Part shown: one piece after another, positions 1-64,000 of the stretch
Layout: each line of letters opens with the position of its first letter
Position numbering within the stretch: the first letter of the stretch is position 1
Assembly: GCA_002239065.1 (NCBI GenBank)
Contig: MPNO01000014.1
Coordinates: 1-64,000 of the forward strand
Direction: 5' to 3'
Length of the DNA: 64,000 nucleotides
DNA from: Defluviicoccus sp. bin129
GTDB lineage: Bacteria; Pseudomonadota; Alphaproteobacteria; MPNO01
Made by a program: the position numbers and the translations under genes
The notes under the pieces: model-generated
The model's input: only the letters and a program-made list of their open reading frames with translations
What the model was told of the DNA's origin: nothing
Database searches by the model: none

Positions 1-90
1 GCCGCAGGCCTGTGGACAAGTGGACAGCCGCTCCGCGCCTGACCACTTCCCCACAGGCCCAACAACCTCAACAGAAGCGGTCAATCGATG

Positions 91-124
91 TGCTAGCAAA
101 ACCGGACAAATCTACTTGCTAGCG
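91..124. promoter_or_regulatory. paired palindromes upstream of TRAP operon
   Basis: Two copies of the palindrome core GCTAGC, within TGCTAGCAA (91-99) and TTGCTAGCG (116-124), form an inverted pair upstream of a possible promoter. Their position suits an operator for the TRAP operon that follows, but no regulator gene is visible nearby. This is pattern recognition only. Confidence 0.3.
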
Positions 125-140
125 ACACATGGGGCGGCTG

Positions 141-169
141 TTGACAGCGGCGGGCTCGACCAATGGGAT
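141..169 (+). promoter_or_regulatory. possible sigma-70 promoter for TRAP operon
   Basis: A perfect -35 hexamer TTGACA (141-146) is followed after 17 bases by TGGGAT (164-169), a poor -10. It lies about 145 bases before the first TRAP gene and just downstream of the paired palindromes. The rest of bases 1-313 shows no convincing gene. Confidence 0.4.
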
Positions 170-313
170 ACACCGCGTGGCCCCCGGACCCGTATCGCGT
201 GCCCGGGGGCGCGCCAGGAGGGGATACCGGCGCGGGGTCGCGCAGCGCCCCGGGAGCGTCGCCACGACGCCAACCGCCGCGGACTCCCCGGCGAATTACG
301 AGGAGGAAACGAT

Positions 314-1321
314 ATGAGCGGGTTCAATCGAAGCAGCTGGCGAATCCTCGCGGTCCTCGCCTGCGTTGTGAGCGTCGCCGCGCCGGCCGCGGCGGCGGAC
401 AAGCTGAAACTGGTGACCAACTGGGGCAAGGGCGTGTACTCGGTCGCGAAGACCCTCCAATGGGCCCAGCAGTTCAGCGCGAGCGACGCGGCCAAGGCGG
501 CCGGGATCGAGGTGGTCCACGCCGGCGGGCCGGAGGTCACCCCGGCGCGCGAGCAGCTGACCGCGGTGCGCAACGGCGTGTTTGACATGATGTTCGGGGC
601 CGCCGGCTACTATGTCGGCGCGGTGCCGGAAGCGTTCGTGTTCTACGGCACCGACATCTCGCCGATGGCGGCGCGGGCCAATGGCGGCACCGCCCTGCTC
701 AACCGCATCTGGGAGAAGAAGGCCAACACCCACGTGCTCGGCTGGGTGGCTGCCGGCGTCGGCTATCACGTCTGGCTCAAGGACGAACCCAAGCTCAAGG
801 CCGACGGCACGCTGGATCTCGGCGGCCGCAAGATCCGCTCCTCCCCGCTGTACCGCCCCTGGCTCGACGCGATGGGCGCGACCCAGGTGATGGTGCCGGC
901 ACCCGACATCTACTCCGCGCTCGAGCGCGGCGTCGTCGACGGGGCGGCATGGCCCGGGCTCGGCATCACCGATCTCGGCTTCCAGAAATTCGTCCGCTAC
1001 CGGGTGGACCCGCCGGTTTGGCAGTTCGACAACCTGCTGCTGGTCAATCTCGGCAAATGGGGCAAGCTGACGGCCGCGCAACAGAACGCCCTGCGGCAAT
1101 CGGTGATCGCCTTCGAGAAGGAGGCGCACGCCTACTATGCCCGCCTCGCCCGCGAGGAGAAGGCCAAGACCGACAAGGGCGGGCTGAAATCCTACATGCT
1201 GAGCGACGCCGCGGCGAAGCTGCACGTGGCGCGCGCGCAGGACATCCAGTGGGCGCAGATCCGCAAGAAGGCGCCGGAGAACTACGAGGCATTGCGCGAG
1301 AAGTTCCCGCCGTCGAAGTGA
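314..1321 (+). CDS. TRAP transporter substrate-binding protein (DctP type)
   Basis: Periplasmic binding component of a tripartite ATP-independent transporter, a family that usually captures carboxylate-containing solutes. The 335-residue product has a signal peptide (residues 1 to about 26, ending Ala-Ala-Ala), then a DctP-like two-lobed domain with a GRKIRSSP segment carrying the arginine that normally contacts the substrate carboxylate. I chose the ATG at 314 because AGGAGG lies directly upstream at 301-306 and the signal peptide starts there; the in-frame extension to base 20 has no signal sequence and unnatural composition. The small and large membrane subunits follow on the same strand, so the three form a complete transporter. 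The substrate cannot be inferred from sequence. Confidence 0.9.
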   Translation: MSGFNRSSWRILAVLACVVSVAAPAAAADKLKLVTNWGKGVYSVAKTLQWAQQFSASDAAKAAGIEVVHAGGPEVTPAREQLTAVRNGVFDMMFGAAGYYVGAVPEAFVFYGTDISPMAARANGGTALLNRIWEKKANTHVLGWVAAGVGYHVWLKDEPKLKADGTLDLGGRKIRSSPLYRPWLDAMGATQVMVPAPDIYSALERGVVDGAAWPGLGITDLGFQKFVRYRVDPPVWQFDNLLLVNLGKWGKLTAAQQNALRQSVIAFEKEAHAYYARLAREEKAKTDKGGLKSYMLSDAAAKLHVARAQDIQWAQIRKKAPENYEALREKFPPSK

Positions 1322-1355
1322 AGCCGGCTTTCGCACGGCGCCGGGCGAGCGCCGC

Positions 1356-1868
1356 ATGAAGGCGCTCGCCCGGGTCTACGACACGCTCGTCACGGCGCTG
1401 GCGGCGGTCGCCGGCGCCATGCTGGCGGGCGTGTTCGTTTCCATCGTCGTCGACGTGCTGATGCGGACCGCCGGCTTGCAGCCGCCGCTATGGACCAGCG
1501 CGCTGACCGAGTACGCGCTGCTCTACATGACGATGCTGGCGGCGCCGTGGATGGTGCGGAACGCCGGACATGTCTTCGTCGAGTCCTTCACCGGGATGCT
1601 GCCGCGGGCCTGGTTCCGCGTCGTCGAACGCCTGGTCTACGCGACCTGCATCGCGATCTGCCTGGTGCTCGCCTGGTACGCCGCGACGCTCGGCTACGAG
1701 ATCCACCTGCGCGGCGAACAGGACTACCGCTCCATCGTGCTGCCGCGCTCGGTGCTGTTCGCCTGCCTGCCGGTCGGGTTCGGCCTGGCCGCGGTCGAGT
1801 TCGGTCTCTTCCTGCTCGGCCGGGGCTCGATGTACAGCGAGCGCAGCGCGCGGATGGAAAGCATTTGA
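1356..1868 (+). CDS. TRAP transporter small permease (DctQ type)
   Basis: Small integral membrane subunit of the TRAP system, 170 residues with four hydrophobic segments (near residues 12-34, 48-66, 87-108 and 128-150), the usual DctQ topology and length. The segment around LTEYALLYMTM resembles the conserved DctQ helix. It follows the binding protein by 34 bases and precedes the large subunit by 47 bases, so the three are probably co-transcribed. The ribosome site is weak, consistent with lower expression than the binding protein. Confidence 0.88.
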   Translation: MKALARVYDTLVTALAAVAGAMLAGVFVSIVVDVLMRTAGLQPPLWTSALTEYALLYMTMLAAPWMVRNAGHVFVESFTGMLPRAWFRVVERLVYATCIAICLVLAWYAATLGYEIHLRGEQDYRSIVLPRSVLFACLPVGFGLAAVEFGLFLLGRGSMYSERSARMESI

Positions 1869-1915
1869 GCCGCCGCCCGCGCATCGGCCGCGGCTGAGCG
1901 GGGAGCGCCGACGGC

Positions 1916-3229
1916 ATGGAGTGGTACCAATCCGGCGCCCTGGTCGTCGGGCTGCTGCTCGTCTTCATGGCGCTGTCGATCCCGGTGGCGATCGCCTTCT
2001 TCGCGGTCAGCATCATCGGCATGCTGGTGTTCATCGGGGGCGAGGCCGGGCTCGCCCAGATCGCCGCCAACGTGACCTCGTCCGTCACCCTGTTCGTGTT
2101 CGTGCCGATCCCGCTATTCCTGCTGATGGGGGAGCTGTTCTTCCACACCGGTCTCGCGGTGCGGGTGTTCGACGCGTTCGACGCGCTGTTCGGCCGGCTG
2201 CCCGGGCGGCTGTCCTACCTCACCGTGGCCGGCGGCACGGTGTTCGCCGCGCTGACCGGCACCAGCATGGGCAGCACGGCGATGCTCGGCGCGCTGATGG
2301 TCCCCGAGATGACGCGCCGCGGCTACAAGCGCTACATGTCCATGGGACCGATCCTCGGCACCGGCGGGCTCGCCATCATCATCCCGCCTTCCGGGCTCGC
2401 CGTTCTGCTCGGCAGCATCGCCAAGATCGATATCGGCAAGCTGCTGATCGCCGGCGTCCTGCCGGGCCTGATCCTCGCGCTGCTCTACGCCGCGATGATC
2501 TACCTCCAGGTGCGGCTCGACCCCGACGCCGCGCCCCATTACGACGTGGAGACGGTGCCGTGGCGGACCAGGCTGCGCCTGCTGGCGACGCATCTGCTGC
2601 CGATGGGCGTCGTCATTTTCATGGTCATCGGCCTGATGATCCTCGGCGTGGCGACGCCGTCGGAATCCGCCGCATTCGGGGTTCTCGGCGTGCTGATCCT
2701 CGCCGTCGCGTTCCGATCGCTCACGCTTCAGGCCATCGTCGCCTCGCTGAGGGGCGCGCTGCGGGTGACGGCGATGGTGCTTTTCGTGGTGATGGCGTCG
2801 TCCACCTTCAGCCAGATCCTCGCGATTTCGGGCGCCACTTCCGGGCTGACCGCCTGGGTCGCGTCGGTCGACGCGGCCCCGCTGCTGGTCCTTGTCGCGA
2901 TGTTCCTGATCCTGCTGACGATGGGCATGCTGATGGACCAGGTCTCCATCATGCTGATCACCATCCCGATCTTCTTCCCGCTGGCGCAGTCGCTCGGCTT
3001 CGACCTCATCTGGTTCGCCATCGTGATGCTGCTGGCGCTGGAGATCAGCGGCGTCACGCCGCCCTTCGGTCTCGGGCTGTTCGTCATGCTGGGGGTGGCG
3101 CCGAGGGGCACCACGCTGTGGGAGGTGGCGCGCGCGGCGGTCCCCTTCGTCGGCTGCGACCTGGTGCTGTTCGCGCTGCTGATCGCCTTTCCGCCGATCG
3201 CCGTCTACCTGCCCGGGCTGATGAGCTGA
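1916..3229 (+). CDS. TRAP transporter large permease (DctM type)
   Basis: Large membrane subunit that forms the sodium-coupled translocation path. The 437-residue protein is almost entirely hydrophobic, with about a dozen membrane segments, and shows DctM hallmarks: the GTSMGSTAMLGALMVPEM stretch (about 118-135), the GLAIIIPPSGLAVLLG stretch (about 148-165) and the C-terminal EISGVTPPFGLGLFVM segment. The start is ATG 1916 after a GGGGAGCG ribosome site. It completes the first TRAP cassette; a RidA-like gene follows after 11 bases. Confidence 0.93.
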   Translation: MEWYQSGALVVGLLLVFMALSIPVAIAFFAVSIIGMLVFIGGEAGLAQIAANVTSSVTLFVFVPIPLFLLMGELFFHTGLAVRVFDAFDALFGRLPGRLSYLTVAGGTVFAALTGTSMGSTAMLGALMVPEMTRRGYKRYMSMGPILGTGGLAIIIPPSGLAVLLGSIAKIDIGKLLIAGVLPGLILALLYAAMIYLQVRLDPDAAPHYDVETVPWRTRLRLLATHLLPMGVVIFMVIGLMILGVATPSESAAFGVLGVLILAVAFRSLTLQAIVASLRGALRVTAMVLFVVMASSTFSQILAISGATSGLTAWVASVDAAPLLVLVAMFLILLTMGMLMDQVSIMLITIPIFFPLAQSLGFDLIWFAIVMLLALEISGVTPPFGLGLFVMLGVAPRGTTLWEVARAAVPFVGCDLVLFALLIAFPPIAVYLPGLMS

Positions 3230-3240
3230 GGAGAACCGCG

Positions 3241-3603
3241 ATGTCCGACATCCTGCGCATCCCCGGCAACGTGCCGAGCCGCTGCTGGGGCTCGGCCTTC
3301 AGGGACCTCGCCTGGGTGCTCGGCATGTCGGACGATTTCTCCCTGTCCTTCCGGGACCAGGCCGAGCGCGCGTTCGAGGCGCTCGACCGCGGGCTCGCCG
3401 CGGCGGGAACCGACCGCTCGCGGCTGATCAACGTCCAGGTCTATCTCCACGACGTGAACGAGAAGCCCGGCTTCGACGAGATGTGGGCGCGCTGGATCGG
3501 CGACGACCCGGCCGGCTGGCCGATGCGGTCCTGCGTGCAGGTGACCTTCGCCGGCGGCAACAAGATCGAGATGATCGCCGTCGCAGCGCGCCCGTCCGGT
3601 TGA
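3241..3603 (+). CDS. RidA/YjgF family protein
   Basis: Small RidA-fold protein of 120 residues. Canonical members deaminate reactive enamine/imine intermediates; many subgroups have unknown activity. The C-terminal half (residues about 60-118, with VQVYLHDV and SCVQVTFAGGNKIEMIAVA) matches the family core, but the usual catalytic Arg-Val-centred segment is replaced by MRSCVQV, in which an Arg is kept. ATG 3241 follows a GAGGAGAA ribosome site, 11 bases after the TRAP large subunit, so it is the last gene of that operon and may process the imported compound. It ends five bases from the convergent amidase gene. Confidence 0.82.
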   Translation: MSDILRIPGNVPSRCWGSAFRDLAWVLGMSDDFSLSFRDQAERAFEALDRGLAAAGTDRSRLINVQVYLHDVNEKPGFDEMWARWIGDDPAGWPMRSCVQVTFAGGNKIEMIAVAARPSG

Positions 3604-3608
3604 ACGGT

Positions 3609-4073
3609 CTACGCCGCGACCGGCGGATCGTCCGACCACGGGTCCGCCAGCCTTCCATTCTCGTCCAGCCCGAGCACCGTGCGGTAGGGAAAGACCGGGC
3701 AGGCCTTGGCCGAGACCTCGCGATGGCCGTGGAAGGTGACGCGGCCGGAATAGGCCCGGTCGATCTCGCGGGCCAGCGCGGCGAGGGTGCGGTACTGCGC
3801 GTCGGTGAAATTCTCCAGCGCCAGCCCGTGCAGGCAGATCGCGATCGAGCCGAGATTGTTGCCGGCCTGCGCCGCCGGGATGCGCTCCAGCGGCCGCCCG
3901 GCCTGAAGCGTGCCGTCCTTGCGGATGAAGTAGTGGTAGCCGACATCCGACCAGCCGTTGCCGTCGACATGCCAGGCGCGGATCGTCGCGATGTCGTCAT
4001 GGTCGGGGTCGTCGCTCGCGCTGCAATGCAGGAAGACGTGGTCGACGGGGCGGTCGGGCTTGACGAATTGCAT
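3609..4073 (-). CDS. N-acetylmuramoyl-L-alanine amidase, T7-lysozyme type
   Basis: Peptidoglycan amidase of the Amidase_2/PGRP fold, 154 residues, the size of phage T7 lysozyme. Zinc ligands are visible in order: His in VFLHCSAS (about residue 17), His in TFHGHREV (about 125) and Cys in KACPVFP. The catalytic Tyr/Lys environment (GYHYFI; EVSAKACP) is conserved. There is no signal peptide, so export would need a holin-like route, or the enzyme acts on fragments. I chose ATG 4073, preceded by GGAGAC; the frame is open further upstream, but that would run through the leader hairpin. It has its own promoter and an unusual leader terminator. Small amidases of this kind are often phage- or gene-transfer-agent-derived, but no phage genes surround it. 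Confidence 0.85.
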   Translation of the reverse strand: MQFVKPDRPVDHVFLHCSASDDPDHDDIATIRAWHVDGNGWSDVGYHYFIRKDGTLQAGRPLERIPAAQAGNNLGSIAICLHGLALENFTDAQYRTLAALAREIDRAYSGRVTFHGHREVSAKACPVFPYRTVLGLDENGRLADPWSDDPPVAA

Positions 4074-4097
4074 GACGGGTCTCCGTTGGGGGCAACG

Positions 4098-4125
4098 AAA
4101 AAGGGCGCCGGGAGTTCCGGCGCCC
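4098..4125 (-). terminator. intrinsic terminator or attenuator in amidase leader
   Basis: A perfect 9-bp stem, GGGCGCCGG (4103-4111) against CCGGCGCCC (4117-4125) with a 5-base loop, is followed on the minus strand by five T (4098-4102). Read in the minus direction this is a textbook intrinsic terminator. It sits after the amidase promoter and before the amidase start, so it could attenuate that gene or end read-through from the M23 gene. Confidence 0.75.
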
Positions 4126-4143
4126 ACATTGGCTAGCGTGGCA

Positions 4144-4172
4144 ACTCTACCCTAAAACCCGTCCCAAGTCAA
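4144..4172 (-). promoter_or_regulatory. sigma-70 promoter for amidase gene
   Basis: On the minus strand TTGACT (4172-4167) and TAGAGT (4149-4144) are separated by exactly 17 bases, a good housekeeping promoter. An AT-rich block (about 4175-4205), rare in this genome, lies just upstream and could act as an UP-like element. Transcription would start near 4137 and reach the leader terminator after about a dozen bases. Confidence 0.7.
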
Positions 4173-4298
4173 GGCAAAAATATCATATACCGTAAAATAT
4201 ATTTTGTTTGCCCTCTTCCGTCACCCCCGTCCAGCCTCGACCCGTGATCGCGGCCGGAGCGTCCACGAGGCGGAGACGGGGCTCCGGCGCGCCGGCCG

Positions 4299-5684
4299 CT
4301 AGCGCCCGGGGAGCCCGGCGAAGCGCTTGCTCTTGATGTTGGCGAGCTGCTTTTCGAGGGTGCCGCGATAGGCCTCGAAAGCGGCGAGGTCCTCGCCCTT
4401 GAGGCGGATCTGCGGCGGCATGGAGATCGACATCGGGTTGACCTGCCGGCCGTCCACCAGGATTTCGTAATGCAGATGCGGGCCGGTCGACCGCCCCGTC
4501 GAGCCGACATAGCCGATCACCTGCCCCTGGCGCACGTCGGCGCCCCGGCGGACCCCTCGGCGCAGCGCCCGCATATGCGCATAGGCGGTCTGGTAGCGGC
4601 TGTTGTGGCGGATCCGGACATAGATGCCGTAGCTGCCGTTGCGCCCGGCATAGGCGACCCGGCCGTCGCCGGCGGCGAAGATCGGCGTGCCCGACCGCGC
4701 CGCGAAATCGACCCCGCGGTGCATCCTCGTGTAGCCGAGGATCGGGTGCCGCCGCCTGCCGTATTTGGAAGACAGCCGCGCCCCGTCGATCGGCGTGCGC
4801 ATCAGGGGTTTGCGCGCGCCGGCCCCGTCGCGGTCGAAATAGTCGGTGCCGTGCCGTCCGGTGAAGCGGTAGAGCTCGAGCTTCTTGCCGCGCAGGGTCA
4901 GCGAGCCGTAGACCATGTTGCCGTGGTCGACCAGCTTGCCCTCCGGCGTGTGAAGCGTCTCCCAGGCCACGTCGAAGCTGTCGCCGGCGCGAATCTCGCG
5001 CTGGAAGTCGACATCCCAGCTGAAGAGCCGGACCAGCTGGAGCAGGACCGGTATCGGCAGATGCTGCTTTTCCGCCGCGCGGTAGAGCGAGGACGAGATC
5101 TCCCCGCCGATGCGGGCAAGCCGGGATTCGGTGGGCATGTCGACCTTGCGGGCGGCGAAGGCGCTTCCCCGGCGTTCGACGGCGATCGCGGTCGCCGGGC
5201 CGGTGGCGAGCTTCGCCCTGCGCAGCCGGATCCCGCGATCCTCGAAGGCGGGGTCGCTCGCCAGATAGGCGATCGTCAGCTCCTGCCCGGGCCGGATGCG
5301 GCGCGGGTCGTAGACCGGCCGCATGGCCTCGATCGCGGCCGCCGCCTGGTTTCTCGGCACGCCGGCGCGCAGGAAGAGATGCATCAGCGTATCGCCGCTC
5401 TCGACCTCCAGCGTCCGTTCCTCGATGCTGCGGCTCGCATCGCGGACACCCGGGCTCGCCAGCAAAGCGAGGTCGACCGCCGCTTCCGCCTCGCGCTCCC
5501 ATTCCTCGATCGCGTGCGGGGGGTAGGGGGTTTCTTTCGGGGCCGCCGGCTCCGTCGCGCGGTCGCCGATCGACGGGAACGGGTCGACGATGTAGACCGC
5601 CGCGACGAGCACTCCGACGATACTACCCACGGCGACCACTCTCGAAACCGCAGACCCCACCCGCCAACGCCACCGGCGCTGCAT
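4299..5684 (-). CDS. M23 family metallopeptidase (LytM type)
   Basis: Membrane-anchored peptidoglycan endopeptidase of the M23 family, or a degenerate activator of cell-separation amidases. The 461-residue product has an N-terminal transmembrane helix (about 14-34), a LysM/OapA-like region (SGDTLMHLFLRAGV, then PGQELTIAYL), a linker and a C-terminal M23 domain. Its zinc-site residues are intact (HRGVDFA giving H...D; HLHYEI giving HxH), so it is probably an active enzyme. The frame is open to a TTG at 5741; ATG 5684 gives a cleaner N-terminus, but neither has a strong ribosome site. It lies downstream of aapP on the same strand, about 140 bases away, and is probably transcribed separately. 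Confidence 0.87.
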   Translation of the reverse strand: MQRRWRWRVGSAVSRVVAVGSIVGVLVAAVYIVDPFPSIGDRATEPAAPKETPYPPHAIEEWEREAEAAVDLALLASPGVRDASRSIEERTLEVESGDTLMHLFLRAGVPRNQAAAAIEAMRPVYDPRRIRPGQELTIAYLASDPAFEDRGIRLRRAKLATGPATAIAVERRGSAFAARKVDMPTESRLARIGGEISSSLYRAAEKQHLPIPVLLQLVRLFSWDVDFQREIRAGDSFDVAWETLHTPEGKLVDHGNMVYGSLTLRGKKLELYRFTGRHGTDYFDRDGAGARKPLMRTPIDGARLSSKYGRRRHPILGYTRMHRGVDFAARSGTPIFAAGDGRVAYAGRNGSYGIYVRIRHNSRYQTAYAHMRALRRGVRRGADVRQGQVIGYVGSTGRSTGPHLHYEILVDGRQVNPMSISMPPQIRLKGEDLAAFEAYRGTLEKQLANIKSKRFAGLPGR

Positions 5685-5822
5685 CGCACGGTCATGCCCT
5701 GATGATGCGCTAGCCACGCGGATCGGACACCGTCGGCTCAACCTTCTCGCGGTTCTCCAGCATGTCGGAACCCCGCTTCCGTTGTCAAGACGAAGCCGGC
5801 AAACGGACGCCGAATCAACGCC

Positions 5823-6599
<777 letters not shown>

Positions 6600-6609
6600 T
6601 GTGCCCCCC

Positions 6610-7722
6610 CTAGCGCCGCGTGGTGTCCAGGCGCTTTTCCAGATTGATAGAGTAGCGCGACATGCCGAAGCAGATCACGAAGAAGAACAGCGCCGCCAGC
6701 AGGAAGGTCTCGTAATCGACCTTGCCCAGCCAGTCCTGGTTGGTCTGGAGCAGCCGCGCCTGGCCGAGGATGTCGAACAGGCCGATGATGATGACCAGCG
6801 TGGTGTCCTTGAACAGGCCGATGAAGGTGTTGACGATGCCCGGGATGGAGATCTTCAGCGCCTGCGGCAGGACGATCAGGCGCATCGACTGCCAGTAGCC
6901 CAGCCCCATCGCCTGGCCCGCCTCGTACTGCCCCTGGGGAATCGCCTGCAGCCCGCCGCGGATCACCTCCGCCATGTAGGCCGATGCGAACAGCGTGATG
7001 ATGACCATCACCCGGACCAGCTGGTCGAGCGAGACCTCCCGCGGCAGGAAGATCGGCAGCAGGATGATGGCGACGAAGAGCAGCGTGATCAGCGGCACGC
7101 CGCGGATGAACTCGATGAACGCGACCGAGAAGGTGCGCACGATCGGCATGCGCGAGCGCCGGCCGAGCGCCAGCAGGATGCCGATCGGAAGCGACAGCAC
7201 GATCCCCGTTATGCCGGCGACGAGGTTGAGCACAAAGCCGCCGAACTGGTCGGTGCGGACGACGTCGAGGCCCAGGCCGCCGACCAGCAGGAACGCCGCG
7301 ATCACCGGATAGGCAAGCGAGAACCAGCGCCCGTAGCGCGCATAGGGCAGGTTGGCGAACAGCAGATAGCCGACCGCCGGCACCAGCAGGACGACGGCCA
7401 GGTTGGCGCGCCAATAGGCCTCGGCCGGATAGAATCCGTAGACGAACTGGTGGATGCGCTGGTCGAGCCAGGCCCAGCACGCGCCCTCGCCGGTGCAGTC
7501 CTTGCCCGCGGACCCGGCGAAGGTGGCGTCGAGAAACGTCCAGTCGATCAGCGGCGGCACGGTCAGCGCGAGCAGCGCGAGCGCGCTCAGCGTGAGCGCC
7601 ACGTTGAGCCAGGTGGAGAACAGGTTGGCGCGCATCCAGCCGATCACGCCGACGCTGGTGATCGGGGCCGGCCGCTCCTGCAGCATTTCCGCCCGGCTGC
7701 GATGAAAGGGCTGCCCGGTCAT
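6610..7722 (-). CDS. aapM: amino-acid ABC transporter permease AapM
   Basis: Membrane permease of the Aap/Bzt general amino-acid importer, 370 residues, longer than ordinary HisM-type permeases because of an N-terminal extension typical of AapM. The EAA motif region ([16 protein letters not shown]...LPQALKI) and the flanking C-terminal helices are clear. The start ATG 7722 overlaps the stop of aapQ in an ATGA junction, so translation is coupled. The gene ends in TAG ten bases before aapP. It pairs with AapQ to form a heterodimeric channel. Confidence 0.92.
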
Positions 7723-8906
7723 CGCTCCACCAGGGCGATGCGCTTGTTGTACCAGTTCATGTAGGAGGACGTGAGCAGGCTGAGCGTCAGATAGAACACC
7801 ATGTAGAGCGAGATCACCTCGATCGCCTGGCCGCTCTGGTTGAGGATGGTATCGCCGGTCGAAACGATATCCTGGTAGCCGATGGCGACCGCGAGCGAGG
7901 AGTTCTTGGTCAGGTTGAGATACTGGCTGGTCATCGGCGGAACGATGACGCGCAGCGCCTGGGGCAGGACGATTTCCCGCATGGTCAGATTGCGCCTCAG
8001 CCCGAGCGCGCCGGCGGCCTCGGTCTGCCCCCTGGAAACCGCCAGGATCCCGGCGCGCACGATCTCGGAGATGAAGGCGCCGGTGTAGGTGGAGAGCGCG
8101 AGCCACAGCGCCACCAGCTCCGGCGTGATGCTCACCCCGCCCTGCAGGTTGAAGCGCTTCTGCACCGGCACGTCGAGATCGAGCGGCTGGCCGAGGGCGA
8201 AATAGGCCATGACGGGAACGCCCACGATCAGCCCGAGCCCGGCCCAGCCGACCGGGAAGGTCCGGCCGGTGGCGTCCTGGCGCTTCTTCGCCCATCTCCT
8301 GACCACGGCGGTCGCGACGACGCCCAGCAGGACGATCGTCAGCACGATCGCCGAGCCGTCCTCGAAGATCGGCGAGGGCAGGCGCACGCCGCGGTTGTTG
8401 AGAAAGACCGTCTCGCCGAGCGAAAGGCTGTCGCGAACCTTCGGCAGCGCCAGCATGATCAGCCACCAGAAGATGATCTGCAGCAGGACCGGAACGTTGC
8501 GGGTGAACTCGACCCAGACCGCCACGGTCCGGCTCACCAGGAAGTTGTTCGACAGCCTGAGAACGCCGGTCACGAAGCCGATGAGCGTGGCGGCGGCGAC
8601 GCCCATCACGGCGACCAGGATCGTGTTGAGCGCACCGACGCCGAGCGCCCGGCCATAGGTCGAGGTCGACGCGTATTCGATCAGGCGCTGGTTGATGTCG
8701 AAATTGGCGGTGTCGAACAGGAAGCCGTAGCCGAAGGAGAGCCCGGCCTCCTCGTAGTTGGCGATGGTGTTGTTGACGATGAAGGCGGCGAGCCCCGCCA
8801 CGCCCAGGACCAGGGCGATCTGGAAGATGACGCCGCGGACGCGCTCGTCGGTCCAGGCCCGGCTGATGTCGAACCCGCCGGCGCCGGACGGCGCTTTCTC
8901 GGTCAC
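7719..8906 (-). CDS. aapQ: amino-acid ABC transporter permease AapQ
   Basis: First membrane permease of the Aap/Bzt system, about 395 residues, with the long periplasmic insert between early helices that marks AapQ/BztB. The EAA loop appears as QTEAAGALGLRRNLTMREIVLPQALR. The start is uncertain: GTG 8906 is preferred because the only upstream in-frame candidate (TTG 8957) lies inside the loop of a strong terminator hairpin. The hairpin separates it from aapJ, so the permeases should be expressed below the binding protein. It is joined to aapM by a four-base overlap. Confidence 0.88.
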   Translation of the reverse strand: MTEKAPSGAGGFDISRAWTDERVRGVIFQIALVLGVAGLAAFIVNNTIANYEEAGLSFGYGFLFDTANFDINQRLIEYASTSTYGRALGVGALNTILVAVMGVAAATLIGFVTGVLRLSNNFLVSRTVAVWVEFTRNVPVLLQIIFWWLIMLALPKVRDSLSLGETVFLNNRGVRLPSPIFEDGSAIVLTIVLLGVVATAVVRRWAKKRQDATGRTFPVGWAGLGLIVGVPVMAYFALGQPLDLDVPVQKRFNLQGGVSITPELVALWLALSTYTGAFISEIVRAGILAVSRGQTEAAGALGLRRNLTMREIVLPQALRVIVPPMTSQYLNLTKNSSLAVAIGYQDIVSTGDTILNQSGQAIEVISLYMVFYLTLSLLTSSYMNWYNKRIALVER

Positions 8907-8933
8907 GGTGGCGCCGTTCTCATCGGGTACCGG

Positions 8934-8973
8934 AAAAGACGCCGCCCCGCCCGGCAATTCGGGCGGGGCGGCG
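8934..8973 (-). terminator. intercistronic terminator between aapJ and aapQ
   Basis: A perfect 14-bp G/C stem (8940-8953 against 8960-8973, loop GCAATT) is followed on the minus strand by TCTTTT. It lies 12 bases after the aapJ stop codon. Partial termination, or protection of the aapJ 3' end, would make the binding protein more abundant than the permeases, a common arrangement for ABC importers. Confidence 0.85.
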
Positions 8974-8984
8974 CGTCGTCGATT

Positions 8985-10013
8985 CTACCGGAACGGGGGC
9001 GAGTAGAGGATGCCGCCGTCCTTGTAGAGGGCGTTGAGTCCCCGTCCCAGACCGAGCGGGCTGTCGGCGCCGATATAGCGCTCGAACATTTCGGCGTAAT
9101 TGCCTTCCGCTGCGATCGCGCGGGCCGCCCAGTTGGCGTCGAGGCCCAGCATCTTGCCCATCGAGCCTTCCTTGCCGAGCATCCGGTTGATCTCCGGATT
9201 ATCGGTCCCCTCGGCCATCTTCGCCACGTTGCCCTGGGTCACCCCGAGCTCCTCGGCGGTGATCAGCGCGTTCAGGGTCCAGCGCGCGATATCCGCCCAC
9301 TGGTCGTCGCCCTGGCGCACCAGCGGCCCGAGCGGCTCCTTGGAGATGATCTCCGGGAACACCATGTGATCGCCGGGCTTGGGGAAGGTGGTCCGGGTCG
9401 CCGCGAGGCCGGACGCGTCCGTCGTGTAAACGTCGCAGCGCTCCGCGTCGTAGGCCGCGCGGGCCTCGGCGTTGGTCTCGATCGGCACCGGCTCGTACTT
9501 GATCTTGTTGATCCGGAAGAAGTCCGCCAGGTTGAGTTCGGTCGTGGTGCCGGTCTGGATGCAGACCGAGGCGCCGCCGAGCTCCTTGGCGCTCTTGACG
9601 CCAAGTGCCTTGCGGCCGATGAAGCCCTGGCCGTCATAGTAGTTGACGCCGATGAAGGTGAAGCCGAGGTCGACATCGCGCGACAGGGTCCAGGTGGTGT
9701 TGCGCGACAGCACGTCGATCTCGCCGGCCGCCAGCGCCGGGAACCGGGTCTTGCCGGTGAGGTTGACGAAGGTCACCTTGTTGGCGTCGCCCAGCACGGC
9801 CGCGGCCAGCGCCCGGCAGTAGGCGACATCGAAGCCGGTCCACTTGCCGGCGTCGTCGGTATAGGCGAAGCCCGGCAGGCCGGTGTTGATGCCGCATTTG
9901 AGCGTGCCGGCCGCCTTCACGTCGTCCAGCGTCGCCGCTTGTCCGGGCATCCCGCCCGCAACGCACAGCGCGCCGGCAACCGCTACGGCGCCGGCGATTT
10001 GCTTAAATTTCAT
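8985..10013 (-). CDS. aapJ: amino-acid ABC transporter substrate-binding protein AapJ
   Basis: Periplasmic general amino-acid binding protein, 342 residues, with a signal peptide (1 to about 26, GMPGQAA cleavage region) and an SBP_bac_3 fold starting TLDDVKAAGTLKCGIN. The segments GFDVAYCRALAAAVLGD and TRFPALAAGEIDVLSRNTTWTLSRD match the Aap/Bzt subgroup. ATG 10013 follows a GGAGG ribosome site at about 10021. It is first in the aapJQMP operon, with a recognisable promoter about 110 bases upstream, and is divergent from the racemase-like operon. Confidence 0.94.
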   Translation of the reverse strand: MKFKQIAGAVAVAGALCVAGGMPGQAATLDDVKAAGTLKCGINTGLPGFAYTDDAGKWTGFDVAYCRALAAAVLGDANKVTFVNLTGKTRFPALAAGEIDVLSRNTTWTLSRDVDLGFTFIGVNYYDGQGFIGRKALGVKSAKELGGASVCIQTGTTTELNLADFFRINKIKYEPVPIETNAEARAAYDAERCDVYTTDASGLAATRTTFPKPGDHMVFPEIISKEPLGPLVRQGDDQWADIARWTLNALITAEELGVTQGNVAKMAEGTDNPEINRMLGKEGSMGKMLGLDANWAARAIAAEGNYAEMFERYIGADSPLGLGRGLNALYKDGGILYSPPFR

Positions 10014-10048
10014 TCCCGTCCTCCAGTTCCAATATGTGGATACCGAAA

Positions 10049-10068
10049 ACACCATCCATTCATGGTGT
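10049..10068. promoter_or_regulatory. 20-bp dyad in aapJ leader
   Basis: ACACCAT (10049-10055) and ATGGTGT (10062-10068) form a perfect inverted repeat with a 6-base centre. It lies between the predicted aapJ promoter and the aapJ start, so it could be a repressor site or a leader hairpin. No regulator is encoded nearby. Confidence 0.4.
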
Positions 10069-10125
10069 GCGGCGTCACTGGCGCCGGCGACGATCGCCGA
10101 TCGGTCCAGCGCACGGCAGCGGGTT

Positions 10126-10154
10126 ACTCTAGGCAGCACGGCGGCAAGTAACAA
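10126..10154 (-). promoter_or_regulatory. sigma-70 promoter for aapJQMP
   Basis: On the minus strand TTGTTA (10154-10149) and TAGAGT (10131-10126) are spaced by 17 bases. The -10 hexamer is identical to that of the amidase promoter in this window. Transcription would begin near 10119, giving a leader of about 105 bases that contains the dyad at 10049-10068. Confidence 0.5.
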
Positions 10155-10262
10155 GCGCCGCTTCGGTGCAATGTCGGACATCGATTCGACATTTCCGGTG
10201 GCTGAGCGCTGCCGGGGAAAATCCGATAAGTTCGACTGACGGTCGGAGGAGGGAAGGGCGCA

Positions 10263-11045
10263 ATGGAACCAATCAGGATCGCCTATCAGAGCTACACCGA
10301 CGAGGCGCAGGCGGGCAGCTACTGGGACAATCTGCGGGAATATCTGGCGGGCATCGTCGATTCGGGGACGACGGTGGACATCAAGGGAATCACCCCGCCC
10401 GATTCCTACGCCCACGCGCTGTCCGAGTTCCGCTGCGCGCGCGAGGTGATCTGCAACGCGGTGATCGCCGAGCGCGAGGGCTACGACGTGTTCGCCATGG
10501 GCCATTTCCAGGATGCCGGGCTCTACGAGGCGCGCGCCGTCGTCGACATCCCGGTGCTGTCGCTCGGCGAGGCGTCGATGCTGCATGCCTGCCAGCTCGG
10601 CCAGAAGATCGGCATCGTCACCATCAACCCGCGCTACATCTCGTGGTTCCACCACCAGATCGGCAAGTACGGGCTGCGCGAGCGGGTGACCGGGGTGCAC
10701 GCGATGAGCTTCGAGCCGGGCGCCATCCTCGCCGGCTTCGACGATCCCGGCCGGTTCGACGAGACGGTCGCGAGCTTCGCCGAGCAGGGGGCGCCGCTGG
10801 TCGAGGGCGGCATCGACGCGCTGATCCCGGGCGGCGGGATCGCGATGCTGCTGTTCGCGCGGATCTTCGACCACAATATCGGCGGCGCGCCGGTGATCAA
10901 CGGCATCCCGATCCTGGTCAAGGCGGCCGAGATGGCGGTCAAGCTGAAACGGCTGACCGGGCTCTCGGCGAGCCGCACCGGCGAGTTCGAAAAGCCGCCG
11001 CCCGAGGTGATCGAGGAGTTCATGACCAATCCGAAGGGCCTCTGA
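10263..11045 (+). CDS. Asp/Glu/hydantoin racemase-superfamily protein lacking catalytic cysteines
   Basis: A 260-residue protein with the Asp/Glu racemase fold: two repeated alpha/beta halves and glycine-rich ends (IPVLSLGEASMLHAC; KIGIVTINPR; GIPILVKAAEMAVKL). Active racemases use one cysteine in each half. Here the corresponding segments read FAMGHFQDAG (His in place of the first Cys) and ALIPGGGIAML (Gly in place of the second), so racemisation by the usual two-base mechanism is unlikely. It may be an isomerase, decarboxylase or hydrolase variant. It is the first gene of a five-gene operon, starts at ATG 10263 after GGAGGGAAGG, and is followed two bases later by the thiolase-like gene. Confidence 0.8.
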   Translation: MEPIRIAYQSYTDEAQAGSYWDNLREYLAGIVDSGTTVDIKGITPPDSYAHALSEFRCAREVICNAVIAEREGYDVFAMGHFQDAGLYEARAVVDIPVLSLGEASMLHACQLGQKIGIVTINPRYISWFHHQIGKYGLRERVTGVHAMSFEPGAILAGFDDPGRFDETVASFAEQGAPLVEGGIDALIPGGGIAMLLFARIFDHNIGGAPVINGIPILVKAAEMAVKLKRLTGLSASRTGEFEKPPPEVIEEFMTNPKGL

Positions 11046-11047
11046 CC

Positions 11048-12223
11048 GTGACCGCCCGGCGCCTCGGCTATGACGGAATCGTCGTCGCGGCGCCGGTCAC
11101 CGTGCCCTATGCGCGCTACTCGATCCGCAGCGCCCACTGGTTCTGCGGCCGGGCGCTGGCGGGGCTGATCCGCGAGGCCGGCGTGGACAAGGCCGAGATC
11201 GACGGGTTCTGCATAAGCAGCTTCACCCTCGACCCGGACTCGGCGGTCGGGCTGATGCAGCATCTCGGGGTCTCGCCGCGCTGGCTCGACCACATCCCGA
11301 TGGGCGGCGCCTCGGGCGCGGTGGCGCTGAGGCGGGCGGCGCGGGCGGTGCAGGCGGGCGATGCGGAGATCGTCGCCCTGATCGGCGCCGACACCAACCA
11401 TGTCGATTCGTTCCGCCGCACCGTGGCTACCTTCAGCCAGTTCGCCAACGACGCCGTCTACCCCTACGGCGCCGGCGGCCCCAATGCGAGCTTCGCCTTC
11501 CTGACCGACCACTACATGAAGGAATTCGGCGCCCGGCGGGAGGATTTCGGCCGGCTCTGCATCGCCCAGCGCGACAACGCGCTCCCCGTTCCGCACGCCA
11601 TGATGAAGCGCCCGCTCACCATGGGGCAGTATCTCGACGCCCGGCCGATCGCGCTCCCGCTCCGCCTGTTCGACTGCGTCATGCCGTGCGCCGGCGCCGA
11701 GGCCTGCCTGGTGACGACCGGGGACCGCGCACGGTCGCTCGGCCTCCCATGCGCCCCGGTGCTGGCGACCATCGAGCGCCACAACGCCTTCCCCGACGAC
11801 CCGATCCAGTATCGCGGCGGCTGGGCGGTCGATGCCGGCGAGCTCTACGACCAGGCCGGGCTCGGCCCCGGCGACATCGACCTCGTCCAGGCCTATGACG
11901 ACTATCCCGTGATCTGCTTCATGCAGATCGAGGATCTCGGCTTCTGCGCCAAGGGGGAGGCGCCCGCCTTCGTCCGCGAACGCGATCTGAGGACCGGCGG
12001 CGACTTCCCGTTCAACACCTCGGGCGGCCAGCTCTCGGCCGGGCAGGCGGGCGCCGGCGGCGGCTTCATCGGGCTGGTCGAGACGCTGCGCCAGCTGACC
12101 GGCCGGACCCACGGCCACCCGGTCGAAGGCGCGCGGCACGGGCTGGTATCCTGTTTCGGGATGATCAACTACGACCGCGGCCTGTGCACCTCGGCGGCGA
12201 TCCTCGGGCGGAGCGACCGATGA
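11048..12223 (+). CDS. thiolase-like protein (SCP2/Ltp2-like, no catalytic Cys)
   Basis: Thiolase-fold protein, 391 residues from GTG 11048. In true thiolases the nucleophilic Cys lies at the start of the helix here reading MGGASGAVALRRA (about 80-92); that Cys is absent, so classical thiolysis is unlikely. Related non-thiolytic proteins such as Ltp2 work with a DUF35 partner as retro-aldolases in side-chain degradation. The next gene, overlapping by four bases (ATGA), encodes exactly such a DUF35 domain, so a complex of the two products is likely. C-terminal thiolase motifs (DIDLVQAYDDYPV, FNTSGGQLSAGQAGAGG) are conserved. The substrate is probably an acyl-CoA. Confidence 0.85.
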   Translation: MTARRLGYDGIVVAAPVTVPYARYSIRSAHWFCGRALAGLIREAGVDKAEIDGFCISSFTLDPDSAVGLMQHLGVSPRWLDHIPMGGASGAVALRRAARAVQAGDAEIVALIGADTNHVDSFRRTVATFSQFANDAVYPYGAGGPNASFAFLTDHYMKEFGARREDFGRLCIAQRDNALPVPHAMMKRPLTMGQYLDARPIALPLRLFDCVMPCAGAEACLVTTGDRARSLGLPCAPVLATIERHNAFPDDPIQYRGGWAVDAGELYDQAGLGPGDIDLVQAYDDYPVICFMQIEDLGFCAKGEAPAFVRERDLRTGGDFPFNTSGGQLSAGQAGAGGGFIGLVETLRQLTGRTHGHPVEGARHGLVSCFGMINYDRGLCTSAAILGRSDR

Positions 12224-13461
12224 CGACGAAGCTGCCGCCGCCCGCCCGCAAGGACCCGACGCGGCGCACCCGCCTGCCGACGCGCCCGCCCGGCAACCGC
12301 TCGCGCGAGGCGCACGGGCTGACCGCGATGGCCGCCGCCGGGCGCTTCGCGCTGCAGACCTGCGCCGGGTGCGGGACCGTACAGTACCCGCCGCGCCAGA
12401 TCTGCGGGCGCTGCCTCGGCGATGCGCTGGAATGGCGCGACGTGGCCCCCGGCGGCCGGCTGCTGGCCGAGACCACGCTCGCCCATTCCAACGATCTGTT
12501 CTTCCGCGACCGCCTGCCCTGGCGCCTCGGCGTCGTCCAGTCCGATGCCGGGCCGTCGATGGTGGCCCATCTCGCGGAGGACTGCGTGGCGGGCGAGCGG
12601 GTGCGCCTCGCGCTCGCCATCGACCGGGCCGGCAACGCCGCGGTCACCGCGCGCCCCGAGACCCCCACCCCCAACCCGGAGGACGACCGGCAATTGCGCG
12701 AGATGGCATTCGAACCGAAGGACCGCCGCGTGCTGATCGTCGACGGCAAGACCGGGCTCGGGCTGGCGCTCGCGCGCGGCTTCGCCGATGCCGGGGCGCG
12801 GGCGGTCTATGTCGGCCACGCCCAGCCGTGGCGGCGGAGCGGGAACCTGGAGGCGGCGCGCGAGATCGAGCGCGCGAGCCTGTTTCCGCTCGACGTGACG
12901 GACACCCAATCGGTCGCTGACCTCGCCGCCACGATCGGCGACAAGGTCGAGATCCTGGTCAACAACGCCTACCATCTGAGGATGGGCGGCGTGCTCGGGC
13001 GCTGCGACCTGAACACCGCGCATGACGAGATGGAGATCCACTATCACGGCCTGCTGCGTCTCGCCGGGCATTTCGGCCCCGTCATGCGGGCGCGCGGCGC
13101 CGACGGGGCGCATGGCGCGGCGGCGTGGGTCAACGTGCTGTCGGCCTATGCGCTGGTGAACAACCCGTCGCTGGGCACCTATTCGGCCTCGCAGGCCGCG
13201 GCGCTCTCGCTCGCGCAATGCCTGCGCGCCGAGCTCGCCGAGGGCGGGGTGCGGGTGGTCAACGCCTTCCTCGGCCCCCTCGACGACGAATGGCACCAGC
13301 TCGCGCCGCCGCCCAAGCTCGACCCCGCGACGGTCGCCAGGCGGATCGTCGCCGGGCTCGGGGCCGGCGTCGAGGACCTCCCCGTCGGCGCGGTGGCCGA
13401 GGAGATCTTCGCGCGCCGGGCGGAGAACCCGAAGGAGATCGAGCGCGCGATGAAGCTGTGA
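12220..13461 (+). CDS. DUF35 zinc-ribbon/OB-fold fused to short-chain dehydrogenase
   Basis: Two-domain protein of 413 residues. Residues about 30-150 form a DUF35 module: a rubredoxin-like zinc ribbon with two Cys pairs (CAGCGTVQYPPRQICGRC) and an OB-fold that in relatives binds acyl-CoA and docks on a thiolase. Residues about 165-410 are a short-chain dehydrogenase domain (VLIVDGKTGLGLALARGFADAG; ILVNNAYH; a YSASQAAAL active-site helix in which the usual Lys of YxxxK is Ala). The missing Lys suggests weakened or altered redox chemistry. ATG 12220 overlaps the thiolase-like stop. The fusion implies that the aldol/thiolase step and a reduction or dehydration are physically coupled. Confidence 0.85.
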   Translation: MTTKLPPPARKDPTRRTRLPTRPPGNRSREAHGLTAMAAAGRFALQTCAGCGTVQYPPRQICGRCLGDALEWRDVAPGGRLLAETTLAHSNDLFFRDRLPWRLGVVQSDAGPSMVAHLAEDCVAGERVRLALAIDRAGNAAVTARPETPTPNPEDDRQLREMAFEPKDRRVLIVDGKTGLGLALARGFADAGARAVYVGHAQPWRRSGNLEAAREIERASLFPLDVTDTQSVADLAATIGDKVEILVNNAYHLRMGGVLGRCDLNTAHDEMEIHYHGLLRLAGHFGPVMRARGADGAHGAAAWVNVLSAYALVNNPSLGTYSASQAAALSLAQCLRAELAEGGVRVVNAFLGPLDDEWHQLAPPPKLDPATVARRIVAGLGAGVEDLPVGAVAEEIFARRAENPKEIERAMKL

Positions 13462-13464
13462 CGG

Positions 13465-13490
13465 CTCCGGTCGAAATGACGAAGGGGGTA
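13465..13490. repeat. dispersed copy of the 38-kb palindromic repeat
   Basis: The gap between the SDR-fusion and cyclase genes carries CGGCTCCGGTCGAAATGACG, the same core found several times in the repeat cluster at 38.05-38.42 kb. It shows that the element is dispersed in intergenic DNA rather than unique to one site. Confidence 0.65.
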
Positions 13491-13536
13491 GAGTGTGCGG
13501 GGCGAGGCGGCGGATGGCGGAACGGGGACAGCCAGC

Positions 13537-14328
13537 ATGGAGAATGAGAACACCGGACTCCTCGCGGGGCTGCTCGCGGGCATCGCCGGCGGCGGCGTCC
13601 GGGTGGTCGACCTCACGATGACGCTCGACCGCGCGACGCCGACCATCGTGCTGCCGCCCGAGCTCGGCCAGTCCTGGCCGTTCCGCATGGAGGAGATCTC
13701 GCGCTACGACCACCGGGGGCCTGCGATCTACTGGAACAACTTTTCCTGCGGCGAGCACACCGGCACCCATTTCGACGCGCCGGTCCACTGGATCTCGGGC
13801 AAGGATCTGCCGGAGAACGCGACCGACACCATCCCGCCCGACCTGTTCGTCGCCCATGCCTGCGTGATCGACTGCTCGGCCGACGCCGCGTCCGACCCCG
13901 ACTTCCTGCTCACCGTCGAGCGGGTCGCGGCGTGGGAGGAGGAGCATGGCAGGATCCCGCCGCGCTCCTGGGTGCTGATGCGGACCGACTGGTCGTCGAG
14001 GAGCGATCCCGCAAAATATCTCAACATGGACGAGACCGGCTCGCACACGCCCGGCCCCGACGTCGACCTGGTGGCCTGGCTGATCGAGGAGCGCGACGTG
14101 GTGGGGTTCGGCTGCGAGGCGGTGGGGACCGATGCCGGCCAGGCGCAGCACTTCACCGTCCCCTATCCCTGCCACCACATGATGCACGGCAACGGGCGCT
14201 TCGGCCTGCCGGCGCTCACCAATCTGGACCAGCTGCCGCCGAGGGGGGCGGTGGTGATCGCGGCGCCGCTGAAAATTCGCCAGGGTTCGGGCAGCCCGGT
14301 GCGCGCGCTGGCGCTGGTCGAATCATGA
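13537..14328 (+). CDS. cyclase family protein (kynurenine formamidase-like)
   Basis: Metal-dependent hydrolase of the cyclase/KynB superfamily, 263 residues. The signature HTGTHFDAPVHW (about 73-84) supplies the His and Asp metal ligands, and the C-terminal half has the second conserved region (VGFGCEAVGTDAGQ; HHMMHGNG). Relatives hydrolyse cyclic or formylated amides and related bonds. It starts at ATG 13537, 75 bases after the SDR fusion with a repeat fragment in the gap, and ends in an ATGA overlap with the acyl-CoA synthetase gene, so it belongs to the same operon. The substrate is unknown. Confidence 0.88.
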   Translation: MENENTGLLAGLLAGIAGGGVRVVDLTMTLDRATPTIVLPPELGQSWPFRMEEISRYDHRGPAIYWNNFSCGEHTGTHFDAPVHWISGKDLPENATDTIPPDLFVAHACVIDCSADAASDPDFLLTVERVAAWEEEHGRIPPRSWVLMRTDWSSRSDPAKYLNMDETGSHTPGPDVDLVAWLIEERDVVGFGCEAVGTDAGQAQHFTVPYPCHHMMHGNGRFGLPALTNLDQLPPRGAVVIAAPLKIRQGSGSPVRALALVES

Positions 14329-15851
14329 GCGGCTACACCCCGCCGCCCGAGGTGGCTCGAGCCGCCGGCGCCACCGTGGGGCGGCTGTTCGCCGCGACCG
14401 CCGCGCTGCACCCCGGGCGGACCGCGCTGGTCGAGGGCGAACGCAGCCTCACATACGCGGCGCTGGACGCGCGGGTGAACCGGCTCGCCAATGTCCTGCT
14501 CGGGCGCGGCGTCGGGCGCGGCGACCGGGTGGCGCTGATGGCGCGCAACGCGATCGGTTATCTCGAAACCGAGCTCGCCTGCGCCCGGATCGGGGCGATC
14601 TGCGTCGGGCTCAACTGGCGCTTTACCGCCGAAGAGACCGCGCACGGTCTGACCCTGACGGGCCCGGCGCTCACCATCGCCTCCGCCCGGTACGAGGCGG
14701 TGGCGCGGGAGGCGGGCTTCCCGGCCGATCTGGTGCTGGGCGAAAGCCTCGAATCGGCGATGGAAGGCGCGCCCGAGAGCGATCCCGGCCGCCCGGTGGG
14801 CCCGGAAGACGGCATGACGATCGTCTTCACCAGCGGCACCACGGGTCATCCCAAGGGCGCGCTGATCGGCCACCGGGCGATGGTCGCGCGCGCGCTGATC
14901 TACGCCGCCGAGCTCAACGTGCCCGCGGACGACACCTTCGTCGCCTGGACGCCGCTGTTCCACATGGGGGCCAACGACTTCGCCATCGCGACGCTGTTGC
15001 GCGGCGGACGGGTGGTGGTGATGGACGGCTACCGGCCGCAGGAGCTGATCCGCGCGATCGAGACCTGGCCGGTGCACTACCTCGCCGCCGTCCCCGGCAT
15101 GGTCGAGGACTTCATCGCCCATCTCCGGGCGTCGAGCCGCGATTTCAAGCCCATCGGCATGGTGGGCGCGATGCCGGACCTGGTGCCGCGCCAGCAGCTC
15201 AAGGAGCTCACCGAACTGCTGGGCGCGCCCTATCTCAACACCTTCGGCTCGACGGAGACCGGGATTCCGCCGGCCACCGCCAACTTCATCGCGATCGGAA
15301 CCGCGCCCGAGACCCTGTCGAAGGCGCAGAACCGGTTCTGCGAGATCCGCCTGGTCGACGCCGACGACAACGACGTGGCCGACGGCGAGCCGGGCGAGCT
15401 CGCGATCCGCGGGCCCAGCCTGTTCTCCGGCTACTGGGGCAACGACGCGGCCAACCGCGAGGCCTTCCGCGGCGGCTGGTTCCACATGGGCGATGCGTTC
15501 CGCCGCAACCCCGACGGCACGCTCGATTTCGTCGACCGGGTGAAATACATGATCAAGTCGGGCGGCGAGAACATCTACCCGGCCGAGATCGAGCAATACA
15601 TCCTGGCCGACCCCCGCATCTCCGACGCCGCCGTGGTGCGCAAGCCCGACCAACGCTGGGGCGAGGTCCCGGTGGTGTTCGCCGCCCGCACCGACGAGAC
15701 GATGACGGCGGAAGACGTGATCGCCGCCTGCCGCGGGCGCATCGCCGGCTACAAGCTGCCCAAGGAGGTCCATTTCGTGGCGATGGAGGACCTGCCGCGC
15801 AGCACGTCGGGCAAGATCCAGCGCCACGTGCTGGAGGCGCGGCTGGGGTAG
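14325..15851 (+). CDS. AMP-dependent acyl-CoA synthetase
   Basis: Adenylate-forming acyl-CoA ligase of 508 residues. The P-loop-like motif FTSGTTGHPKGAL (about 166-178), the TFGSTETG motif (A5) and the C-terminal hinge and lysine region (VKYMIKSGGENIYP; STSGKIQRH) are intact, so it should be active. It activates a carboxylic acid to the CoA thioester, presumably the entry step for the pathway formed with the upstream thiolase-like and SDR-fusion proteins. The start ATG 14325 overlaps the cyclase stop. It is the last gene of the operon; a hairpin lies after it. Confidence 0.93.
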   Translation: MSGYTPPPEVARAAGATVGRLFAATAALHPGRTALVEGERSLTYAALDARVNRLANVLLGRGVGRGDRVALMARNAIGYLETELACARIGAICVGLNWRFTAEETAHGLTLTGPALTIASARYEAVAREAGFPADLVLGESLESAMEGAPESDPGRPVGPEDGMTIVFTSGTTGHPKGALIGHRAMVARALIYAAELNVPADDTFVAWTPLFHMGANDFAIATLLRGGRVVVMDGYRPQELIRAIETWPVHYLAAVPGMVEDFIAHLRASSRDFKPIGMVGAMPDLVPRQQLKELTELLGAPYLNTFGSTETGIPPATANFIAIGTAPETLSKAQNRFCEIRLVDADDNDVADGEPGELAIRGPSLFSGYWGNDAANREAFRGGWFHMGDAFRRNPDGTLDFVDRVKYMIKSGGENIYPAEIEQYILADPRISDAAVVRKPDQRWGEVPVVFAARTDETMTAEDVIAACRGRIAGYKLPKEVHFVAMEDLPRSTSGKIQRHVLEARLG

Positions 15852-15894
15852 GGGGCGTCCGTCGAGACGCCGCCGAAGGGGGCAGGCCGAGTGG

Positions 15895-15917
15895 ATGGCC
15901 GGAACGAGTCCGGCCAT
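15895..15917. repeat. REP-like hairpin between convergent genes
   Basis: ATGGCCGG (15895-15902) and CCGGCCAT (15910-15917) form a perfect 8-bp stem with a 7-base loop between the convergent acyl-CoA synthetase and GST genes. There is no U-run, so it is more like a REP element than an intrinsic terminator; it may still stabilise both 3' ends. Confidence 0.55.
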
Positions 15918-15962
15918 GACGGAGAGCGGCGGGGGCTGCCAGGAGACGCGCGCGGCGGCGGT

Positions 15963-16727
15963 TCAGACCTGCGAGAAGTCCGGGCACCATTTCAGGATGC
16001 CGTCCCTAAAACTCTCCCGGTCGCGATGGGCCGCCGCCCAGCGCGAGACGTTGGGGTAGTCCTGGAACGGATAGCCGCAGCCGACGAGCACGAAGTGGAG
16101 CGGGATCCACGAGATATCGGCCAGGGTGAAGCGCTCGCCCATGATCCATGAGCGGCCCTCCAGCGCGCTGTCGAGCCTGGCGAAGCAATCCTCCAGCGTC
16201 TCCCGCGCCCGGGCGACGTCCCGTTCGCCGAACGCGCCGGCGCCGGCATGCCTGGCGTGAAACGCCTTCAGCTCCTCGTTGGTCTGGAGCGCGTCGTATC
16301 TTTCCTGCTCCTCGGCGGTCTTCTTCAGCTTCTTCTGCATCATGGTCGCGTAGACATAGGGCTTGACCGCCGGGACGTGGATCGACGCGGCGAGACGCAG
16401 CCATTCGAGCATCCCGTCCTCGTCGCCCGCCGCGCGCAGCGAGGGCTCGGGGTAGGTCTTGTCGAGATAGTCGATGATGTCGTTGGACTCGATATGGACG
16501 ACCCCGTCGTCGATCAGCGTCGGCACCAGCCCGTTCGGATTGATCGCGAAATACGCGTCCGAGATGTTCTCCTTGAGCTTGAGGTCGAGATGGTGGCTGG
16601 TCCACGGCAGGCCCTTCTCGACCAGCGCCATGCGCACCCGCATCGAGCAGTTCGAGATATCGCCGTGGTAGAGGTGAATCCCTTCGAGGGACTCCACTGA
16701 GTTGTCGGTTGGCACGATGACGGCCAT
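15963..16727 (-). CDS. glutathione S-transferase family protein
   Basis: Cytosolic GST-fold protein of 254 residues. The N-terminal thioredoxin-like domain (LYHGDISNCSMRVRMALVEKGLPW, then NPNGLVPTLIDDG and ESNDIIDYLD) contains the glutathione-binding segments, with a Ser/Cys cluster (SNCS) at the catalytic position. The all-helical C-terminal domain follows and is somewhat long. ATG 16727 is preceded by AGGGA. It is convergent with the acyl-CoA synthetase gene and divergent from the molybdenum hydroxylase gene. It probably acts in detoxification or in dehalogenation or isomerisation of a catabolic intermediate. Confidence 0.88.
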   Translation of the reverse strand: MAVIVPTDNSVESLEGIHLYHGDISNCSMRVRMALVEKGLPWTSHHLDLKLKENISDAYFAINPNGLVPTLIDDGVVHIESNDIIDYLDKTYPEPSLRAAGDEDGMLEWLRLAASIHVPAVKPYVYATMMQKKLKKTAEEQERYDALQTNEELKAFHARHAGAGAFGERDVARARETLEDCFARLDSALEGRSWIMGERFTLADISWIPLHFVLVGCGYPFQDYPNVSRWAAAHRDRESFRDGILKWCPDFSQV

Positions 16728-16870
16728 GGCAATATTCCCTGTCGCTCCCGACGCCGGCAGTCTGGGTCGCGTGCGATCCGGCTGTCAAACGGCGGCCCGG
16801 CCCGACATGGCCACGGCCGCGCAATCTTGCTAGCGTCCCGGCCGATCCCGACCCCAAGCAGGAGCGAGCC

Positions 16871-19385
16871 GTGTCGTCGGACAACCCGGTCACCCCCTTC
16901 GACGGTCCCAACTCCTATGTCGGCCGAGTGCTGTCGCGCCCCGGGGCGCGGCGGGCGGTGCGGGGGCGGGGCCGCTATACCGACGACATCTCGCTGCCCC
17001 GCATGGTGCACGCGGCGTTCGTCCGCAGCCCCTACGGCCATGCCCGCATAGTCCGCATCGACACGGGCGCGGCGGCGGCGCATCCCGGCGTGGTCCGCGC
17101 GATGACCGGCGCAGAGCTCGCCGAACACTGCCCGCCCTGGTCGGGGATGCTGACCAGCTTCGAGGGGATGAAGGCGGCCTGGCAGCACGCGATGGCGACC
17201 GACCGGGTGTGCTGGCAGGGCGAGCCGGTGGCGGTGGTCTGCGCGCGGACGCGGGCCGAGGCCGAGGACGCCGCCGAGCTGGTCGAAATCGAGTGGGAGG
17301 AGCTTCCCGTCGTGATCGACAAGGAGCGGGCGCTCGGCCCCGGCGCCACCGTGCTCCACCCCGAGCTCGGCGACAACCTCGCCTGGCGCCGCGACATCGA
17401 CAACGGCGACGTCGATGCCGCCTTCGCCGCCGACGGCGCGGTGACGGTCGAGGAGACCTACGAGTTCGGCCGCCACACCGCGGTCAGCCTGGAGCCGCGC
17501 GCCGTGCTCGCCGACTGGGACAAGGGAACCGAGAAGCTCACCGTCCATACCTCGAGCCAGGTGCCGCACATGATCAAGACCGTGTTCGCGCGGCACCTGC
17601 CGGTCGACGAGCACAACATCCGCATCGTGGCGCCCGATGTCGGCGGCTCGTTCGGGCTCAAGATCCACACCTATGGCGACGAGGTCGCGGTCTGCGCGCT
17701 GGCCATATTGCTCGACCGGCCGGTCAAGTTCGTCGCCGACCGGCTGGAATCCTTCGTCACCGACATCCACGCCCGCGAGAACCGGATCCGGGCGCGCATG
17801 GCCCTCACCCGAGAGGGCGAGATCACCGCGCTCGAGATCGACGACCTGTCGGGCGTCGGCGCCTATTCGCAATACCCCCGGACCAGCGTGTTCGAGGCCA
17901 ACCAGATCCTCAATATCGCCGGCGGGCCGTACCGGCATCCCAACTACCGGGCGGTGGCGCAAATCGTCTATCTCAACGGCGTGCCGACCTCGCAGTATCG
18001 CGGCGTCGGCCACCCGATCGGCATCTCGGCGAGCGAGGCGCTGCTCGACCTCGCAGCCGCGACCGTCGGCATGGACCCGGTCGAGCTCCGCCGGCGCAAT
18101 TTGATGGAGGACGACTCCTACCCACGCCGGACCGCGTCGGGCGTGCATGTCCAAGATCTGTCGCACCAGGCCTGCCTGGAGCAGCTCGTGGAACGCATCG
18201 GCTACGCGGACCTGCGCGCCGAGCAGGAGCGGCTGCGCGGCGCGGGGGTGTGGCGCGGCATCGGCGTGTGCTCCTTCATCAAGGGCACCGCGCCCGGCCC
18301 GGAGGGCTATTACGGCGCCGGCAAGGCGCCGATCGCCTCGCAGGACGCCTGCACGATGAGCCTGGAGCCCGGCGGCGGCGTGCTGTGCGCCGTCGGCGTC
18401 ACCGAGCAGGGCCAGGGGGCGGACGCGGTGATGCGCCAGATCGCGGCGACCGCCGTCGGCGTTCCCATCGAGCGCGTCCGGGTGATCTCGGGCGATACCG
18501 ACGCGGTGCCCTATGGCGGGGGCACCTATGCGAGCCGGGCGACGGCGATCGGCGGCGAGGCGACATGGCTCGCCGGCCGCGCGCTCCGGACGGAGATCCT
18601 GCGGCTCGCCGGCGCGCTGTTGCAGACCGCGCCCGAGCGGCTCGACGTGGGCGGGGGCGAGGGGGGGGACGCACGCGGGGGCCGCGCCCGCCACCCCCCC
18701 CCCCCGCGCGGTCCGGACGGAGCGCCTGCGGCTCGCCGGCGCGCTGTTGCAGCCCGCGCCCGAGCGGCTCGACGTGGCCGGCGGCGAGGTGGTCGACGCA
18801 GGCGGCGGCGCGCCGCGCATCCCGCTCGCCGAGATCGGCCGGATCGGCCATTTCCAGATCGGCGAGCTGCCCAACGACATCCAGCCCGAGCTCACCCAGA
18901 CGCGGCATTTCCGGCTGCGCGACCGGATCTACATCTTTACCAACGGCGCGCACGCCTCGCATGTCGAAGTCGATGTCGAGACCGGTCTGGTGCGGCTGCT
19001 GAACCACTGGGTGGTGGAGGATTGCGGCCGGGTGATCAACCCCTTGCTGGCCGACGAGCAGGTCCGCGGCGGCGCCGTGCAGGGGATCGGCGGCGGGCTC
19101 TACGAGCACTGCATCTACGACGACAACGCGCAGCTCCAGAACGGCACCATGGTCGACTACCTGACGCCGATGGCGCTGGAGATGCCCGACATCGACGTGG
19201 CCCATGTCCAGACGCTCACCGCCGAATCCGAGCTCGGCGCCAAGGGCGTCGGCGAATCCGGCGTCGGCGGCGCGCCGTCGGCGGTGATGAACGCGGTCAA
19301 CGACGCGCTGAGGCCGTTCGGCGCGCGGGTGACGGAGCATCCGATCACGCCGGAGACCGTGCTCCGGGCGCTCGGGCGGGTGTGA
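16871..19385 (+). CDS. molybdenum hydroxylase large subunit (xanthine dehydrogenase/CoxL family), frame broken as assembled
   Basis: Molybdopterin-binding large subunit of the xanthine dehydrogenase/aldehyde oxidase/CO dehydrogenase family. Start is GTG 16871 after AGGAGCG. The first frame runs to about 18650, then a 127-base duplication with G/C-homopolymer flanks shifts the frame; the rest reads on to 19385 in the next frame. Removing 127 bases gives one continuous gene of 795 residues, the normal length. Visible family motifs are GRGRYTDDISLP near the N-terminus, QYRGVGHPIG at the cofactor loop and the catalytic-Glu motif GVGESGVGG near the end. The loop lacks the CO dehydrogenase AxSR signature, so it is not a true CoxL. 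No FAD or iron-sulfur subunit gene is adjacent. Confidence 0.88.
18581..18800. other. probable assembly scar: 127-bp-offset duplication with poly-G/poly-C middle
   Basis: Bases 18585-18650 recur at 18712-18777 with three mismatches, offset 127. Rightward of copy 1 the sequence still follows copy 2, but with many positions changed to G; leftward of copy 2 it follows copy 1 with positions changed to C, ending in a long C-run (18694-18705). This is what two contig ends with decaying base quality would look like when joined without merging their overlap. The offset restores the frame exactly. Confidence 0.8.
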
Positions 19386-19431
19386 GGCGGGGCGATCAGC
19401 GTAATCCGGGGGCGGGCGCGCGCCCTGCCGC

Positions 19432-21738
19432 TCAGCCGCTTCCACCCATGCGCGTCCTCCGGAAGGTCAGTGAAATTCGTCGAGACCGTTCGGTCCACCT
19501 GCCCTTGCCCGGCCGGCCCCTTCGCGGTTCGTTCTCCCGCTTCGGGATTTCATGCTTCCACCTGTACCTCGCATCGCCCGCCAGGATTGCAACGCTGCGA
19601 CGCTCGAGGGGTTGGTAGATCGGTTTCTCTTTGCGGCCAAGGGTAAACCGCATGTCCCATGTCTCGATCAGGCTGACAGTCGCTATGTGCTCGGCGAAGT
19701 CGTCTGGATGGTCGATGTGGGGCGCGATGCCCTGTTTGCCGACATATTCGTTGACGATCACCTGATCGGGCAGGTCCGGCATCAACCCTTCGTCAACGAG
19801 CCTGTGGCCCAACTCGTGCGCCCATTCGGGCAGCGCGGGCGCGCGGTCCGATTCGTCGATTCCGCGCTTCTTGTAGTCGTAGCGCCACCCATAGTGCTGT
19901 ACACGGCGTTGAAGCTCCGTGCTCCACTCGGCTCCATCGATCCACTCCAAGAGATGGGCCTCTTCTTCCTGGGTGATGAAATCCGGCCTGTAAATCAAAC
20001 CCGTCGGCTCGACTGCAGACCGGGCACGATCGGCCTGCGGCAAGTCCGTAGCGATGACATCCTCCGTCACCGACGGGACACGATAGGTCTCCGGCGGTTC
20101 CATAACGACGCCAGCCACGGCCTCGAACGGGCGAGGAAAGACCTCCGGTGGGTCTGGAACGACGCCGGCTTCGGTCGCCAGCCCGCGACGAAACTTGTCG
20201 GGATCCACTCGTTCTTCGATGTCGATGTTCTCCGGCAGTCGAAGGCTCTTCTCCCCTTCAACGACAAGATCGTCTCCATCGACGAACCAGTAGCCGCTTC
20301 CATCGGCACGCAAGCGGCCTTTCGGCAAAGAAAGGCGGCGCTCGATGCACGACCATGCCAACCGAACGGCGAGTTCCCGGGCCGCCTTGTCGGCGGCGGT
20401 GGCGGTCAGGTCGGCGGCGTACCACTTGGCGCGGGCTTTCCACTGCTTGCGAAGGACGGGTGCGCCGCGCCAGGCCAAGGTGAAATATCCGTCCTCGTCC
20501 ATTGGTTCGAGGGGAGACCGTCGAGAGGGCGGCAGCGCTGCCGCCTCGCCACCCGGCCAGGAAGCCGCCAGAGCGCGGGTCGCCAAGAATTCCCGAAGCC
20601 CGGCGTCACCGCGGAATTCCTTGTGGAGCGCCCGGTAGCCGTGGCGCCATCCGCACAAGATGGCGGCGGCCCACCACACCCCGGGCGGCAGGCCCGGCAG
20701 GTCCTGGTTCCAGGATCTGAACCTCGTCGGGTCTGGCCGCAGCAGGGCGAGCCATATGGCGAGGCCCGCGCCGTTTCCTCGCCAATCGTCGCAGGATACC
20801 GTCTCATTCCCCGCGACGATCCGTCGAGTCCGCTCCAGCCAGGGGTTCGTGTCGTCGAGGCGCGCTGCCCGCGCTATTCGGTCGGCGAGTGCGGCGGGGG
20901 ATTCTTCCCCGGCGTTTGGCCATTCCATACAGGACAATGCCGCCCGCCACAGCCGCTCCTGATCGTCCGAACCGGCTCCAACACCTTCCGAGCGGTCTCC
21001 GCCCAGCCAGGGGAGTTGCAGCCATTGCGCATCGAGCCGTACGGTTTCTTCCGCGACCCCGGCCGCGTTTCGTCCGAGGGCCCGGCGCAGGACCTTGATC
21101 CACGGCTCCATATGGGGCACCGCCCAAACCGCCATCGCCATCGCCCCCTGTACGGCGTTCAGGGCCTCGGGCAATTCCAGCGGTCGGGTTTCCGGGGTCC
21201 CAGGATCGCCCGCCGGTGGAGGTTCCGGCGCGAAGTCGGTCACCACGACGGGCGCATCCGGCAAGGAGAGGTTGGAGAATTGCCCCGCCATCGCGAGGAG
21301 ATGCGTCTTCTGTTCGTCGGAGGGGACTTCGACGGTCTTGACCGCGTAGAGGGGGAGCGGTGCGCGCCAGCGAACGACCGGAGAGACGCCGCCATCCTCG
21401 CGACCAGCCGCGGCGCGTTCCAGGTCCTTCCACGCTTCCGGGAAGGGGAGCTCGTCGACGTCGAACGACAGCCGTACCGGGATCGCGTTGCGCCCCGCCG
21501 AAAGCTCCTCCGATACGAAGCTCTCCCGTCCCAGGAAAGAGCAGGCGTTGGCGCGTGGCCGCAGCCACCCGTCCTGGCTGGCGTGGAACAGCCTTCGATG
21601 GCTCGCCACCAGGCCGAGCCAGGTCGGAAAAGTCGGGTCGATCCCGGCAACCGCATCCTGGGCTGACACATTCCCACCGGCGGCACGCCGCCTGCCCCCG
21701 GGTCGATCCGCAAACGCGAACTCTCCCTGTCCGCTCAT
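19432..21738 (-). CDS. large protein with unknown N-terminal region and C-terminal AlkB-like 2OG-Fe(II) dioxygenase
   Basis: A 768-residue protein. From about residue 580 it is an AlkB-family dioxygenase: NEYVGKQGIAPHID gives the conserved Asn-x-Tyr and the iron ligands His674 and Asp676; YRWKHEI gives the distal His (about 729); RISLTFR gives the two arginines that bind 2-oxoglutarate. The set is complete, so the domain should be catalytically competent, acting on alkylated or modified nucleic acid. I do not recognise the first ~550 residues; they are mixed alpha/beta, Trp-rich (WLGLV, WIKVLRRAL, GVWWAAAILCGW) and without membrane segments or obvious catalytic motifs. ATG 21738 overlaps the helicase stop (ATGA), so it is the last gene of a three-gene operon. 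Confidence 0.82.
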   Translation of the reverse strand: MSGQGEFAFADRPGGRRRAAGGNVSAQDAVAGIDPTFPTWLGLVASHRRLFHASQDGWLRPRANACSFLGRESFVSEELSAGRNAIPVRLSFDVDELPFPEAWKDLERAAAGREDGGVSPVVRWRAPLPLYAVKTVEVPSDEQKTHLLAMAGQFSNLSLPDAPVVVTDFAPEPPPAGDPGTPETRPLELPEALNAVQGAMAMAVWAVPHMEPWIKVLRRALGRNAAGVAEETVRLDAQWLQLPWLGGDRSEGVGAGSDDQERLWRAALSCMEWPNAGEESPAALADRIARAARLDDTNPWLERTRRIVAGNETVSCDDWRGNGAGLAIWLALLRPDPTRFRSWNQDLPGLPPGVWWAAAILCGWRHGYRALHKEFRGDAGLREFLATRALAASWPGGEAAALPPSRRSPLEPMDEDGYFTLAWRGAPVLRKQWKARAKWYAADLTATAADKAARELAVRLAWSCIERRLSLPKGRLRADGSGYWFVDGDDLVVEGEKSLRLPENIDIEERVDPDKFRRGLATEAGVVPDPPEVFPRPFEAVAGVVMEPPETYRVPSVTEDVIATDLPQADRARSAVEPTGLIYRPDFITQEEEAHLLEWIDGAEWSTELQRRVQHYGWRYDYKKRGIDESDRAPALPEWAHELGHRLVDEGLMPDLPDQVIVNEYVGKQGIAPHIDHPDDFAEHIATVSLIETWDMRFTLGRKEKPIYQPLERRSVAILAGDARYRWKHEIPKRENEPRRGRPGKGRWTERSRRISLTFRRTRMGGSG

Positions 21739-22829
21739 GGCCGCTCCAGGAATTCGGGGCCCGGCAACCGATCGAGGAGCGCATCGGGCAAACCGTCGCC
21801 CTCATGCATCAGAAAGAGGTTATCCCGCGCCCGAGCGCAAAGCATGTACATCTTGCGTTGATTCACCGCGTTGCTGTGGAAAAGAAGCTCGCCGATCTCC
21901 ATGACGAAGACGGTGTCGAATTCCTGCCCCTTGATCGACCCCACGTTGAGGATCGTGATTCCCCGTTCCAGGAGGTCGATCTGGTCCTCGTTTTGCCTCT
22001 CGGTTGTATAGATTTGAACAGGTTGTCCCGGGAGCCGATCGCGCAAGCCGGAATACAGGCTCTCACCCGTACCGTTGCGGACCACGGCGACGCCGACGCG
22101 CCCGCCTCGCGTATTGTACCAGTTGGCGATCAGCGCGGTCGCGCTGTCGAGGCGGTACGCCACCGCGCGGGGCAGTTCGCCCGACCGACGGCGCTTCACC
22201 TCGGGAATCGGGGCAGCCCCCGCGTGGAAGTGCTCGGCGACGCGCGCGATTTCGGGCGTGTTGCGATGGTTGGCGTTGAGCAGGACCGGATCGCCAAAAC
22301 GCCCCTCGACCTGGATGTCGCGAAGCGTGGAACGGTCCGCGCGGAGGGCCTGGTCCTCGTCCGCGAACACCGTGACGGCGTTCGCCACGAAATCCCGGAG
22401 GTAACGGAAAAGCGACCGGGGAAGGTCCTGGGCTTCGTCGACGATCGCGTGGACCGGTCCCGGTGTGACGCCGCGCTCTTCCAGCGTCTCGTGCATCGCC
22501 TCCCAGATGTAGTCATAGCGATTGCCCTCCCTGGACGGCACCGGGGCGGCCGCCTGTCCGCGGTAGTGGCGGCTCACGAAGCTGTGCATGGTGCGCGCGT
22601 CGACCCGCCCCTCCGTCAACTGGGCAATGAGACGGCGGAGCATCCGGTTGTAAGCGATGATCACCGCCGGCCTCTTGGCTTCGGCCAGCATCTGGGCGCG
22701 GTAAACCGCGAGCACCGTCTTGCCCGAGCCCGGCGGTCCCACCACGAACAGCGAATCGTCGAACGCCGTCTCATAGACTTCAAGCTGATTCTCGTCGCTC
22801 GCGATCTCTTCGTAGGTAGGCAGCCGCAC
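21735..22829 (-). CDS. UvrD/DUF2075-like superfamily 1 helicase or NTPase, compact
   Basis: Superfamily 1 NTPase of 364 residues, about half the length of UvrD and lacking its large accessory subdomains. Motifs in order: Walker A FVVGPPGSGKTVLAVYRA (about 26-43), Walker B AIVDEAQDLP, motif III-like region (VFADEDQAL), an NANHRN segment resembling motif IV, motif V SIKGQEFDTVFV and motif VI RKMYMLCARARDNLFL. All are intact, so it should hydrolyse ATP on single-stranded nucleic acid. The start is GTG 22829, one base after the methyltransferase stop and preceded by GGGGA; the longer open frame upstream overlaps that gene and is not needed. It is translationally coupled to the AlkB-fusion gene. 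Confidence 0.87.
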   Translation of the reverse strand: MRLPTYEEIASDENQLEVYETAFDDSLFVVGPPGSGKTVLAVYRAQMLAEAKRPAVIIAYNRMLRRLIAQLTEGRVDARTMHSFVSRHYRGQAAAPVPSREGNRYDYIWEAMHETLEERGVTPGPVHAIVDEAQDLPRSLFRYLRDFVANAVTVFADEDQALRADRSTLRDIQVEGRFGDPVLLNANHRNTPEIARVAEHFHAGAAPIPEVKRRRSGELPRAVAYRLDSATALIANWYNTRGGRVGVAVVRNGTGESLYSGLRDRLPGQPVQIYTTERQNEDQIDLLERGITILNVGSIKGQEFDTVFVMEIGELLFHSNAVNQRKMYMLCARARDNLFLMHEGDGLPDALLDRLPGPEFLERP

Positions 22830-22830
22830 G

Positions 22831-23670
22831 TCATTCCCCGAGGCACAGAACCCGCCGCTGCGGGCGATGGAAGAGGGCGTAATAGAGGCTACGATTCTGT
22901 AAACGGTCCCTACGCTCGACGACGATCTCCTCCTGATCTTCGGCATGCAGTTCAAAACCGGCCGCCTCCAGCAATTGCCGAAACTCCGGATACCGGCGGT
23001 TGGGCTGCCGCCGGGTAGAGTTGGTGTAGAGCAGCGTCACGGCGCCTCGGCCGAGCCTGTCGAGCAGGCCTTCCAGGTCGCCGAACATGGCTTCGACGTC
23101 CAGGGTGGGGCTTGCGAACAGGTAAGACAGGATCACGATCACATCCCGCCATCCGGGGCGGTGCGGCCAATCCACCGCGCCCATGCCGATAGCCCAACGC
23201 GCCCTTACGCGTCCGGGTATGTGATCCGAGCCCGCTAGGCGGGCACCCAGCCGTCGCATCGATTTCGCACGGTCGATACCGATATAGTCGAAGCGCGTCT
23301 CGTCCCCAAGCGTCGCCGCCAGAGCGAGTCCTCCGGTGAAGGGACCGCAGCCTATATCCACGACGATGGGGTTCTCCGGCCGCGCGCCAGCCAGGAGCTG
23401 GCCGAAAGCGGTAACCAGTTCCTCGACGTGCCCCCTCTGGTTCATGAACGCGTAGAGCAGCGCCAGGTCGTCCGGGGACAAAGTTCCCAATTGGGCGTCG
23501 AAGTCGGCTTGACCGCGGCCGATGGCTTCCACCGCCTCGTCCATGGTCATGCCGAAGCGCGTGCCGCCATGCGATCGGGGATCGTTGCGGACCGGGCCGA
23601 TGATTTCGTCTCTCCGCAACTCGTCGAGCCAGCCCGGCATCTGCACGGCGTCCAACACAACCCCCTGCAC
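22831..23670 (-). CDS. class I SAM-dependent methyltransferase-like protein
   Basis: About 279 residues. The central part has the Rossmann methyltransferase core: motif I IVVDIGCGPFTGGLALA (about 102-118), an acidic residue after strand 2 (YIGIDRAK) and a strand-4 region (DVIVILSYLFASPTLDVEAM). The usual NPPY/DPPY motif of base-N-methyltransferases is not visible, so DNA-base methylation is not supported; RNA, small-molecule or protein targets remain possible. It heads the three-gene cassette. The start is uncertain: GTG 23670 gives the full frame, while ATG 23640 suits a TATACT -10-like element at 23694-23689 on this strand. Confidence 0.8.
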   Translation of the reverse strand: MQGVVLDAVQMPGWLDELRRDEIIGPVRNDPRSHGGTRFGMTMDEAVEAIGRGQADFDAQLGTLSPDDLALLYAFMNQRGHVEELVTAFGQLLAGARPENPIVVDIGCGPFTGGLALAATLGDETRFDYIGIDRAKSMRRLGARLAGSDHIPGRVRARWAIGMGAVDWPHRPGWRDVIVILSYLFASPTLDVEAMFGDLEGLLDRLGRGAVTLLYTNSTRRQPNRRYPEFRQLLEAAGFELHAEDQEEIVVERRDRLQNRSLYYALFHRPQRRVLCLGE

Positions 23671-23730
23671 TACAAGCTGCCGCAGGTCAGTATAGCGCGC
23701 TCGACGACGGGTGGGTTCGCCCCGACTCGC

Positions 23731-23755
23731 GTCATGCCGGCGATCGCGGCATGAC
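23731..23755. repeat. REP-like palindrome at the edge of the cassette
   Basis: GTCATGCCG (23731-23739) and CGGCATGAC (23747-23755) form a perfect 9-bp inverted repeat with a 7-base loop in the gap between the methyltransferase gene and the next GST gene. Similar small palindromes occur at 15.9 kb and in the 38-kb cluster. Confidence 0.55.
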
Positions 23756-23827
23756 GCTCCACCTCCCGTTGCCGCGCCGGGCGGGAGTTTCTAGGCTCCA
23801 ACCGCGATTTCCCGACGAGAGGACATC

Positions 23828-24472
23828 ATGGACATCACCCTCTACTACGCGCCGGTCACCTGCGCGCTCGCGCCCTGGATCACGCTGACCGAAGCCGGGG
23901 CGGAATTTGAGGTCAGGCCGCTCAACCTCGGCCGCCGGCAGCACATGTCGGCGGACTACATGGCGATCAACCCCAAGCACAAGGTGCCGCTCTTGGCGGT
24001 CGACGGCGAGACGATGACCGAGAGCACGGCGATCCAGCTCTGGATCGCGCGCGCCTTCCCGGAAGCCGGGCTGCTGCCCGACGACCCGTGGCGGGAGCTC
24101 GAGGCGATCTCGCTGCACTCCTGGTGCTCGTCGGGCATCCACCCCTATCTCAGCCGCATCAACGCCCCGCCCCGGGTGTGCGACGTGCCGGGCGCGGACG
24201 ACAACGTGGTCGGCCACGCGCGGGAATATTTGACCGAGGCGTTCGGCATCGCGGACGGCATGCTGGAGGGGCGCGCGTACTTCTTCGACCGCTTCACCAC
24301 GCCCGATGCGCATTTCTTCTGGTGCTGCCGGCGCGCGACCCAGTTCGACTTCGACCTGACCGCCTTCCCCAACACCGCCGCCCATTTCGAGCGCATGCAG
24401 GGCCGTGACAGCGTGCGCAAGCTGCTCGCCTACGAAAAGCGGGTCATGGACGACTTCGCGAGCGCGGCGTAG
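23828..24472 (+). CDS. glutathione S-transferase
   Basis: GST of 214 residues, the usual length. The N-terminal domain begins MDITLYYAPVTCALAPWITL, with the catalytic Ser/Cys position occupied by TCA, as in beta-class-like bacterial enzymes, followed by the cis-Pro segment HKVPLLAVDG and the glutathione gamma-Glu contact TESTAIQLWI. The C-terminal domain is all-helical. It starts at ATG 23828 after GAGAGGACATC. It precedes the second TRAP operon by 69 bases on the same strand, and is not closely related in sequence to the GST at 15.96-16.73 kb. Confidence 0.9.
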   Translation: MDITLYYAPVTCALAPWITLTEAGAEFEVRPLNLGRRQHMSADYMAINPKHKVPLLAVDGETMTESTAIQLWIARAFPEAGLLPDDPWRELEAISLHSWCSSGIHPYLSRINAPPRVCDVPGADDNVVGHAREYLTEAFGIADGMLEGRAYFFDRFTTPDAHFFWCCRRATQFDFDLTAFPNTAAHFERMQGRDSVRKLLAYEKRVMDDFASAA

Positions 24473-24541
24473 GCGCCTCGACCCGGTTTTCGACGCCCGC
24501 CATCGCGTGATAGTCTCGCGGCCGACACAGGGGAGACGATC

Positions 24542-25561
24542 ATGCTGAAACGTATCGCGCTTTTGCCGCTCGGCTGCCTGGCTGCGGGGCTCGCCGCCGC
24601 CCCCGCCGGCGCCGAGACCGTGCTGAAAATCTCGAGCTGGGCGCCGCCGACGCATTTCCTAAACGCCACCGTGTGGCCGACCTGGGGGAAGTGGGTCACG
24701 GAGGCGACCCAGGGCCGGGTCAAGACCAAGATCGAGTACAAGCTCGCCTCGCCGCTCAAGCAGTTCGGCGTGGTGCGCGACGGCATCGCCGACGCCGGCT
24801 GGATCTTCCACGGCTACAACACCCGCTACGTCGCGACCCAGGTCGTCGAGATGCCCAATCTCGACACCAGCGCCGAGGCCGCCGGGGTGGCCTACTGGAA
24901 GGTGCATGAAAAGTATCTGCACAAGGCGAGGGAGCACCGCGGCACGGTGCTGCTCGGGCTGATGTCGCACGGCCCGGCGGTGATCCATACCAAGAAGCCG
25001 CTGAAGGCGCTTTCCGACCTCAAGGGCTTGAAGATCCGCGTGCCCGGCGGGGTCGGCAGCCTGGTCGGCAAGGCGCTCGGCGTCACCGCGGTCAAGCTGC
25101 CGGCGCCCAAGGTCTACGAAGCGCTGTCGTCCGGCGTCGCCGACGGCATCTTCATGCCGATGGAGACGCAGAAGACCTTCCGCCTCAAGGAGGTGGTCCC
25201 GCATGTGATGATCATGCCGGGCGGGCTCTACTACGGAAGCTTCGCGCTGCTGATCAACCCGGGCACGCTCAAGAAGCTGTCCGACGCCGACCGCAAGGCG
25301 GTGATGAGCGTTTCCGGCGAAAGGCTGTCGCAGTTCGCCGGCACGGTGTGGGATGCCGGGGACAAGGCCGGCCTCGCCGCGGCGAAGGAGGCGGGAACGA
25401 CGGTCCAGACGGCGACGGCGGCCATGAAGAAGGCGTATCTCGCCCTCATGAAGCCGGTCGAGGAGGCGTGGATCGAGCGCGCCGGCAAGGGCGGCTACGA
25501 CGCCCGCGCCGCGCTCGCCGAGCTGCGCCAGACCGCCCGCGCCTATGACAAGGCCAAGTGA
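24542..25561 (+). CDS. TRAP transporter substrate-binding protein (DctP type)
   Basis: Second TRAP binding protein in the window, 339 residues, with a signal peptide (1 to about 24, PAGAE cleavage region). The mature part contains LKGLKIRVPGG (about 158-168), whose Arg contacts the substrate carboxylate, and KVYEALSSGVADGIFMP, typical of DctP. The start ATG 24542 follows GGGGAG. The next gene starts in a GTGA overlap with its stop, so all three subunits are coupled. It is only distantly similar to the DctP protein at 0.3-1.3 kb, so the two systems probably import different acids. Confidence 0.92.
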   Translation: MLKRIALLPLGCLAAGLAAAPAGAETVLKISSWAPPTHFLNATVWPTWGKWVTEATQGRVKTKIEYKLASPLKQFGVVRDGIADAGWIFHGYNTRYVATQVVEMPNLDTSAEAAGVAYWKVHEKYLHKAREHRGTVLLGLMSHGPAVIHTKKPLKALSDLKGLKIRVPGGVGSLVGKALGVTAVKLPAPKVYEALSSGVADGIFMPMETQKTFRLKEVVPHVMIMPGGLYYGSFALLINPGTLKKLSDADRKAVMSVSGERLSQFAGTVWDAGDKAGLAAAKEAGTTVQTATAAMKKAYLALMKPVEEAWIERAGKGGYDARAALAELRQTARAYDKAK

Positions 25562-26106
25562 GCGAAGCGGGTCCGGTTGACGACAAACCCCCTTCCGGGC
25601 GGCGCTTCGGCGGCTGGCTGACCGCCGTTCCGGAAGGGGCGTCGTCGGTCGTGCTGTTCGCGCTGATGGCGATGACCTGCGTCGACGTCATCGGGCGCGA
25701 GCTGCTCGGCGCCCCGCTCGACGGCGCGACCGAGCTGACCCAGCTCATGCTGGGCGTGCTCGTCTTCGCCATCCTGCCCTCGGTGTGCCTGCGCGAGGAG
25801 CATGTCTCGGTCGACCTGCTCGACATCTGGTTCCCGGACCGGCTGGTGCCGCTGCGCCAGGCGATCCTGAACGCGATCATGGCGGCGGCGCTGGGTTTCG
25901 TCGCCTGGCGGGTCTGGATCATCGCGAGCCGGGAGGCCGAGTACGGCGACGCCACCGAGTTTCTCGAAATCGAACTTGCGCCGATCACCTATTTCATCGC
26001 CGTGCTGAGCGCCTGCGGCGCGGTGGCCTTCGCCGCCAACGTCGTCCGCCATGCGCGCGGGTCGGGTCCGGTGCCGGCCGGCGGCGACGACCACAGCAGC
26101 GTCTGA
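25558..26106 (+). CDS. TRAP transporter small permease (DctQ type)
   Basis: Small TRAP membrane subunit, 182 residues with a charged N-terminal tail (about 1-25) and four hydrophobic helices. The helix VFAILPSVCLREEHVSVDLL is the conserved DctQ segment. It starts at GTG 25558 overlapping the DctP stop, and a 21-base gap separates it from DctM. Confidence 0.88.
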   Translation: MSEAGPVDDKPPSGRRFGGWLTAVPEGASSVVLFALMAMTCVDVIGRELLGAPLDGATELTQLMLGVLVFAILPSVCLREEHVSVDLLDIWFPDRLVPLRQAILNAIMAAALGFVAWRVWIIASREAEYGDATEFLEIELAPITYFIAVLSACGAVAFAANVVRHARGSGPVPAGGDDHSSV

Positions 26107-26127
26107 CGGCGCGACGACCCGGGTCCG

Positions 26128-27444
26128 ATGGAAATCGTCCTTATCGGCTTCGTGGTGCTTCTCGCGCTGGTGTTCCTCCGGCTGCCGATCGCGTTCGCGA
26201 TGGGCATCGTGGGCTTCACCGGCTTCGGCTATCTGTCGGGATGGCAGCCCTCGCTCTCGATGGTCGGCACGCTGGTCTCCGAGACCGCGCTCTCCTACGG
26301 GCTCTCGGTGGTGCCGCTGTTCATCCTGATGGGCAATCTGGTGTCCCGCGCGGGGCTCTCGGGCGAGCTCTACGGCGCGTCGCACGCCTTCCTCGGCCAT
26401 CGCCGCGGCGGGCTCTCGATGGCGACCATCGTCGCCTGCGGCGGGTTCTCGGCGATCTGCGGGTCCTCGCTCGCCACCGCGGCGACGATGTCCAAGGTCG
26501 CCATGCCGCCGATGCGCCGCTACGGCTATTCCGACAGCCTGGCCTCGGCCTCGATCGCCGCCGGCGGGACGCTCGGCATCCTGATCCCGCCGAGCGTGAT
26601 CCTGGTGATCTACGGGCTGATGACCGAGACCAGCATCCGCGAGCTGTTCGCCGCGGGCTTCCTTCCCGGCCTGCTCGGCATCGCGCTCTACCTCGCCGCG
26701 GTGCAATGGGTGGTGTGGCGGCGCCCCGGGGACGGGCCGCGGGCGGAGCGCACCGACTGGCCGGCGCGCTTCGCCGCGCTCAGGGGCGTCTGGGGCACGC
26801 TGCTGCTGTTCATCCTGGTGATGGGCGGGATCTATGGCGGGCTGTTCACCCCGACCGAGGCCGCCGGCGTGGGCGCGGGCGGGGCGTTCCTGATCGCGCT
26901 GGCCCGCGGCGCGCTCACCTGGCGCTCGCTGCTCGAGGTGCTGACCGATACGGCGCGCACCACGGCGATGCTGTTCATCGTGCTGATCGGCGCGCTGATC
27001 TTCTCCAACTTCGTCAACCGGGGCGGGCTGCCGTCCGGGCTGCTCTCGCTGGTCACCGGCTACGATCTGTCGCCGCTGATGGTGATCGTCATCATCCTCG
27101 CGATCTACCTGGTGCTCGGCTGCGTGTTCGAGAGCCTGTCGATGCTGCTGCTGACCATCCCGATCTTCTTCCCCGTGGTGCAGGGGCTCGGCTATGCCGG
27201 GCTCGGCGAGGAGGCGATCCTGGTCTGGTTCGGCATCATCGCGGTGGTGGTGACCGAGATCAGCCTGATCACCCCGCCGGTCGGGCTCAACGTCTTCGTG
27301 CTGTCGGGCGTGCTCAAGGACGTGAAGACCAGCACCGTGTTCAAGGGCGTCACGCCGTTCTGGTGCGCCGACATCCTGCGTCTCGCCCTGCTGGTCGGAA
27401 TCCCGTCCTTCTCGCTGTTCCTGCCGCGGCTGTTCTACCACTGA
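26128..27444 (+). CDS. TRAP transporter large permease (DctM type)
   Basis: Large TRAP membrane subunit, 438 residues, about twelve hydrophobic segments. Conserved DctM stretches are ICGSSLATAATMSKVAMPPM (about 108-127), GGTLGILIPPSVILVIYG (about 147-164) and EISLITPPVGLNVFVL near the C-terminus. It completes the second TRAP cassette and ends 16 bases from a convergent ABC permease gene. Confidence 0.93.
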   Translation: MEIVLIGFVVLLALVFLRLPIAFAMGIVGFTGFGYLSGWQPSLSMVGTLVSETALSYGLSVVPLFILMGNLVSRAGLSGELYGASHAFLGHRRGGLSMATIVACGGFSAICGSSLATAATMSKVAMPPMRRYGYSDSLASASIAAGGTLGILIPPSVILVIYGLMTETSIRELFAAGFLPGLLGIALYLAAVQWVVWRRPGDGPRAERTDWPARFAALRGVWGTLLLFILVMGGIYGGLFTPTEAAGVGAGGAFLIALARGALTWRSLLEVLTDTARTTAMLFIVLIGALIFSNFVNRGGLPSGLLSLVTGYDLSPLMVIVIILAIYLVLGCVFESLSMLLLTIPIFFPVVQGLGYAGLGEEAILVWFGIIAVVVTEISLITPPVGLNVFVLSGVLKDVKTSTVFKGVTPFWCADILRLALLVGIPSFSLFLPRLFYH

Positions 27445-27460
27445 CCGGCGGCGCGCCGCT

Positions 27461-28216
27461 TCACCGTCCCGACCAGTGGACGTAGCGCCGCTCGATCAGC
27501 AGGAACAGGAGGTTGAACCCGTAGCCGAGCGCGCCCGCGACGAAGATCGCGGCATACATCCGCGGCATCTCGAACAGCATCTGGTTGTCGAGGACGTTGT
27601 GGCCGAGTCCGTCGATGGAGCCGATGAACATCTCGGCGACGATGACGATGATCAGCGCCAGCGAGACGCCGTTCCTCAAGCCGACGAAGGTTTGCGGCAG
27701 GGACTCGAACAGCATCACGTCGGTGAGAACGCGCAGCCTCGACGCGCCCATCACCTGGGCGGCCTGGAGACGGGTCTTGCGCGCATTCATCACCCCGTAG
27801 GCGACGTTGAACAGGATCACCAGCGATGCGCCGAAGGTCGCGACCTGGATCTTGGTCGCGTCGCCCGGGCCCGAGATCGCCAGGAACAGCGGAAAGACCG
27901 CGCTGGCGGGCGTCGAGCGAAAGAAGTCCACCACGAACTCGACCGACCGGTAGACCGGGATCGACGATCCGAGGGCGATGCCGAGCGGAATGCCGATCAG
28001 CCCCGCGTACAGGATCGAGAGCGAGGTCCGCTCGACGGTCCGGAAGAAGTCGAGCAGCAGCTGCCCGCCCGTCATGCCGTGCCAGACGGCGGCGAACATG
28101 GCGACCGGCGAGGGCAGGAGCACGCGGTCGACGACCTCGACCCAGTAGGCGAACTGCCAGACGACGAGCAGCCCCACCACGCCGATCAGCGGGGTGAGCG
28201 GCCCGAACCTGTCCAT
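27461..28216 (-). CDS. ABC transporter permease (SsuC/TauC family)
   Basis: Membrane permease of the nitrate/sulfonate/taurine/pyrimidine-precursor ABC family, 251 residues with about six helices. The EAA loop reads QAAQVMGASRLRVLTDVMLFESLPQTFVGLR (about 154-184). ATG 28216 lies just after the ATPase gene stop; a TTG at 28228 overlapping that stop is an alternative start. It forms one importer with the ATPase and the NMT1-like binding protein upstream in the same operon. Confidence 0.9.
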   Translation of the reverse strand: MDRFGPLTPLIGVVGLLVVWQFAYWVEVVDRVLLPSPVAMFAAVWHGMTGGQLLLDFFRTVERTSLSILYAGLIGIPLGIALGSSIPVYRSVEFVVDFFRSTPASAVFPLFLAISGPGDATKIQVATFGASLVILFNVAYGVMNARKTRLQAAQVMGASRLRVLTDVMLFESLPQTFVGLRNGVSLALIIVIVAEMFIGSIDGLGHNVLDNQMLFEMPRMYAAIFVAGALGYGFNLLFLLIERRYVHWSGR

Positions 28217-28224
28217 CAGATATC

Positions 28225-29046
28225 TCAAGCGCCGCGCACCGTCTTCTGGAAGACGTCGAGGCAGTGCGCCTTTATGCGCACGAAGTCGGCCTGCGAAATG
28301 GTGGCGGCCGTGCGCGGCCGCGGGATGCCCACGGTCACGTAGTCGGCGACCTCGGCGGGTCCGCGCGACAGCAGCATCACGTCGTCGGCGAGATACACCG
28401 CCTCCTCGAGGTCGTGGGAAACGAACACCATCGTCGTCCTTGTGTCCATGAACAGCGCCTGGAGCTGGTCGCGCATGAACAGCGTCATCTCGTAGTCCAG
28501 CGCCGAGAACGGCTCGTCCAGGAACAGCACTTCCGGCTCGATCACCAGCGAGCGCATGATCGAAACCAGCTGCTGCTGGCCGCCGGACAATTGGTACGGA
28601 TATTTGGCGAGGTCGAGGGTCACGCCGAGGCGGTCGACCAGCCGTTCCACGCGTTCGCTTCGCTCGGCGCGGGGAATGTTCCGGAATTTCAGGGGGTAGC
28701 GGATATTGTCGATCGACCGCATCCAGGGAAACAGGGCTTCCCGGTAGTTCTGGAACACGTAACCGAAATTGGTGTCGCGCAGGCGCTTGCCGGCGAACCG
28801 GATGGTGCCCGAATCGGCCTCCAGCAGCCCCGCGACGAGATTGATGAGGGTCGATTTCCCGCAACCGTTGGGGCCGAACACGGACACGAAGCGACCGCGC
28901 GGGATGTCGAGGTCGAAGCCGTCATAGATGACGGCCTCGCCGAAGGCTTTCGACAGGCCCCGGATCGTGATGTGCGCCTCGCCGGCCCCGGCCGGCGGCG
29001 AAGGCGTGCCCGTGGCAAGGAGATTCGCGGGCGCGCCTTCAGCCAT
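28225..29046 (-). CDS. ABC transporter ATP-binding protein (SsuB/TauB family)
   Basis: ATPase subunit, 273 residues. Walker A GPNGCGKST (about 58-66), signature LSGGQQQL (about 153-160, with Leu in place of the usual Arg at the end) and Walker B VLFLDEP (about 174-180), with the H-loop in VFVSHDLEEA. It is the middle gene of the importer operon, 53 bases after the binding-protein gene. The subfamily is typical of transporters for sulfonates, nitrate, thiamine precursors or riboflavin, so the substrate cannot be fixed. Confidence 0.92.
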   Translation of the reverse strand: MAEGAPANLLATGTPSPPAGAGEAHITIRGLSKAFGEAVIYDGFDLDIPRGRFVSVFGPNGCGKSTLINLVAGLLEADSGTIRFAGKRLRDTNFGYVFQNYREALFPWMRSIDNIRYPLKFRNIPRAERSERVERLVDRLGVTLDLAKYPYQLSGGQQQLVSIMRSLVIEPEVLFLDEPFSALDYEMTLFMRDQLQALFMDTRTTMVFVSHDLEEAVYLADDVMLLSRGPAEVADYVTVGIPRPRTAATISQADFVRIKAHCLDVFQKTVRGA

Positions 29047-29099
29047 CCATCACACCTCGCCGACAGTCGTATACGGGACGTTTGAATCGCGCGGCGCGG

Positions 29100-30086
29100 C
29101 TAGAAAACCTTCATGTACTCGGTTACGTCGATCTTGCCGGAGATCACTTTGTTGTCGACGACGAAGTCGATGAACTGCTGGAACTCCGCCTTGTCCTGGG
29201 CCGACATGTCCTCGACCATCGTGAAGTTCACCAAGGGCACCGTGGGCGCGATGGCCTCCGGCGTGAAGGTGTTCTTGACCAGATGCTTGCGCACCGTGGC
29301 GTCCTTGCCGATGTCGGCCAGCGCGCGCGCCCAGGCCTGGGTGAACCGCTTGGCCACGTCGGGGCGCTCTTCGAGAAACTTTCCGGTGAGCGCGGTGCCG
29401 GCCACCCAGGCCTCCGCGTCGTCATCGCCGAGGATGTAGGTCGCGATCACGCCCGCCTCGAGCGCCTTGGCGGAGCCCTGGTTCTCCATGATCGTGACCG
29501 CGGGCTCGAGCGTGTAACCCGCGTCGTAGGTGCCCGCCTTCATCGCCGTGACATGCTGCGGCATCGCCAGCTGGTCGAGCTGGTAGTCGCCCTTCTTGAG
29601 GCCGTTGGCCGCAAGCACGGCCCGCGCCATGACCATGTTCGCCGGCCCCGGCGCGGACATGATCTTGGCGCCCTTGAGGTCGGAGATCCTGCTGGCGTCG
29701 AAGCCGTTGCGGACGACGATGGTCTCCATCTTGTACTTCTTGTTCTGGCTGTTGATGGAGACGTAGTTGACCAGCCCCGGCTTCTTCAGGTTGGCGTTCA
29801 TGCCCTCGATGGTCACCAAATTGGCGGCCACGTCGATGTGGTTGGTGATCATCGCCGCGACCAGCGCCGGACCGCCGATGAGGCGCACCATTTCGGCGTC
29901 GATCCCGGCATCCTTGAAATAGCCGCGCTCAAGGGCGACGAAATAGGGCAGCCCCGAGGTGACCGGGAAGACCCCGACCTTCACCTTGTCGGCCGCCTGG
30001 GCGCCGGCCAGCGCCGCGAGGGAGAGGACGGCGGCCGCCGCGGATGCCAACGCGGACCGCAATGCCAGTCGGGTGATCCTCTTCAT
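29100..30086 (-). CDS. ABC transporter substrate-binding protein (NMT1/SsuA-like)
   Basis: Periplasmic binding protein, 328 residues with a signal peptide (1 to about 32, GAQAAD cleavage region). The mature protein begins VKVGVFPVTSGLPYFVALERGYFKDAGIDAEMV, characteristic of the NMT1/SsuA/TauA superfamily, and contains DLKGAKIMSAPGPANMVMARAVL. ATG 30086 follows AGGAG at about 30097. It leads the three-gene importer operon and is divergent from the VOC protein gene. Thiamine-precursor (ThiY-like) import is possible but no TPP riboswitch precedes it. Confidence 0.9.
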   Translation of the reverse strand: MKRITRLALRSALASAAAAVLSLAALAGAQAADKVKVGVFPVTSGLPYFVALERGYFKDAGIDAEMVRLIGGPALVAAMITNHIDVAANLVTIEGMNANLKKPGLVNYVSINSQNKKYKMETIVVRNGFDASRISDLKGAKIMSAPGPANMVMARAVLAANGLKKGDYQLDQLAMPQHVTAMKAGTYDAGYTLEPAVTIMENQGSAKALEAGVIATYILGDDDAEAWVAGTALTGKFLEERPDVAKRFTQAWARALADIGKDATVRKHLVKNTFTPEAIAPTVPLVNFTMVEDMSAQDKAEFQQFIDFVVDNKVISGKIDVTEYMKVF

Positions 30087-30314
30087 GATGCCGGTCTCCT
30101 CTGTCCGGTGGGTTGTCGATCGGTTGCGCGAGACATTGCCCGGACGTTGCTTTCGCCGCCGGGCCCGCGACATATTCCGGGAAAGCATTCTGGACTCCGG
30201 CTCATGGTAACGCGGAATTCCCGCCGATGCATGCCGGAAGGCCCCTGCCGCTTGCGCGAAATACCGGCTAACATCCGGTCCCGACGCACCGCTTCGTCCA
30301 GCAGGAGCCCGATC

Positions 30315-30887
30315 ATGGTCGCGAACCCCAAGGATCCGACCCGGCCCGAGGTCCACGGCCTCGACCATTCCGCCTATCGCTGCCGCGACGCCGAGGAGAC
30401 CCGGGCGTTCTACGAGGACGTCGTCGGTTTTCCGCTTTCGCTCGCGCTGCGTATCGACCGGCACCCGACCACGGGAGAGCATGTTGATTATCTCCATGTC
30501 TTCTTCGACATCGGCGGCGGCGATCCGGACAACCCGTCCTACATCGCCTTCTTCGAAGTGGTCGACAATCCGGGCGACGACCCGGACGAGCTGTTCAGGA
30601 CGCGCTGGGGCATGGACCTCCACTTCGCCATGCGGGTCGCCGACCATGCCGCGCTGGATGCCTGGAAGACGCGGCTCGAGGAGAAGGGCGTCGCGGTCGA
30701 GGGGCCGATCGATCATGGCATGTGCCGCTCGATCTACTTCCACGATCCGAACGGCTACCGCCTGGAGTTCGCCTCCCAGGAGGCGGGCGAGAGGGCGGTG
30801 TTCGACGAGCACGGCGCCGCCGCGCGGGAGTCGATGCGCGACTGGACCGCGTGGAAGGCAGCGCGAGGCCGGGCGGCGGCCGAATAG
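30315..30887 (+). CDS. VOC family protein (glyoxalase/dioxygenase fold)
   Basis: Vicinal-oxygen-chelate metalloprotein, 190 residues with two babbab-type modules: HGLDHSAYRCRDAEETRAFYEDVVGFPL at the N-terminus and a second half ending RSIYFHDPNGYRLEFAS. His near residue 18 and Glu in LEFAS are the expected metal ligands. Such proteins include glyoxalases, extradiol dioxygenases and epimerases. ATG 30315 follows CAGGAG. A small gene of unknown function follows after 14 bases, probably in the same transcript. Confidence 0.87.
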   Translation: MVANPKDPTRPEVHGLDHSAYRCRDAEETRAFYEDVVGFPLSLALRIDRHPTTGEHVDYLHVFFDIGGGDPDNPSYIAFFEVVDNPGDDPDELFRTRWGMDLHFAMRVADHAALDAWKTRLEEKGVAVEGPIDHGMCRSIYFHDPNGYRLEFASQEAGERAVFDEHGAAARESMRDWTAWKAARGRAAAE

Positions 30888-30901
30888 CCCCGCGGCCGGC
30901 G

Positions 30902-31447
30902 ATGACGAGCCTTGCCGCCGAACTCGGTCGCCCCTTCGCCGGCCATTTCCGGGTGCTGATCCTCGACAACGAGGTCACGGTCGACGCCTTCGTCGCCGAC
31001 CCGCCGCTCCCCTGGGCGCGGCTAACCTTGCGCGACGGCGGCTACCGGATCGGCGAGAATTACCCGAGCGCGCTGACCGCCGCCGAGGCCGCCCGCGAAG
31101 AGCTGAACTGGGACCTCGTCTCCGGAGCGGCGATCCGCGCGGCGCTGACCGGGCTCGACGAGACCGTCCACCGCGTCGCGATCGGCAACAACGCGGGGCA
31201 GGGCCTGCCCTTCGCCGAAGCCCTGCCGGCGCCGCTGCGGGCAACGCGCGGCATCGTGGTCTACGGCGCCTCGCTGCCCGAGCGCGCGTCCTACGAGCGC
31301 CTGGGCTACCGCCAATTCTGTGCGCGCGGCGCGCTGGTGGCACGCCTCGCCGGGGAGGCGGAGATGCCGCTCGCGCTCGGCTTCATCAACACCATCCAGC
31401 ACGACGAGCGGAGCTACCACGCGCCGGCCCTTGCTCCGCCGGGCTAG
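30902..31447 (+). CDS. conserved-looking hypothetical protein
   Basis: Protein of 181 residues I do not recognise. It is soluble, with no signal peptide or membrane segment, and is Ala-rich. The middle (residues about 95-150: TVHRVAIGNNAGQGLPFAEAL and RGIVVYGASLPERASYERLGY) is patterned like an alpha/beta domain. It follows the VOC gene by 14 bases and overlaps the convergent MetE-like gene by four bases. Third-position G/C bias matches neighbours and supports real coding. Confidence 0.6.
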   Translation: MTSLAAELGRPFAGHFRVLILDNEVTVDAFVADPPLPWARLTLRDGGYRIGENYPSALTAAEAAREELNWDLVSGAAIRAALTGLDETVHRVAIGNNAGQGLPFAEALPAPLRATRGIVVYGASLPERASYERLGYRQFCARGALVARLAGEAEMPLALGFINTIQHDERSYHAPALAPPG

Positions 31448-32559
31448 GCCTCGCCCCAGATCTCGTCCGCCAGCGTCACCACCAGGTCGAGCTTCCGGCG
31501 CTGGTCGTCATAGCCGATCTTGTTGCCGTGCTCGGTCGAGGCGAAGCCGCATTGCGGCGCGATGCCGAGCTGGTCGAGATCGGCGTGTCGCGACGCCTCG
31601 TCGAACTTGCGCTTGAGGTCGTCGATGCTTTCGAGCTCCGGCGTCTTGGTGGTGATGAAGCCCGGCAGGACGCGCTGGCTGCCCTTGGCGAGCAGGCCGA
31701 GCGGCTCCAGCCCGCCGGCGCGCTCGGTGTCGTATTCCATGAAGAAGATGTCGACCCCGGTCTTGTTGAACACCGCATCCGCGGCCGGGTCGTAGGCGCC
31801 CTCCGCCGCGTAGGTCGACTGGAAGTTGCCGCGGCAGAGATGCATCGCCACCGTCATGTCGTCGGGGCGGTCCCCGATCGCCTGGTTCATCATCCAGGCG
31901 TAGCGGTCGATCAGCCGGTCCGGGTCCTGCCCCTCCGCTTCCTTCGCGGCACGGTGCCTGGGATCGCACAGATAGGCGAAGAAGATGTCGTCGAGCTGGA
32001 TGTAGCGGCAGCCGGCCGCGTAGAACGCGTGCACCGCCTTGTTGTAGGTCGCCGCGATGTCGGCGAACAGCAGGTCGGCGTCCGCGTATTCCGGCACGTG
32101 GATGTCTTCCGGCGCGGTCCGGAAGTGGCAGCAGCTCGGTCCCGGGATCGAGATCTTGGGCGTGACCGTGGCCTTGGCCGCGACGTAGCGGAAATGGTCC
32201 AGCATCGGGTGGTCGTCCGGGAAGTCGAGCTTGCCGGTGATCGTCGGGAAGAGGGGCGGGATGCGCGCGCCGGCGAACTGCACCCCCTGTTCGCGGCGCT
32301 CGAACTCGAAGCCGGTCAGCATCCCCATGAAGTCGTAGTGCCAGAACAGGCGGCGGTACTCCCCGTCGGTCACCGCCTTGAGGCCGATATCCTCCTGCAT
32401 GCGGATGGCGTCGGCGATCGCCGCGTCCTCGATCGCGCGCAGCTCGTCGGCCGGCATGGTCTTCTCGTCGAGGCACTTGCGGCGCGCCTCGGCAACGCTT
32501 GCCGGGCGCAGCAGGCTGCCGACGTGATCGGCGCGGAAGGGCGGTCGTTGGTCGCTCAT
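31444..32559 (-). CDS. cobalamin-independent methionine synthase-family protein (MetE C-terminal/YxjG-like)
   Basis: Zinc-dependent methyl- or alkyltransferase related to the C-terminal half of MetE, 371 residues. It begins PPFRADHVGSLLRP, the family hallmark, and has the zinc ligands: His and Cys in AMHLCRGNF (about 240-248), Glu in EYDTERAG, and Cys in APQCGFAS (about 338). Stand-alone proteins of this kind include methionine synthases using other methyl donors and epoxyalkane:coenzyme M transferases. It lies 13 bases downstream of the FAD monooxygenase gene on the same strand, suggesting a catabolic thiol-transfer role, but this is inference. Confidence 0.88.
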   Translation of the reverse strand: MSDQRPPFRADHVGSLLRPASVAEARRKCLDEKTMPADELRAIEDAAIADAIRMQEDIGLKAVTDGEYRRLFWHYDFMGMLTGFEFERREQGVQFAGARIPPLFPTITGKLDFPDDHPMLDHFRYVAAKATVTPKISIPGPSCCHFRTAPEDIHVPEYADADLLFADIAATYNKAVHAFYAAGCRYIQLDDIFFAYLCDPRHRAAKEAEGQDPDRLIDRYAWMMNQAIGDRPDDMTVAMHLCRGNFQSTYAAEGAYDPAADAVFNKTGVDIFFMEYDTERAGGLEPLGLLAKGSQRVLPGFITTKTPELESIDDLKRKFDEASRHADLDQLGIAPQCGFASTEHGNKIGYDDQRRKLDLVVTLADEIWGEA

Positions 32560-32572
32560 CGTGTCTCTCCCA

Positions 32573-33790
32573 TCAGGTGATCGCGTCGGCTTCCTCGACC
32601 ATGGCGATCAGCGAAGACCGCCGCAGATAGGCGCGCGCCGCGCCCGGGTCGTCGGCGGTCCGGCGCAGCTCGTCGAAGCGGCGCCTGCGGATATCCGGGT
32701 CGCGCTCGCCGAGCATCTCCTTGTTCCGGATCGACTGGGCCTGGACGTATTTCTCGGCCATCGGCCGGCGCTGGCGATCATAGAGGTCGAGCAGGTCGTC
32801 GTCGCCGTCGCCGCGCCAGATCGCGGCCAGCTTGCCGGCCAGGTTGAGCCCGTCATGGATGCCGCTGTTCATCCCCATGCCGCCGACCGGGTTGTTCACA
32901 TGCGCCGCATCGCCGGCGAGCATCGCCCGGCCGCGCCGGAACGACGCCGCCACCCGCTGGTGGATGGCGTAGAGGTTGCGGTGCTCGATCTCGTAGGGCG
33001 GGTCGTAGGGCAGGCACTCGGCGAAGCGCGCCTGGATCCACTCGTCGGCCAGCACCTCCGCGTCGGGCTGGTCGGTGAAGGCGGGGAACAGCGCCCGCCA
33101 CACCCCCTCGTCGCGCTCTCCCGGCACCTTGATGATCGCGCACCACTGGTCCGGATGGGCGATGTAGTTGCGATAGCGGTAGCCGTTCGCGGCGCCGAAA
33201 TCGAAGCGCGTCGAGACGATGATGAACCGCTCCTCCCAGGTGAAGCCGGGGAAGTCGATCCCGGCCGCCTTGCGTACCGCGCTGCGCCCGCCGTCGCAGC
33301 CGATCAGGTAGCGCCCCGCAAGGACGCCGGTCGAGCCGTCGGGCAGCCCGAACTCGACCTCGACCCCGTCCGCGGTCAGGCGCAGGTCGACGACCTCGTG
33401 CTCGCGGCGGAGGTCGAAACAGTCGAAGCGGCGCGCCCGCGCCTCGGCGATCCCTGTCGTCTTGTGCTGCTCGAGCTGGAGGGCGAACGGGAACGGGGTC
33501 TCGCCGGCCAGCAGGGCGTAGTCGAACTCGGCGACGATCTCGCCGCCGGCGCGGTCGCGGAACTGGAAACGCGGCGAGCGCAGCCCGCGTCGCAGCGCCT
33601 CCCCGGTCATGCCGAGCGGCTCCAGCATGGCGAGGGTGGACGGGTGCAGCGTCGAGGCGCGGTGATCGGTCGGGATCCCGGCCAGCCGTTCGAGCACGGT
33701 GACCGGGACGCCTTCGCTGGCCAGCGCGAGCCCGGTGATCATGCCGACCGGGCCGCCGCCGACCACGATGACGCGGTTGGAATCGTCCAT
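32573..33790 (-). CDS. FAD-dependent aromatic-type monooxygenase (FAD_binding_3)
   Basis: Flavoprotein monooxygenase of the PHBH/PheA group, 405 residues. The Rossmann FAD motif is VIVVGGGPVGMITGLALASEG (GxGxxG variant GGGPVG, about 8-13), the ribose-binding motif is AMLAGDAAHVNNPVGGMGMNSGIHDGLNL (about 283-311), and a DG-type segment is present (GCDGGRSAVRKAAG). These enzymes hydroxylate phenolic substrates using NAD(P)H. I chose ATG 33790, directly before the FAD motif. It is divergent from the riboswitch-controlled kinase-like gene and leads into the MetE-like gene. Confidence 0.9.
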   Translation of the reverse strand: MDDSNRVIVVGGGPVGMITGLALASEGVPVTVLERLAGIPTDHRASTLHPSTLAMLEPLGMTGEALRRGLRSPRFQFRDRAGGEIVAEFDYALLAGETPFPFALQLEQHKTTGIAEARARRFDCFDLRREHEVVDLRLTADGVEVEFGLPDGSTGVLAGRYLIGCDGGRSAVRKAAGIDFPGFTWEERFIIVSTRFDFGAANGYRYRNYIAHPDQWCAIIKVPGERDEGVWRALFPAFTDQPDAEVLADEWIQARFAECLPYDPPYEIEHRNLYAIHQRVAASFRRGRAMLAGDAAHVNNPVGGMGMNSGIHDGLNLAGKLAAIWRGDGDDDLLDLYDRQRRPMAEKYVQAQSIRNKEMLGERDPDIRRRRFDELRRTADDPGAARAYLRRSSLIAMVEEADAIT

Positions 33791-33868
33791 GGCGAGACTG
33801 ATAGACCTTCGGCCGATCGGGGGCAACGGATCGCTTGACGCGCCGGCGCCGTCCGTCCACCGTATGGC

Positions 33869-33956
33869 ACGGCTGGGGTGTCCGGCGCGAAGCTGCCGGG
33901 CTGAGAGCACACCCACGGAACCTGATCTGGATCATGCCAGCGAAGGGAGCGACCGT
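33869..33956 (+). promoter_or_regulatory. TPP riboswitch (THI element)
   Basis: The conserved thiamine-pyrophosphate aptamer is present in order: GGGGTG (33875-33880), a P3 helix CCGGC/GCCGG, GGCTGAGAG (33899-33907), ACCC (33911-33914), GAACCTGATCTGG (33918-33930), then ATCATGCCAGCG and AAGGGAG (33943-33949). These match the universal THI-box sequence blocks. It controls the gene that follows; no separate terminator is visible, so control is probably translational. Confidence 0.93.
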
Positions 33957-35037
33957 CTCGGGACTCGATCTGGACGCGGCCCATGCCGGGCTCAGGCTCG
34001 TCGACGGCTTCGCCGGAACCGCGCGCGAAGACCTCGAGCCGATGTCCGTCAAGGGGCTGTTCCACGACCATGTGCGCGTCGCCGGCACGAAGTGGCTGCT
34101 GCGCCTGCCGCGGGCGAGCCAGTTCGAGCTCTCGCCCGCCGACAACCTCGACTACCAGGCGGCGTGCTTCGCCCACGCCGCGCCGAGCGGCTGCACGCCC
34201 GCCCTGGCGGGCCGCATCGAGCCGCGCCCCGGCCTCGCCTGGGGCGGGCTGGTGGTGGCGGCCATCGAAGGCGGGCCGGCCCGCCTGCCGGGCGACCTCG
34301 CTTCCATGGCGGCCTGTCTCGCCGGCATCCACGCCCTGGCGCTGCCGCCGGAAGGGGAGCGGCGTCCGCTCGCGGTCCACGCCGACCCGATCGCCGGGAT
34401 ACTCGGCTTCATCGAACCCCAGTCGCTCTATTTCGACCGCGCCGGCATGTCGGCGCCGGCACGGGCCCAGATCGCCGAGGAGCTCGCCTGGGCGCGAAGC
34501 TACGCCTCGCGTCACGCCGGGGCGCGCCAGCCGGTCACGCTCTGCGCCACCGATACCCATCCCGGCAATTTCCTCGTCGAGCGCAAGGCGGGGCAGGCGC
34601 GCGCGGTGTTCGTCGACCTGGAGAAGGCGCTCTTCGGCTCGCCCGCCATCGACGTCGCCCATGCCAGCCTCTACACCTCGACGATGTGGGATGCCGACTG
34701 CGCCGCCGCGCTGACGCATGACGATTTGCGGGGCTTCTATGCCGCCTATCTCGACGCCGTCCCGCCCGGTCTCGCGGCCGCGCTGAGGCCGTGGCTGATG
34801 CCGATGCGGCGCCTGACCTGGCTCCGCTCGATGACCTGGTTCGCGAAATGGCGGGTCGAGGCGGGATCGCGCCATGCCGGCGGAGCCCGCGAACCTGACA
34901 GCGTGTGGTGGCGGGCCGCCGCCGCCGCGCCCGGGCTGGTGCCGGACATAGGCGCGCGCATCGACGGCTTCTTCGAGGCCGCCACCATCGCCCGGGTGCG
35001 CGAGGAATGGCTCGGCTCGATCGATTTCGCCGCCTGA
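33934..35037 (+). CDS. phosphotransferase (APH/choline kinase fold) under TPP riboswitch
   Basis: Kinase of the aminoglycoside phosphotransferase/choline kinase fold, up to 367 residues. The catalytic loop CATDTHPGNFLVE (about 205-217) supplies Asp and Asn, and VFVDLEKALFGSPAIDVAH is the DFG-like metal-binding segment, so the fold's active site is intact. Control by a TPP riboswitch points to thiamine or a thiamine precursor (hydroxymethylpyrimidine or thiazole alcohol) as substrate; this is inference. The start is ambiguous: ATG 33934 lies inside the aptamer, the next in-frame ATG is 34042, and the sequence between them reads like real protein (AHAGLRLVDGFAGTAREDLEP). It converges on the CaiB gene. 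Confidence 0.85.
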   Translation: MPAKGATVSGLDLDAAHAGLRLVDGFAGTAREDLEPMSVKGLFHDHVRVAGTKWLLRLPRASQFELSPADNLDYQAACFAHAAPSGCTPALAGRIEPRPGLAWGGLVVAAIEGGPARLPGDLASMAACLAGIHALALPPEGERRPLAVHADPIAGILGFIEPQSLYFDRAGMSAPARAQIAEELAWARSYASRHAGARQPVTLCATDTHPGNFLVERKAGQARAVFVDLEKALFGSPAIDVAHASLYTSTMWDADCAAALTHDDLRGFYAAYLDAVPPGLAAALRPWLMPMRRLTWLRSMTWFAKWRVEAGSRHAGGAREPDSVWWRAAAAAPGLVPDIGARIDGFFEAATIARVREEWLGSIDFAA

Positions 35038-35040
35038 GCG

Positions 35041-36261
35041 TCAGGCGAGGATCACCGCGCCGGTCTTCGCCATCGCCGCGATCTCGTCGCCGTCGTAGCC
35101 GTATTCGCCCAAAATCTCGGCCGAGTGCTCGCCGAGGACCGGCGCGCCCCGCCGCACATTGGCCGGCGTCCCGGCCAGCTTGACCGGCGGGCCGAGCGTG
35201 CGCACCGGCCCGAGCCTTCCGTGCTCGACCTCCATGATCATGTCGCGCGCCAGCGTCTGCGGGTCCTCGGTCATCTGTCCGATGTCGAGCACCGGCCCCG
35301 CCGGCACACCGAGCTCCTCGAGAGCGGCGAGCAGGCCGTCGGTGTCCTGCGCCCTGAACAGCGGCGCCAGCGCCTCGTTGAGCGCATCGAGGTTGTCCAT
35401 CCGGTCGTCGTTGGTGAGAAACCGCTCGTCCTCGGTGAGCTCGGGCGCGCCCAGCGCCTTGGCGAGGCGGGGCCAGTTGGCGTCGTTGCCGGCGCCCACG
35501 GTGATCCACCCGTCGGCCGTCTCGTAGGCCTGGTAGGGCGCGGCCAGCGGATGGGCCGAGCCGAGCGGCGGCGGCGGGTCGCCGGTGGCCAGGAACATCG
35601 CCGTCTGGTGGAAGGTCGCCGAGATCGCCGCCTCGAACAGCGAGGTCTCGAGATACTGCCCCTCGCCGGTCTTGAGGCGGTGCGAGTAGGCCGAGACGAT
35701 GCCGAGCGCGGCCAGGATCCCGGCCGCGAAATCGGCGATCGGCGAGCCCACCTTGACCGGCGGCCGGCCGGGCCCCTCGCCGGTGATGCTCATCAGCCCC
35801 GACATCGCCTGGGCGACCAGGTCGTAGCCCCCGCGCCCGGCATAGGGGCCGGTCCGCCCGAAGCCCGAGATGGTGGCGTAGACCAGCGCCGGGTTCTCCG
35901 CCCTGAGGTCGTCATAGCCGAGCCCCATGCGCTCCATGGCGCCGGGGCGGTAGTTCTCGACCAGCACGTCGGCCGTCCGCACCAGGCGCAGGAAGGCGTC
36001 CTTGGCGGCCGCCTGCTTGAGGTCGAGCGCGATCGCCCGCTTGTTGCGGTTGAGCATCATGAAGGCGGCCGATTCGCCCTCGATGGAGGGCGGCGTCATG
36101 CGGCGCACGTCGTCACCCATCGGCGCGCGCTCCACCTTGATCACGTCGGCGCCGAGATCGGCCAGCATGTAGCCGCAGGTGGGACCCGCCACCACCTGGG
36201 CGCATTCGATCACGGTGACGCCGGCGAGCGGCCCGGTCGCCCCGTTCGTGGTCCCGACCAT
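35041..36261 (-). CDS. CaiB/BaiF family III CoA-transferase
   Basis: Family III CoA-transferase, 406 residues. The N-terminal segment PLAGVTVIECAQVVAGPTCGYMLADLGADVIKVERA and the KRAIALDLK stretch are diagnostic. The nucleophilic Asp lies in the GGYDLVAQAMSG region (about 158-169). It moves CoA between acyl groups, activating a carboxylic acid without ATP. It begins three bases after the crotonase-fold gene on the same strand, so the two are co-expressed and probably act in succession. Confidence 0.93.
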   Translation of the reverse strand: MVGTTNGATGPLAGVTVIECAQVVAGPTCGYMLADLGADVIKVERAPMGDDVRRMTPPSIEGESAAFMMLNRNKRAIALDLKQAAAKDAFLRLVRTADVLVENYRPGAMERMGLGYDDLRAENPALVYATISGFGRTGPYAGRGGYDLVAQAMSGLMSITGEGPGRPPVKVGSPIADFAAGILAALGIVSAYSHRLKTGEGQYLETSLFEAAISATFHQTAMFLATGDPPPPLGSAHPLAAPYQAYETADGWITVGAGNDANWPRLAKALGAPELTEDERFLTNDDRMDNLDALNEALAPLFRAQDTDGLLAALEELGVPAGPVLDIGQMTEDPQTLARDMIMEVEHGRLGPVRTLGPPVKLAGTPANVRRGAPVLGEHSAEILGEYGYDGDEIAAMAKTGAVILA

Positions 36262-36264
36262 GCC

Positions 36265-37041
36265 TCAACGACCCTTGAAGGCGGGCTTTTCCTTGGCGAG
36301 GAACGCCCGGTAGCCCTCGTGGTAGTCCTCGGTATCGGCGTAGGAGAACGATTCGGCGATCTCCGCCTCGCTGAGCGGGGCGGGGTCGGCGAGGCGGTGG
36401 ACGGCCTTGCGGTGCCAGCGCGCGGCGAGCGGCGCGCCCTCGGCGATGCGGCGCGCCGACGCATAGGCCTCTTCCTCCAGCGCGTCGTCGTCGACCACCC
36501 GGTTGATCATGCCCTTGGCGAAGGCTTCCTCCGCGCTGTAGACCCTGCCCTCGAGCGCGATCTCCAGCGCGTTCGCCCGGCCCACCGCGGCGATCATCGT
36601 ATCCAGCAGCCCGTATCCCAGATAGAGCCCGACCAGCCGCGCCGGCACCCCCATCCGGCTCGACCGCGCGGCGATGCGGATATCGCAGGCCGTCGCGATC
36701 TCGAACCCGCCGCCGAGGCAATAGCCGTGGATCATCGCCACCACCGGATGGCGGCCCCTGGAGATCGCCTCGCAGGCGCGATGGGTCTTGCCCATGTAGC
36801 TGCGGGCGAGCGCGGCGTCGGAGTGCTCGTCCATGAAGCCCGACATGTCCGCCCCGGCCGCGAAGGCGTCCGGCCCCGCGCCGCGGAGCACGATGCAGCG
36901 CAGCCCGTCATCCCCGGACAGTTCCTCGAAGGCATCCGCGAGCGCGTCCCAGCCCGCCGCGTTGAGCGCGTTGCGCTTTTCCGGCCGGTTGATCGTGACC
37001 GTCGCGATCCCGCCGTCGCGGTCGGTCAATACCGCCGCCAT
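36265..37041 (-). CDS. enoyl-CoA hydratase/isomerase family protein
   Basis: Crotonase-fold protein, 258 residues. The oxyanion-hole segments are FAAGADMSGF and HGYCLGGGFEIATACDIRIA. Of the two catalytic glutamates of enoyl-CoA hydratase, the first lies in GGGFE; the second, normally in a PE pair, is replaced by Ala (MGVPARLVGLYLGYG). The protein may therefore be an isomerase, hydrolase or decarboxylase rather than a hydratase. ATG 37041 is divergent from a second crotonase gene; a CaiB transferase gene follows on the same strand. Confidence 0.9.
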   Translation of the reverse strand: MAAVLTDRDGGIATVTINRPEKRNALNAAGWDALADAFEELSGDDGLRCIVLRGAGPDAFAAGADMSGFMDEHSDAALARSYMGKTHRACEAISRGRHPVVAMIHGYCLGGGFEIATACDIRIAARSSRMGVPARLVGLYLGYGLLDTMIAAVGRANALEIALEGRVYSAEEAFAKGMINRVVDDDALEEEAYASARRIAEGAPLAARWHRKAVHRLADPAPLSEAEIAESFSYADTEDYHEGYRAFLAKEKPAFKGR

Positions 37042-37137
37042 GACACCTGCTCCCGCTTGTCGATGCTCCGTCGCCGCCGGTTGCCGGCGGCGGGCGGAAT
37101 ATGGCGTTATGCCGCGCGGACTGCAACGGAGGATCGG

Positions 37138-37944
37138 GTGGACGAGCTTTCGGAACGGCGCGCATCGGTGCTCGCGGAACTCGACGGGCTGCGCTGGGAG
37201 ATCGACGCGACGGCGGGGCAGGGGACCCTGATCTTCGACCGGCCGCCGCTCAACGTGGTGAGCTTCGCCGCCCGCGCCCAGCTCGCCGCGATCCTCGAAG
37301 AGCTCGACGCCCACGCCGACGTTCGGGTCATCGTGATCCGCGGCGCGAACGGGGTGTTCAGCTCGGGCGGAGACATCGCCGGGTTCCAGAAAGTGCCGGC
37401 CGACGGCATGGCCGACCTCGCCTGGGCGGTGGCCGCGCCCGAGCGCTGCCGCAAGCCGGTGATCGCCGCCATGGAGCGCTACGCGATGGGCGTCGCCTTC
37501 GAGATCGCGCTCGCCTGCGATTTCCGGATCGCCGCCGAGGGGACCGCGTTCGCCCTTCCGGAGATCGATCTCGGCGCCATCCCGGGATCGGGCGGCACGC
37601 AGCGCCTCGCCCGCATCGCCGGGCTCGGGCGCGCCAAGGAGATGATCATGCGCGGCCGCCGCATCGGCGTCGCCGAGGCGGAGGCCTGGGGGCTGGTCGC
37701 CGAGACCGTCCCGGCGGGTGGGCTCGACGATGCGCTCGCGCGCTGGGTCGCCGACCTCGCGGCCCGTCCCGGCATCCCCCTCGCCACCCTCAAGCAGGTC
37801 CTCAACGAGACCTACGAAACGCCGCTCTCGGCGGGTCTCAGGAGCGAGGGCCAGGCCTTCGAGAAGATCCGCTTCGGCGAAGCGTTCTCGCGCGGCATCG
37901 AGGCCTTCCTGAACAAGAAAAAGCCCGATTTTTCAGATCTTTAG
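37138..37944 (+). CDS. enoyl-CoA hydratase/isomerase family protein
   Basis: Second crotonase-fold protein, 268 residues from GTG 37138, which is preceded by GGAGG at about 37128. Oxyanion-hole segments are FSSGGDIAGF and RYAMGVAFEIALACDFRIA; the region FALPEIDLGAIPGSGGTQRL keeps the catalytic Glu that its divergent neighbour lacks, so it is the better candidate for a true hydratase. The two genes share a 96-base promoter region. The C-terminus ends at an imperfect hairpin (GGGGAG 37944-37949 with CTCCCC 37962-37967). Confidence 0.9.
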   Translation: MDELSERRASVLAELDGLRWEIDATAGQGTLIFDRPPLNVVSFAARAQLAAILEELDAHADVRVIVIRGANGVFSSGGDIAGFQKVPADGMADLAWAVAAPERCRKPVIAAMERYAMGVAFEIALACDFRIAAEGTAFALPEIDLGAIPGSGGTQRLARIAGLGRAKEMIMRGRRIGVAEAEAWGLVAETVPAGGLDDALARWVADLAARPGIPLATLKQVLNETYETPLSAGLRSEGQAFEKIRFGEAFSRGIEAFLNKKKPDFSDL

Positions 37945-37989
37945 GGGAGGTTTTCAGGATTCTCCCCGTTCATGCATCCGCGACGCGAC

Positions 37990-38062
37990 CTCATGTAATG
38001 TATTACCTTAATGAAAGGTTTTATTATTCGGATAATTATCCTTTTATTCCCTTTATCATTTC
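37990..38062. other. AT-rich patch with short palindromes
   Basis: A roughly 70-base A/T-rich block in an otherwise very G/C-rich genome, containing GTAATGTATTAC (37995-38006) and the perfect 12-base palindrome GGATAATTATCC (38030-38041). It lies just left of the repeat cluster. No open frame or clear promoter is visible in it. Confidence 0.5.
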
Positions 38063-38420
38063 GAACGGAGCGCGAAGGCGCGGCCGCCCCCCTTCCGTCA
38101 TTTCGACCGAAGCGCGCAGCGCGGCCGCCACCTCGTCATTTCGACCGAAGCGCGCAGCGCGTCCCCCGCCTCGTCATTTCGACCGAAGCGCGCAGCGCGA
38201 AGTGGAGAAACCTCCCTGCCAATGGGGACGAGGTTTCTCCACTACGCCGTGCTGCGCACGGCTCCGGTCGAAATGACGAGGGGGGCGCGCCGTGCTGACG
38301 CACGGCTACGCCCCGGATCAAGTCCGGGGTCCGTCGAAATGACGAGGTGGGAGCGCGCCGTGCCGCGCACGGCTACGCCCCGGAGCGGCCCCGGGGTCCG
38401 GTCGAAATGACGAGGGGCGC
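38057..38420. repeat. palindromic repeat cluster (BIME-like) between convergent genes
   Basis: The 486-base gap between convergent genes holds about four forward copies (near 38057, 38096, 38134 and 38173) of a unit with core TCATTTCGACCGAAGCGCGC, then an inverted pair GTGGAGAAACCTC/GAGGTTTCTCCAC (near 38202-38243), then three reverse copies ending near 38280, 38346 and 38414. The last two include CCCCGGATCAAGTCCGGGG-type hairpins. The two halves can fold on each other as a very long interrupted stem. It is not a CRISPR: spacers are shorter than the repeats and vary in length. A single copy lies at 13465. Confidence 0.85.
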
Positions 38421-38430
38421 GCGGTCGTCC

Positions 38431-39786
38431 CTACGCGCCGGCGCCCTCGGCTTCCGGGCCGGTTTCGCTGACCGCCTCGCCGGCCCAGGGATCGGTCGTG
38501 TCCCGGTTCAGGTTGTCGGCCACCGCGTCCTGCAGGGCGGCGATGTCGGTCTGGTGCAGCGAGCCGCTGGCGTTGAGCCATGCGGCCGTCGCGGCGGCCC
38601 GGCCCATGGCGAAGCAGGGGCCCATCACCCGCAGGCTGGCGAGCGCCGCCGGTTCGGCGTCGATGCAGCGCCCGGCGACCGCCACGTTGTCCAGACCCTC
38701 CGGCAGCATGGCGCCGAACGGGATGTAGTGGACATGGTCCTCGTCGAACAGGGTCCAGTGGGCGCCGTCCATCTCGCCGTGCAGCTCGATCGGCCAGGTG
38801 GTGCGCGCGATCGCGTCCGGCGGCCGGACCCCGGTCGCCACGTCCTCGACGGTGACATGGCGGCGCCCCTTGATGGTCCGGGTCTGGCGGATGCCGGCAT
38901 TGCCGTAGACCGCGACCCTGGCGTCGCGGAACGCCTCGGGCAGCTCGCGCCTGAACAGGGTGAGCAGGGCGTCGACCTGGCGCCTGCCCTCGATCCCGGC
39001 CAGGGCGAGGCCCGCCGTCTCCAGCGGCGTCTCGACATGGGTCAGGTTGAGCAGGAGCTTGCTGGTCCGGGGCAGCACGAACACCGGCCCTTCCGCGCGC
39101 ACCAGGCCGAACTCGGCGGCGTGCTCGCGGATCAGATCGTGATAGAGGGAGCGCGGATATCCGGCGCAGAGCCCGGTATCGACGTCTTCCAGGATCGCCA
39201 TCACCGAGCCGAGCACCGGCTTTTCGGATTCGCGCAGCTTCAGCCCGGCCAGCCAGGGGAGCACGGCGTCGCCCGAGGCGTCCACGAAGCGGCCCGCCTC
39301 GACGCGGGCATCGCCGAAGCGCGTGGCGAGCGACAGCGCCTCGACATAGCCGTCGCGGCGCTCGACCCGCCGGACGATCGCGCCGGGCAGCGGGGTGATG
39401 CCGGCCTCGGCGATCCTGCGCTCCGCCCAGCGCATCCAGGCGTTCGGCACGTAGTCGAGGATGAAGGTGCCGCGCACGCGGCGCAGCGCCGCGTCGCCCT
39501 GCGCGAACAGGGTCTCGTACAGGTCGTCCATCGCGCCGTGGGTGAGACGCCTGGGCAGCGCGCCGTTGCGGAACAGCCCGCAGATGGTGCCGAGCGCGGC
39601 GCCCACGGCCTGGCCGCCGAGACCGGGCGCGGCGTCGACCAGGACGACGCTCTGCCCCAGCCCGACCGCTTCCAGCGCCGCCGACAGCCCGGCCGCCCCG
39701 GAGCCCACCACGCAGAGGTCGCCGCGATAGACCCGTGCCGCCCGGTCCTGGATCCGCACCGTCTTCATGCCGGGAAATTCGGCCAT
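38431..39786 (-). CDS. FAD-dependent oxidoreductase
   Basis: Flavoprotein of about 451 residues with an N-terminal Rossmann motif LCVVGSGAAGLSAALEAVGLGQSVVLVDAA (GxGxxG at about 28-33), followed by LGGQAVGAALGTICGLF, typical of the FAD-dependent (thiol:fumarate/FixC-like) oxidoreductase group often found beside catabolic genes. A C-terminal NVAVAGRCIDAEPAALASLRVMGPCFAMG segment closes the flavin site. The start is uncertain: ATG 39786 has a very close AGGAG; a GTG sits immediately upstream. The substrate is unknown. It ends beside the repeat cluster. Confidence 0.87.
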   Translation of the reverse strand: MAEFPGMKTVRIQDRAARVYRGDLCVVGSGAAGLSAALEAVGLGQSVVLVDAAPGLGGQAVGAALGTICGLFRNGALPRRLTHGAMDDLYETLFAQGDAALRRVRGTFILDYVPNAWMRWAERRIAEAGITPLPGAIVRRVERRDGYVEALSLATRFGDARVEAGRFVDASGDAVLPWLAGLKLRESEKPVLGSVMAILEDVDTGLCAGYPRSLYHDLIREHAAEFGLVRAEGPVFVLPRTSKLLLNLTHVETPLETAGLALAGIEGRRQVDALLTLFRRELPEAFRDARVAVYGNAGIRQTRTIKGRRHVTVEDVATGVRPPDAIARTTWPIELHGEMDGAHWTLFDEDHVHYIPFGAMLPEGLDNVAVAGRCIDAEPAALASLRVMGPCFAMGRAAATAAWLNASGSLHQTDIAALQDAVADNLNRDTTDPWAGEAVSETGPEAEGAGA

Positions 39787-39805
39787 CACTCCTCGCGCGA
39801 GCGGC

Positions 39806-40576
39806 TCAGGGGGTGAACTGCTCGTTCAGTATCCGGTCTTCCAGGTTGTGTTCCGGATCGAACAGCAGGTTCAGCGTCGACGAGCGGTCTTCCTGGACCA
39901 CGACCGAGCGCACGTCGCGCACTTCCGTATAGTCGGCGACCGCGCTGACCGGCCGCTTCTTCGGCTCCATGACGTCGATCCTGAGCCGCGCCGAGGACGG
40001 CAGCAGCGCGCCGCGCCAGCGGCGGGGCCGGAAGGCGTTGATCGGGGTGAGCGCGAGCAGCTCCGCGCCGAGCGGGATGATCGGTCCGTGCGCCGAGAGG
40101 TTGTAGGCGGTACTGCCCGCGGGCGTCGCGACGATCGCGCCGTCGCACACCAGCTCCGGCATGCGCACCGTGCCGTCGATACGGATCCGCACCCGCGCCG
40201 CTTGCCGCGTCTCGCGCAGCAGCGCCACCTCGTTGATCGCGGTCGCGGCGACCCGGGAGCCGTCTATCGTGGTCGCCTTCATCGCGAGCGGCCGCAGCGC
40301 GACCAGCTGCGCGACGGCCAGTCTCTCGCGCAGCCCGCGGTCGCGATAGGCGTTGAGGAGGAAGCCCACCGTGCCCCGGTTCATGCCGTATATCGGCACC
40401 TGGTGCCCCATGAACCGGTGCAGCGTCTCGAGCATGTGGCCGTCGCCGCCGAGCGCGACGATGACGTCCGCCTCGTCGGGCGGGACCGAGCCGTAGCGTT
40501 TGCGCAGCGTCTTGAGCGCGGTTTGCGCCTGCCGGGTGGACCCGGCGACGAAGGCGATTCGCTCGCCCCGGTTCAT
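39806..40576 (-). CDS. nadK: NAD kinase
   Basis: ATP-NAD kinase, 256 residues, which makes NADP from NAD in the cytoplasm. The catalytic GGDG motif lies in [16 protein letters not shown] (about 39-54), and the NAD-binding stretches [11 protein letters not shown] and [18 protein letters not shown] are conserved. It begins at ATG 40576 on the same strand, 33 bases after rplI, in a dense housekeeping cluster. Confidence 0.95.
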
Positions 40577-40609
40577 GGCGTCTTGCTGGCGATGGGGCGC
40601 CCGCGCGGG

Positions 40610-41209
40610 CTAACCCTCGTCCGGCGCTTCGGCAACCGCTGCCTCGTCCGGCGGTTCGCCGGTCTCCGCCTCCTCCGGGGCGCCCGCGGCGGCGAACGCG
40701 TCCTCGTCGTCCTCGTCGACCTCGGCTCCGATGGTCTCGCCGCGCGCCTGCAACTCCGCCTCTTCCTGGCTTCGCGCCACATTGGCGGTGATGGTCACCG
40801 AGACCTCGGGGTGAAGCTGGACGCGGATCGGGTGCAGGCCGACGCTCTTGATCGGACGGTCGAGCGCGACCTGATTGCGGGAGATCGTGAAACCGGCCGC
40901 CGCGACGGCCTCGGCGATGTCGCGCTTGGTCACCGAGCCGTAGAGCTGGGCGCTGTCCGAGGCCTGGCGGGTGAGCACCACCGTAAGCCCCTCGAACCGG
41001 CCCGAAACGCCCTCCGCTTCGTCGCGCCGCGCGATGTTGTCGGCCTCGAGCTGGACGCGCCGCGCCTCGAAGGACTGGATGTTCGCCTCGGTCGCCCGCA
41101 GGGCCTTGTTCTGCGGCAGGAGAAAATTCCGCGCATAGCCCGGCTTGACATCGACCACGTCGCCCATCAGGCCGAGCTTCTCGATGCGCTCCAACAGGAT
41201 CACCTGCAT
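40610..41209 (-). CDS. rplI: 50S ribosomal protein L9
   Basis: Ribosomal large-subunit protein L9, 199 residues. The N-terminal rRNA-binding domain [32 protein letters not shown] (about 1-32) is followed by the long connecting helix and the C-terminal domain ([11 protein letters not shown]). It has an acidic Glu/Asp/Ala-rich tail of about 45 residues beyond the domain, common in alphaproteobacterial L9. ATG 41209 lies two bases after the DUF2232 stop, within the rpsF-rpsR-DUF2232-rplI operon. Confidence 0.97.
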
Positions 41210-41211
41210 CG

Positions 41212-42153
41212 CTACTCCTCCTCGTCCTGAGGGCGACCGCCCGAAAATCGCTGTCTCAGGGAAAGCCATGTCTCGAGAACGCCGATCGCCGCGACGATCA
41301 GCGCGGGCCAGCCTGCCACGACCAGGCCGAAATACACGCAGACCAGGATAAACGTCCGTGCGGGCCAGCGCACCGACAGCGCATGTATAACCGACAGGCC
41401 GAGAAAGACAAAGGGAAGCGCGACCACCATGGCGGCATTGCCGCCGAGGTCGCCGATCTGTCCCGGCAGGAACGAGGCGACCAGCGCCGCGACCAGCGCG
41501 AAAGACAGCCAGTGCGGCAGCCACAGCTCGCGAAACGGCGCGCCGGGGCGGAGGTTGAGCGAGAAGCGGGACAGCGCGCCCTGGGCCAGCAGCCCGTTGA
41601 CGATCACCATGATCTGCCAGGAGATGAGCACCAGCGCCGGCAGCAGCCAGGCAAGCCGTTCGCGTGCGGCCACCATGGCCTGCCGGCTCGCGTCGCCGAC
41701 GGCGAGCCCCCCGGTCATCTCCACCAGCAGCGCCTCGCCGGCGCCCACCATGCCCCCCTCGCGGCCCCAGAACAGGACAGCCACCGCCACCAGGGCGGCC
41801 AGCGCGATCGCGTTGAGCGCGGCGAGAAGATGGCCCGGCGGATACCATTCGGTGCTGCCGTCCGGGTTGGTCCGGCTGAGCAGCGCCCGGTTGGCGAGCA
41901 CCAGCACCGGCAAAGCGACGGTGCCGAGGAAAAGCGCCGCCACGGTGAGCGGCAGGGCGGCGGCGATCATCACCGCCGCCACCCCGACGGCGATCGCGGC
42001 GTGGGCGAAACCGGCGCCGAGCGCGATCGCGAACAGGGGAAGCTGGGCGAGATAGGCGAGGATCAGCGAGCCGAACGAGCCCAGCCCGACGGCGACGTAG
42101 AACAGCGCCGTCAGTACGCCCGCGCCGATCGCGAGGATGAGCTGGCGGGACAT
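41212..42153 (-). CDS. DUF2232 membrane protein
   Basis: Integral membrane protein of 313 residues with about eight hydrophobic segments, starting [23 protein letters not shown]. It resembles the DUF2232/YybS family that sits between rpsR and rplI in many alphaproteobacteria. Its function is not established; its position suggests a link with growth or envelope function rather than with the ribosome itself. The start ATG 42153 is 25 bases after the rpsR stop. Confidence 0.82.
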
Positions 42154-42178
42154 TCGGCGCCGCCGCCCGGGGGCGTCC

Positions 42179-42406
42179 TCAGCGAATGATGAACGGCAGG
42201 AGCGCGATATTGCGCGCGCGCTTGATCGCCTGGGCGAGCTCGCGCTGCTTCTTGGTCGACACCGCGGTAATGCGGCTCGGCACGATCTTGCCGCGTTCGG
42301 AGATGAAGCGCTGCAACAGCCGCACGTCCTTGTAATCGATCTTGGGCGCGTTCGGCCCCGAGAACGGACAGCTCTTCTGGCGCCGGAAGAAAGGCCGCCG
42401 GCTCAT
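42179..42406 (-). CDS. rpsR: 30S ribosomal protein S18
   Basis: Small-subunit protein S18, 75 residues, binding partner of S6. The conserved core [51 protein letters not shown] is complete. A Cys-free N-terminus ([15 protein letters not shown]) has one Cys. ATG 42406 overlaps the rpsF stop in an ATGA junction, matching the near-equal production of S6 and S18. Confidence 0.97.
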
Positions 42407-42900
42407 TCCGTCGTCTCCTTCGACTCATCGGACCTGGCGGTCTCGGTCTTCGCCTCATCCGCCTTCGCGGTCTCGGTCTTCTCCGCGGCCGGTTGTGCCG
42501 GCGGCGCGCTGTGCTGCGGCCTGCCGCCGTCCCGCCCGCCGAAACCGCGGCCCCGCCCGCGCCCGCGGTCGTCGCGCGAGCCGCGGGTCATCATGACGGA
42601 GGGGTTCTCGTCGAGCTCGTCGACCCGGACCGTGAGATAGCGCAGCACGTCCTCGCTGAGCCTCATGTTGCGCTCGTACTCGCCGACCGCCTCGCTCGGG
42701 GCGTCGAGGTTGAGCAGCGAGTAATGCCCCTTGCGATTCTTCTTGATCCGGTAGGCGAGGTTCTTCAGGCCCCAGTATTCGTTCTTGGTCACGCGCCCGC
42801 CGCCCGCCTCGACGATCTCGGTCAGGCGCTGGGTCAGCGCCTCGACCTGCGCGGTCGAGATGTCCGGGCGCGCGATATAGACGCTCTCGTAGAATGCCAC
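42403..42900 (-). CDS. rpsF: 30S ribosomal protein S6
   Basis: Small-subunit protein S6, 165 residues from GTG 42900 ([15 protein letters not shown]); the longer frame upstream lacks family similarity. The domain ends near residue 100 ([16 protein letters not shown]). It is followed by an Arg/Gly-rich stretch and a repetitive tail in which [10 protein letters not shown] and [10 protein letters not shown] alternate, a longer extension than usual. It leads the rpsF-rpsR-DUF2232-rplI operon behind a clear promoter, with a leader of about 135 bases. Confidence 0.96.
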
Positions 42901-43036
42901 TTCGCGGCGCTCCTTGCTGCCATGCCGGGACGGGCGGGATACGCCCCGATGTCTGGCGATTGTGTGCCCCGGCCGGACTGCCGATTCAGGCAAACCGCCG
43001 CAGACAAGCGAAGCCGGTCCGCTCGACGGCGCGCGG

Positions 43037-43064
43037 ACTATACATGTTTCGCCTTGCCGCGCAA
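43037..43064 (-). promoter_or_regulatory. promoter for rpsF operon
   Basis: On the minus strand TTGCGC (43064-43059) and TATAGT (43042-43037) are spaced by 16 bases. A small inverted repeat CGCCTTG/CAAGGCG (about 43050-43068) overlaps the spacer and may also end crcB. The predicted leader to GTG 42900 is about 130 bases, long enough for ribosomal-protein feedback, though no specific S6:S18 motif was recognised. Confidence 0.55.
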
Positions 43065-43081
43065 GGCGCGCCGGGGGCGGG

Positions 43082-43480
43082 TCAACCCGGATGGGCCTGG
43101 CCGAGCCCGAGGCCGGCGAGATAGCCGAGCCAGACGGCGATCAGGCACAGCGCCACCGAGAGCAGGACGTTGCCCAGCGCCTCCGCCCACGCGCCGTCCT
43201 GCAGCAGCGTCAGGGTCTGCAGGCTGAACGCCGAGAAGGTGGTGTAGCCGCCGCAGAGACCGACCACGACGAAGGCGCGGACGTGGTTGGCGGGGAACCA
43301 CGGCCAGTCGAGGCTGGCGCCCATCGCGGCCACCACGCCGATGACGAAAGACCCGGTCACGTTGACGAAGACCGTGCCCCAGGGGAAGCTCTCGCCGAGG
43401 CGCTGCGCGACCACGACGCCGCACCAGTAGCGCCCGACCCCGCCGAGCGCGCTGCCGATCGCGACCCAGAAATACGTCAT
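43082..43480 (-). CDS. crcB: fluoride ion channel CrcB/Fluc
   Basis: Small membrane protein of 132 residues with four helices. The motifs [21 protein letters not shown] (with the pore Asn) and [13 protein letters not shown] (with the Na+/fluoride-lining Thr-Thr-Phe-Ser) are all present, so a functional dual-topology fluoride exporter is expected. I see no fluoride riboswitch in the 89 bases before it. It sits between the rpsF operon and fmdB on the same strand. Confidence 0.95.
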
Positions 43481-43569
43481 GCCCGGTCAGGTCCGCGCTT
43501 GCGATTGCCGCCGCGGCTCGACCATGGCCGCGGGCGCCGCCCCGGGCCGCGCCGGCCCGCGCCCGGGTC

Positions 43570-43896
43570 TCAGTGGCCGATCGACCAGGGGCGGGTGTGG
43601 GTGTTGTGCAGGCCCTCGCCGAGGCCGGTGTTGCGGCGCGCGCCGTGGCTGTGGCCGTGGGAGTGGCTGTGGCCGCCCGGCGCGCCGGACGCCACCCGGG
43701 GCTCGTGCGCGCTCTTTTCGTTGCGCTGATGCGCGATCCGGTTGTTGGGGTCCATGTTGGCGATGAACGGCGCGCTTACGCTGCGCGGCGCCGCCTCGCC
43801 GCAGTCGGGGCAGGGCATCGGCTCCGAGGCGCGGCTCATGGGCTGCATATCGGTGAACGGCCCGCACGAATCGCAGTCATAGCCGTAGATCGGCAT
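43570..43896 (-). CDS. fmdB: FmdB-type zinc-ribbon protein with His-rich tail
   Basis: Small zinc-ribbon protein of 108 residues. The first 45 residues (MPIYGYDCDSCGPFTDMQPM...PCPDCGEAA) have two Cys-x2-Cys knuckles of the FmdB family, found beside formamidase and amidase genes. The rest is less structured and carries a run HSHSHGHSHG (about 76-85), a likely metal-binding tail. ATG 43896 follows GGGAGGAGAA. It lies 68 bases after the AmiS-like gene in the formamidase cluster, so a regulatory or metal-delivery role for formamide use is plausible. Confidence 0.85.
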   Translation of the reverse strand: MPIYGYDCDSCGPFTDMQPMSRASEPMPCPDCGEAAPRSVSAPFIANMDPNNRIAHQRNEKSAHEPRVASGAPGGHSHSHGHSHGARRNTGLGEGLHNTHTRPWSIGH

Positions 43897-43964
43897 CGCG
43901 TTCTCCTCCCTGGTCCGGGCCGAAGCCGTCCGGCCCCGGGCGGGGCCGGACGGGCACCGTCCGG

Positions 43965-44477
43965 CTATACGAGCCAGCCTTCCAGTATCAGGTAGCCGGG
44001 CAGCCATGCGGTCAGCACGCCCTGTATCGAAGTCATGGCTCCCGCCGCCTTGACGATCGGTTTCTGCATCGCCAGCAGCAGGAAGTACATGAACCACAAT
44101 ACCGCCCACGCCGCCCAGCACACGCCCAACCAGTATCCCAGCGCCGAGCTGGCGCCCATGAACTGCACCACGGCCACCGGGACGACGGTGATGGCGACGA
44201 ACAGGCTGTACCAGCCGAGGCCGCGCCCGTCGACGTCCTGGAAACGGTTATAGGCCACCCACAGATAGGTGAAGCTGAACAGCAGCGTCAGCGCCCCCGC
44301 CCTGATCGATTGGTCATCGGCATTGGGCCCGAAGGCCAGATATGCGGCCACGGCCGCGGTGAGGAGACCGGAAAAGATGTTGATGATGGCGATCTCGCGA
44401 TCGCCGATCCGGCCCATCAGCCAGAGCCCGTTCAGGAACAGAACGGCTCCGACATATAGCAGTGCAAGTCCAAGCAT
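43965..44477 (-). CDS. AmiS/UreI family amide or urea channel
   Basis: Membrane protein of 170 residues with about six helices. It begins MLGLALLYVGAVLFLNGLWLMG and has TYLWVAYNRFQDVDGRGLGWYSLFVA, both typical of AmiS/UreI channels, which pass small amides and urea. It lies between the formamidase gene and fmdB on the same strand, so formamide or a short-chain amide is the probable substrate. The 161-base gap before it holds a strong hairpin. Confidence 0.92.
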   Translation of the reverse strand: MLGLALLYVGAVLFLNGLWLMGRIGDREIAIINIFSGLLTAAVAAYLAFGPNADDQSIRAGALTLLFSFTYLWVAYNRFQDVDGRGLGWYSLFVAITVVPVAVVQFMGASSALGYWLGVCWAAWAVLWFMYFLLLAMQKPIVKAAGAMTSIQGVLTAWLPGYLILEGWLV

Positions 44478-44600
44478 GTTCAGGATCTCCGCGTTTCAGG
44501 TGATCCGCAGAGCGGCCGGTTGGGAAGCGGCCGAGCGGCGCTGGGCTGTGTCACGCGGTCCCTCGCCGGTCATCATCTGCGGCCCGGGATGCAAGGCGGC

Positions 44601-44623
44601 GGCGGGGCGATCGCCGCCCCGCC
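44601..44623. other. G/C hairpin between fmdA and amiS
   Basis: GGCGGGGCG (44601-44609) and CGCCCCGCC (44615-44623) form a 9-bp perfect stem 16 bases after the formamidase stop. There is no following T-run, so it is more likely an mRNA-stabilising or partial-termination element that favours formamidase over the channel. Confidence 0.5.
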
Positions 44624-44638
44624 CCCGCCGCACACCGA

Positions 44639-45877
44639 TCAGGTGCAGGACGTTGCGTCTACGCCACTCACCTGGACGCTCGGTCCGGAAGCGTTCGGCC
44701 GGATATCGAAATCGAAGATCTCGGTCGGAACCGCAACCGTGCAGCACGCGTTCGGAATGTCCACGATCCCGCTGACCCGGCCTTCGACCGGCGCGGTGCC
44801 GAGGATCATGTAGGCCTGCTCGCCCGAATAGCCGAATTTCTTGAGATATTCGACCGCGTTCAGGCAGGCGCGCCGATACGCAACCGTTGCATCCAGGTAC
44901 TTCTGCGAGCCGTCATGCTCGTCGACGCAGACCCCCTCGAAGATCAGGTACTCCGAGTAGTGGGGCTCGATCGGGCTCGGCTTGAAGATCGGGTTGGTGA
45001 TCCCGTACTTCTCCACCCCGCCCTTGATCACGTCGACGCCGATGTCGATCCACCCGGCCATCTCGATGGCACCGCAGAAGGTGATCTCGCCATCCCCCTG
45101 CGACCAGTGGATGTCGCCCATCGACAGCCCGCCGCCCGGCATGAAGACCGGGAAGTAGCAGGTCGACCCCCGCGACAGGTTCTTGATGTCGCAGTTGCCG
45201 CCATGCTCGCGCCCCGGAACCGTCCGGGCGCCTTCCAGCCCTGCCGCGCGCCCGGCATCGCCGGACATCTGGCCCATCAGCGCCGTCGTCGTCCCCGCCA
45301 GGCCGTCCGGCAGCGTGGCCAGAGGCGGCACACGGTCCGGATCGGTGTTGAACAGGGCCGACTCCCGGTCATTCCACCGCTTGAGCAGATCGGCGTCAGG
45401 CAGTGTGCCGATCAGCCCGGGATGGATGAGCCCCGGGAAGCGCACGCCGGGAATGTGGCGGGACGTCGTGTAGATGCCGTGGAAGTCCCAGCACGCCTTG
45501 CGCGCGTCGGGGAAATGCTTGTCCAGGAACCCGCCGCCGTTCTCCAGCGCGAAGATCCCGGTAAACCCCCACTTCGAGTCTTCCAGCCAGCCGATGTCGT
45601 TGATGTCGACCACCAACAGGTCGCCCGGCTCGGCGCCTTCGACGCCAAAGGGTCCGCTCAGATAGTGCACTTTCGAAAGATCGACATCGCGGATGTCGTT
45701 GGCAGATTCGTCGTTGTTGATCTGCCCTCCGGTCCAGTCGTAGCACTCGACCCGGAACTCGTCGCCGGGCTTGAAGTTCTCCACTATCGGGATGTCGGGA
45801 TGCCAGCGATTATGAGTTTTTACTGCTTGATCCTCGGGCCATTTATCCATTTCGGCCCGAAACACAGTATTAGCCAT
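44639..45877 (-). CDS. fmdA: formamidase
   Basis: Acetamidase/formamidase, 412 residues, the usual size. It releases ammonia and formate from formamide. Family stretches are GGQINNDESANDIRDVDLSKVHYLSGPF near the N-terminus, FPGLIHPGLIGT, EHGGNCDIKNLSRGS and MSMGDIHWSQGDGEITFCGAIEMAG (as GLSMGDIHWSQGDGE), which carry the metal and catalytic residues. ATG 45877 follows GGAGGAAG. It heads an operon with the AmiS-type channel and FmdB. A relatively A/T-rich promoter region lies upstream, divergent from fabD, with tandem CAACCTTGA repeats at 46024-46040. Confidence 0.94.
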   Translation of the reverse strand: MANTVFRAEMDKWPEDQAVKTHNRWHPDIPIVENFKPGDEFRVECYDWTGGQINNDESANDIRDVDLSKVHYLSGPFGVEGAEPGDLLVVDINDIGWLEDSKWGFTGIFALENGGGFLDKHFPDARKACWDFHGIYTTSRHIPGVRFPGLIHPGLIGTLPDADLLKRWNDRESALFNTDPDRVPPLATLPDGLAGTTTALMGQMSGDAGRAAGLEGARTVPGREHGGNCDIKNLSRGSTCYFPVFMPGGGLSMGDIHWSQGDGEITFCGAIEMAGWIDIGVDVIKGGVEKYGITNPIFKPSPIEPHYSEYLIFEGVCVDEHDGSQKYLDATVAYRRACLNAVEYLKKFGYSGEQAYMILGTAPVEGRVSGIVDIPNACCTVAVPTEIFDFDIRPNASGPSVQVSGVDATSCT

Positions 45878-46149
45878 GGCTTCCTCCGTTCTTTGATTAT
45901 CTTGTCTTGTCAGCCTCCTTGCGACACGGCCTTGCTGCGGGGGTCTGGAGCCCCCTTTTCCCCGGTCGCTATGAAATTTATGGCCGGGGACACCAGGACG
46001 GTGGCACATTGATGGGGCATTTGCAACCTTGACAACCTTGACAGGGTACCGCCCCGGCGGGCGCTCGGCTTGACACGGCGCAGGGGCCGATGTCTGTTGT
46101 CGCGACCGGCCCCGGCCGGTTCTCCCCTCCGGGCTTCAGCGGGACAGGT

Positions 46150-47075
46150 ATGACGATCGCCTTTGTCTTTCCGGGGCAGGGCTCCCAGGCGGTGGGCATG
46201 GGCGAGGCGTTCCTCGCCGCCTTCCCGGTCGCCAGGGAGACCCTGGAAGAGGTCGACGACGCGCTCGGGCAGAACCTGTCGCGCATGATCCGCCAGGGTC
46301 CCGAGGAGGACCTCAGGCTGACCGAGAACGCGCAGCCCGCGCTGATGGCGGTCAGCATCGCGGTGCTCCGGGTGCTCGCCCGGGAGACCGGGTTCGACAT
46401 GGCCGGGCGGGTGAGCCATGTCGCCGGCCATTCGCTCGGCGAGTACTCCGCGCTCGCCGCCGCGGGCAGCTTCTCGCTGGCGGACGCGGCGCGGCTCCTG
46501 AAGACCCGCGGGCGGGCGATGCAGGAGGCGGGGGCGCGATGGCGGCCCTGCTCGGCGCCACGCTCGACCAGGCGGGCGAGATCGCGTCCGAGGCGGCCGA
46601 ACGCCAGGTCTGCGACATCGCCAACGACAACGCGCCCGGCCAGGTGGTGCTCTCCGGCAATGTCGAGGCGGTGGAACGCGCGGTGGCGCTCGCCAAGGAG
46701 CGCGGCGTCCGGCGCGCCGTCATGCTGCCGGTTTCGGCGCCGTTCCATTGCCGTCTGTTGCAGCCCGCGGCCGAGGCGATGCAGGACGCGCTCGCGGAAA
46801 CCGGGGTGAACCCGCCCGAACCGGCGCTGGTGGCCAATGTCTCCGCCGAACCGGTCTCCGACCCCGACGAAATCCGCGAATTGCTGGTCGCCCAGGTGAC
46901 CGGACGCGTGCGCTGGCGCGAATGCGTGCTGGCGATGCGCGATGCGGGGGTCGAAACGACGGTCGAGCTCGGCGCGGGGAAGGTGCTCACCGGGCTCGCC
47001 CGGCGCATCGATCCCGACCTCCGCGCGCTTTCCGTGGAAGGCCCCGACGACCTCGAGGCGCTGTTGACGCTCTGA
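46150..47075 (+). CDS. fabD: malonyl-CoA:ACP transacylase, frameshifted as assembled
   Basis: FabD loads malonyl groups onto acyl carrier protein for fatty acid synthesis. The first frame from ATG 46150 carries FVFPGQGSQAVGMG and the catalytic-Ser motif GHSLGEYSAL; the second frame carries the active-site His (APFHC) and the C-terminus to 47075. The break lies near 46525-46540, where relatives have five residues between GRAMQEA and GAMAALLG; here two bases remain in a G-run. Restoring 13 bases would give a 312-residue protein, close to the normal length. The gene is essential in most bacteria and is followed by intact fabG, acpP and fabF, so a sequencing or assembly error is more likely than loss. 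Confidence 0.88.
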
Positions 47076-47094
47076 CAACCGCAGGCCCAAGCAC

Positions 47095-47832
47095 ATGTTC
47101 GATCTCGCAGACAGGCGCGCGCTGGTCACCGGGGCTTCCGGCGGTATCGGCGGCGCGGTGGCCGAGGCCCTCCATCGCCAGGGAGCGACGGTGGCGCTGG
47201 CCGGGCGCAACCGCGAGGCGCTGGAGGAGCGCGCTACCGCGCTCGGCGAGCGCGCCCATGCGCTCGTCGCCGACCTCGCCGATGCGGACGCGACCGACGG
47301 ACTCGCGGCGGCGGCGGCCGAGGCGATGGGCGGGATCGACATCCTGGTCAACAACGCCGGGCTTGCGCGCGACAACCTGTTCGTGCGGGTCAGGGACGAG
47401 GACTGGCGCGGCGTGCTCGAGGTCAACCTCACCGCCGGGTTCCGGCTCGCCCGCGCGGCGTTGCGCGGCATGATGCGGGCGCGCTGGGGCCGGATCGTCG
47501 CCATCACCTCGATCGTCGGCCAGACCGGCAATCCCGGGCAGGCCAACTACGCCGCCGCCAAGGCCGGCATGACCGGGATGAGCAAGGCGCTCGCCGCCGA
47601 GGTCGCGGCGCGCAACATCACCGTCAACTGCGTGGCGCCAGGCTTCATCGACACCGCGATGACGCAGGGGCTGGGCGAGGAGCAGACCGCGCGGCTGGCC
47701 GAGCGGATACCCGCCGGCCGGCTGGGCACGCCCGGGGATGTCGCGGCTTGCGTGGTCTTCCTGGCGAGCGACGAAGCGGCCTACGTCACCGGGCAGACGA
47801 TCAGCGTCAATGGCGGGATGGCCATGCTGTAG
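47095..47832 (+). CDS. fabG: 3-oxoacyl-ACP reductase
   Basis: NADPH-dependent reductase of the fatty acid elongation cycle, 245 residues, short-chain dehydrogenase fold. Motifs: TGASGGIGGAVAEAL at the cofactor site, ILVNNAGLARDNLFVR, and the catalytic YxxxK as YAAAKAGM preceded by the conserved Ser. It follows fabD by 19 bases and precedes acpP by 137 bases, the classical fab order. Confidence 0.96.
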   Translation: MFDLADRRALVTGASGGIGGAVAEALHRQGATVALAGRNREALEERATALGERAHALVADLADADATDGLAAAAAEAMGGIDILVNNAGLARDNLFVRVRDEDWRGVLEVNLTAGFRLARAALRGMMRARWGRIVAITSIVGQTGNPGQANYAAAKAGMTGMSKALAAEVAARNITVNCVAPGFIDTAMTQGLGEEQTARLAERIPAGRLGTPGDVAACVVFLASDEAAYVTGQTISVNGGMAML

Positions 47833-47969
47833 GAGGCCGCCGGATTCGGCCGCGCGCTGGCAAGTGCATAGCGACTGTGATAGGTATCGGATCTCACCTT
47901 GCGGCCAAGTAGCGCGTCGGACCTTCCCCCGTGTCGGGTCCGGCGTTTACCACACCGAGGAACCCTGAC

Positions 47970-48209
47970 ATGAGCGACACTTCCAACCGTGTAAAGAAGA
48001 TCGTGGTCGAGCATCTTGGCGTCGACGAAGCCAAGGTCACCGACAATGCGAGCTTCATCGACGACCTCGGCGCCGACAGCCTCGACACCGTCGAACTCGT
48101 GATGGCGTTCGAGGAGGAGTTCGGCTGCGAGATCCCGGATGACGCGGCTGAGAAGATTCTGACTGTCAAGGATGCGATCAACTTCATCGAAGAAAACGCG
48201 GACGCCTGA
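47970..48209 (+). CDS. acpP: acyl carrier protein
   Basis: Acyl carrier protein, 79 residues, very acidic. The phosphopantetheine attachment site is the Ser in [22 protein letters not shown] 47970 follows CGAGGAACC. Codon choice is conspicuously less biased toward G/C-third positions in places, as often in highly expressed short genes. It lies between fabG and fabF. Confidence 0.98.
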
Positions 48210-48281
48210 CCCGGACGGCGATCGCGCTGAGAGGGCAAGCGATGCGCGGCCTGCGATGAAGCAGCAACGGCCGATGCGGCC

Positions 48282-49544
48282 ATGAGACGCGTAGTCATTA
48301 CCGGACTCGGCCTGGTGACCCCGCTGGGGGCAGGCGTGGGGCATGTCTGGACGCGCCTGATAAACGGCGAATCGGGCATCGCGGCGGTGCAGGGCTTCGA
48401 TGTCTCCGACCTGCCCTGCAAGATCGCCGGCAGCGTTCCCGTCGGCGAGGGGGGCGAGGGGCGGTTCGACCCCGAAACGGTGGTGAGCGCCAAGGACCGG
48501 CGCAAGATGGACGACTTCATCGTCTACGCCCTGGGCGCCGCGGCCGAGGCGGTCGAGGATTCGGGCTGGACGCCGGAGCGGGAAGAGGACCGCGAGAGGA
48601 CGGGCGTGCTGATCGGCTCGGGGATCGGCGGCCTCAAGTTCATCTGCGACGGCTCGATCACCATGGACCAGCGCGGCCCGCGCCGGGTGACGCCGTTCTT
48701 CATCCCGGCCAGCCTGATCAACCTGGCTTCGGGGCAGGTCTCGATCCGCTACGGCTACAAGGGCCCCAACCACTCGGTGGTGACCGCCTGCGCGACCGGG
48801 GCGCATGCGATCGGCGATGCCGCGCGGATGATCATGCTCGACGATGCCGACGTGATGGTCGCCGGCGGCGCCGAAGCGGCGGTGTGCCGGATCGGCATCG
48901 CCGGCTTCGCGGCGGCGCGGGCGCTCTCGACCGGTTTCAACGACACCCCCGAACGCGCCTCACGCCCGTGGGACCGCGACCGCGACGGGTTCGTGATGGG
49001 CGAGGGCGCCGGCATCGTCGTGCTGGAGGAGATGGAGCACGCGAAGCGGCGCGGCGCCAGGATTTACGGCGAGGTCGTGGGCTACGGCATGTCGGGGGAC
49101 GCGCACCACATCACCTCGCCGCCGGAAGACGGAAACGGCGGCTACCGTTCGATGATGGCCGCTCTCAAGCGGGCGCGGCTGAATACCGACGAGATCGACT
49201 ACATCAACGCGCACGGCACCTCGACGCCGCTCGGCGACGAGATCGAGCTCGGCGCGGTCAAGCGGGCGTTCGGCGACGACGCCTACGCCCTGTCGATGTC
49301 GTCGACCAAGTCGGCGATCGGCCACCTGCTCGGCGCCGCCGGCAGCGTCGAGGCGATCTTTTCGATCATGGCGGTCAACGAGGGCGTGGTTCCGCCCACG
49401 CTGAACCTCGACAACCCCTCGGAAGGCTGCGACCTCGACCTCGTGCCGCGGCAGGCCCGGGAACGCCCGGTCCGCAACGCGCTGTCCAACTCCTTCGGGT
49501 TCGGCGGCACGAACGCTTCCCTGATTTTCGCCCTGCCGCCCTGA
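48282..49544 (+). CDS. fabF: 3-oxoacyl-ACP synthase II
   Basis: Elongating beta-ketoacyl-ACP synthase, 420 residues. The nucleophile Cys lies in [16 protein letters not shown], the His residues in [11 protein letters not shown] and [12 protein letters not shown], so the Cys-His-His triad is intact. [10 protein letters not shown] closes the family signature. It starts at ATG 48282, 72 bases after acpP. mltG follows 16 bases later, continuing the operon. Confidence 0.97.
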
Positions 49545-49560
49545 TCGGCAGGCCGCGCCG

Positions 49561-50589
49561 GTGTTTCGGCTTGCCCTCCACGCGGCTGTGTTCGGCTCGC
49601 TCGGGGCGGCCCTGTTCCTGCTCGTCTTCGCCTGGCGCGCGCATGTCGGGTTCACCGAGCCGGGGCCGCTCGCCGCCGCCGAGACGGTCGTCATCCCGAA
49701 AGGCGCGGGGGTCGAGCGGATCGCGACGATGCTTCATGCAAGCGGGGTCGTCGGCGACCGGTTCCTGTTCGCGGCCGGCGCCCGGCTGACCGGGCGCGGC
49801 CGGGCGATGCGCGCGGGCGAGTACCGCTTCCCGGCCGGCATCTCGATCGGCCGGGCCATCGCCCTGCTGGCCAGCGGCGAGACCGTCAAGCGCAGGCTCA
49901 CCGTCGCCGAGGGGCTCACCGTGAGCCAGGCGCTCGGTCTCGTCGCCGCCGATGGCGGGCTCGTCGGCGATCTCCCGGCCGGCGTTCCGGAGGGGTCGCT
50001 GCTGCCGGAGACCTATTTCTTCTCGCTCGGCGACAGCCGCGCGGCGCTCATCCGGCGGATGCGCGAATCGATGCGGGAGACGCTGCGCTCGCTGTGGGAA
50101 CGGCGCGCCCCCGACCTCGCGCTCGCGAGCCCGGAAGAAGCCCTGGTGCTCGCCTCGATCGTCGAACGCGAGACCGCGCGTCCGGACGAGCGGGCGCGCG
50201 TCTCCGCGGTGTTCCACAACCGGCTGCGCCGGGGGATGCGCCTGCAATCGGACCCCACGGTGGTCTACGCCCTGACCCGGGGCGAGGCGCCGCTGGGACG
50301 GCCGCTCGGCCGGGCCGATCTGCGGGTCGCCTCGCCCTACAACACCTACCGGGTGCATGGCCTGCCGCCCGGGCCGATCGCCAACCCGGGCCGCGCCTCG
50401 ATCGAGGCGGCGCTTCATCCCGCGCGCACGGACGAGCTCTATTTCGTCGCCGACGGCAGCGGCGGGCATGCCTTCGCCCGCACGCTCTCGGAACATCTTC
50501 GCAACGTCGCCCGCTGGCGGCGAATCGAACGCGAACGCAGGGAGAGGTCGCGGACATCTCCGGGCGCGATCAGCCCGCCTCCCGGCTGA
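49561..50589 (+). CDS. mltG: endolytic murein transglycosylase MltG
   Basis: Membrane-anchored lytic transglycosylase that cuts nascent peptidoglycan strands, 342 residues from GTG 49561. It has an N-terminal transmembrane helix (about 6-25), a LysM-like segment ([22 protein letters not shown]) and the YceG domain with the catalytic Glu in [26 protein letters not shown]. The motif [10 protein letters not shown] and [18 protein letters not shown] are typical. The gene converges on rmuC, with 33-base tandem repeats at the junction. Confidence 0.94.
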
Positions 50590-50672
50590 TCCGCGGGCGC
50601 GGCTATCGCGCCGCCCGGCCGATCCGCGAGCGCGGCTACTCCGCCGCCGGGCTGACCGGCGGGCGCGGCTCC
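50584..50672. repeat. 33-bp imperfect tandem repeat at mltG-rmuC junction
   Basis: Three successive copies (from 50584, 50617 and 50650) share the pattern GGCTGATCCGCGGGCGCGGC with drift. The period, 33 bases, is a multiple of three, and the last copies overlap the 3' end of rmuC, where they encode part of the Pro/Ala-rich tail. It looks like slippage in G/C-rich DNA at a convergent gene junction. Confidence 0.6.
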
Positions 50673-51997
50673 ACGGCCGATTCCGGCGATGCCCCGATGG
50701 CGAGGTCGCGGTCTTCGCGCGGCAATCGGATATCGGTATCGATCGGCCGCGCCTCGGCCAGCGGACGGGACGCCCCCTCGACTTCGAGCTCGGAGAAGCG
50801 GCGCGCCTGCGGCATCACCCGCGTTTCCAGGCTGCCCACGAACTCGTTGTAGCTGCCGACCGAGCGCGCGATGTCCTTGCCCAGCTCCACGATGTGGCCG
50901 CCCATCGTGCTCATCCGCTGGTAGAGGACCTGGCCGAGCCGGGCGACCTCTCTGGCGTTGTCCGCCACCTTCTCCTGGCGCCAGCCGAAGGCGACGGTCT
51001 TGGCGAGGCCGAGCATCACCGTCGGGGTCACGATGAGCACGTTGGATCTCAGCGCCTCCTCGTAGAGTTCCGGATAGCGCTCGATCGCGGCGGCGTAGAA
51101 ATTGTCGCCCGGGACGAACATCACCACGAAGTCGGGCGTGATCTTGTGCGCGCGCCGGCACGCCTCCCAATAGGCCTTTTCGCCGAGCCGCCGCATATGC
51201 GTGCGAAGCTGCCGGGCATGGCGCTCCATATGCGCTTCGCGCGTGTCCTCGTCCTCCGCCTCCATCGCGTCCAGATAGGCCGCGAGCGAGGTCTTGGCAT
51301 CGACCACCATGTAGCGCTCGCCGGGCAGGCGGATGATCACGTCCGGGCGGAGGACGCCCGATTCCTCGCTCAGCGACTGCTCGCGGACGAAGTCGCAATG
51401 CTCGGTCATCCCGGACAGCTCGAGCACGTTCCGCAGCGTCTCCTCGCCCCAGCGCCCGCGTGTCTTGGGCGCCGCGCGCAGCGCGTTGACCAGCCGCGCC
51501 GCCTCGCCCCGGACCCGCTCCTGGCCGTCGACGACGTTCTTGAGCTCGTTGGTGAGGCTGCCGTAATGCTCCCTGCGGGTCTTTTCGATCTCTTCCAGGT
51601 TCTTGCGCCACTCGGCCAGCGCCGTCTTGATCGGCTTGAGCTCGCCGTCGACCCGTTCGCGGTGCTTGTCGAACACCTCGTTGGCGATACCGAGAAAGGA
51701 TGTCTGGTTGTCCTTGAGCGCCTGCTGGGCGAGCGCCTTGAGTTCCTTCTCGATGTCGCCGCGGACCCGTTCGAGGGCCGCGATCTTCTCGCGCTGCGCG
51801 CGCTCCGCCTCCTCGGTCCTCGACCGGCTGGCCGCCAGCGCGACGCGTTCGGCCTCGAGATCGCGCGCCATCGAGTCCGCGCGCTGGCGTTCCGCGTCGC
51901 GCGCGGCGGCGAGGCGCGCCATCTCGCCCCGCCGCGCCAGCCAGACGATGGCCGCGCCCGCCGCGAGACCGAGCAGCGCTGCAATCATCGGATCCAT
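50636..51997 (-). CDS. rmuC: DNA recombination protein RmuC family
   Basis: RmuC-type protein, 453 residues: an N-terminal hydrophobic anchor (about 4-20), a long coiled coil (about 25-170) and a C-terminal nuclease-like domain with GRWGEETLRNVLELSGM, VIIRLPGERYMVVDAKTSLAAYLDA and the FVPGDNFYAAAI segment. The family limits inversions at short repeats and is predicted to be a membrane-tethered PD-(D/E)XK enzyme. It is divergent from yicC. Confidence 0.93.
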   Translation of the reverse strand: MDPMIAALLGLAAGAAIVWLARRGEMARLAAARDAERQRADSMARDLEAERVALAASRSRTEEAERAQREKIAALERVRGDIEKELKALAQQALKDNQTSFLGIANEVFDKHRERVDGELKPIKTALAEWRKNLEEIEKTRREHYGSLTNELKNVVDGQERVRGEAARLVNALRAAPKTRGRWGEETLRNVLELSGMTEHCDFVREQSLSEESGVLRPDVIIRLPGERYMVVDAKTSLAAYLDAMEAEDEDTREAHMERHARQLRTHMRRLGEKAYWEACRRAHKITPDFVVMFVPGDNFYAAAIERYPELYEEALRSNVLIVTPTVMLGLAKTVAFGWRQEKVADNAREVARLGQVLYQRMSTMGGHIVELGKDIARSVGSYNEFVGSLETRVMPQARRFSELEVEGASRPLAEARPIDTDIRLPREDRDLAIGASPESAVEPRPPVSPAAE

Positions 51998-52211
51998 CGG
52001 GAACCCCCATCGACGCCGGTCCCGAATCTACGCCTCGCCGGAGGAAGACGCGAGCCGCGCGATTCGTTTGCGGCATCGGCGGTCTGTACTGTAGAAACCT
52101 CGCCGCGAGGCGGCGGAGTCCTCTGCCTTGCAATGCCACGGACAACGCGAAACGGACATGGCCGAGGCCCAAGCGACCGGAATTGCCGAGGAGGTAGCCG
52201 AACCGGCCGCC

Positions 52212-53096
52212 ATGCTCCACAGCATGACCGGTTTCGCCCGGGCCGAGGGCGGCGAGGACGGCGCGAGCTGGGCCTGGGAGGCGAGAAGCGTCAACGCGCG
52301 CAACCTCGATATCCGGGTTCGCCTGCCGCACGGGCATGACGCGCTCGAGCCCAGGGCGCGCGGCCTCGCCGCCGAGCGGTTCAGCCGCGGCTCGCTGTCC
52401 CTCCATTTGTCGATCCGGCAGGTCGAGCGCGCCCCCGACATCCGGGTGAACGAGGCGGTGCTGGAGCGGCTGGCGGCGATCCACCGGTCCTGGCGGGACC
52501 GGGTCGGCGCGCCTCCCGCGCGGCTCGAGGCGCTGATGGCGTTGCCCGGAGTCCTGGAACGGGTGGAGGCGGAGGAGACCGCCGCCGAGCGCGAAGCCCG
52601 CCACGACGCCATCGCGGCCACGCTGGCGACCGCGCTCGAAGCGCTTGCCGGCGCCCGCCGCGAGGAAGGCCGCCGTATCGCGGCGGTGCTGGAGCGGCAT
52701 ATCGAGCGGATCGACGCGCTGTCGGCCGAGGCCGCGTCCACCGCCGCGCTGCAGCCCGGGCGGATCCGCGACCGGGTCCGCGAGCAGATCGCGGCGCTGC
52801 TCGACTCCAGCCCGCCGGTCGCCGAGGACCGGCTGGCGCAGGAGGTCGCCTATCTCGCCGCGCGCGCCGACACGGGCGAGGAGACCGACCGGCTGATCGG
52901 GCATGTGGCGGCCGCGCGGGACCTGCTGGCCGAAGGCGGGCCGGTCGGCCGGCGGCTCGATTTCCTGTGCCAGGAATTCAACCGCGAAGCCAACACGCTG
53001 TGCTCGAAATCGACCGATCTCGCCCTGACTCGGATCGGCCTCGATCTCAAGGCGGCGGTCGAGGGGCTCCGCGAACAGGTCCAGAACCTCGAATAG
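52212..53096 (+). CDS. YicC family endoribonuclease-like protein
   Basis: YicC family protein. The hallmark N-terminus MLHSMTGFARAEG...WEARSVNARNLDIRVRLP and the C-terminal RRLDFLCQEFNREANTLCSKS are intact. ATG 52212 gives 294 residues, close to the family length; an in-frame ATG at 52158 would add 18 residues that have no family match. Enterobacterial YicC is linked to RNA decay. The gene lies two bases before gmk on the same strand, the usual alphaproteobacterial arrangement. Confidence 0.9.
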   Translation: MLHSMTGFARAEGGEDGASWAWEARSVNARNLDIRVRLPHGHDALEPRARGLAAERFSRGSLSLHLSIRQVERAPDIRVNEAVLERLAAIHRSWRDRVGAPPARLEALMALPGVLERVEAEETAAEREARHDAIAATLATALEALAGARREEGRRIAAVLERHIERIDALSAEAASTAALQPGRIRDRVREQIAALLDSSPPVAEDRLAQEVAYLAARADTGEETDRLIGHVAAARDLLAEGGPVGRRLDFLCQEFNREANTLCSKSTDLALTRIGLDLKAAVEGLREQVQNLE

Positions 53097-53098
53097 CC

Positions 53099-53737
53099 AT
53101 GGGCGGGAACGGGATTCGCCGCCGCGGGCTCATGCTGGTCCTGTCCTCGCCGTCGGGGGCGGGCAAGACCACCATCTCGCGGCTGCTGCTGGAATCCGAT
53201 GACAACCTCGCGCTGTCGATCTCGGTGACCACGCGCCCCAAGCGCCCGGACGAGGTCGACGGGCGCGACTACCGGTTCGTCGACCCCGCCGCGTTCGCGA
53301 AGATGCGGCAGGCCGGCGAATTGCTGGAGAATGCGCAGGTGTTCGGATACGACTACGGCACGCCGCTGGCTCCCGTGGAGAGCGCGCTCGCCGAGGGTCG
53401 GGACGTCCTGTTCGACATCGACTGGCAGGGTGCGCGCCAGCTCGTCGACGCGGCGCCGAACGACCTGGTCAGCATCTTCATCCTGCCGCCCTCTTCGGCA
53501 GAGTTGCATGCCCGCCTCAGACGGCGCGCCCAGGACCCGGACGATGTGGTCGCCGAGCGCATGCGGCGGGCGCCCGACGAGATCAGTCACTGGAACGAAT
53601 TCAATTTCGTCGTCGTCAACCGCGACATCCAGGAGAGCGTCGGGAGCGTGCGGGCGATCCTCGCGGCGGAGCGGCTGCGCCGCGAGCGGCAGATCGGCCT
53701 CCCCGACTTCGTCAGGCGGCTGTGCGAGGATCTCTGA
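53099..53737 (+). CDS. gmk: guanylate kinase
   Basis: GMP kinase, 212 residues. The P-loop SSPSGAGKTTISRLLL (about 16-31) and the GMP-binding region SISVTTRPKRPDEVDGRDYRFV are complete, with GYDYGTP and DIDWQGARQL downstream. ATG 53099 lies two bases after the yicC stop. Its 3' end overlaps convergent rsmA by 26 bases. Confidence 0.96.
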   Translation: MGGNGIRRRGLMLVLSSPSGAGKTTISRLLLESDDNLALSISVTTRPKRPDEVDGRDYRFVDPAAFAKMRQAGELLENAQVFGYDYGTPLAPVESALAEGRDVLFDIDWQGARQLVDAAPNDLVSIFILPPSSAELHARLRRRAQDPDDVVAERMRRAPDEISHWNEFNFVVVNRDIQESVGSVRAILAAERLRRERQIGLPDFVRRLCEDL

Positions 53738-54563
53738 TCCGCGCGAGCGCGCGGGCGAGCGCGCAGAACGCCTCCGGCGCCAGGGTCTCCGCGCGGACCG
53801 TGGGCTCGATCCCGGCCTGCGACAACAGCGCGAGCGGATCCTCGACCAGCCCGTTCAGCGCCGAGCGCAGCATCTTGCGCCGGCGCCCGAACGCGGCGGC
53901 CGTGACCGCCTCCAGATCGGCCATGCCGGCGGCGGCGAGCGGCGCATCGCGGGGCACCAGGCGAACCACGCTCGACGTCACCCTGGGCGGCGGCACGAAG
54001 GCCGCGGGCGCGACGTCGAACACCCGCCTTGCCTCGCACAGCCACTGGACGATCACCGCGAGCCGGCCATAGGCGGCGCTGCCGGGGGCGGCGGCGATGC
54101 GCTCGGCGACCTCCTTCTGGAACATCAGCGTCATCGCGGCGATCGAATCGACGCGGCGCAGCCAGCCGATCAGCAGCGGCGTGGCGACGTTGTAGGGCAG
54201 GTTGGCGACGATCGCGACCCGGCCCTGCCCGGCGAAGTCCGCGATGTCGGTGTCCAGCGCGTCGCCCGCGACGACCCGGAGCCGGCCGCCGTGAAGCGCG
54301 GCGAGGTCGGACAGCGCGCCGACGCAGCGCGGGTCCCGCTCGATGGCGATCACCCGCGCTGCGGCGGTTTCCAGGAGCGCGCGCGTCAGCCCGCCCGGGC
54401 CGGGGCCGATCTCGACCACGGTCTGCCCGCCCAGATCGCCGGCGGCGCGGACGATGCGCCGCGCGAGGTTGAGATCGAGCAGGAAATGCTGGCCCAGACG
54501 TCGCCGGGCGCCGATGCCGTGGCGGGCGATGACCTCGCGGAGCGGTGGCAGGGTTTCAGTCAA
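53712..54563 (-). CDS. rsmA: 16S rRNA adenine dimethyltransferase
   Basis: KsgA/RsmA, 283 residues, dimethylates two adjacent adenines near the 3' end of 16S rRNA. SAM motif I is VVEIGPGPGGLTRALLE, and the catalytic motif is NLPYNVATPLLI (about 127-138). The start ATG 54563 overlaps the pdxA stop by eight bases. The order surA-pdxA-rsmA is conserved across proteobacteria. Confidence 0.96.
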   Translation of the reverse strand: MTETLPPLREVIARHGIGARRRLGQHFLLDLNLARRIVRAAGDLGGQTVVEIGPGPGGLTRALLETAAARVIAIERDPRCVGALSDLAALHGGRLRVVAGDALDTDIADFAGQGRVAIVANLPYNVATPLLIGWLRRVDSIAAMTLMFQKEVAERIAAAPGSAAYGRLAVIVQWLCEARRVFDVAPAAFVPPPRVTSSVVRLVPRDAPLAAAGMADLEAVTAAAFGRRRKMLRSALNGLVEDPLALLSQAGIEPTVRAETLAPEAFCALARALARIRDPRTAA

Positions 54564-55575
54564 CGCCGTCGCGGCGCCCCGTCCGCGCCCGCGTCTCCGC
54601 CATCCGCGCGGCCAGCCTGAGCGCGGCGATCAGGCTGTCGGGGCGGGCGGTTCCGGTGCCGGCGATGTCGTAGGCGGTGCCGTGGTCGGGCGAGGTGCGG
54701 ACGATCGGCAGGCCCAGGGTGACATTCACCCCGCCGTCGAAATCGAGCGTCTTGATCGGGATCAGCGCCTGGTCGTGGTACATGCAGAGCGCCGCGTCGT
54801 AGCCCCGGCGCGCCCGGTCGTGGAACAGCGTGTCGGCCGGCGCCGGCCCGCTGACGGCGATGCCGTCGCGGCGCAGGGTGTCGATCGCCGGGGCGATGAT
54901 CTCGATCTCCTCGCGCCCCATATGGCCGCCCTCGCCGGCATGGGGGTTGAGCCCGGCGACCGCCAGTCTCGGCTCGGCGATCCCGAAATCGGCGGCAAGC
55001 CGCGCCGCGGCGACGCGCCCGCAATGGATCACGGCATCGGCGGTGAGCGCCTTCACCGCCTGTTCCAGCGCCAGATGGACGGTCACCGGCACGACGCGGA
55101 GCCTGTCGCTGACCAGCATCATCACCGGCGCCGCCGCGATGCCGCAGCGCGCGGCGAGATACTCGGTATGGCCCGGATGGTCGAACCCGCTGCGATAGAG
55201 CGCCGCCTTGTCGATCGGATTGGTGACCACCGCGGCGACCTCGCCCGCGAGCGCCAGCGAGACCGCGCGGTCGATCGCCGCGACGACGGCGGGCGCGTTG
55301 ACCGGGTCCGGCCTGCCGCCGACCGGGGAGGACGGGACTGCGACCGGCAGGACGGGGAAGGCATCGGCGAAGACTTCTTCCGCGTCGGCCGCGCGGTCCA
55401 CCGCGGCGACCGGGACATCGAGCCCGAGCGCGTCGGCGAGCGCCCTTGCATGATGTTCGCCGCCGAGAAACGCGAAGGGCGGGACATCCGCTTCGCGGCG
55501 CCGGGTCCACGCCTGCAGCGCGATCTCGGTGCCCACCCCGGCGCACTCTCCCATGGTCAGGGCCAGAGGCCGCAT
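54556..55575 (-). CDS. pdxA: 4-hydroxythreonine-4-phosphate dehydrogenase
   Basis: PdxA, 339 residues, acts in pyridoxal phosphate synthesis. Substrate and metal-binding segments include LNPHAGEGGHMGREE (about 206-220), NPIDKAALYRSGFDHPGHTEYLA and the C-terminal YHDQALIPIKTLDFDGGVNVTLGLPIVRTSPDHGTAYDIAG. It is 16 bases after surA on the same strand and is coupled to rsmA by overlap. Confidence 0.96.
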   Translation of the reverse strand: MRPLALTMGECAGVGTEIALQAWTRRREADVPPFAFLGGEHHARALADALGLDVPVAAVDRAADAEEVFADAFPVLPVAVPSSPVGGRPDPVNAPAVVAAIDRAVSLALAGEVAAVVTNPIDKAALYRSGFDHPGHTEYLAARCGIAAAPVMMLVSDRLRVVPVTVHLALEQAVKALTADAVIHCGRVAAARLAADFGIAEPRLAVAGLNPHAGEGGHMGREEIEIIAPAIDTLRRDGIAVSGPAPADTLFHDRARRGYDAALCMYHDQALIPIKTLDFDGGVNVTLGLPIVRTSPDHGTAYDIAGTGTARPDSLIAALRLAARMAETRARTGRRDGVD

Positions 55576-55591
55576 GACGCCCGTTCCCGCC

Positions 55592-56845
55592 CTAGATGCG
55601 GATATCGACGACGGCGGCGCTGCGGAGATCCCGGAGATAGCGCTGCGCGGCCAGGTTGAGCCGCTGATCGCGCAGCCGCCGCGCCACGGTCTCCCGGTCG
55701 GGCAAGGTGGAGCGGGGCTGGACGCGGCCGCACACCGCGAACAGCGCGATCCCGCCGGGTACCCTGATCGGCACGCCCGCCCGTCCGTCCCCGACTTCGG
55801 CGATGTTCTCCCGGATCGCGGCGGAGAGCTCGCTCGGCCTCAGCGTGCCCAGGTTCCGCGGGGCGCCCGCGCCGAGGGCCTCCGCCACCGCCCCGAGATC
55901 CTCGCAGCCTTCGATCACGCGGGCCGCCGACGCCGCTTGCTTGAGGCGGGCCGCGATCCGCGCGGGCTTCGCCTCGTCCGCCAGCGGAACCAGGATCTGG
56001 CGCAGATCGAGCGCGGCCTCTTTCGGGTCGGCGGCGGCATCGCGTCGTTCTGTCAGCGTGAGAATGCGGAACCCCGAGACCGTCCGGATCGGATCCAGCA
56101 CGTCGCCCGGCGCCAGCTTCGCGACCGCGGCGGCGACCGCGGGGTCGAGGTCCGAGCGCGCGGCCCAGCCCAGGTCTCCGCCCACCGCGGCCGTCGCGGT
56201 GCGGGAGAATTGCCGCGCGAGCGCGCCGAAGCGGGCGCCCTCGCGGATCTGCGCCACCATGCGCAAGGCGGCGTTCCGCACCGTGGCCTCGTCGTCGCCG
56301 CGGCTGACCGGAAGCAGGATCTCGCCCAGGCGGTAGGCCTCCTCGCCCTGCGACGCCTCCAGCCGCGCGAGGAACGCCGTCACCTCCTCGTCGCCGATAT
56401 CGATGCGCGGCGCGAGGCGGCGCCTCACCAGCTTGGACCAGGCGATCCGGGCGCGGAACTGGGCGCGCAGCGATTCCTGGCTCACCCGGCTCTCCGCCAG
56501 AACCGACGACAGGCCGCCGGGCGCCATGCGGTTCGCCCGCTCCATCTCCGCGAGCGCCAGCGCGACCTCGTCGTCGGACACCGTCAGGCCGCGCTTTTTC
56601 GCCTCCTGGAGCTGAAGGCGCTCGTCGACCAGGGTCCGCACCACCTGGTTGGCGATCCGCCGCCGCGATTCGCGCGTGTCCGCGATCCCCGACAGGAACA
56701 GGACCAGGCGGATGCGATCCCGGAGGTCGCGCACCGAGACGACCTCGTCGTTGACGACCACGGCGATCCGCTGCACCGACTGGGCATGGGCCTGCGGCGC
56801 CAATCCAATCGTCGCTGCCAGGAAAAGGACGGAAATCAGACGCAT
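55592..56845 (-). CDS. surA: peptidyl-prolyl isomerase/chaperone SurA
   Basis: Periplasmic chaperone for outer-membrane proteins, 417 residues. A signal peptide (1 to about 22, PQAHAQS) precedes the N-terminal chaperone domain (QRIAVVVNDEVVSVRDLRDRI), followed by two parvulin-like regions (LGEILLPVSRGDDEATVRN and LRQILVPLADEAKPARIAA). A strong promoter precedes it, divergent from pepA. The lptD gene that often lies upstream is not here. Confidence 0.92.
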   Translation of the reverse strand: MRLISVLFLAATIGLAPQAHAQSVQRIAVVVNDEVVSVRDLRDRIRLVLFLSGIADTRESRRRIANQVVRTLVDERLQLQEAKKRGLTVSDDEVALALAEMERANRMAPGGLSSVLAESRVSQESLRAQFRARIAWSKLVRRRLAPRIDIGDEEVTAFLARLEASQGEEAYRLGEILLPVSRGDDEATVRNAALRMVAQIREGARFGALARQFSRTATAAVGGDLGWAARSDLDPAVAAAVAKLAPGDVLDPIRTVSGFRILTLTERRDAAADPKEAALDLRQILVPLADEAKPARIAARLKQAASAARVIEGCEDLGAVAEALGAGAPRNLGTLRPSELSAAIRENIAEVGDGRAGVPIRVPGGIALFAVCGRVQPRSTLPDRETVARRLRDQRLNLAAQRYLRDLRSAAVVDIRI

Positions 56846-56901
56846 CGACCCCTTCGCGGTGACAGGTTCAGGCCGCCGGACCGGCCCGCCAGAGCACCGT
56901 G

Positions 56902-56931
56902 TTTATAGCCTCCTGGCGGAAACCCTGTCCA
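56902..56931 (-). promoter_or_regulatory. sigma-70 promoter for surA-pdxA-rsmA
   Basis: On the minus strand TGGACA (56931-56926) and TATAAA (56907-56902) are spaced by 18 bases; each hexamer matches five of six consensus positions. Transcription would begin near 56895, about 50 bases before the surA start. Confidence 0.65.
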
Positions 56932-57061
56932 TTTGACAGTGACCGGCGCCCGCCGCGGGCGATCCGGGGGGCGGGGCGGTTGTGGCGAAATGGCGGCCTT
57001 CGTAAGTTTGCCCTGCCGGCGACGCCCGTCGGTGTCCGGCCCGGCGAAAAGGAGAACCCCC

Positions 57062-58561
57062 ATGAAGATCAGCTTCGCATCCCCGAAACTTCCCCGCGGC
57101 GGCGCCCTCGCGGTGGGCGTGCTCGAAGGGGGAGATCTCGGAGCCGCGGCGAAGGATGTCGACGAGGCGACGGATGGTGCGCTGTCGCGCGCCATCGGAT
57201 CGAGCCGTTTCGCCGGAAAGTCCAACCAGACGCTGATCGTCAACGCGCCGTCCGGCCTGGACGCGACCCGGGTGGTGCTGGTCGGGCTCGGCAAGGCGGA
57301 CGGTCTCGACGCCCGCGCCGCGCAGGCGGTCGGCGGGACGATCGTCGCCACGCTCGAGAAGAGCGGCGACGGCGCGGTCACCGTCGCGCTCGACGCGGTC
57401 TCCGAAGCGCCGCTCGACGCCGCCCGGCTGGCCGCCAATATCGGCTATGGCGCGCTGTTGCGGGGCTACCGCTTCGACAAGTACCGCACCAAGGAGAAGG
57501 CGGACGACAAGCCCAGCCTCAAGCGGCTGACGGTGACCACCGCCGAGCACGCGCGGGCGCGCGCCGCGTTCCGCCCGCTCGGCGAGGTGGCGGAGGGGGT
57601 CTTCCTGACCCGCGACCTGGTGTCCGAGCCGGCCAACGTGATCTTCCCGGCGAGCCTCGCCGAACGGGCCGAGGCGCTGACCGAGCACGGGGTGGAGGTC
57701 GAGATCCTCGACGAGAAGCGGATGGCCAAGCTCGGCATGGGAGCGCTGCTCGGCGTCGCCCAGGGCAGCGCCAACGCGCCCAGGCTGGTGACCATGCGCT
57801 GGAACGGCGCCCCGCGGGCCCGGGACAAGCAGCCCATCGCCTTCGTCGGCAAGGGGGTGACCTTCGATACCGGCGGAATCTCGATCAAGCCGTCCGGCGG
57901 CATGGAGGACATGAAGTGGGACATGGGCGGCGCCGGCGTGGTGATCGGGCTGATGCGCGCGCTCGCCGGGCGCAAGGCCAGGGTCAACGCGGTGGGGATG
58001 ATCGGGCTGGTCGAGAACATGCCGTCGGCGACCGCCCAGCGGCCTGGCGACGTGGTGACCTCGATGTCGGGCCAGACGGTCGAGGTCATCAACACCGACG
58101 CCGAGGGGCGCCTCGTGCTGTGCGACGTGTTCTGGTACTGCCAGGAAAAATACCGGCCGAGCGTGATCGTCGACTTGGCGACGCTGACCGGGGCGATCAT
58201 CATCTCGCTGGGACACGAGAACGCCGGGCTGTTCGCCAATGACGACACCCTGGCCGACCGCCTGGTCTCGGCCGGCGGCGCGGTCGGCGAGCCGGTGTGG
58301 CGGATGCCGCTGGGCGATGCCTATGACCGGCAGATCGATTCCGACATCGCCGACATGAAGAATGTCGGCGGCCGCGAAGGCGGGTCGATCACCGCCGCCC
58401 AGTTCCTCCAGCGCTTCATCAAGGAGGGGACGCCGTGGGCCCATCTCGACATCGCCGGCGTCACCTGGTCGAAGAAGAACGCGCCCACCGTTCCCAAGGG
58501 CGGCACCGGGTTCGGCGTCAGGCTGCTCGACCGGCTGGTGCGCGAGCATTACGAGGGCTGA
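57062..58561 (+). CDS. pepA: leucyl aminopeptidase
   Basis: Cytosol (M17) aminopeptidase, 499 residues. The signature NTDAEGRLVLCD (about 346-357) and the two-metal ligands in GKGVTFDTGGISIKPSGGMEDMKWDMGGAG are complete. ATG 57062 follows AAAAGGAGAA. The protein may also act in site-specific recombination or regulation in some bacteria. It precedes holC by seven bases; pepA-holC is a conserved pair. Confidence 0.96.
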   Translation: MKISFASPKLPRGGALAVGVLEGGDLGAAAKDVDEATDGALSRAIGSSRFAGKSNQTLIVNAPSGLDATRVVLVGLGKADGLDARAAQAVGGTIVATLEKSGDGAVTVALDAVSEAPLDAARLAANIGYGALLRGYRFDKYRTKEKADDKPSLKRLTVTTAEHARARAAFRPLGEVAEGVFLTRDLVSEPANVIFPASLAERAEALTEHGVEVEILDEKRMAKLGMGALLGVAQGSANAPRLVTMRWNGAPRARDKQPIAFVGKGVTFDTGGISIKPSGGMEDMKWDMGGAGVVIGLMRALAGRKARVNAVGMIGLVENMPSATAQRPGDVVTSMSGQTVEVINTDAEGRLVLCDVFWYCQEKYRPSVIVDLATLTGAIIISLGHENAGLFANDDTLADRLVSAGGAVGEPVWRMPLGDAYDRQIDSDIADMKNVGGREGGSITAAQFLQRFIKEGTPWAHLDIAGVTWSKKNAPTVPKGGTGFGVRLLDRLVREHYEG

Positions 58562-58568
58562 GGCGGCG

Positions 58569-59018
58569 TTGACCGATATCGGCTTCTACCACCTGACCCG
58601 CAGCTCGCTGGTCCAGGCCTTGCCCCGGCTGCTGGAAAAGGTCCATGCGAGCGGCGCGCGCGCCGTCGTGATGACCGGTTCCGAGGAGCGCAGCGGGGCG
58701 CTGGACGCGATCCTCTGGACCTACGACCAGGACGCCTTCCTGCCTCACGGCACGGCGCGCGACGGCAATGCCGAGGACCAGCCCGTGTGGATCACCCATC
58801 AGGACGAGAACCCCAACGGCGCCAGCATTCTCGTCCTCACCGACGGGGCGGTCTCGGCGCGGATCGGCGAGTTTGCCCGTTGCCTGGAGATGTTCGACGG
58901 CAACGACGAGGAGGCCGTGCAGGCGGCGCGGGCGCGCTGGAAATCCTACGCCGCCGCCGGCCACCGCCTGACCTACTGGCAGCAGACGCCGGCGGGCCGC
59001 TGGGAGGAGAAAGACTGA
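58569..59018 (+). CDS. holC: DNA polymerase III subunit chi
   Basis: Chi subunit, 149 residues from TTG 58569 (LTDIGFYHLTRSSLVQALPRLLEKV). It links the clamp loader to single-strand DNA-binding protein. The segments TYDQDAFLPHGT and QPVWITHQDENPNGASILVLTDG are typical of alphaproteobacterial HolC. It is seven bases after pepA. Confidence 0.92.
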   Translation: MTDIGFYHLTRSSLVQALPRLLEKVHASGARAVVMTGSEERSGALDAILWTYDQDAFLPHGTARDGNAEDQPVWITHQDENPNGASILVLTDGAVSARIGEFARCLEMFDGNDEEAVQAARARWKSYAAAGHRLTYWQQTPAGRWEEKD

Positions 59019-59026
59019 AGCCCGGT

Positions 59027-59054
59027 TGCCGCATCCTCGGGATACCGATATATA
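59027..59054 (+). promoter_or_regulatory. promoter for ndk
   Basis: TTGCCG (59027-59032) and TATATA (59049-59054) are spaced by 16 bases, immediately after holC. The predicted start near 59061 is about 25 bases before the ndk ATG. Confidence 0.6.
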
Positions 59055-59085
59055 GCCGCGCCACTGGTCCAGGGGACATTCCGAC

Positions 59086-59508
59086 ATGGCTGTCGAACGC
59101 ACGCTTTCGATCATCAAGCCCGACGCGACCCGGCGAAACCTGACGGGACAGATCAATGCCCGGCTCGAGGAGGCGGGGCTCGGGATCGTGGCGCAGCGGC
59201 GGATCAGGCTGTCGCTCGACCAAGCGAGGCAGTTCTACGCGGTGCACCAGAGCCGCGCGTTCTTCAACGATCTGTGCGAATTCATGGTATCGGGCCCGGT
59301 GGTCGTCCAGGTCCTCGAGGGCGAGGACGCGATCGCCGCGAACCGCGAAGTCATGGGGGCCACCAACCCGGCCAACGCGGCCGAAGGGACGATCCGCCAG
59401 GCGTTCGGGGAGTCCATCGAGGCGAACTCGGTGCACGGCTCCGATTCGGCGGAGAACGCTGCTACCGAAATCGGCTTCTTCTTCGCCGAGTGCGATATCG
59501 TCGGGTGA
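59086..59508 (+). CDS. ndk: nucleoside diphosphate kinase
   Basis: NDP kinase, 140 residues, equalises nucleoside triphosphate pools. [15 protein letters not shown] at the N-terminus and the catalytic His in [20 protein letters not shown] (about 117) are intact. It has its own promoter after holC and is convergent with the small subunit IV-like gene. Confidence 0.97.
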
Positions 59509-59523
59509 GCCCCGGCGGCCGGC

Positions 59524-59652
59524 TCAGAGCAGGAACAGCGCCATCAGCGCCAGCGCCAGTATCACCGCGGCCGACGACAAGATCGTGAACAGCACGAAGC
59601 CCTTCCACCCCGCCGCGTGGCGGGCGTTTTCCTGTTCGATGTCGAAAGCCAT
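59524..59652 (-). CDS. aa3-type cytochrome c oxidase subunit IV-like small protein
   Basis: A 42-residue protein beginning MAFDIEQENARHAAGWKGF and ending in one hydrophobic helix (VLFTILSSAAVILALALMALFLL). This N-terminal soluble part plus single helix matches the short alphaproteobacterial aa3-oxidase subunit IV family. ATG 59652 to TGA 59524; no clear ribosome site. It is distant from any oxidase genes in this window, which is usual for this subunit. A housekeeping assignment is by similarity of pattern only. Confidence 0.72.
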   Translation of the reverse strand: MAFDIEQENARHAAGWKGFVLFTILSSAAVILALALMALFLL

Positions 59653-59719
59653 TCCGATCCTCTCCGCAGTCGGTGCCACGGGCGAAGCTATATCCCACTC
59701 CGCGCGCCAGCGGAAGCCG

Positions 59720-60382
59720 TCAGCCGCAACCGGACGGTGACGGCGATATCAGCGGGGGCGGGGGCTCCGCCGCGCCCGCGATCTCGCAGCGCTCCCCGGC
59801 AACCCTGACCCGGCCTTCCGCGATCAGCCGGACCGCGAGCGGCAGGCAGCGGTGCTCGGCGGCGAGCACGCGCGCGGCGAGACCGGCCGCATCGTCGCCG
59901 TCCTCCACCGCCACCGCGGCCTGCACGACGATCGGACCGCGATCCATCTCGGCGCGGACGAAATGGACGGTGCAGCCGGCGATTCGCACCCCGGCCGCGA
60001 GCGCCCGGGCATGGGTGTCGAGCCCCGGAAAGGCGGGCAGCAGCGAGGGATGGATGTTGATCAGCCGGTCGTTCCAGCGCTCCACGAACCAGGGCGTCAA
60101 CAGGCGCATGAACCCGGCGAGGCAGACCAGCCCGGCATCCGCCCCGGCGAGCGCCCGGTCGAGCGCGCGCTCGAACGCCTCGCGGCCGGAGAAATCGCGG
60201 TGATCGACGATTTCGGCCCGGATTCCGGCGCGGCGCGCGCGCTCCAGCCCCGGCGCTTCGGGCTCGTTCGAGATGGCGAGGACGATTTCGGCCGGGTAGT
60301 CGGCCTCGGCGCAGGCCTCGATCAGGGATTGCAGGTTGCTGCCGCGCCCCGAGATCAGCACCCCCAGCTTCAGCCGCGCCAT
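59720..60382 (-). CDS. purN: phosphoribosylglycinamide formyltransferase
   Basis: GAR transformylase using 10-formyltetrahydrofolate, purine biosynthesis, 220 residues. [18 protein letters not shown] is the substrate-binding N-terminus; [13 protein letters not shown] has the catalytic Asn and His, and [19 protein letters not shown] the catalytic Asp. ATG 60382 lies within the 3' end of purM, a 13-base overlap, so translation is coupled. Confidence 0.96.
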
Positions 60383-61494
60383 GCCGCCTCGTGACCCAGA
60401 ATCTGCACCGCCGGCAGGTCGGGGGTGCGCTGCACGATGCGGCCTATCTCGCGGACCTCTTCGCCCTGCGCCTCGAACGCCCGGCGCGCCGCCGCCGCGC
60501 GGTCGGCGGCCACCGCCGCGACGAAGCCGATGCCGCAATTGAAGGTATCGGCCATGTCGGCCGGCGCCAGACCGCCTGCTCGCGCCAGCCAGGCGAACAC
60601 GGGAGGCAGCGGCCAGCATCCGGCGTCGATCTCGGCGGCGAGCCCGGCGGGCAGGACGCGGCCGATATTCCCGGTCAGCCCGCCGCCGGTGATGTGGGCG
60701 AACCCGTCGACCAGCCTCTCGCGATGGGCGGCCAGGGCGGCGGACACGTAGAGCCGGGTCGGGGTCAGGAGCGCGGCGCCGAGCGGCCCGTCGGCGAACG
60801 GCGCGTCGTCGTCCCAGGAAAGCCCCGCCTCCCCGGCGATTCGCCTGACCAGGGAAAAGCCGTTGGCGTGGACCCCCGACGATGCGAGACCGAGGAGGAT
60901 GTGGCCCTCGCGGATGTCGTCGCCGGCGAGCAGGGTCCCGCGTTCCGCCGCGCCGACCGCGAACCCGGCGAGATCGTAGTCGCCCCCGGCGTAATGGCCG
61001 GGCATCTCCGCCGTCTCGCCGCCGATCAGGCTGCAGCCGGCCTCCGCGCAGCCTTGCGCGATGCCCTCGACCACCGTCGCGGCGATCCCGGGCTCCAGCC
61101 GTCCGGTGGCGAAATAGTCGAGGAAGAACAGCGGCTCGGCGCCCTGGACGACGATGTCGTTGACGCACATGGCGACTAGGTCGATGCCGATGGTCTCGTG
61201 CCGCCCGCAGTCAATCGCCACGCGGAGCTTGGTCCCCACGCCGTCGGTCGCGGCGACCAGCACCGAGTCGGCGAAGCCGGCCGCGCGGGGGTCGAAAAGC
61301 CCGCCGAACCCGCCGATCTCGCCCATCGCGCCGGGCCGGGCGGTGGACCGCGCCAGCTCGCGTATCCTGTCCACGAGGCGGGCCGCCGCATGGATGTCGA
61401 CACCCGCCTCACCATATGCTGAACGGTTGATGACTGCCCCGCGAGAGCTGGAATGGTAGACTGCGGCCGGCAGGCCGTCCCGGGCCGGGCTCAC
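60370..61494 (-). CDS. purM: phosphoribosylformylglycinamidine cyclo-ligase
   Basis: AIR synthetase of purine biosynthesis, 374 residues from GTG 61494. Family motifs: [53 protein letters not shown] and [13 protein letters not shown]. The first ~24 residues are not family-like, but no other usual start codon lies between them and the conserved YGEAGVD segment. It is divergent from the DUF2066 gene (37 bases apart) and coupled to purN. Confidence 0.95.
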
Positions 61495-61530
61495 CGCTTC
61501 ACGAGGATAGACGATCGGCAGCCGTTTTCA

Positions 61531-62800
61531 ATGGCGAGACCTCCGAGACAGAGTAGTGGAATGCGGCTTCCGGGGGCGATGGCGGCGGCCGGAACCCTGG
61601 TCGCCTGCGCCGCCCTGGTCGCGCCCGGTCCCGCCGCCGCGGCCGACGCCGGGGTCTTCCTGATCCGCGACGTGGCCGTCGATGCGACCGCCGCGAACGC
61701 CACCGCGGCGCGCGACCGGGCGCTGGCCGAAGGACATTCCGTGGCCTTCCGCCGCCTGATCGCGCGGATCGTGCCGGTCGGCGCGGTCGCCGGGGTTCCG
61801 CGGCTCGACCCCGCCGCGATCGCCCCCCTGGTACAGAGCTTCGAGGTCGGCGGCGAGAAGACCTCCCGGGTGCGCTACCTCGCGCGGCTGACCTTCCGGT
61901 TCGACCGGACCGCGCTCCACCGCTTCCTGCGCGCCCGCGGCGTGCCGTTCGCGGTGGCGAGTTCGAGGCCGGTCCTCGTGCTGCCGGTGCTGCGCATGGC
62001 GGGGACGTATCTGCTGTGGGACCGGCCCAACCCGTGGCGCGACGCCTGGGCGGGCCTGCCGCGCGCGGGCGGGCTGGTGCCGCTGGTGTCCCCCGCGGGC
62101 GACCTGCAGGACCTGCGCGACATCAGCGCCCGCCAGGCCGTGGCGGGCGAGCCGGCGCGGCTCCGCGCCATCGCCGAGCGCTACGGGGCGGCTTCGGTCC
62201 CGGTGATGGGGGCGCCGCCCCGCCGCCCGCCCCCGCCGGGCGGGGGCGGGGGAGCCGGCGCGGCTCCGCGCCATCGCCGAGCGCTACGGGGCGGCTTCGG
62301 TCGCGGTGATGGTCGCCTCGCCGCGCGGCGCCGGCGGCTCGCCCACCGCGATCCGGGTCTCGGTCACCACCCATGGCGCGGACGGCGCCGGTCCGACCTT
62401 CACCGAAATCCACCCCGTCGATCCCGCCGCGACGGATGGCGAGCGCTACCGCGCGGTGGCCGCGCGCGCCGCCCGGCGCATACAGGAGGCGTGGAAGTCG
62501 GACAATCTGCTGAGGTTCGACCGGGCCGGGCAGATCGACGCCGCGGTGCCGGTGTCGGGGCTCGACGAATGGGTGGCGATCTCCCGGGCGCTCGCCGATA
62601 CGCCGTCCAGCGACGGAACCCGGGTGCTTGCGCTGTCGCGCGGCTCGGTCGACCTGCGGCTGCGCTATTTCGGCGATATCGAGGGGTTCCGGGCGGCGCT
62701 GCGCCGGAACGATCTGGACCTGGACCGCGTCGATAGCGGCTGGGTGCTGCGACGTCACCGCGGCGCCGGGGCGAAGGAAGCGGCGGGGCCGGAGCGGTGA
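61531..62800 (+). CDS. DUF2066 exported protein, frame broken as assembled
   Basis: Secreted or periplasmic protein of the DUF2066 family with a signal peptide (from ATG 61531, or ATG 61561, to the AAAADA region). It reads FLIRDVAVDATAANATAARDRALAEGHSVAFRRLIARI, the family start. A 103-base duplication (copies at 62149-62209 and 62252-62312) shifts the frame; removing it gives a continuous 388-residue protein ending at 62800. The position between purM and a CDP-alcohol phosphotransferase/AI-2E permease pair is conserved in alphaproteobacteria. Function is not established. Confidence 0.82.
62149..62312. other. probable assembly scar: 103-bp-offset duplication with G/C-homopolymer middle
   Basis: A 61-base core (62149-62209) recurs at 62252-62312 with one mismatch, offset 103. 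Outward from each core, the inner flanks still track the other copy but with A, T and some C/G positions replaced by G or C, ending in runs such as CCCCC and GGGGG (62230-62252). Same architecture as the scar at 18.6 kb, in an unrelated gene. Confidence 0.8.
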
Positions 62801-63339
62801 GCATCCCCAACCTGATCTCCCTGTCCCGGCTGCTCTCGGTTCCGCTGATCATCTACCTGATCCTGAACGAGTCCCATGGTTGGGCGTTCGCGCTGTTCCT
62901 GCTGGCGGGGGCATCGGACGCCCTCGACGGGTATCTCGCCAAGGCGCTCGACCAGACCTCGACGCTGGGCGTCTATCTGGACCCGCTGGCCGACAAGGCC
63001 CTGCTCGTCAGCGTTTACGTGACGCTTGGCATGGGCGGGCTGATCGACGATCTTGTCGTCATCCTGGTGGTCTTCCGCGACGTCCTCATCGTCGGCGGGG
63101 TGCTGCTGCTCCTGGTTCTGCGCAGGCATTGGGAGGCCCGCCCCGTCCTGGTGAGCAAGGTCAACACGGGGGTGCAGATTTTCCTCGCGGCGGCGGTGCT
63201 GGCGCAGGCCGGCATCGCGATCGAGATATCCGGCGCGATCGAACTCGCGCAATACGCGGTGATCGCGACCACGGTCGGCTCCGGCGGCTGGTATCTGGTG
63301 GCCTGGCTGCGCAAGGTCGCGAGCGCCGAGACGCGGTGA
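62797..63339 (+). CDS. CDP-alcohol phosphatidyltransferase (PgsA/cardiolipin synthase-like)
   Basis: Membrane phospholipid enzyme, 180 residues with about five helices. The CDP-alcohol motif is SDALDGYLAKALDQTSTLGVYLDPLADK, matching DxxDGxxA(R)x8Gx3Dx3D except Lys at the usual Arg. GTG 62797 overlaps the DUF2066 stop by four bases, and the next gene overlaps by one, so the three form one operon. The precise head group cannot be deduced. Confidence 0.9.
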   Translation: MSIPNLISLSRLLSVPLIIYLILNESHGWAFALFLLAGASDALDGYLAKALDQTSTLGVYLDPLADKALLVSVYVTLGMGGLIDDLVVILVVFRDVLIVGGVLLLLVLRRHWEARPVLVSKVNTGVQIFLAAAVLAQAGIAIEISGAIELAQYAVIATTVGSGGWYLVAWLRKVASAETR

Positions 63340-64000
63340 TGACGGCACGGCGGCAAACCCTCTACTGGCTTCTGGCGCTCGCCGGATTCCTCGCCGCGCT
63401 CTATATGCTGCGCGGCGTTCTGCTGCCCTTCGTGCTCGGCATGGCGGCCGCCTATTTCCTCGATCCCGTGGCCGACTGGCTGGAACGACGCAAGTTTTCC
63501 CGGACCCTCGCGGCAACCGCGCTCACGGTCGCTTTCCTGGTCGTCGTCGCGCTGTTCCTGGTCCTTCTGGTGCCGCTGCTCCAGTCCCAGCTGATCGGCT
63601 TCGTGAGCCGCATCCCGGCCTATGTCGAAATGCTGCGCGCCGTCGCGGGCGACGCCCTGACGATCATCCAAGCGAACCTGCCCGAAAGCGCGATCGCCAA
63701 GCTCCGCGAGGCCGCGGGAACTCTCGCCCAGGCGACCGTGGGCTGGCTCGGCGACCTGGTTTCCGGCATCTGGAGCGGCGGGCTCGCCCTGGTGAACCTG
63801 CTGTCGCTGATCGTCATCACCCCCATCGTCACGTTCTACCTCCTGCGCGACTGGGACCGGATCGTCGCTCGGGTCGACCACTGGCTGCCCCGCGACCATG
63901 CCGACACCATCCGCGAGCAGGTCAGGCTGGTCGACGAGACCCTGGCCGGGTTCGTGCGCGGGCAGGGGCTGGTGTGCCTCGGCCTCGGCACGTTCTACGC
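63339..64000 (+). CDS. AI-2E family permease (partial, right edge)
   Basis: Membrane protein of the AI-2E/PerM family, reading past the end of the window (at least 220 residues). It starts MTARRQTLYWLLALAGFLAALYMLRGVLLPFVLGMAAAYFLDPVADWLERR, with paired N-terminal helices and the FLDPVADWL segment typical of the family, followed by the periplasmic helix and SLIVITPIVTFYLLRDWDRI. ATG 63339 overlaps the preceding stop (TGATG). Family members act as exporters or regulators of small molecules; the substrate is unknown. Confidence 0.9.
   Translation, partial: MTARRQTLYWLLALAGFLAALYMLRGVLLPFVLGMAAAYFLDPVADWLERRKFSRTLAATALTVAFLVVVALFLVLLVPLLQSQLIGFVSRIPAYVEMLRAVAGDALTIIQANLPESAIAKLREAAGTLAQATVGWLGDLVSGIWSGGLALVNLLSLIVITPIVTFYLLRDWDRIVARVDHWLPRDHADTIREQVRLVDETLAGFVRGQGLVCLGLGTFY

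Follow-up and report, generated by a model that had tools for sequence, protein, structure and literature searches.

Bacterial ALKBH8-like AlkB proteins, such as those of Roseobacter denitrificans and Rhizobium etli, were compared in an earlier study (PMC4051686). In two bacterial ALKBH8 proteins, that of Roseobacter denitrificans included, repair was substantially lower or negligible, the Rhizobium etli homolog repaired etheno adducts, and an Agrobacterium mutant of the bacterial ALKBH8 homolog kept an unaltered tRNA-Gly wobble modification (PMC4051686). The known members of this group are single-domain proteins. Eukaryotic ALKBH8 falls in the same AlkB subgroup and works with a methyltransferase, but as a single protein that carries RRM, zinc finger and methyltransferase domains and has no helicase. 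A compact SF1 NTPase followed by a protein that we call X is found in DISARM-like operons of Photobacterium, Deinococcus and two genomes examined here (G676 and G483), and a Streptomyces operon of this kind has no recognised X. For ARMADA, Druantia, BRIGADE and TALON, a YprA-like helicase is the criterion (PMC12458937), and restriction-modification and other nuclease-based defences have a nuclease domain.

The locus described here lies in a 64,000-nucleotide stretch of Defluviicoccus sp. bin129 (contig MPNO01000014.1), hereafter the window. Its AlkB domain shares with the bacterial ALKBH8-like group the catalytic motifs (NxY, HxD...H, RxxxxxR) and the RRVQHYG segment; however, it is fused to a 530-residue X-like region and stands in an operon with an SF1 NTPase and a methyltransferase, the latter not recognisably that of ALKBH8. 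The SF1 NTPase is of the same family as that of the DISARM-like operons (27-34% identity) and is likewise followed by X, but the cassette has neither DrmA nor DrmB and begins with the methyltransferase gene. It also differs from the YprA-type systems, since the SF1 NTPase is its only helicase-type protein and no YprA-like helicase was found. The cassette appears to join two older pairs, SF1 with X and methyltransferase with ALKBH8-like AlkB. Our best reading is that it is neither DISARM nor a tRNA-wobble operon, and we consider it fairly probable that it is a mobile nucleic-acid-targeting defence unit, most likely directed against phages.

Gene organization, insertion and conservation of the cassette

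The three genes are read in one direction, as a preliminary description of the letters had proposed, and lie on the minus strand (Table 1). The stop codon of the methyltransferase gene is followed after a 1-base gap by the SF1 gene, and the start of the fusion gene overlaps the SF1 stop in an ATGA (21735-21738). The lower G+C content remarked on in that description is clear at third positions, 0.76-0.82 against 0.91-0.96 in four clean downstream genes, whereas the gap in total G+C with the same genes is small, 2-5 points (0.65-0.66 against 0.68-0.70).

Table 1. Positions in the window of the cassette genes, their domains and the inserted interval.
Feature	Position	Strand	Remarks
Gene 1, class I SAM methyltransferase-like, 279 aa	22831-23670	minus	GTG start
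Gene 2, compact SF1 (UvrD/HelD-like) NTPase, 364 aa	21735-22829	minus	GTG start
Gene 3, X-like region fused to AlkB domain, 768 aa	19432-21738	minus	ATG start
X-like region, fusion residues 1-530	20149-21738	minus	hhalign to X of DrmA-DrmB-SF1-X operons
Alpha/beta domain with possible DarT/Tpt1-like fold, fusion residues 38-170	21229-21627	minus	Structure model, Foldseek; canonical DarT residues not conserved
ALKBH8-like AlkB Fe(II)/2-oxoglutarate dioxygenase domain, fusion residues 575-765	19444-20016	minus	Catalytic residues intact
Inserted interval, cassette with short non-coding edges	19395-23827	no strand	Flanking homology to cassette-free congener G659

In the window, the cassette is an insertion, and its occurrence is rare and patchy. 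Homology with the congener G659 ends at 19394 and restarts at about 23827, and in that genome the flanking genes are some 215 bp apart with the slot empty. Similarity between the window and G279, another carrier, is confined to the cassette itself (19451-23655). The cassette is present in two of five genomes of the window's genus and in one of eleven in the order of G279, and among 399 genomes drawn from the phylum, the fusion N-terminal region and the methyltransferase were matched in the window's own genome only. No strong new methyltransferase match outside the cassette turned up in the Pseudomonadota searched. A phage origin was considered and discarded: relatives of the fusion N-terminus, the SF1 NTPase and the AlkB domain were absent from 50,697 phage records, and IMG/VR scans returned remote SF1 matches only.

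The fusion was found in six genomes, all of them drafts and the majority MAGs, and in 6/6 the three-gene order and the fusion are identical. The carriers are the window, G279 and MAGs assigned to Defluviicoccus (L024), Proteobacteria (L025), Synechococcus (L026) and Gammaproteobacteria (L027), so that they span Alpha- and Gammaproteobacteria plus one Synechococcus bin, some of the genomes being sponge-derived. The encoded proteins are 50-80% identical to those of the window, and the cassettes occupy five unrelated places across the six genomes. Purifying selection acts on each of the three, dN/dS being 0.22-0.38 in all genes and pairs tested. The preliminary description had taken the genes for one unit, while allowing that they might rarely co-occur elsewhere or that the N-terminal region of the fusion might belong to a mundane enzyme family; the genes stand together in every one of the six genomes, and the N-terminal region matches the X protein of DISARM-like operons (see below). 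The cluster is thus not due to chance, because its order recurs without exception and all three genes are selected. An accidental cluster or a decaying cargo would agree with the internal stop at codon 212 of the Defluviicoccus MAG methyltransferase (L024:732-1562) and with the frame break that splits the SF1 gene in the Synechococcus MAG, but the co-occurrence, the conserved order and the dN/dS values already contradict it, and we give it hardly any credence.

Two further features of these copies were observed. The L024 methyltransferase is further from that of the window than the G279 one is, although the SF1 and fusion proteins of L024 are nearer. In the L026 fusion (L026:2098-4668), an insertion of some 80 aa reads like a SAP motif, with a Pfam E value of only 0.1.

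The SF1 NTPase and the X region

The SF1 protein, noted from the outset as complete but short, has motifs I, II, III, IV, V and VI in its 364 aa (Walker A GPPGSGKT, Walker B DEAQD, ADEDQ, NHRNT, SIKGQEFD and ARAR in the window), and they are conserved among 5-8 relatives. Relatives on plasmids, at about 30% identity, sit in operons annotated as helicase, DUF1998/DrmB and SF1, usually with X, and the window protein matched the Deinococcus SF1 with an E value of 3.5e-42 in a small database. G676, which is from the same order as the window, has the operon with DrmA (E 4e-206) and DrmB (2e-64) ahead of SF1 and X, and a NERD helicase gene follows (L053:2198-11723). The DrmA-DrmB-SF1-X arrangement is found as well in G483; loci of this kind, with a compact SF1, include L020, L021, L023 and L087, and L022 lacks a recognised X. 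None of the X proteins of these operons has a Pfam or PADLOC model above threshold, and the operons are possibly an undescribed relative of DISARM. When the 399 genomes were surveyed for SF1, 28 matched; the window's own genome aside, only G483 clearly belonged to this SF1 family, with G642 as a remote member, and most of the others had open frames of about 600 aa that we took as other UvrD-like proteins.

The first 550 or so residues of the fusion had been described as unrecognised. No model in PADLOC, Pfam, NCBIfam or PHROGs matches the fusion N-terminus, in agreement with that statement, but the region does have relatives, as it is homologous to the X encoded behind SF1 in the DISARM-like operons. 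Its profile aligned end to end with the X of G676 (columns 44-527, hhalign probability 95.3%, E 2.1e-8) and reached 91% probability against a five-member X alignment; against the Photobacterium-type X by itself the match was local (19%, E 0.001), and against the Deinococcus X there was none. The idea that X is a common family was dropped after the G676 X, as query in a search without a positive control, matched nothing in plasmids or in 240 genomes from the class. X lies directly after SF1 both in the cassette and in the DISARM-like operons. Because X is homologous and stands right behind SF1 in both settings, SF1 and X form one ancestral pair, with AlkB fused to X here. The cassette was also considered as a DISARM system and ruled out: PADLOC found no DrmA, and Pfam and PADLOC no DrmB/DUF1998, among the three proteins.

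The AlphaFold2 model of the X region has a mean pLDDT of 49. Residues 38-170 form an alpha/beta domain with pLDDT blocks mostly of 64-87; outside them the model is poor, and 171-530 have no reliable structure. With residues 38-170 of this low-confidence model, the best five Foldseek matches were DarT and Tpt1 (E 0.013-0.05, probability 0.99-1.00), DarT standing at E 0.013 and probability 1.00, and the X model found nothing in a viral fold library. The catalytic residues of DarT are H13, N19, R51 and E160 (PMC9967889). In a by-eye alignment, in which R51 could not be placed, H13, N19 and E160 had no conserved counterpart in X, and no sequence match of X to DarT was obtained, Pfam PF14487 included. 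X could be thought of as an active DarT-type ADP-ribosyltransferase toxin under the control of AlkB or the methyltransferase, making of the cassette an abortive-infection or toxin-antitoxin unit. The fold matches speak for it, but the model is of low confidence, the sequence tests failed, the key residues are missing and the macrodomain antitoxin (DarG) is not among the three genes, and we therefore rejected X as an active toxin and hold such a unit to be very improbable. The two may still have a common fold, and residues 38-170 of the model are possibly an inactive ADP-ribosyltransferase-like, perhaps nucleic-acid-binding, domain.

The AlkB domain and its methyltransferase partners

The AlkB dioxygenase reported at the C-terminus is intact. 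Pfam PF13532 matched fusion residues 618-760 with an E value of 1.2e-17, and the catalytic residues (N663-x-Y665, H674-x-D676, H729 and R754/R760) are invariant across six homologs. The parallel drawn earlier with ALKBH8 stands, as ALKBH8 is the nearest solved structure to the domain, which clusters with the bacterial ALKBH8-like members (PMC4051686) and apart from E. coli AlkB. In the tree, the AlkB domains of the fusions make up a single clade (support 1.00), which groups as sister with the Roseobacter denitrificans plasmid protein and L005 (0.92).

The methyltransferase, which had been called SAM methyltransferase-like, matches Pfam weakly (E 0.015-0.02). Its model (pLDDT 79.5) adopts a class I SAM methyltransferase fold, and the protein has a motif I of DIGCGPFTGG and an acidic residue in YIGIDRA. 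Chains of a ribosomal complex, which we take to be METTL17, the search table naming the complex only, were nearest to the model, and other rRNA methyltransferases were also close. On plasmid pAQ6 of Picosynechococcus PCC 7002 (L104:9163-21899), a methyltransferase gene precedes an ALKBH8-like AlkB gene within a same-strand run of cas10, Cmr3, Cmr4, a RAMP gene and TPR and WYL genes, of the type III-B CRISPR kind. The pAQ6 methyltransferase matches PADLOC model C3a159 with an E value of 5e-136 and that of the cassette with 1.2e-8 over residues 68-143 only, and a direct profile comparison (HMM) of the two gave 2e-20; from these scores, the cassette protein is probably a distant relative of C3a159. 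The pAQ6 pair resembles the cassette in this adjacent methyltransferase and in its AlkB (40% identity), but it has no SF1 or X, its AlkB is a separate gene and it is linked to cas10, the Cmr genes and a WYL protein. On pAQ5, a methyltransferase-AlkB pair lies behind a reverse transcriptase (RT) of DRT families and a WYL protein, with an Abi gene also adjacent; the pair was found in PCC 7003 too, and in G262 a more distant methyltransferase homolog (E 2e-11) overlaps AlkB. In four alphaproteobacterial genomes (L003, L006, L009 and L013), a stand-alone ALKBH8-like AlkB gene is right behind the gene of a BMT5-like (uridine-N3) rRNA methyltransferase, a candidate writer/oxidiser pair. Methyltransferase with ALKBH8-like AlkB is a recurring pair in view of the pAQ6, pAQ5, G262 and BMT5-like cases. 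One related AlkB gene comes immediately after dinB.

These associations bear on two functions of the host cell. The cassette could be an RNA-modification operon, in which methyltransferase and AlkB carry out a two-step modification of tRNA or rRNA and SF1-X serves as the RNA remodelling part. Animal ALKBH8 offers a model for this, and the closeness of the AlkB domain to ALKBH8, the BMT5-like neighbours and the resemblance of the methyltransferase model to rRNA enzymes are consistent with it. However, the cassette is rare, patchy and recently inserted, SF1-X belongs to DISARM-like operons and the pAQ6 pair is CRISPR-linked, and we find such an operon unlikely. A role of the ALKBH8 type in tRNA-wobble modification is not favoured, since tRNA-Gly was modified as usual in the Agrobacterium mutant (PMC4051686) and since the mobility and patchy occurrence of the cassette speak against it. 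Alternatively, SF1 would open DNA or RNA for AlkB to remove alkyl or etheno adducts, in the manner of ALKBH3 and its helicase partner. The intact catalytic residues, the etheno adduct repair of the Rhizobium etli homolog (PMC4051686) and the single dinB neighbour point in this direction, but a repair unit has no place for a dedicated methyltransferase, repair by the Roseobacter homolog was negligible (PMC4051686), and the patchy distribution and the CRISPR and DISARM links argue otherwise. The ALKBH3 comparison made in the preliminary description found no specific support, and we consider a repair unit quite unlikely.

A putative defence function

Nucleic-acid-targeting defence is the function that we favour because two independent pairs, each near antiviral genes elsewhere, appear merged in a mobile, selected cassette, one copy of which (L025) adjoins AbiLi/AbiLii, PDC-S36 and HipA genes. 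Against this reading, the neighbours of the cassette in the window, G279 and L027 look metabolic or transport-like, none of them being recognised as a defence gene, and the carriers are all drafts, with an internal stop in one methyltransferase copy and a frame break in one SF1 copy. The unit is absent from the PADLOC defence library, in line with the first impression that it was not a described system, and the literature searched, mostly without subscription papers, held no system joining AlkB with such partners and nothing relevant on AlkB together with defence, DarT or type III CRISPR. Most systems compared with the cassette contain a nuclease, and no nuclease family was matched in its proteins by PADLOC, Pfam, NCBIfam or PHROGs, residues 171-530 of the fusion being structurally poorly modelled.

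We infer the target, the reaction order and the defence role from the parts, conservation, insertion and two associations of the cassette, all of which are read from sequence. SF1 and X, as the sensor/translocase part of the DISARM-like operons, would load on and move along foreign or replicating nucleic acid, and AlkB would reach it as cargo of X through the fusion. The methyltransferase may methylate a base or an RNA residue, and AlkB may hydroxylate or remove the group made by the methyltransferase or by the phage. Since no nuclease was detected, the modification would block or mark the nucleic acid, or the phage would lose its protective marks, and cutting is not the expected end. Taken by itself, this order of reactions is tentative and rather unlikely to hold as drawn.

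We know of no AlkB-based immune system. The cassette might be the first with an AlkB dioxygenase as effector, which SF1-X would deliver to invading DNA or RNA; AlkB and the methyltransferase would then install an oxidised methyl mark or strip the protective methylation of the phage, base chemistry taking the place of cutting. We regard this as somewhat doubtful. The SF1-X half is already shared with the DISARM-like operons, and the AlkB-effector idea would be the more novel one if shown. Bacterial ALKBH8-like AlkBs need not repair well and leave the expected tRNA without modification (PMC4051686); the cassette and the pAQ6 pair, in which such AlkBs are repeatedly beside methyltransferases in antiviral gene neighbourhoods, provide a testable hypothesis. 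The cassette shows in addition that the SF1-X pair of DISARM-like operons is portable as a module, and that it can be rewired where DrmA and DrmB are missing.

The site between the CoxL-like and GST genes (window 19394-23828; L054, L055) is variable, being empty in G659 and filled by the cassette in the window; in G660, as judged from sequence reading alone, the same slot appears to hold an FAD monooxygenase gene. In the window, the flanking xanthine-dehydrogenase/CoxL-like gene (16871-19394), which is intact in L024, contains a duplicated stretch around which its frame changes, at about 18.5-18.7 kb, by mutation or assembly error.
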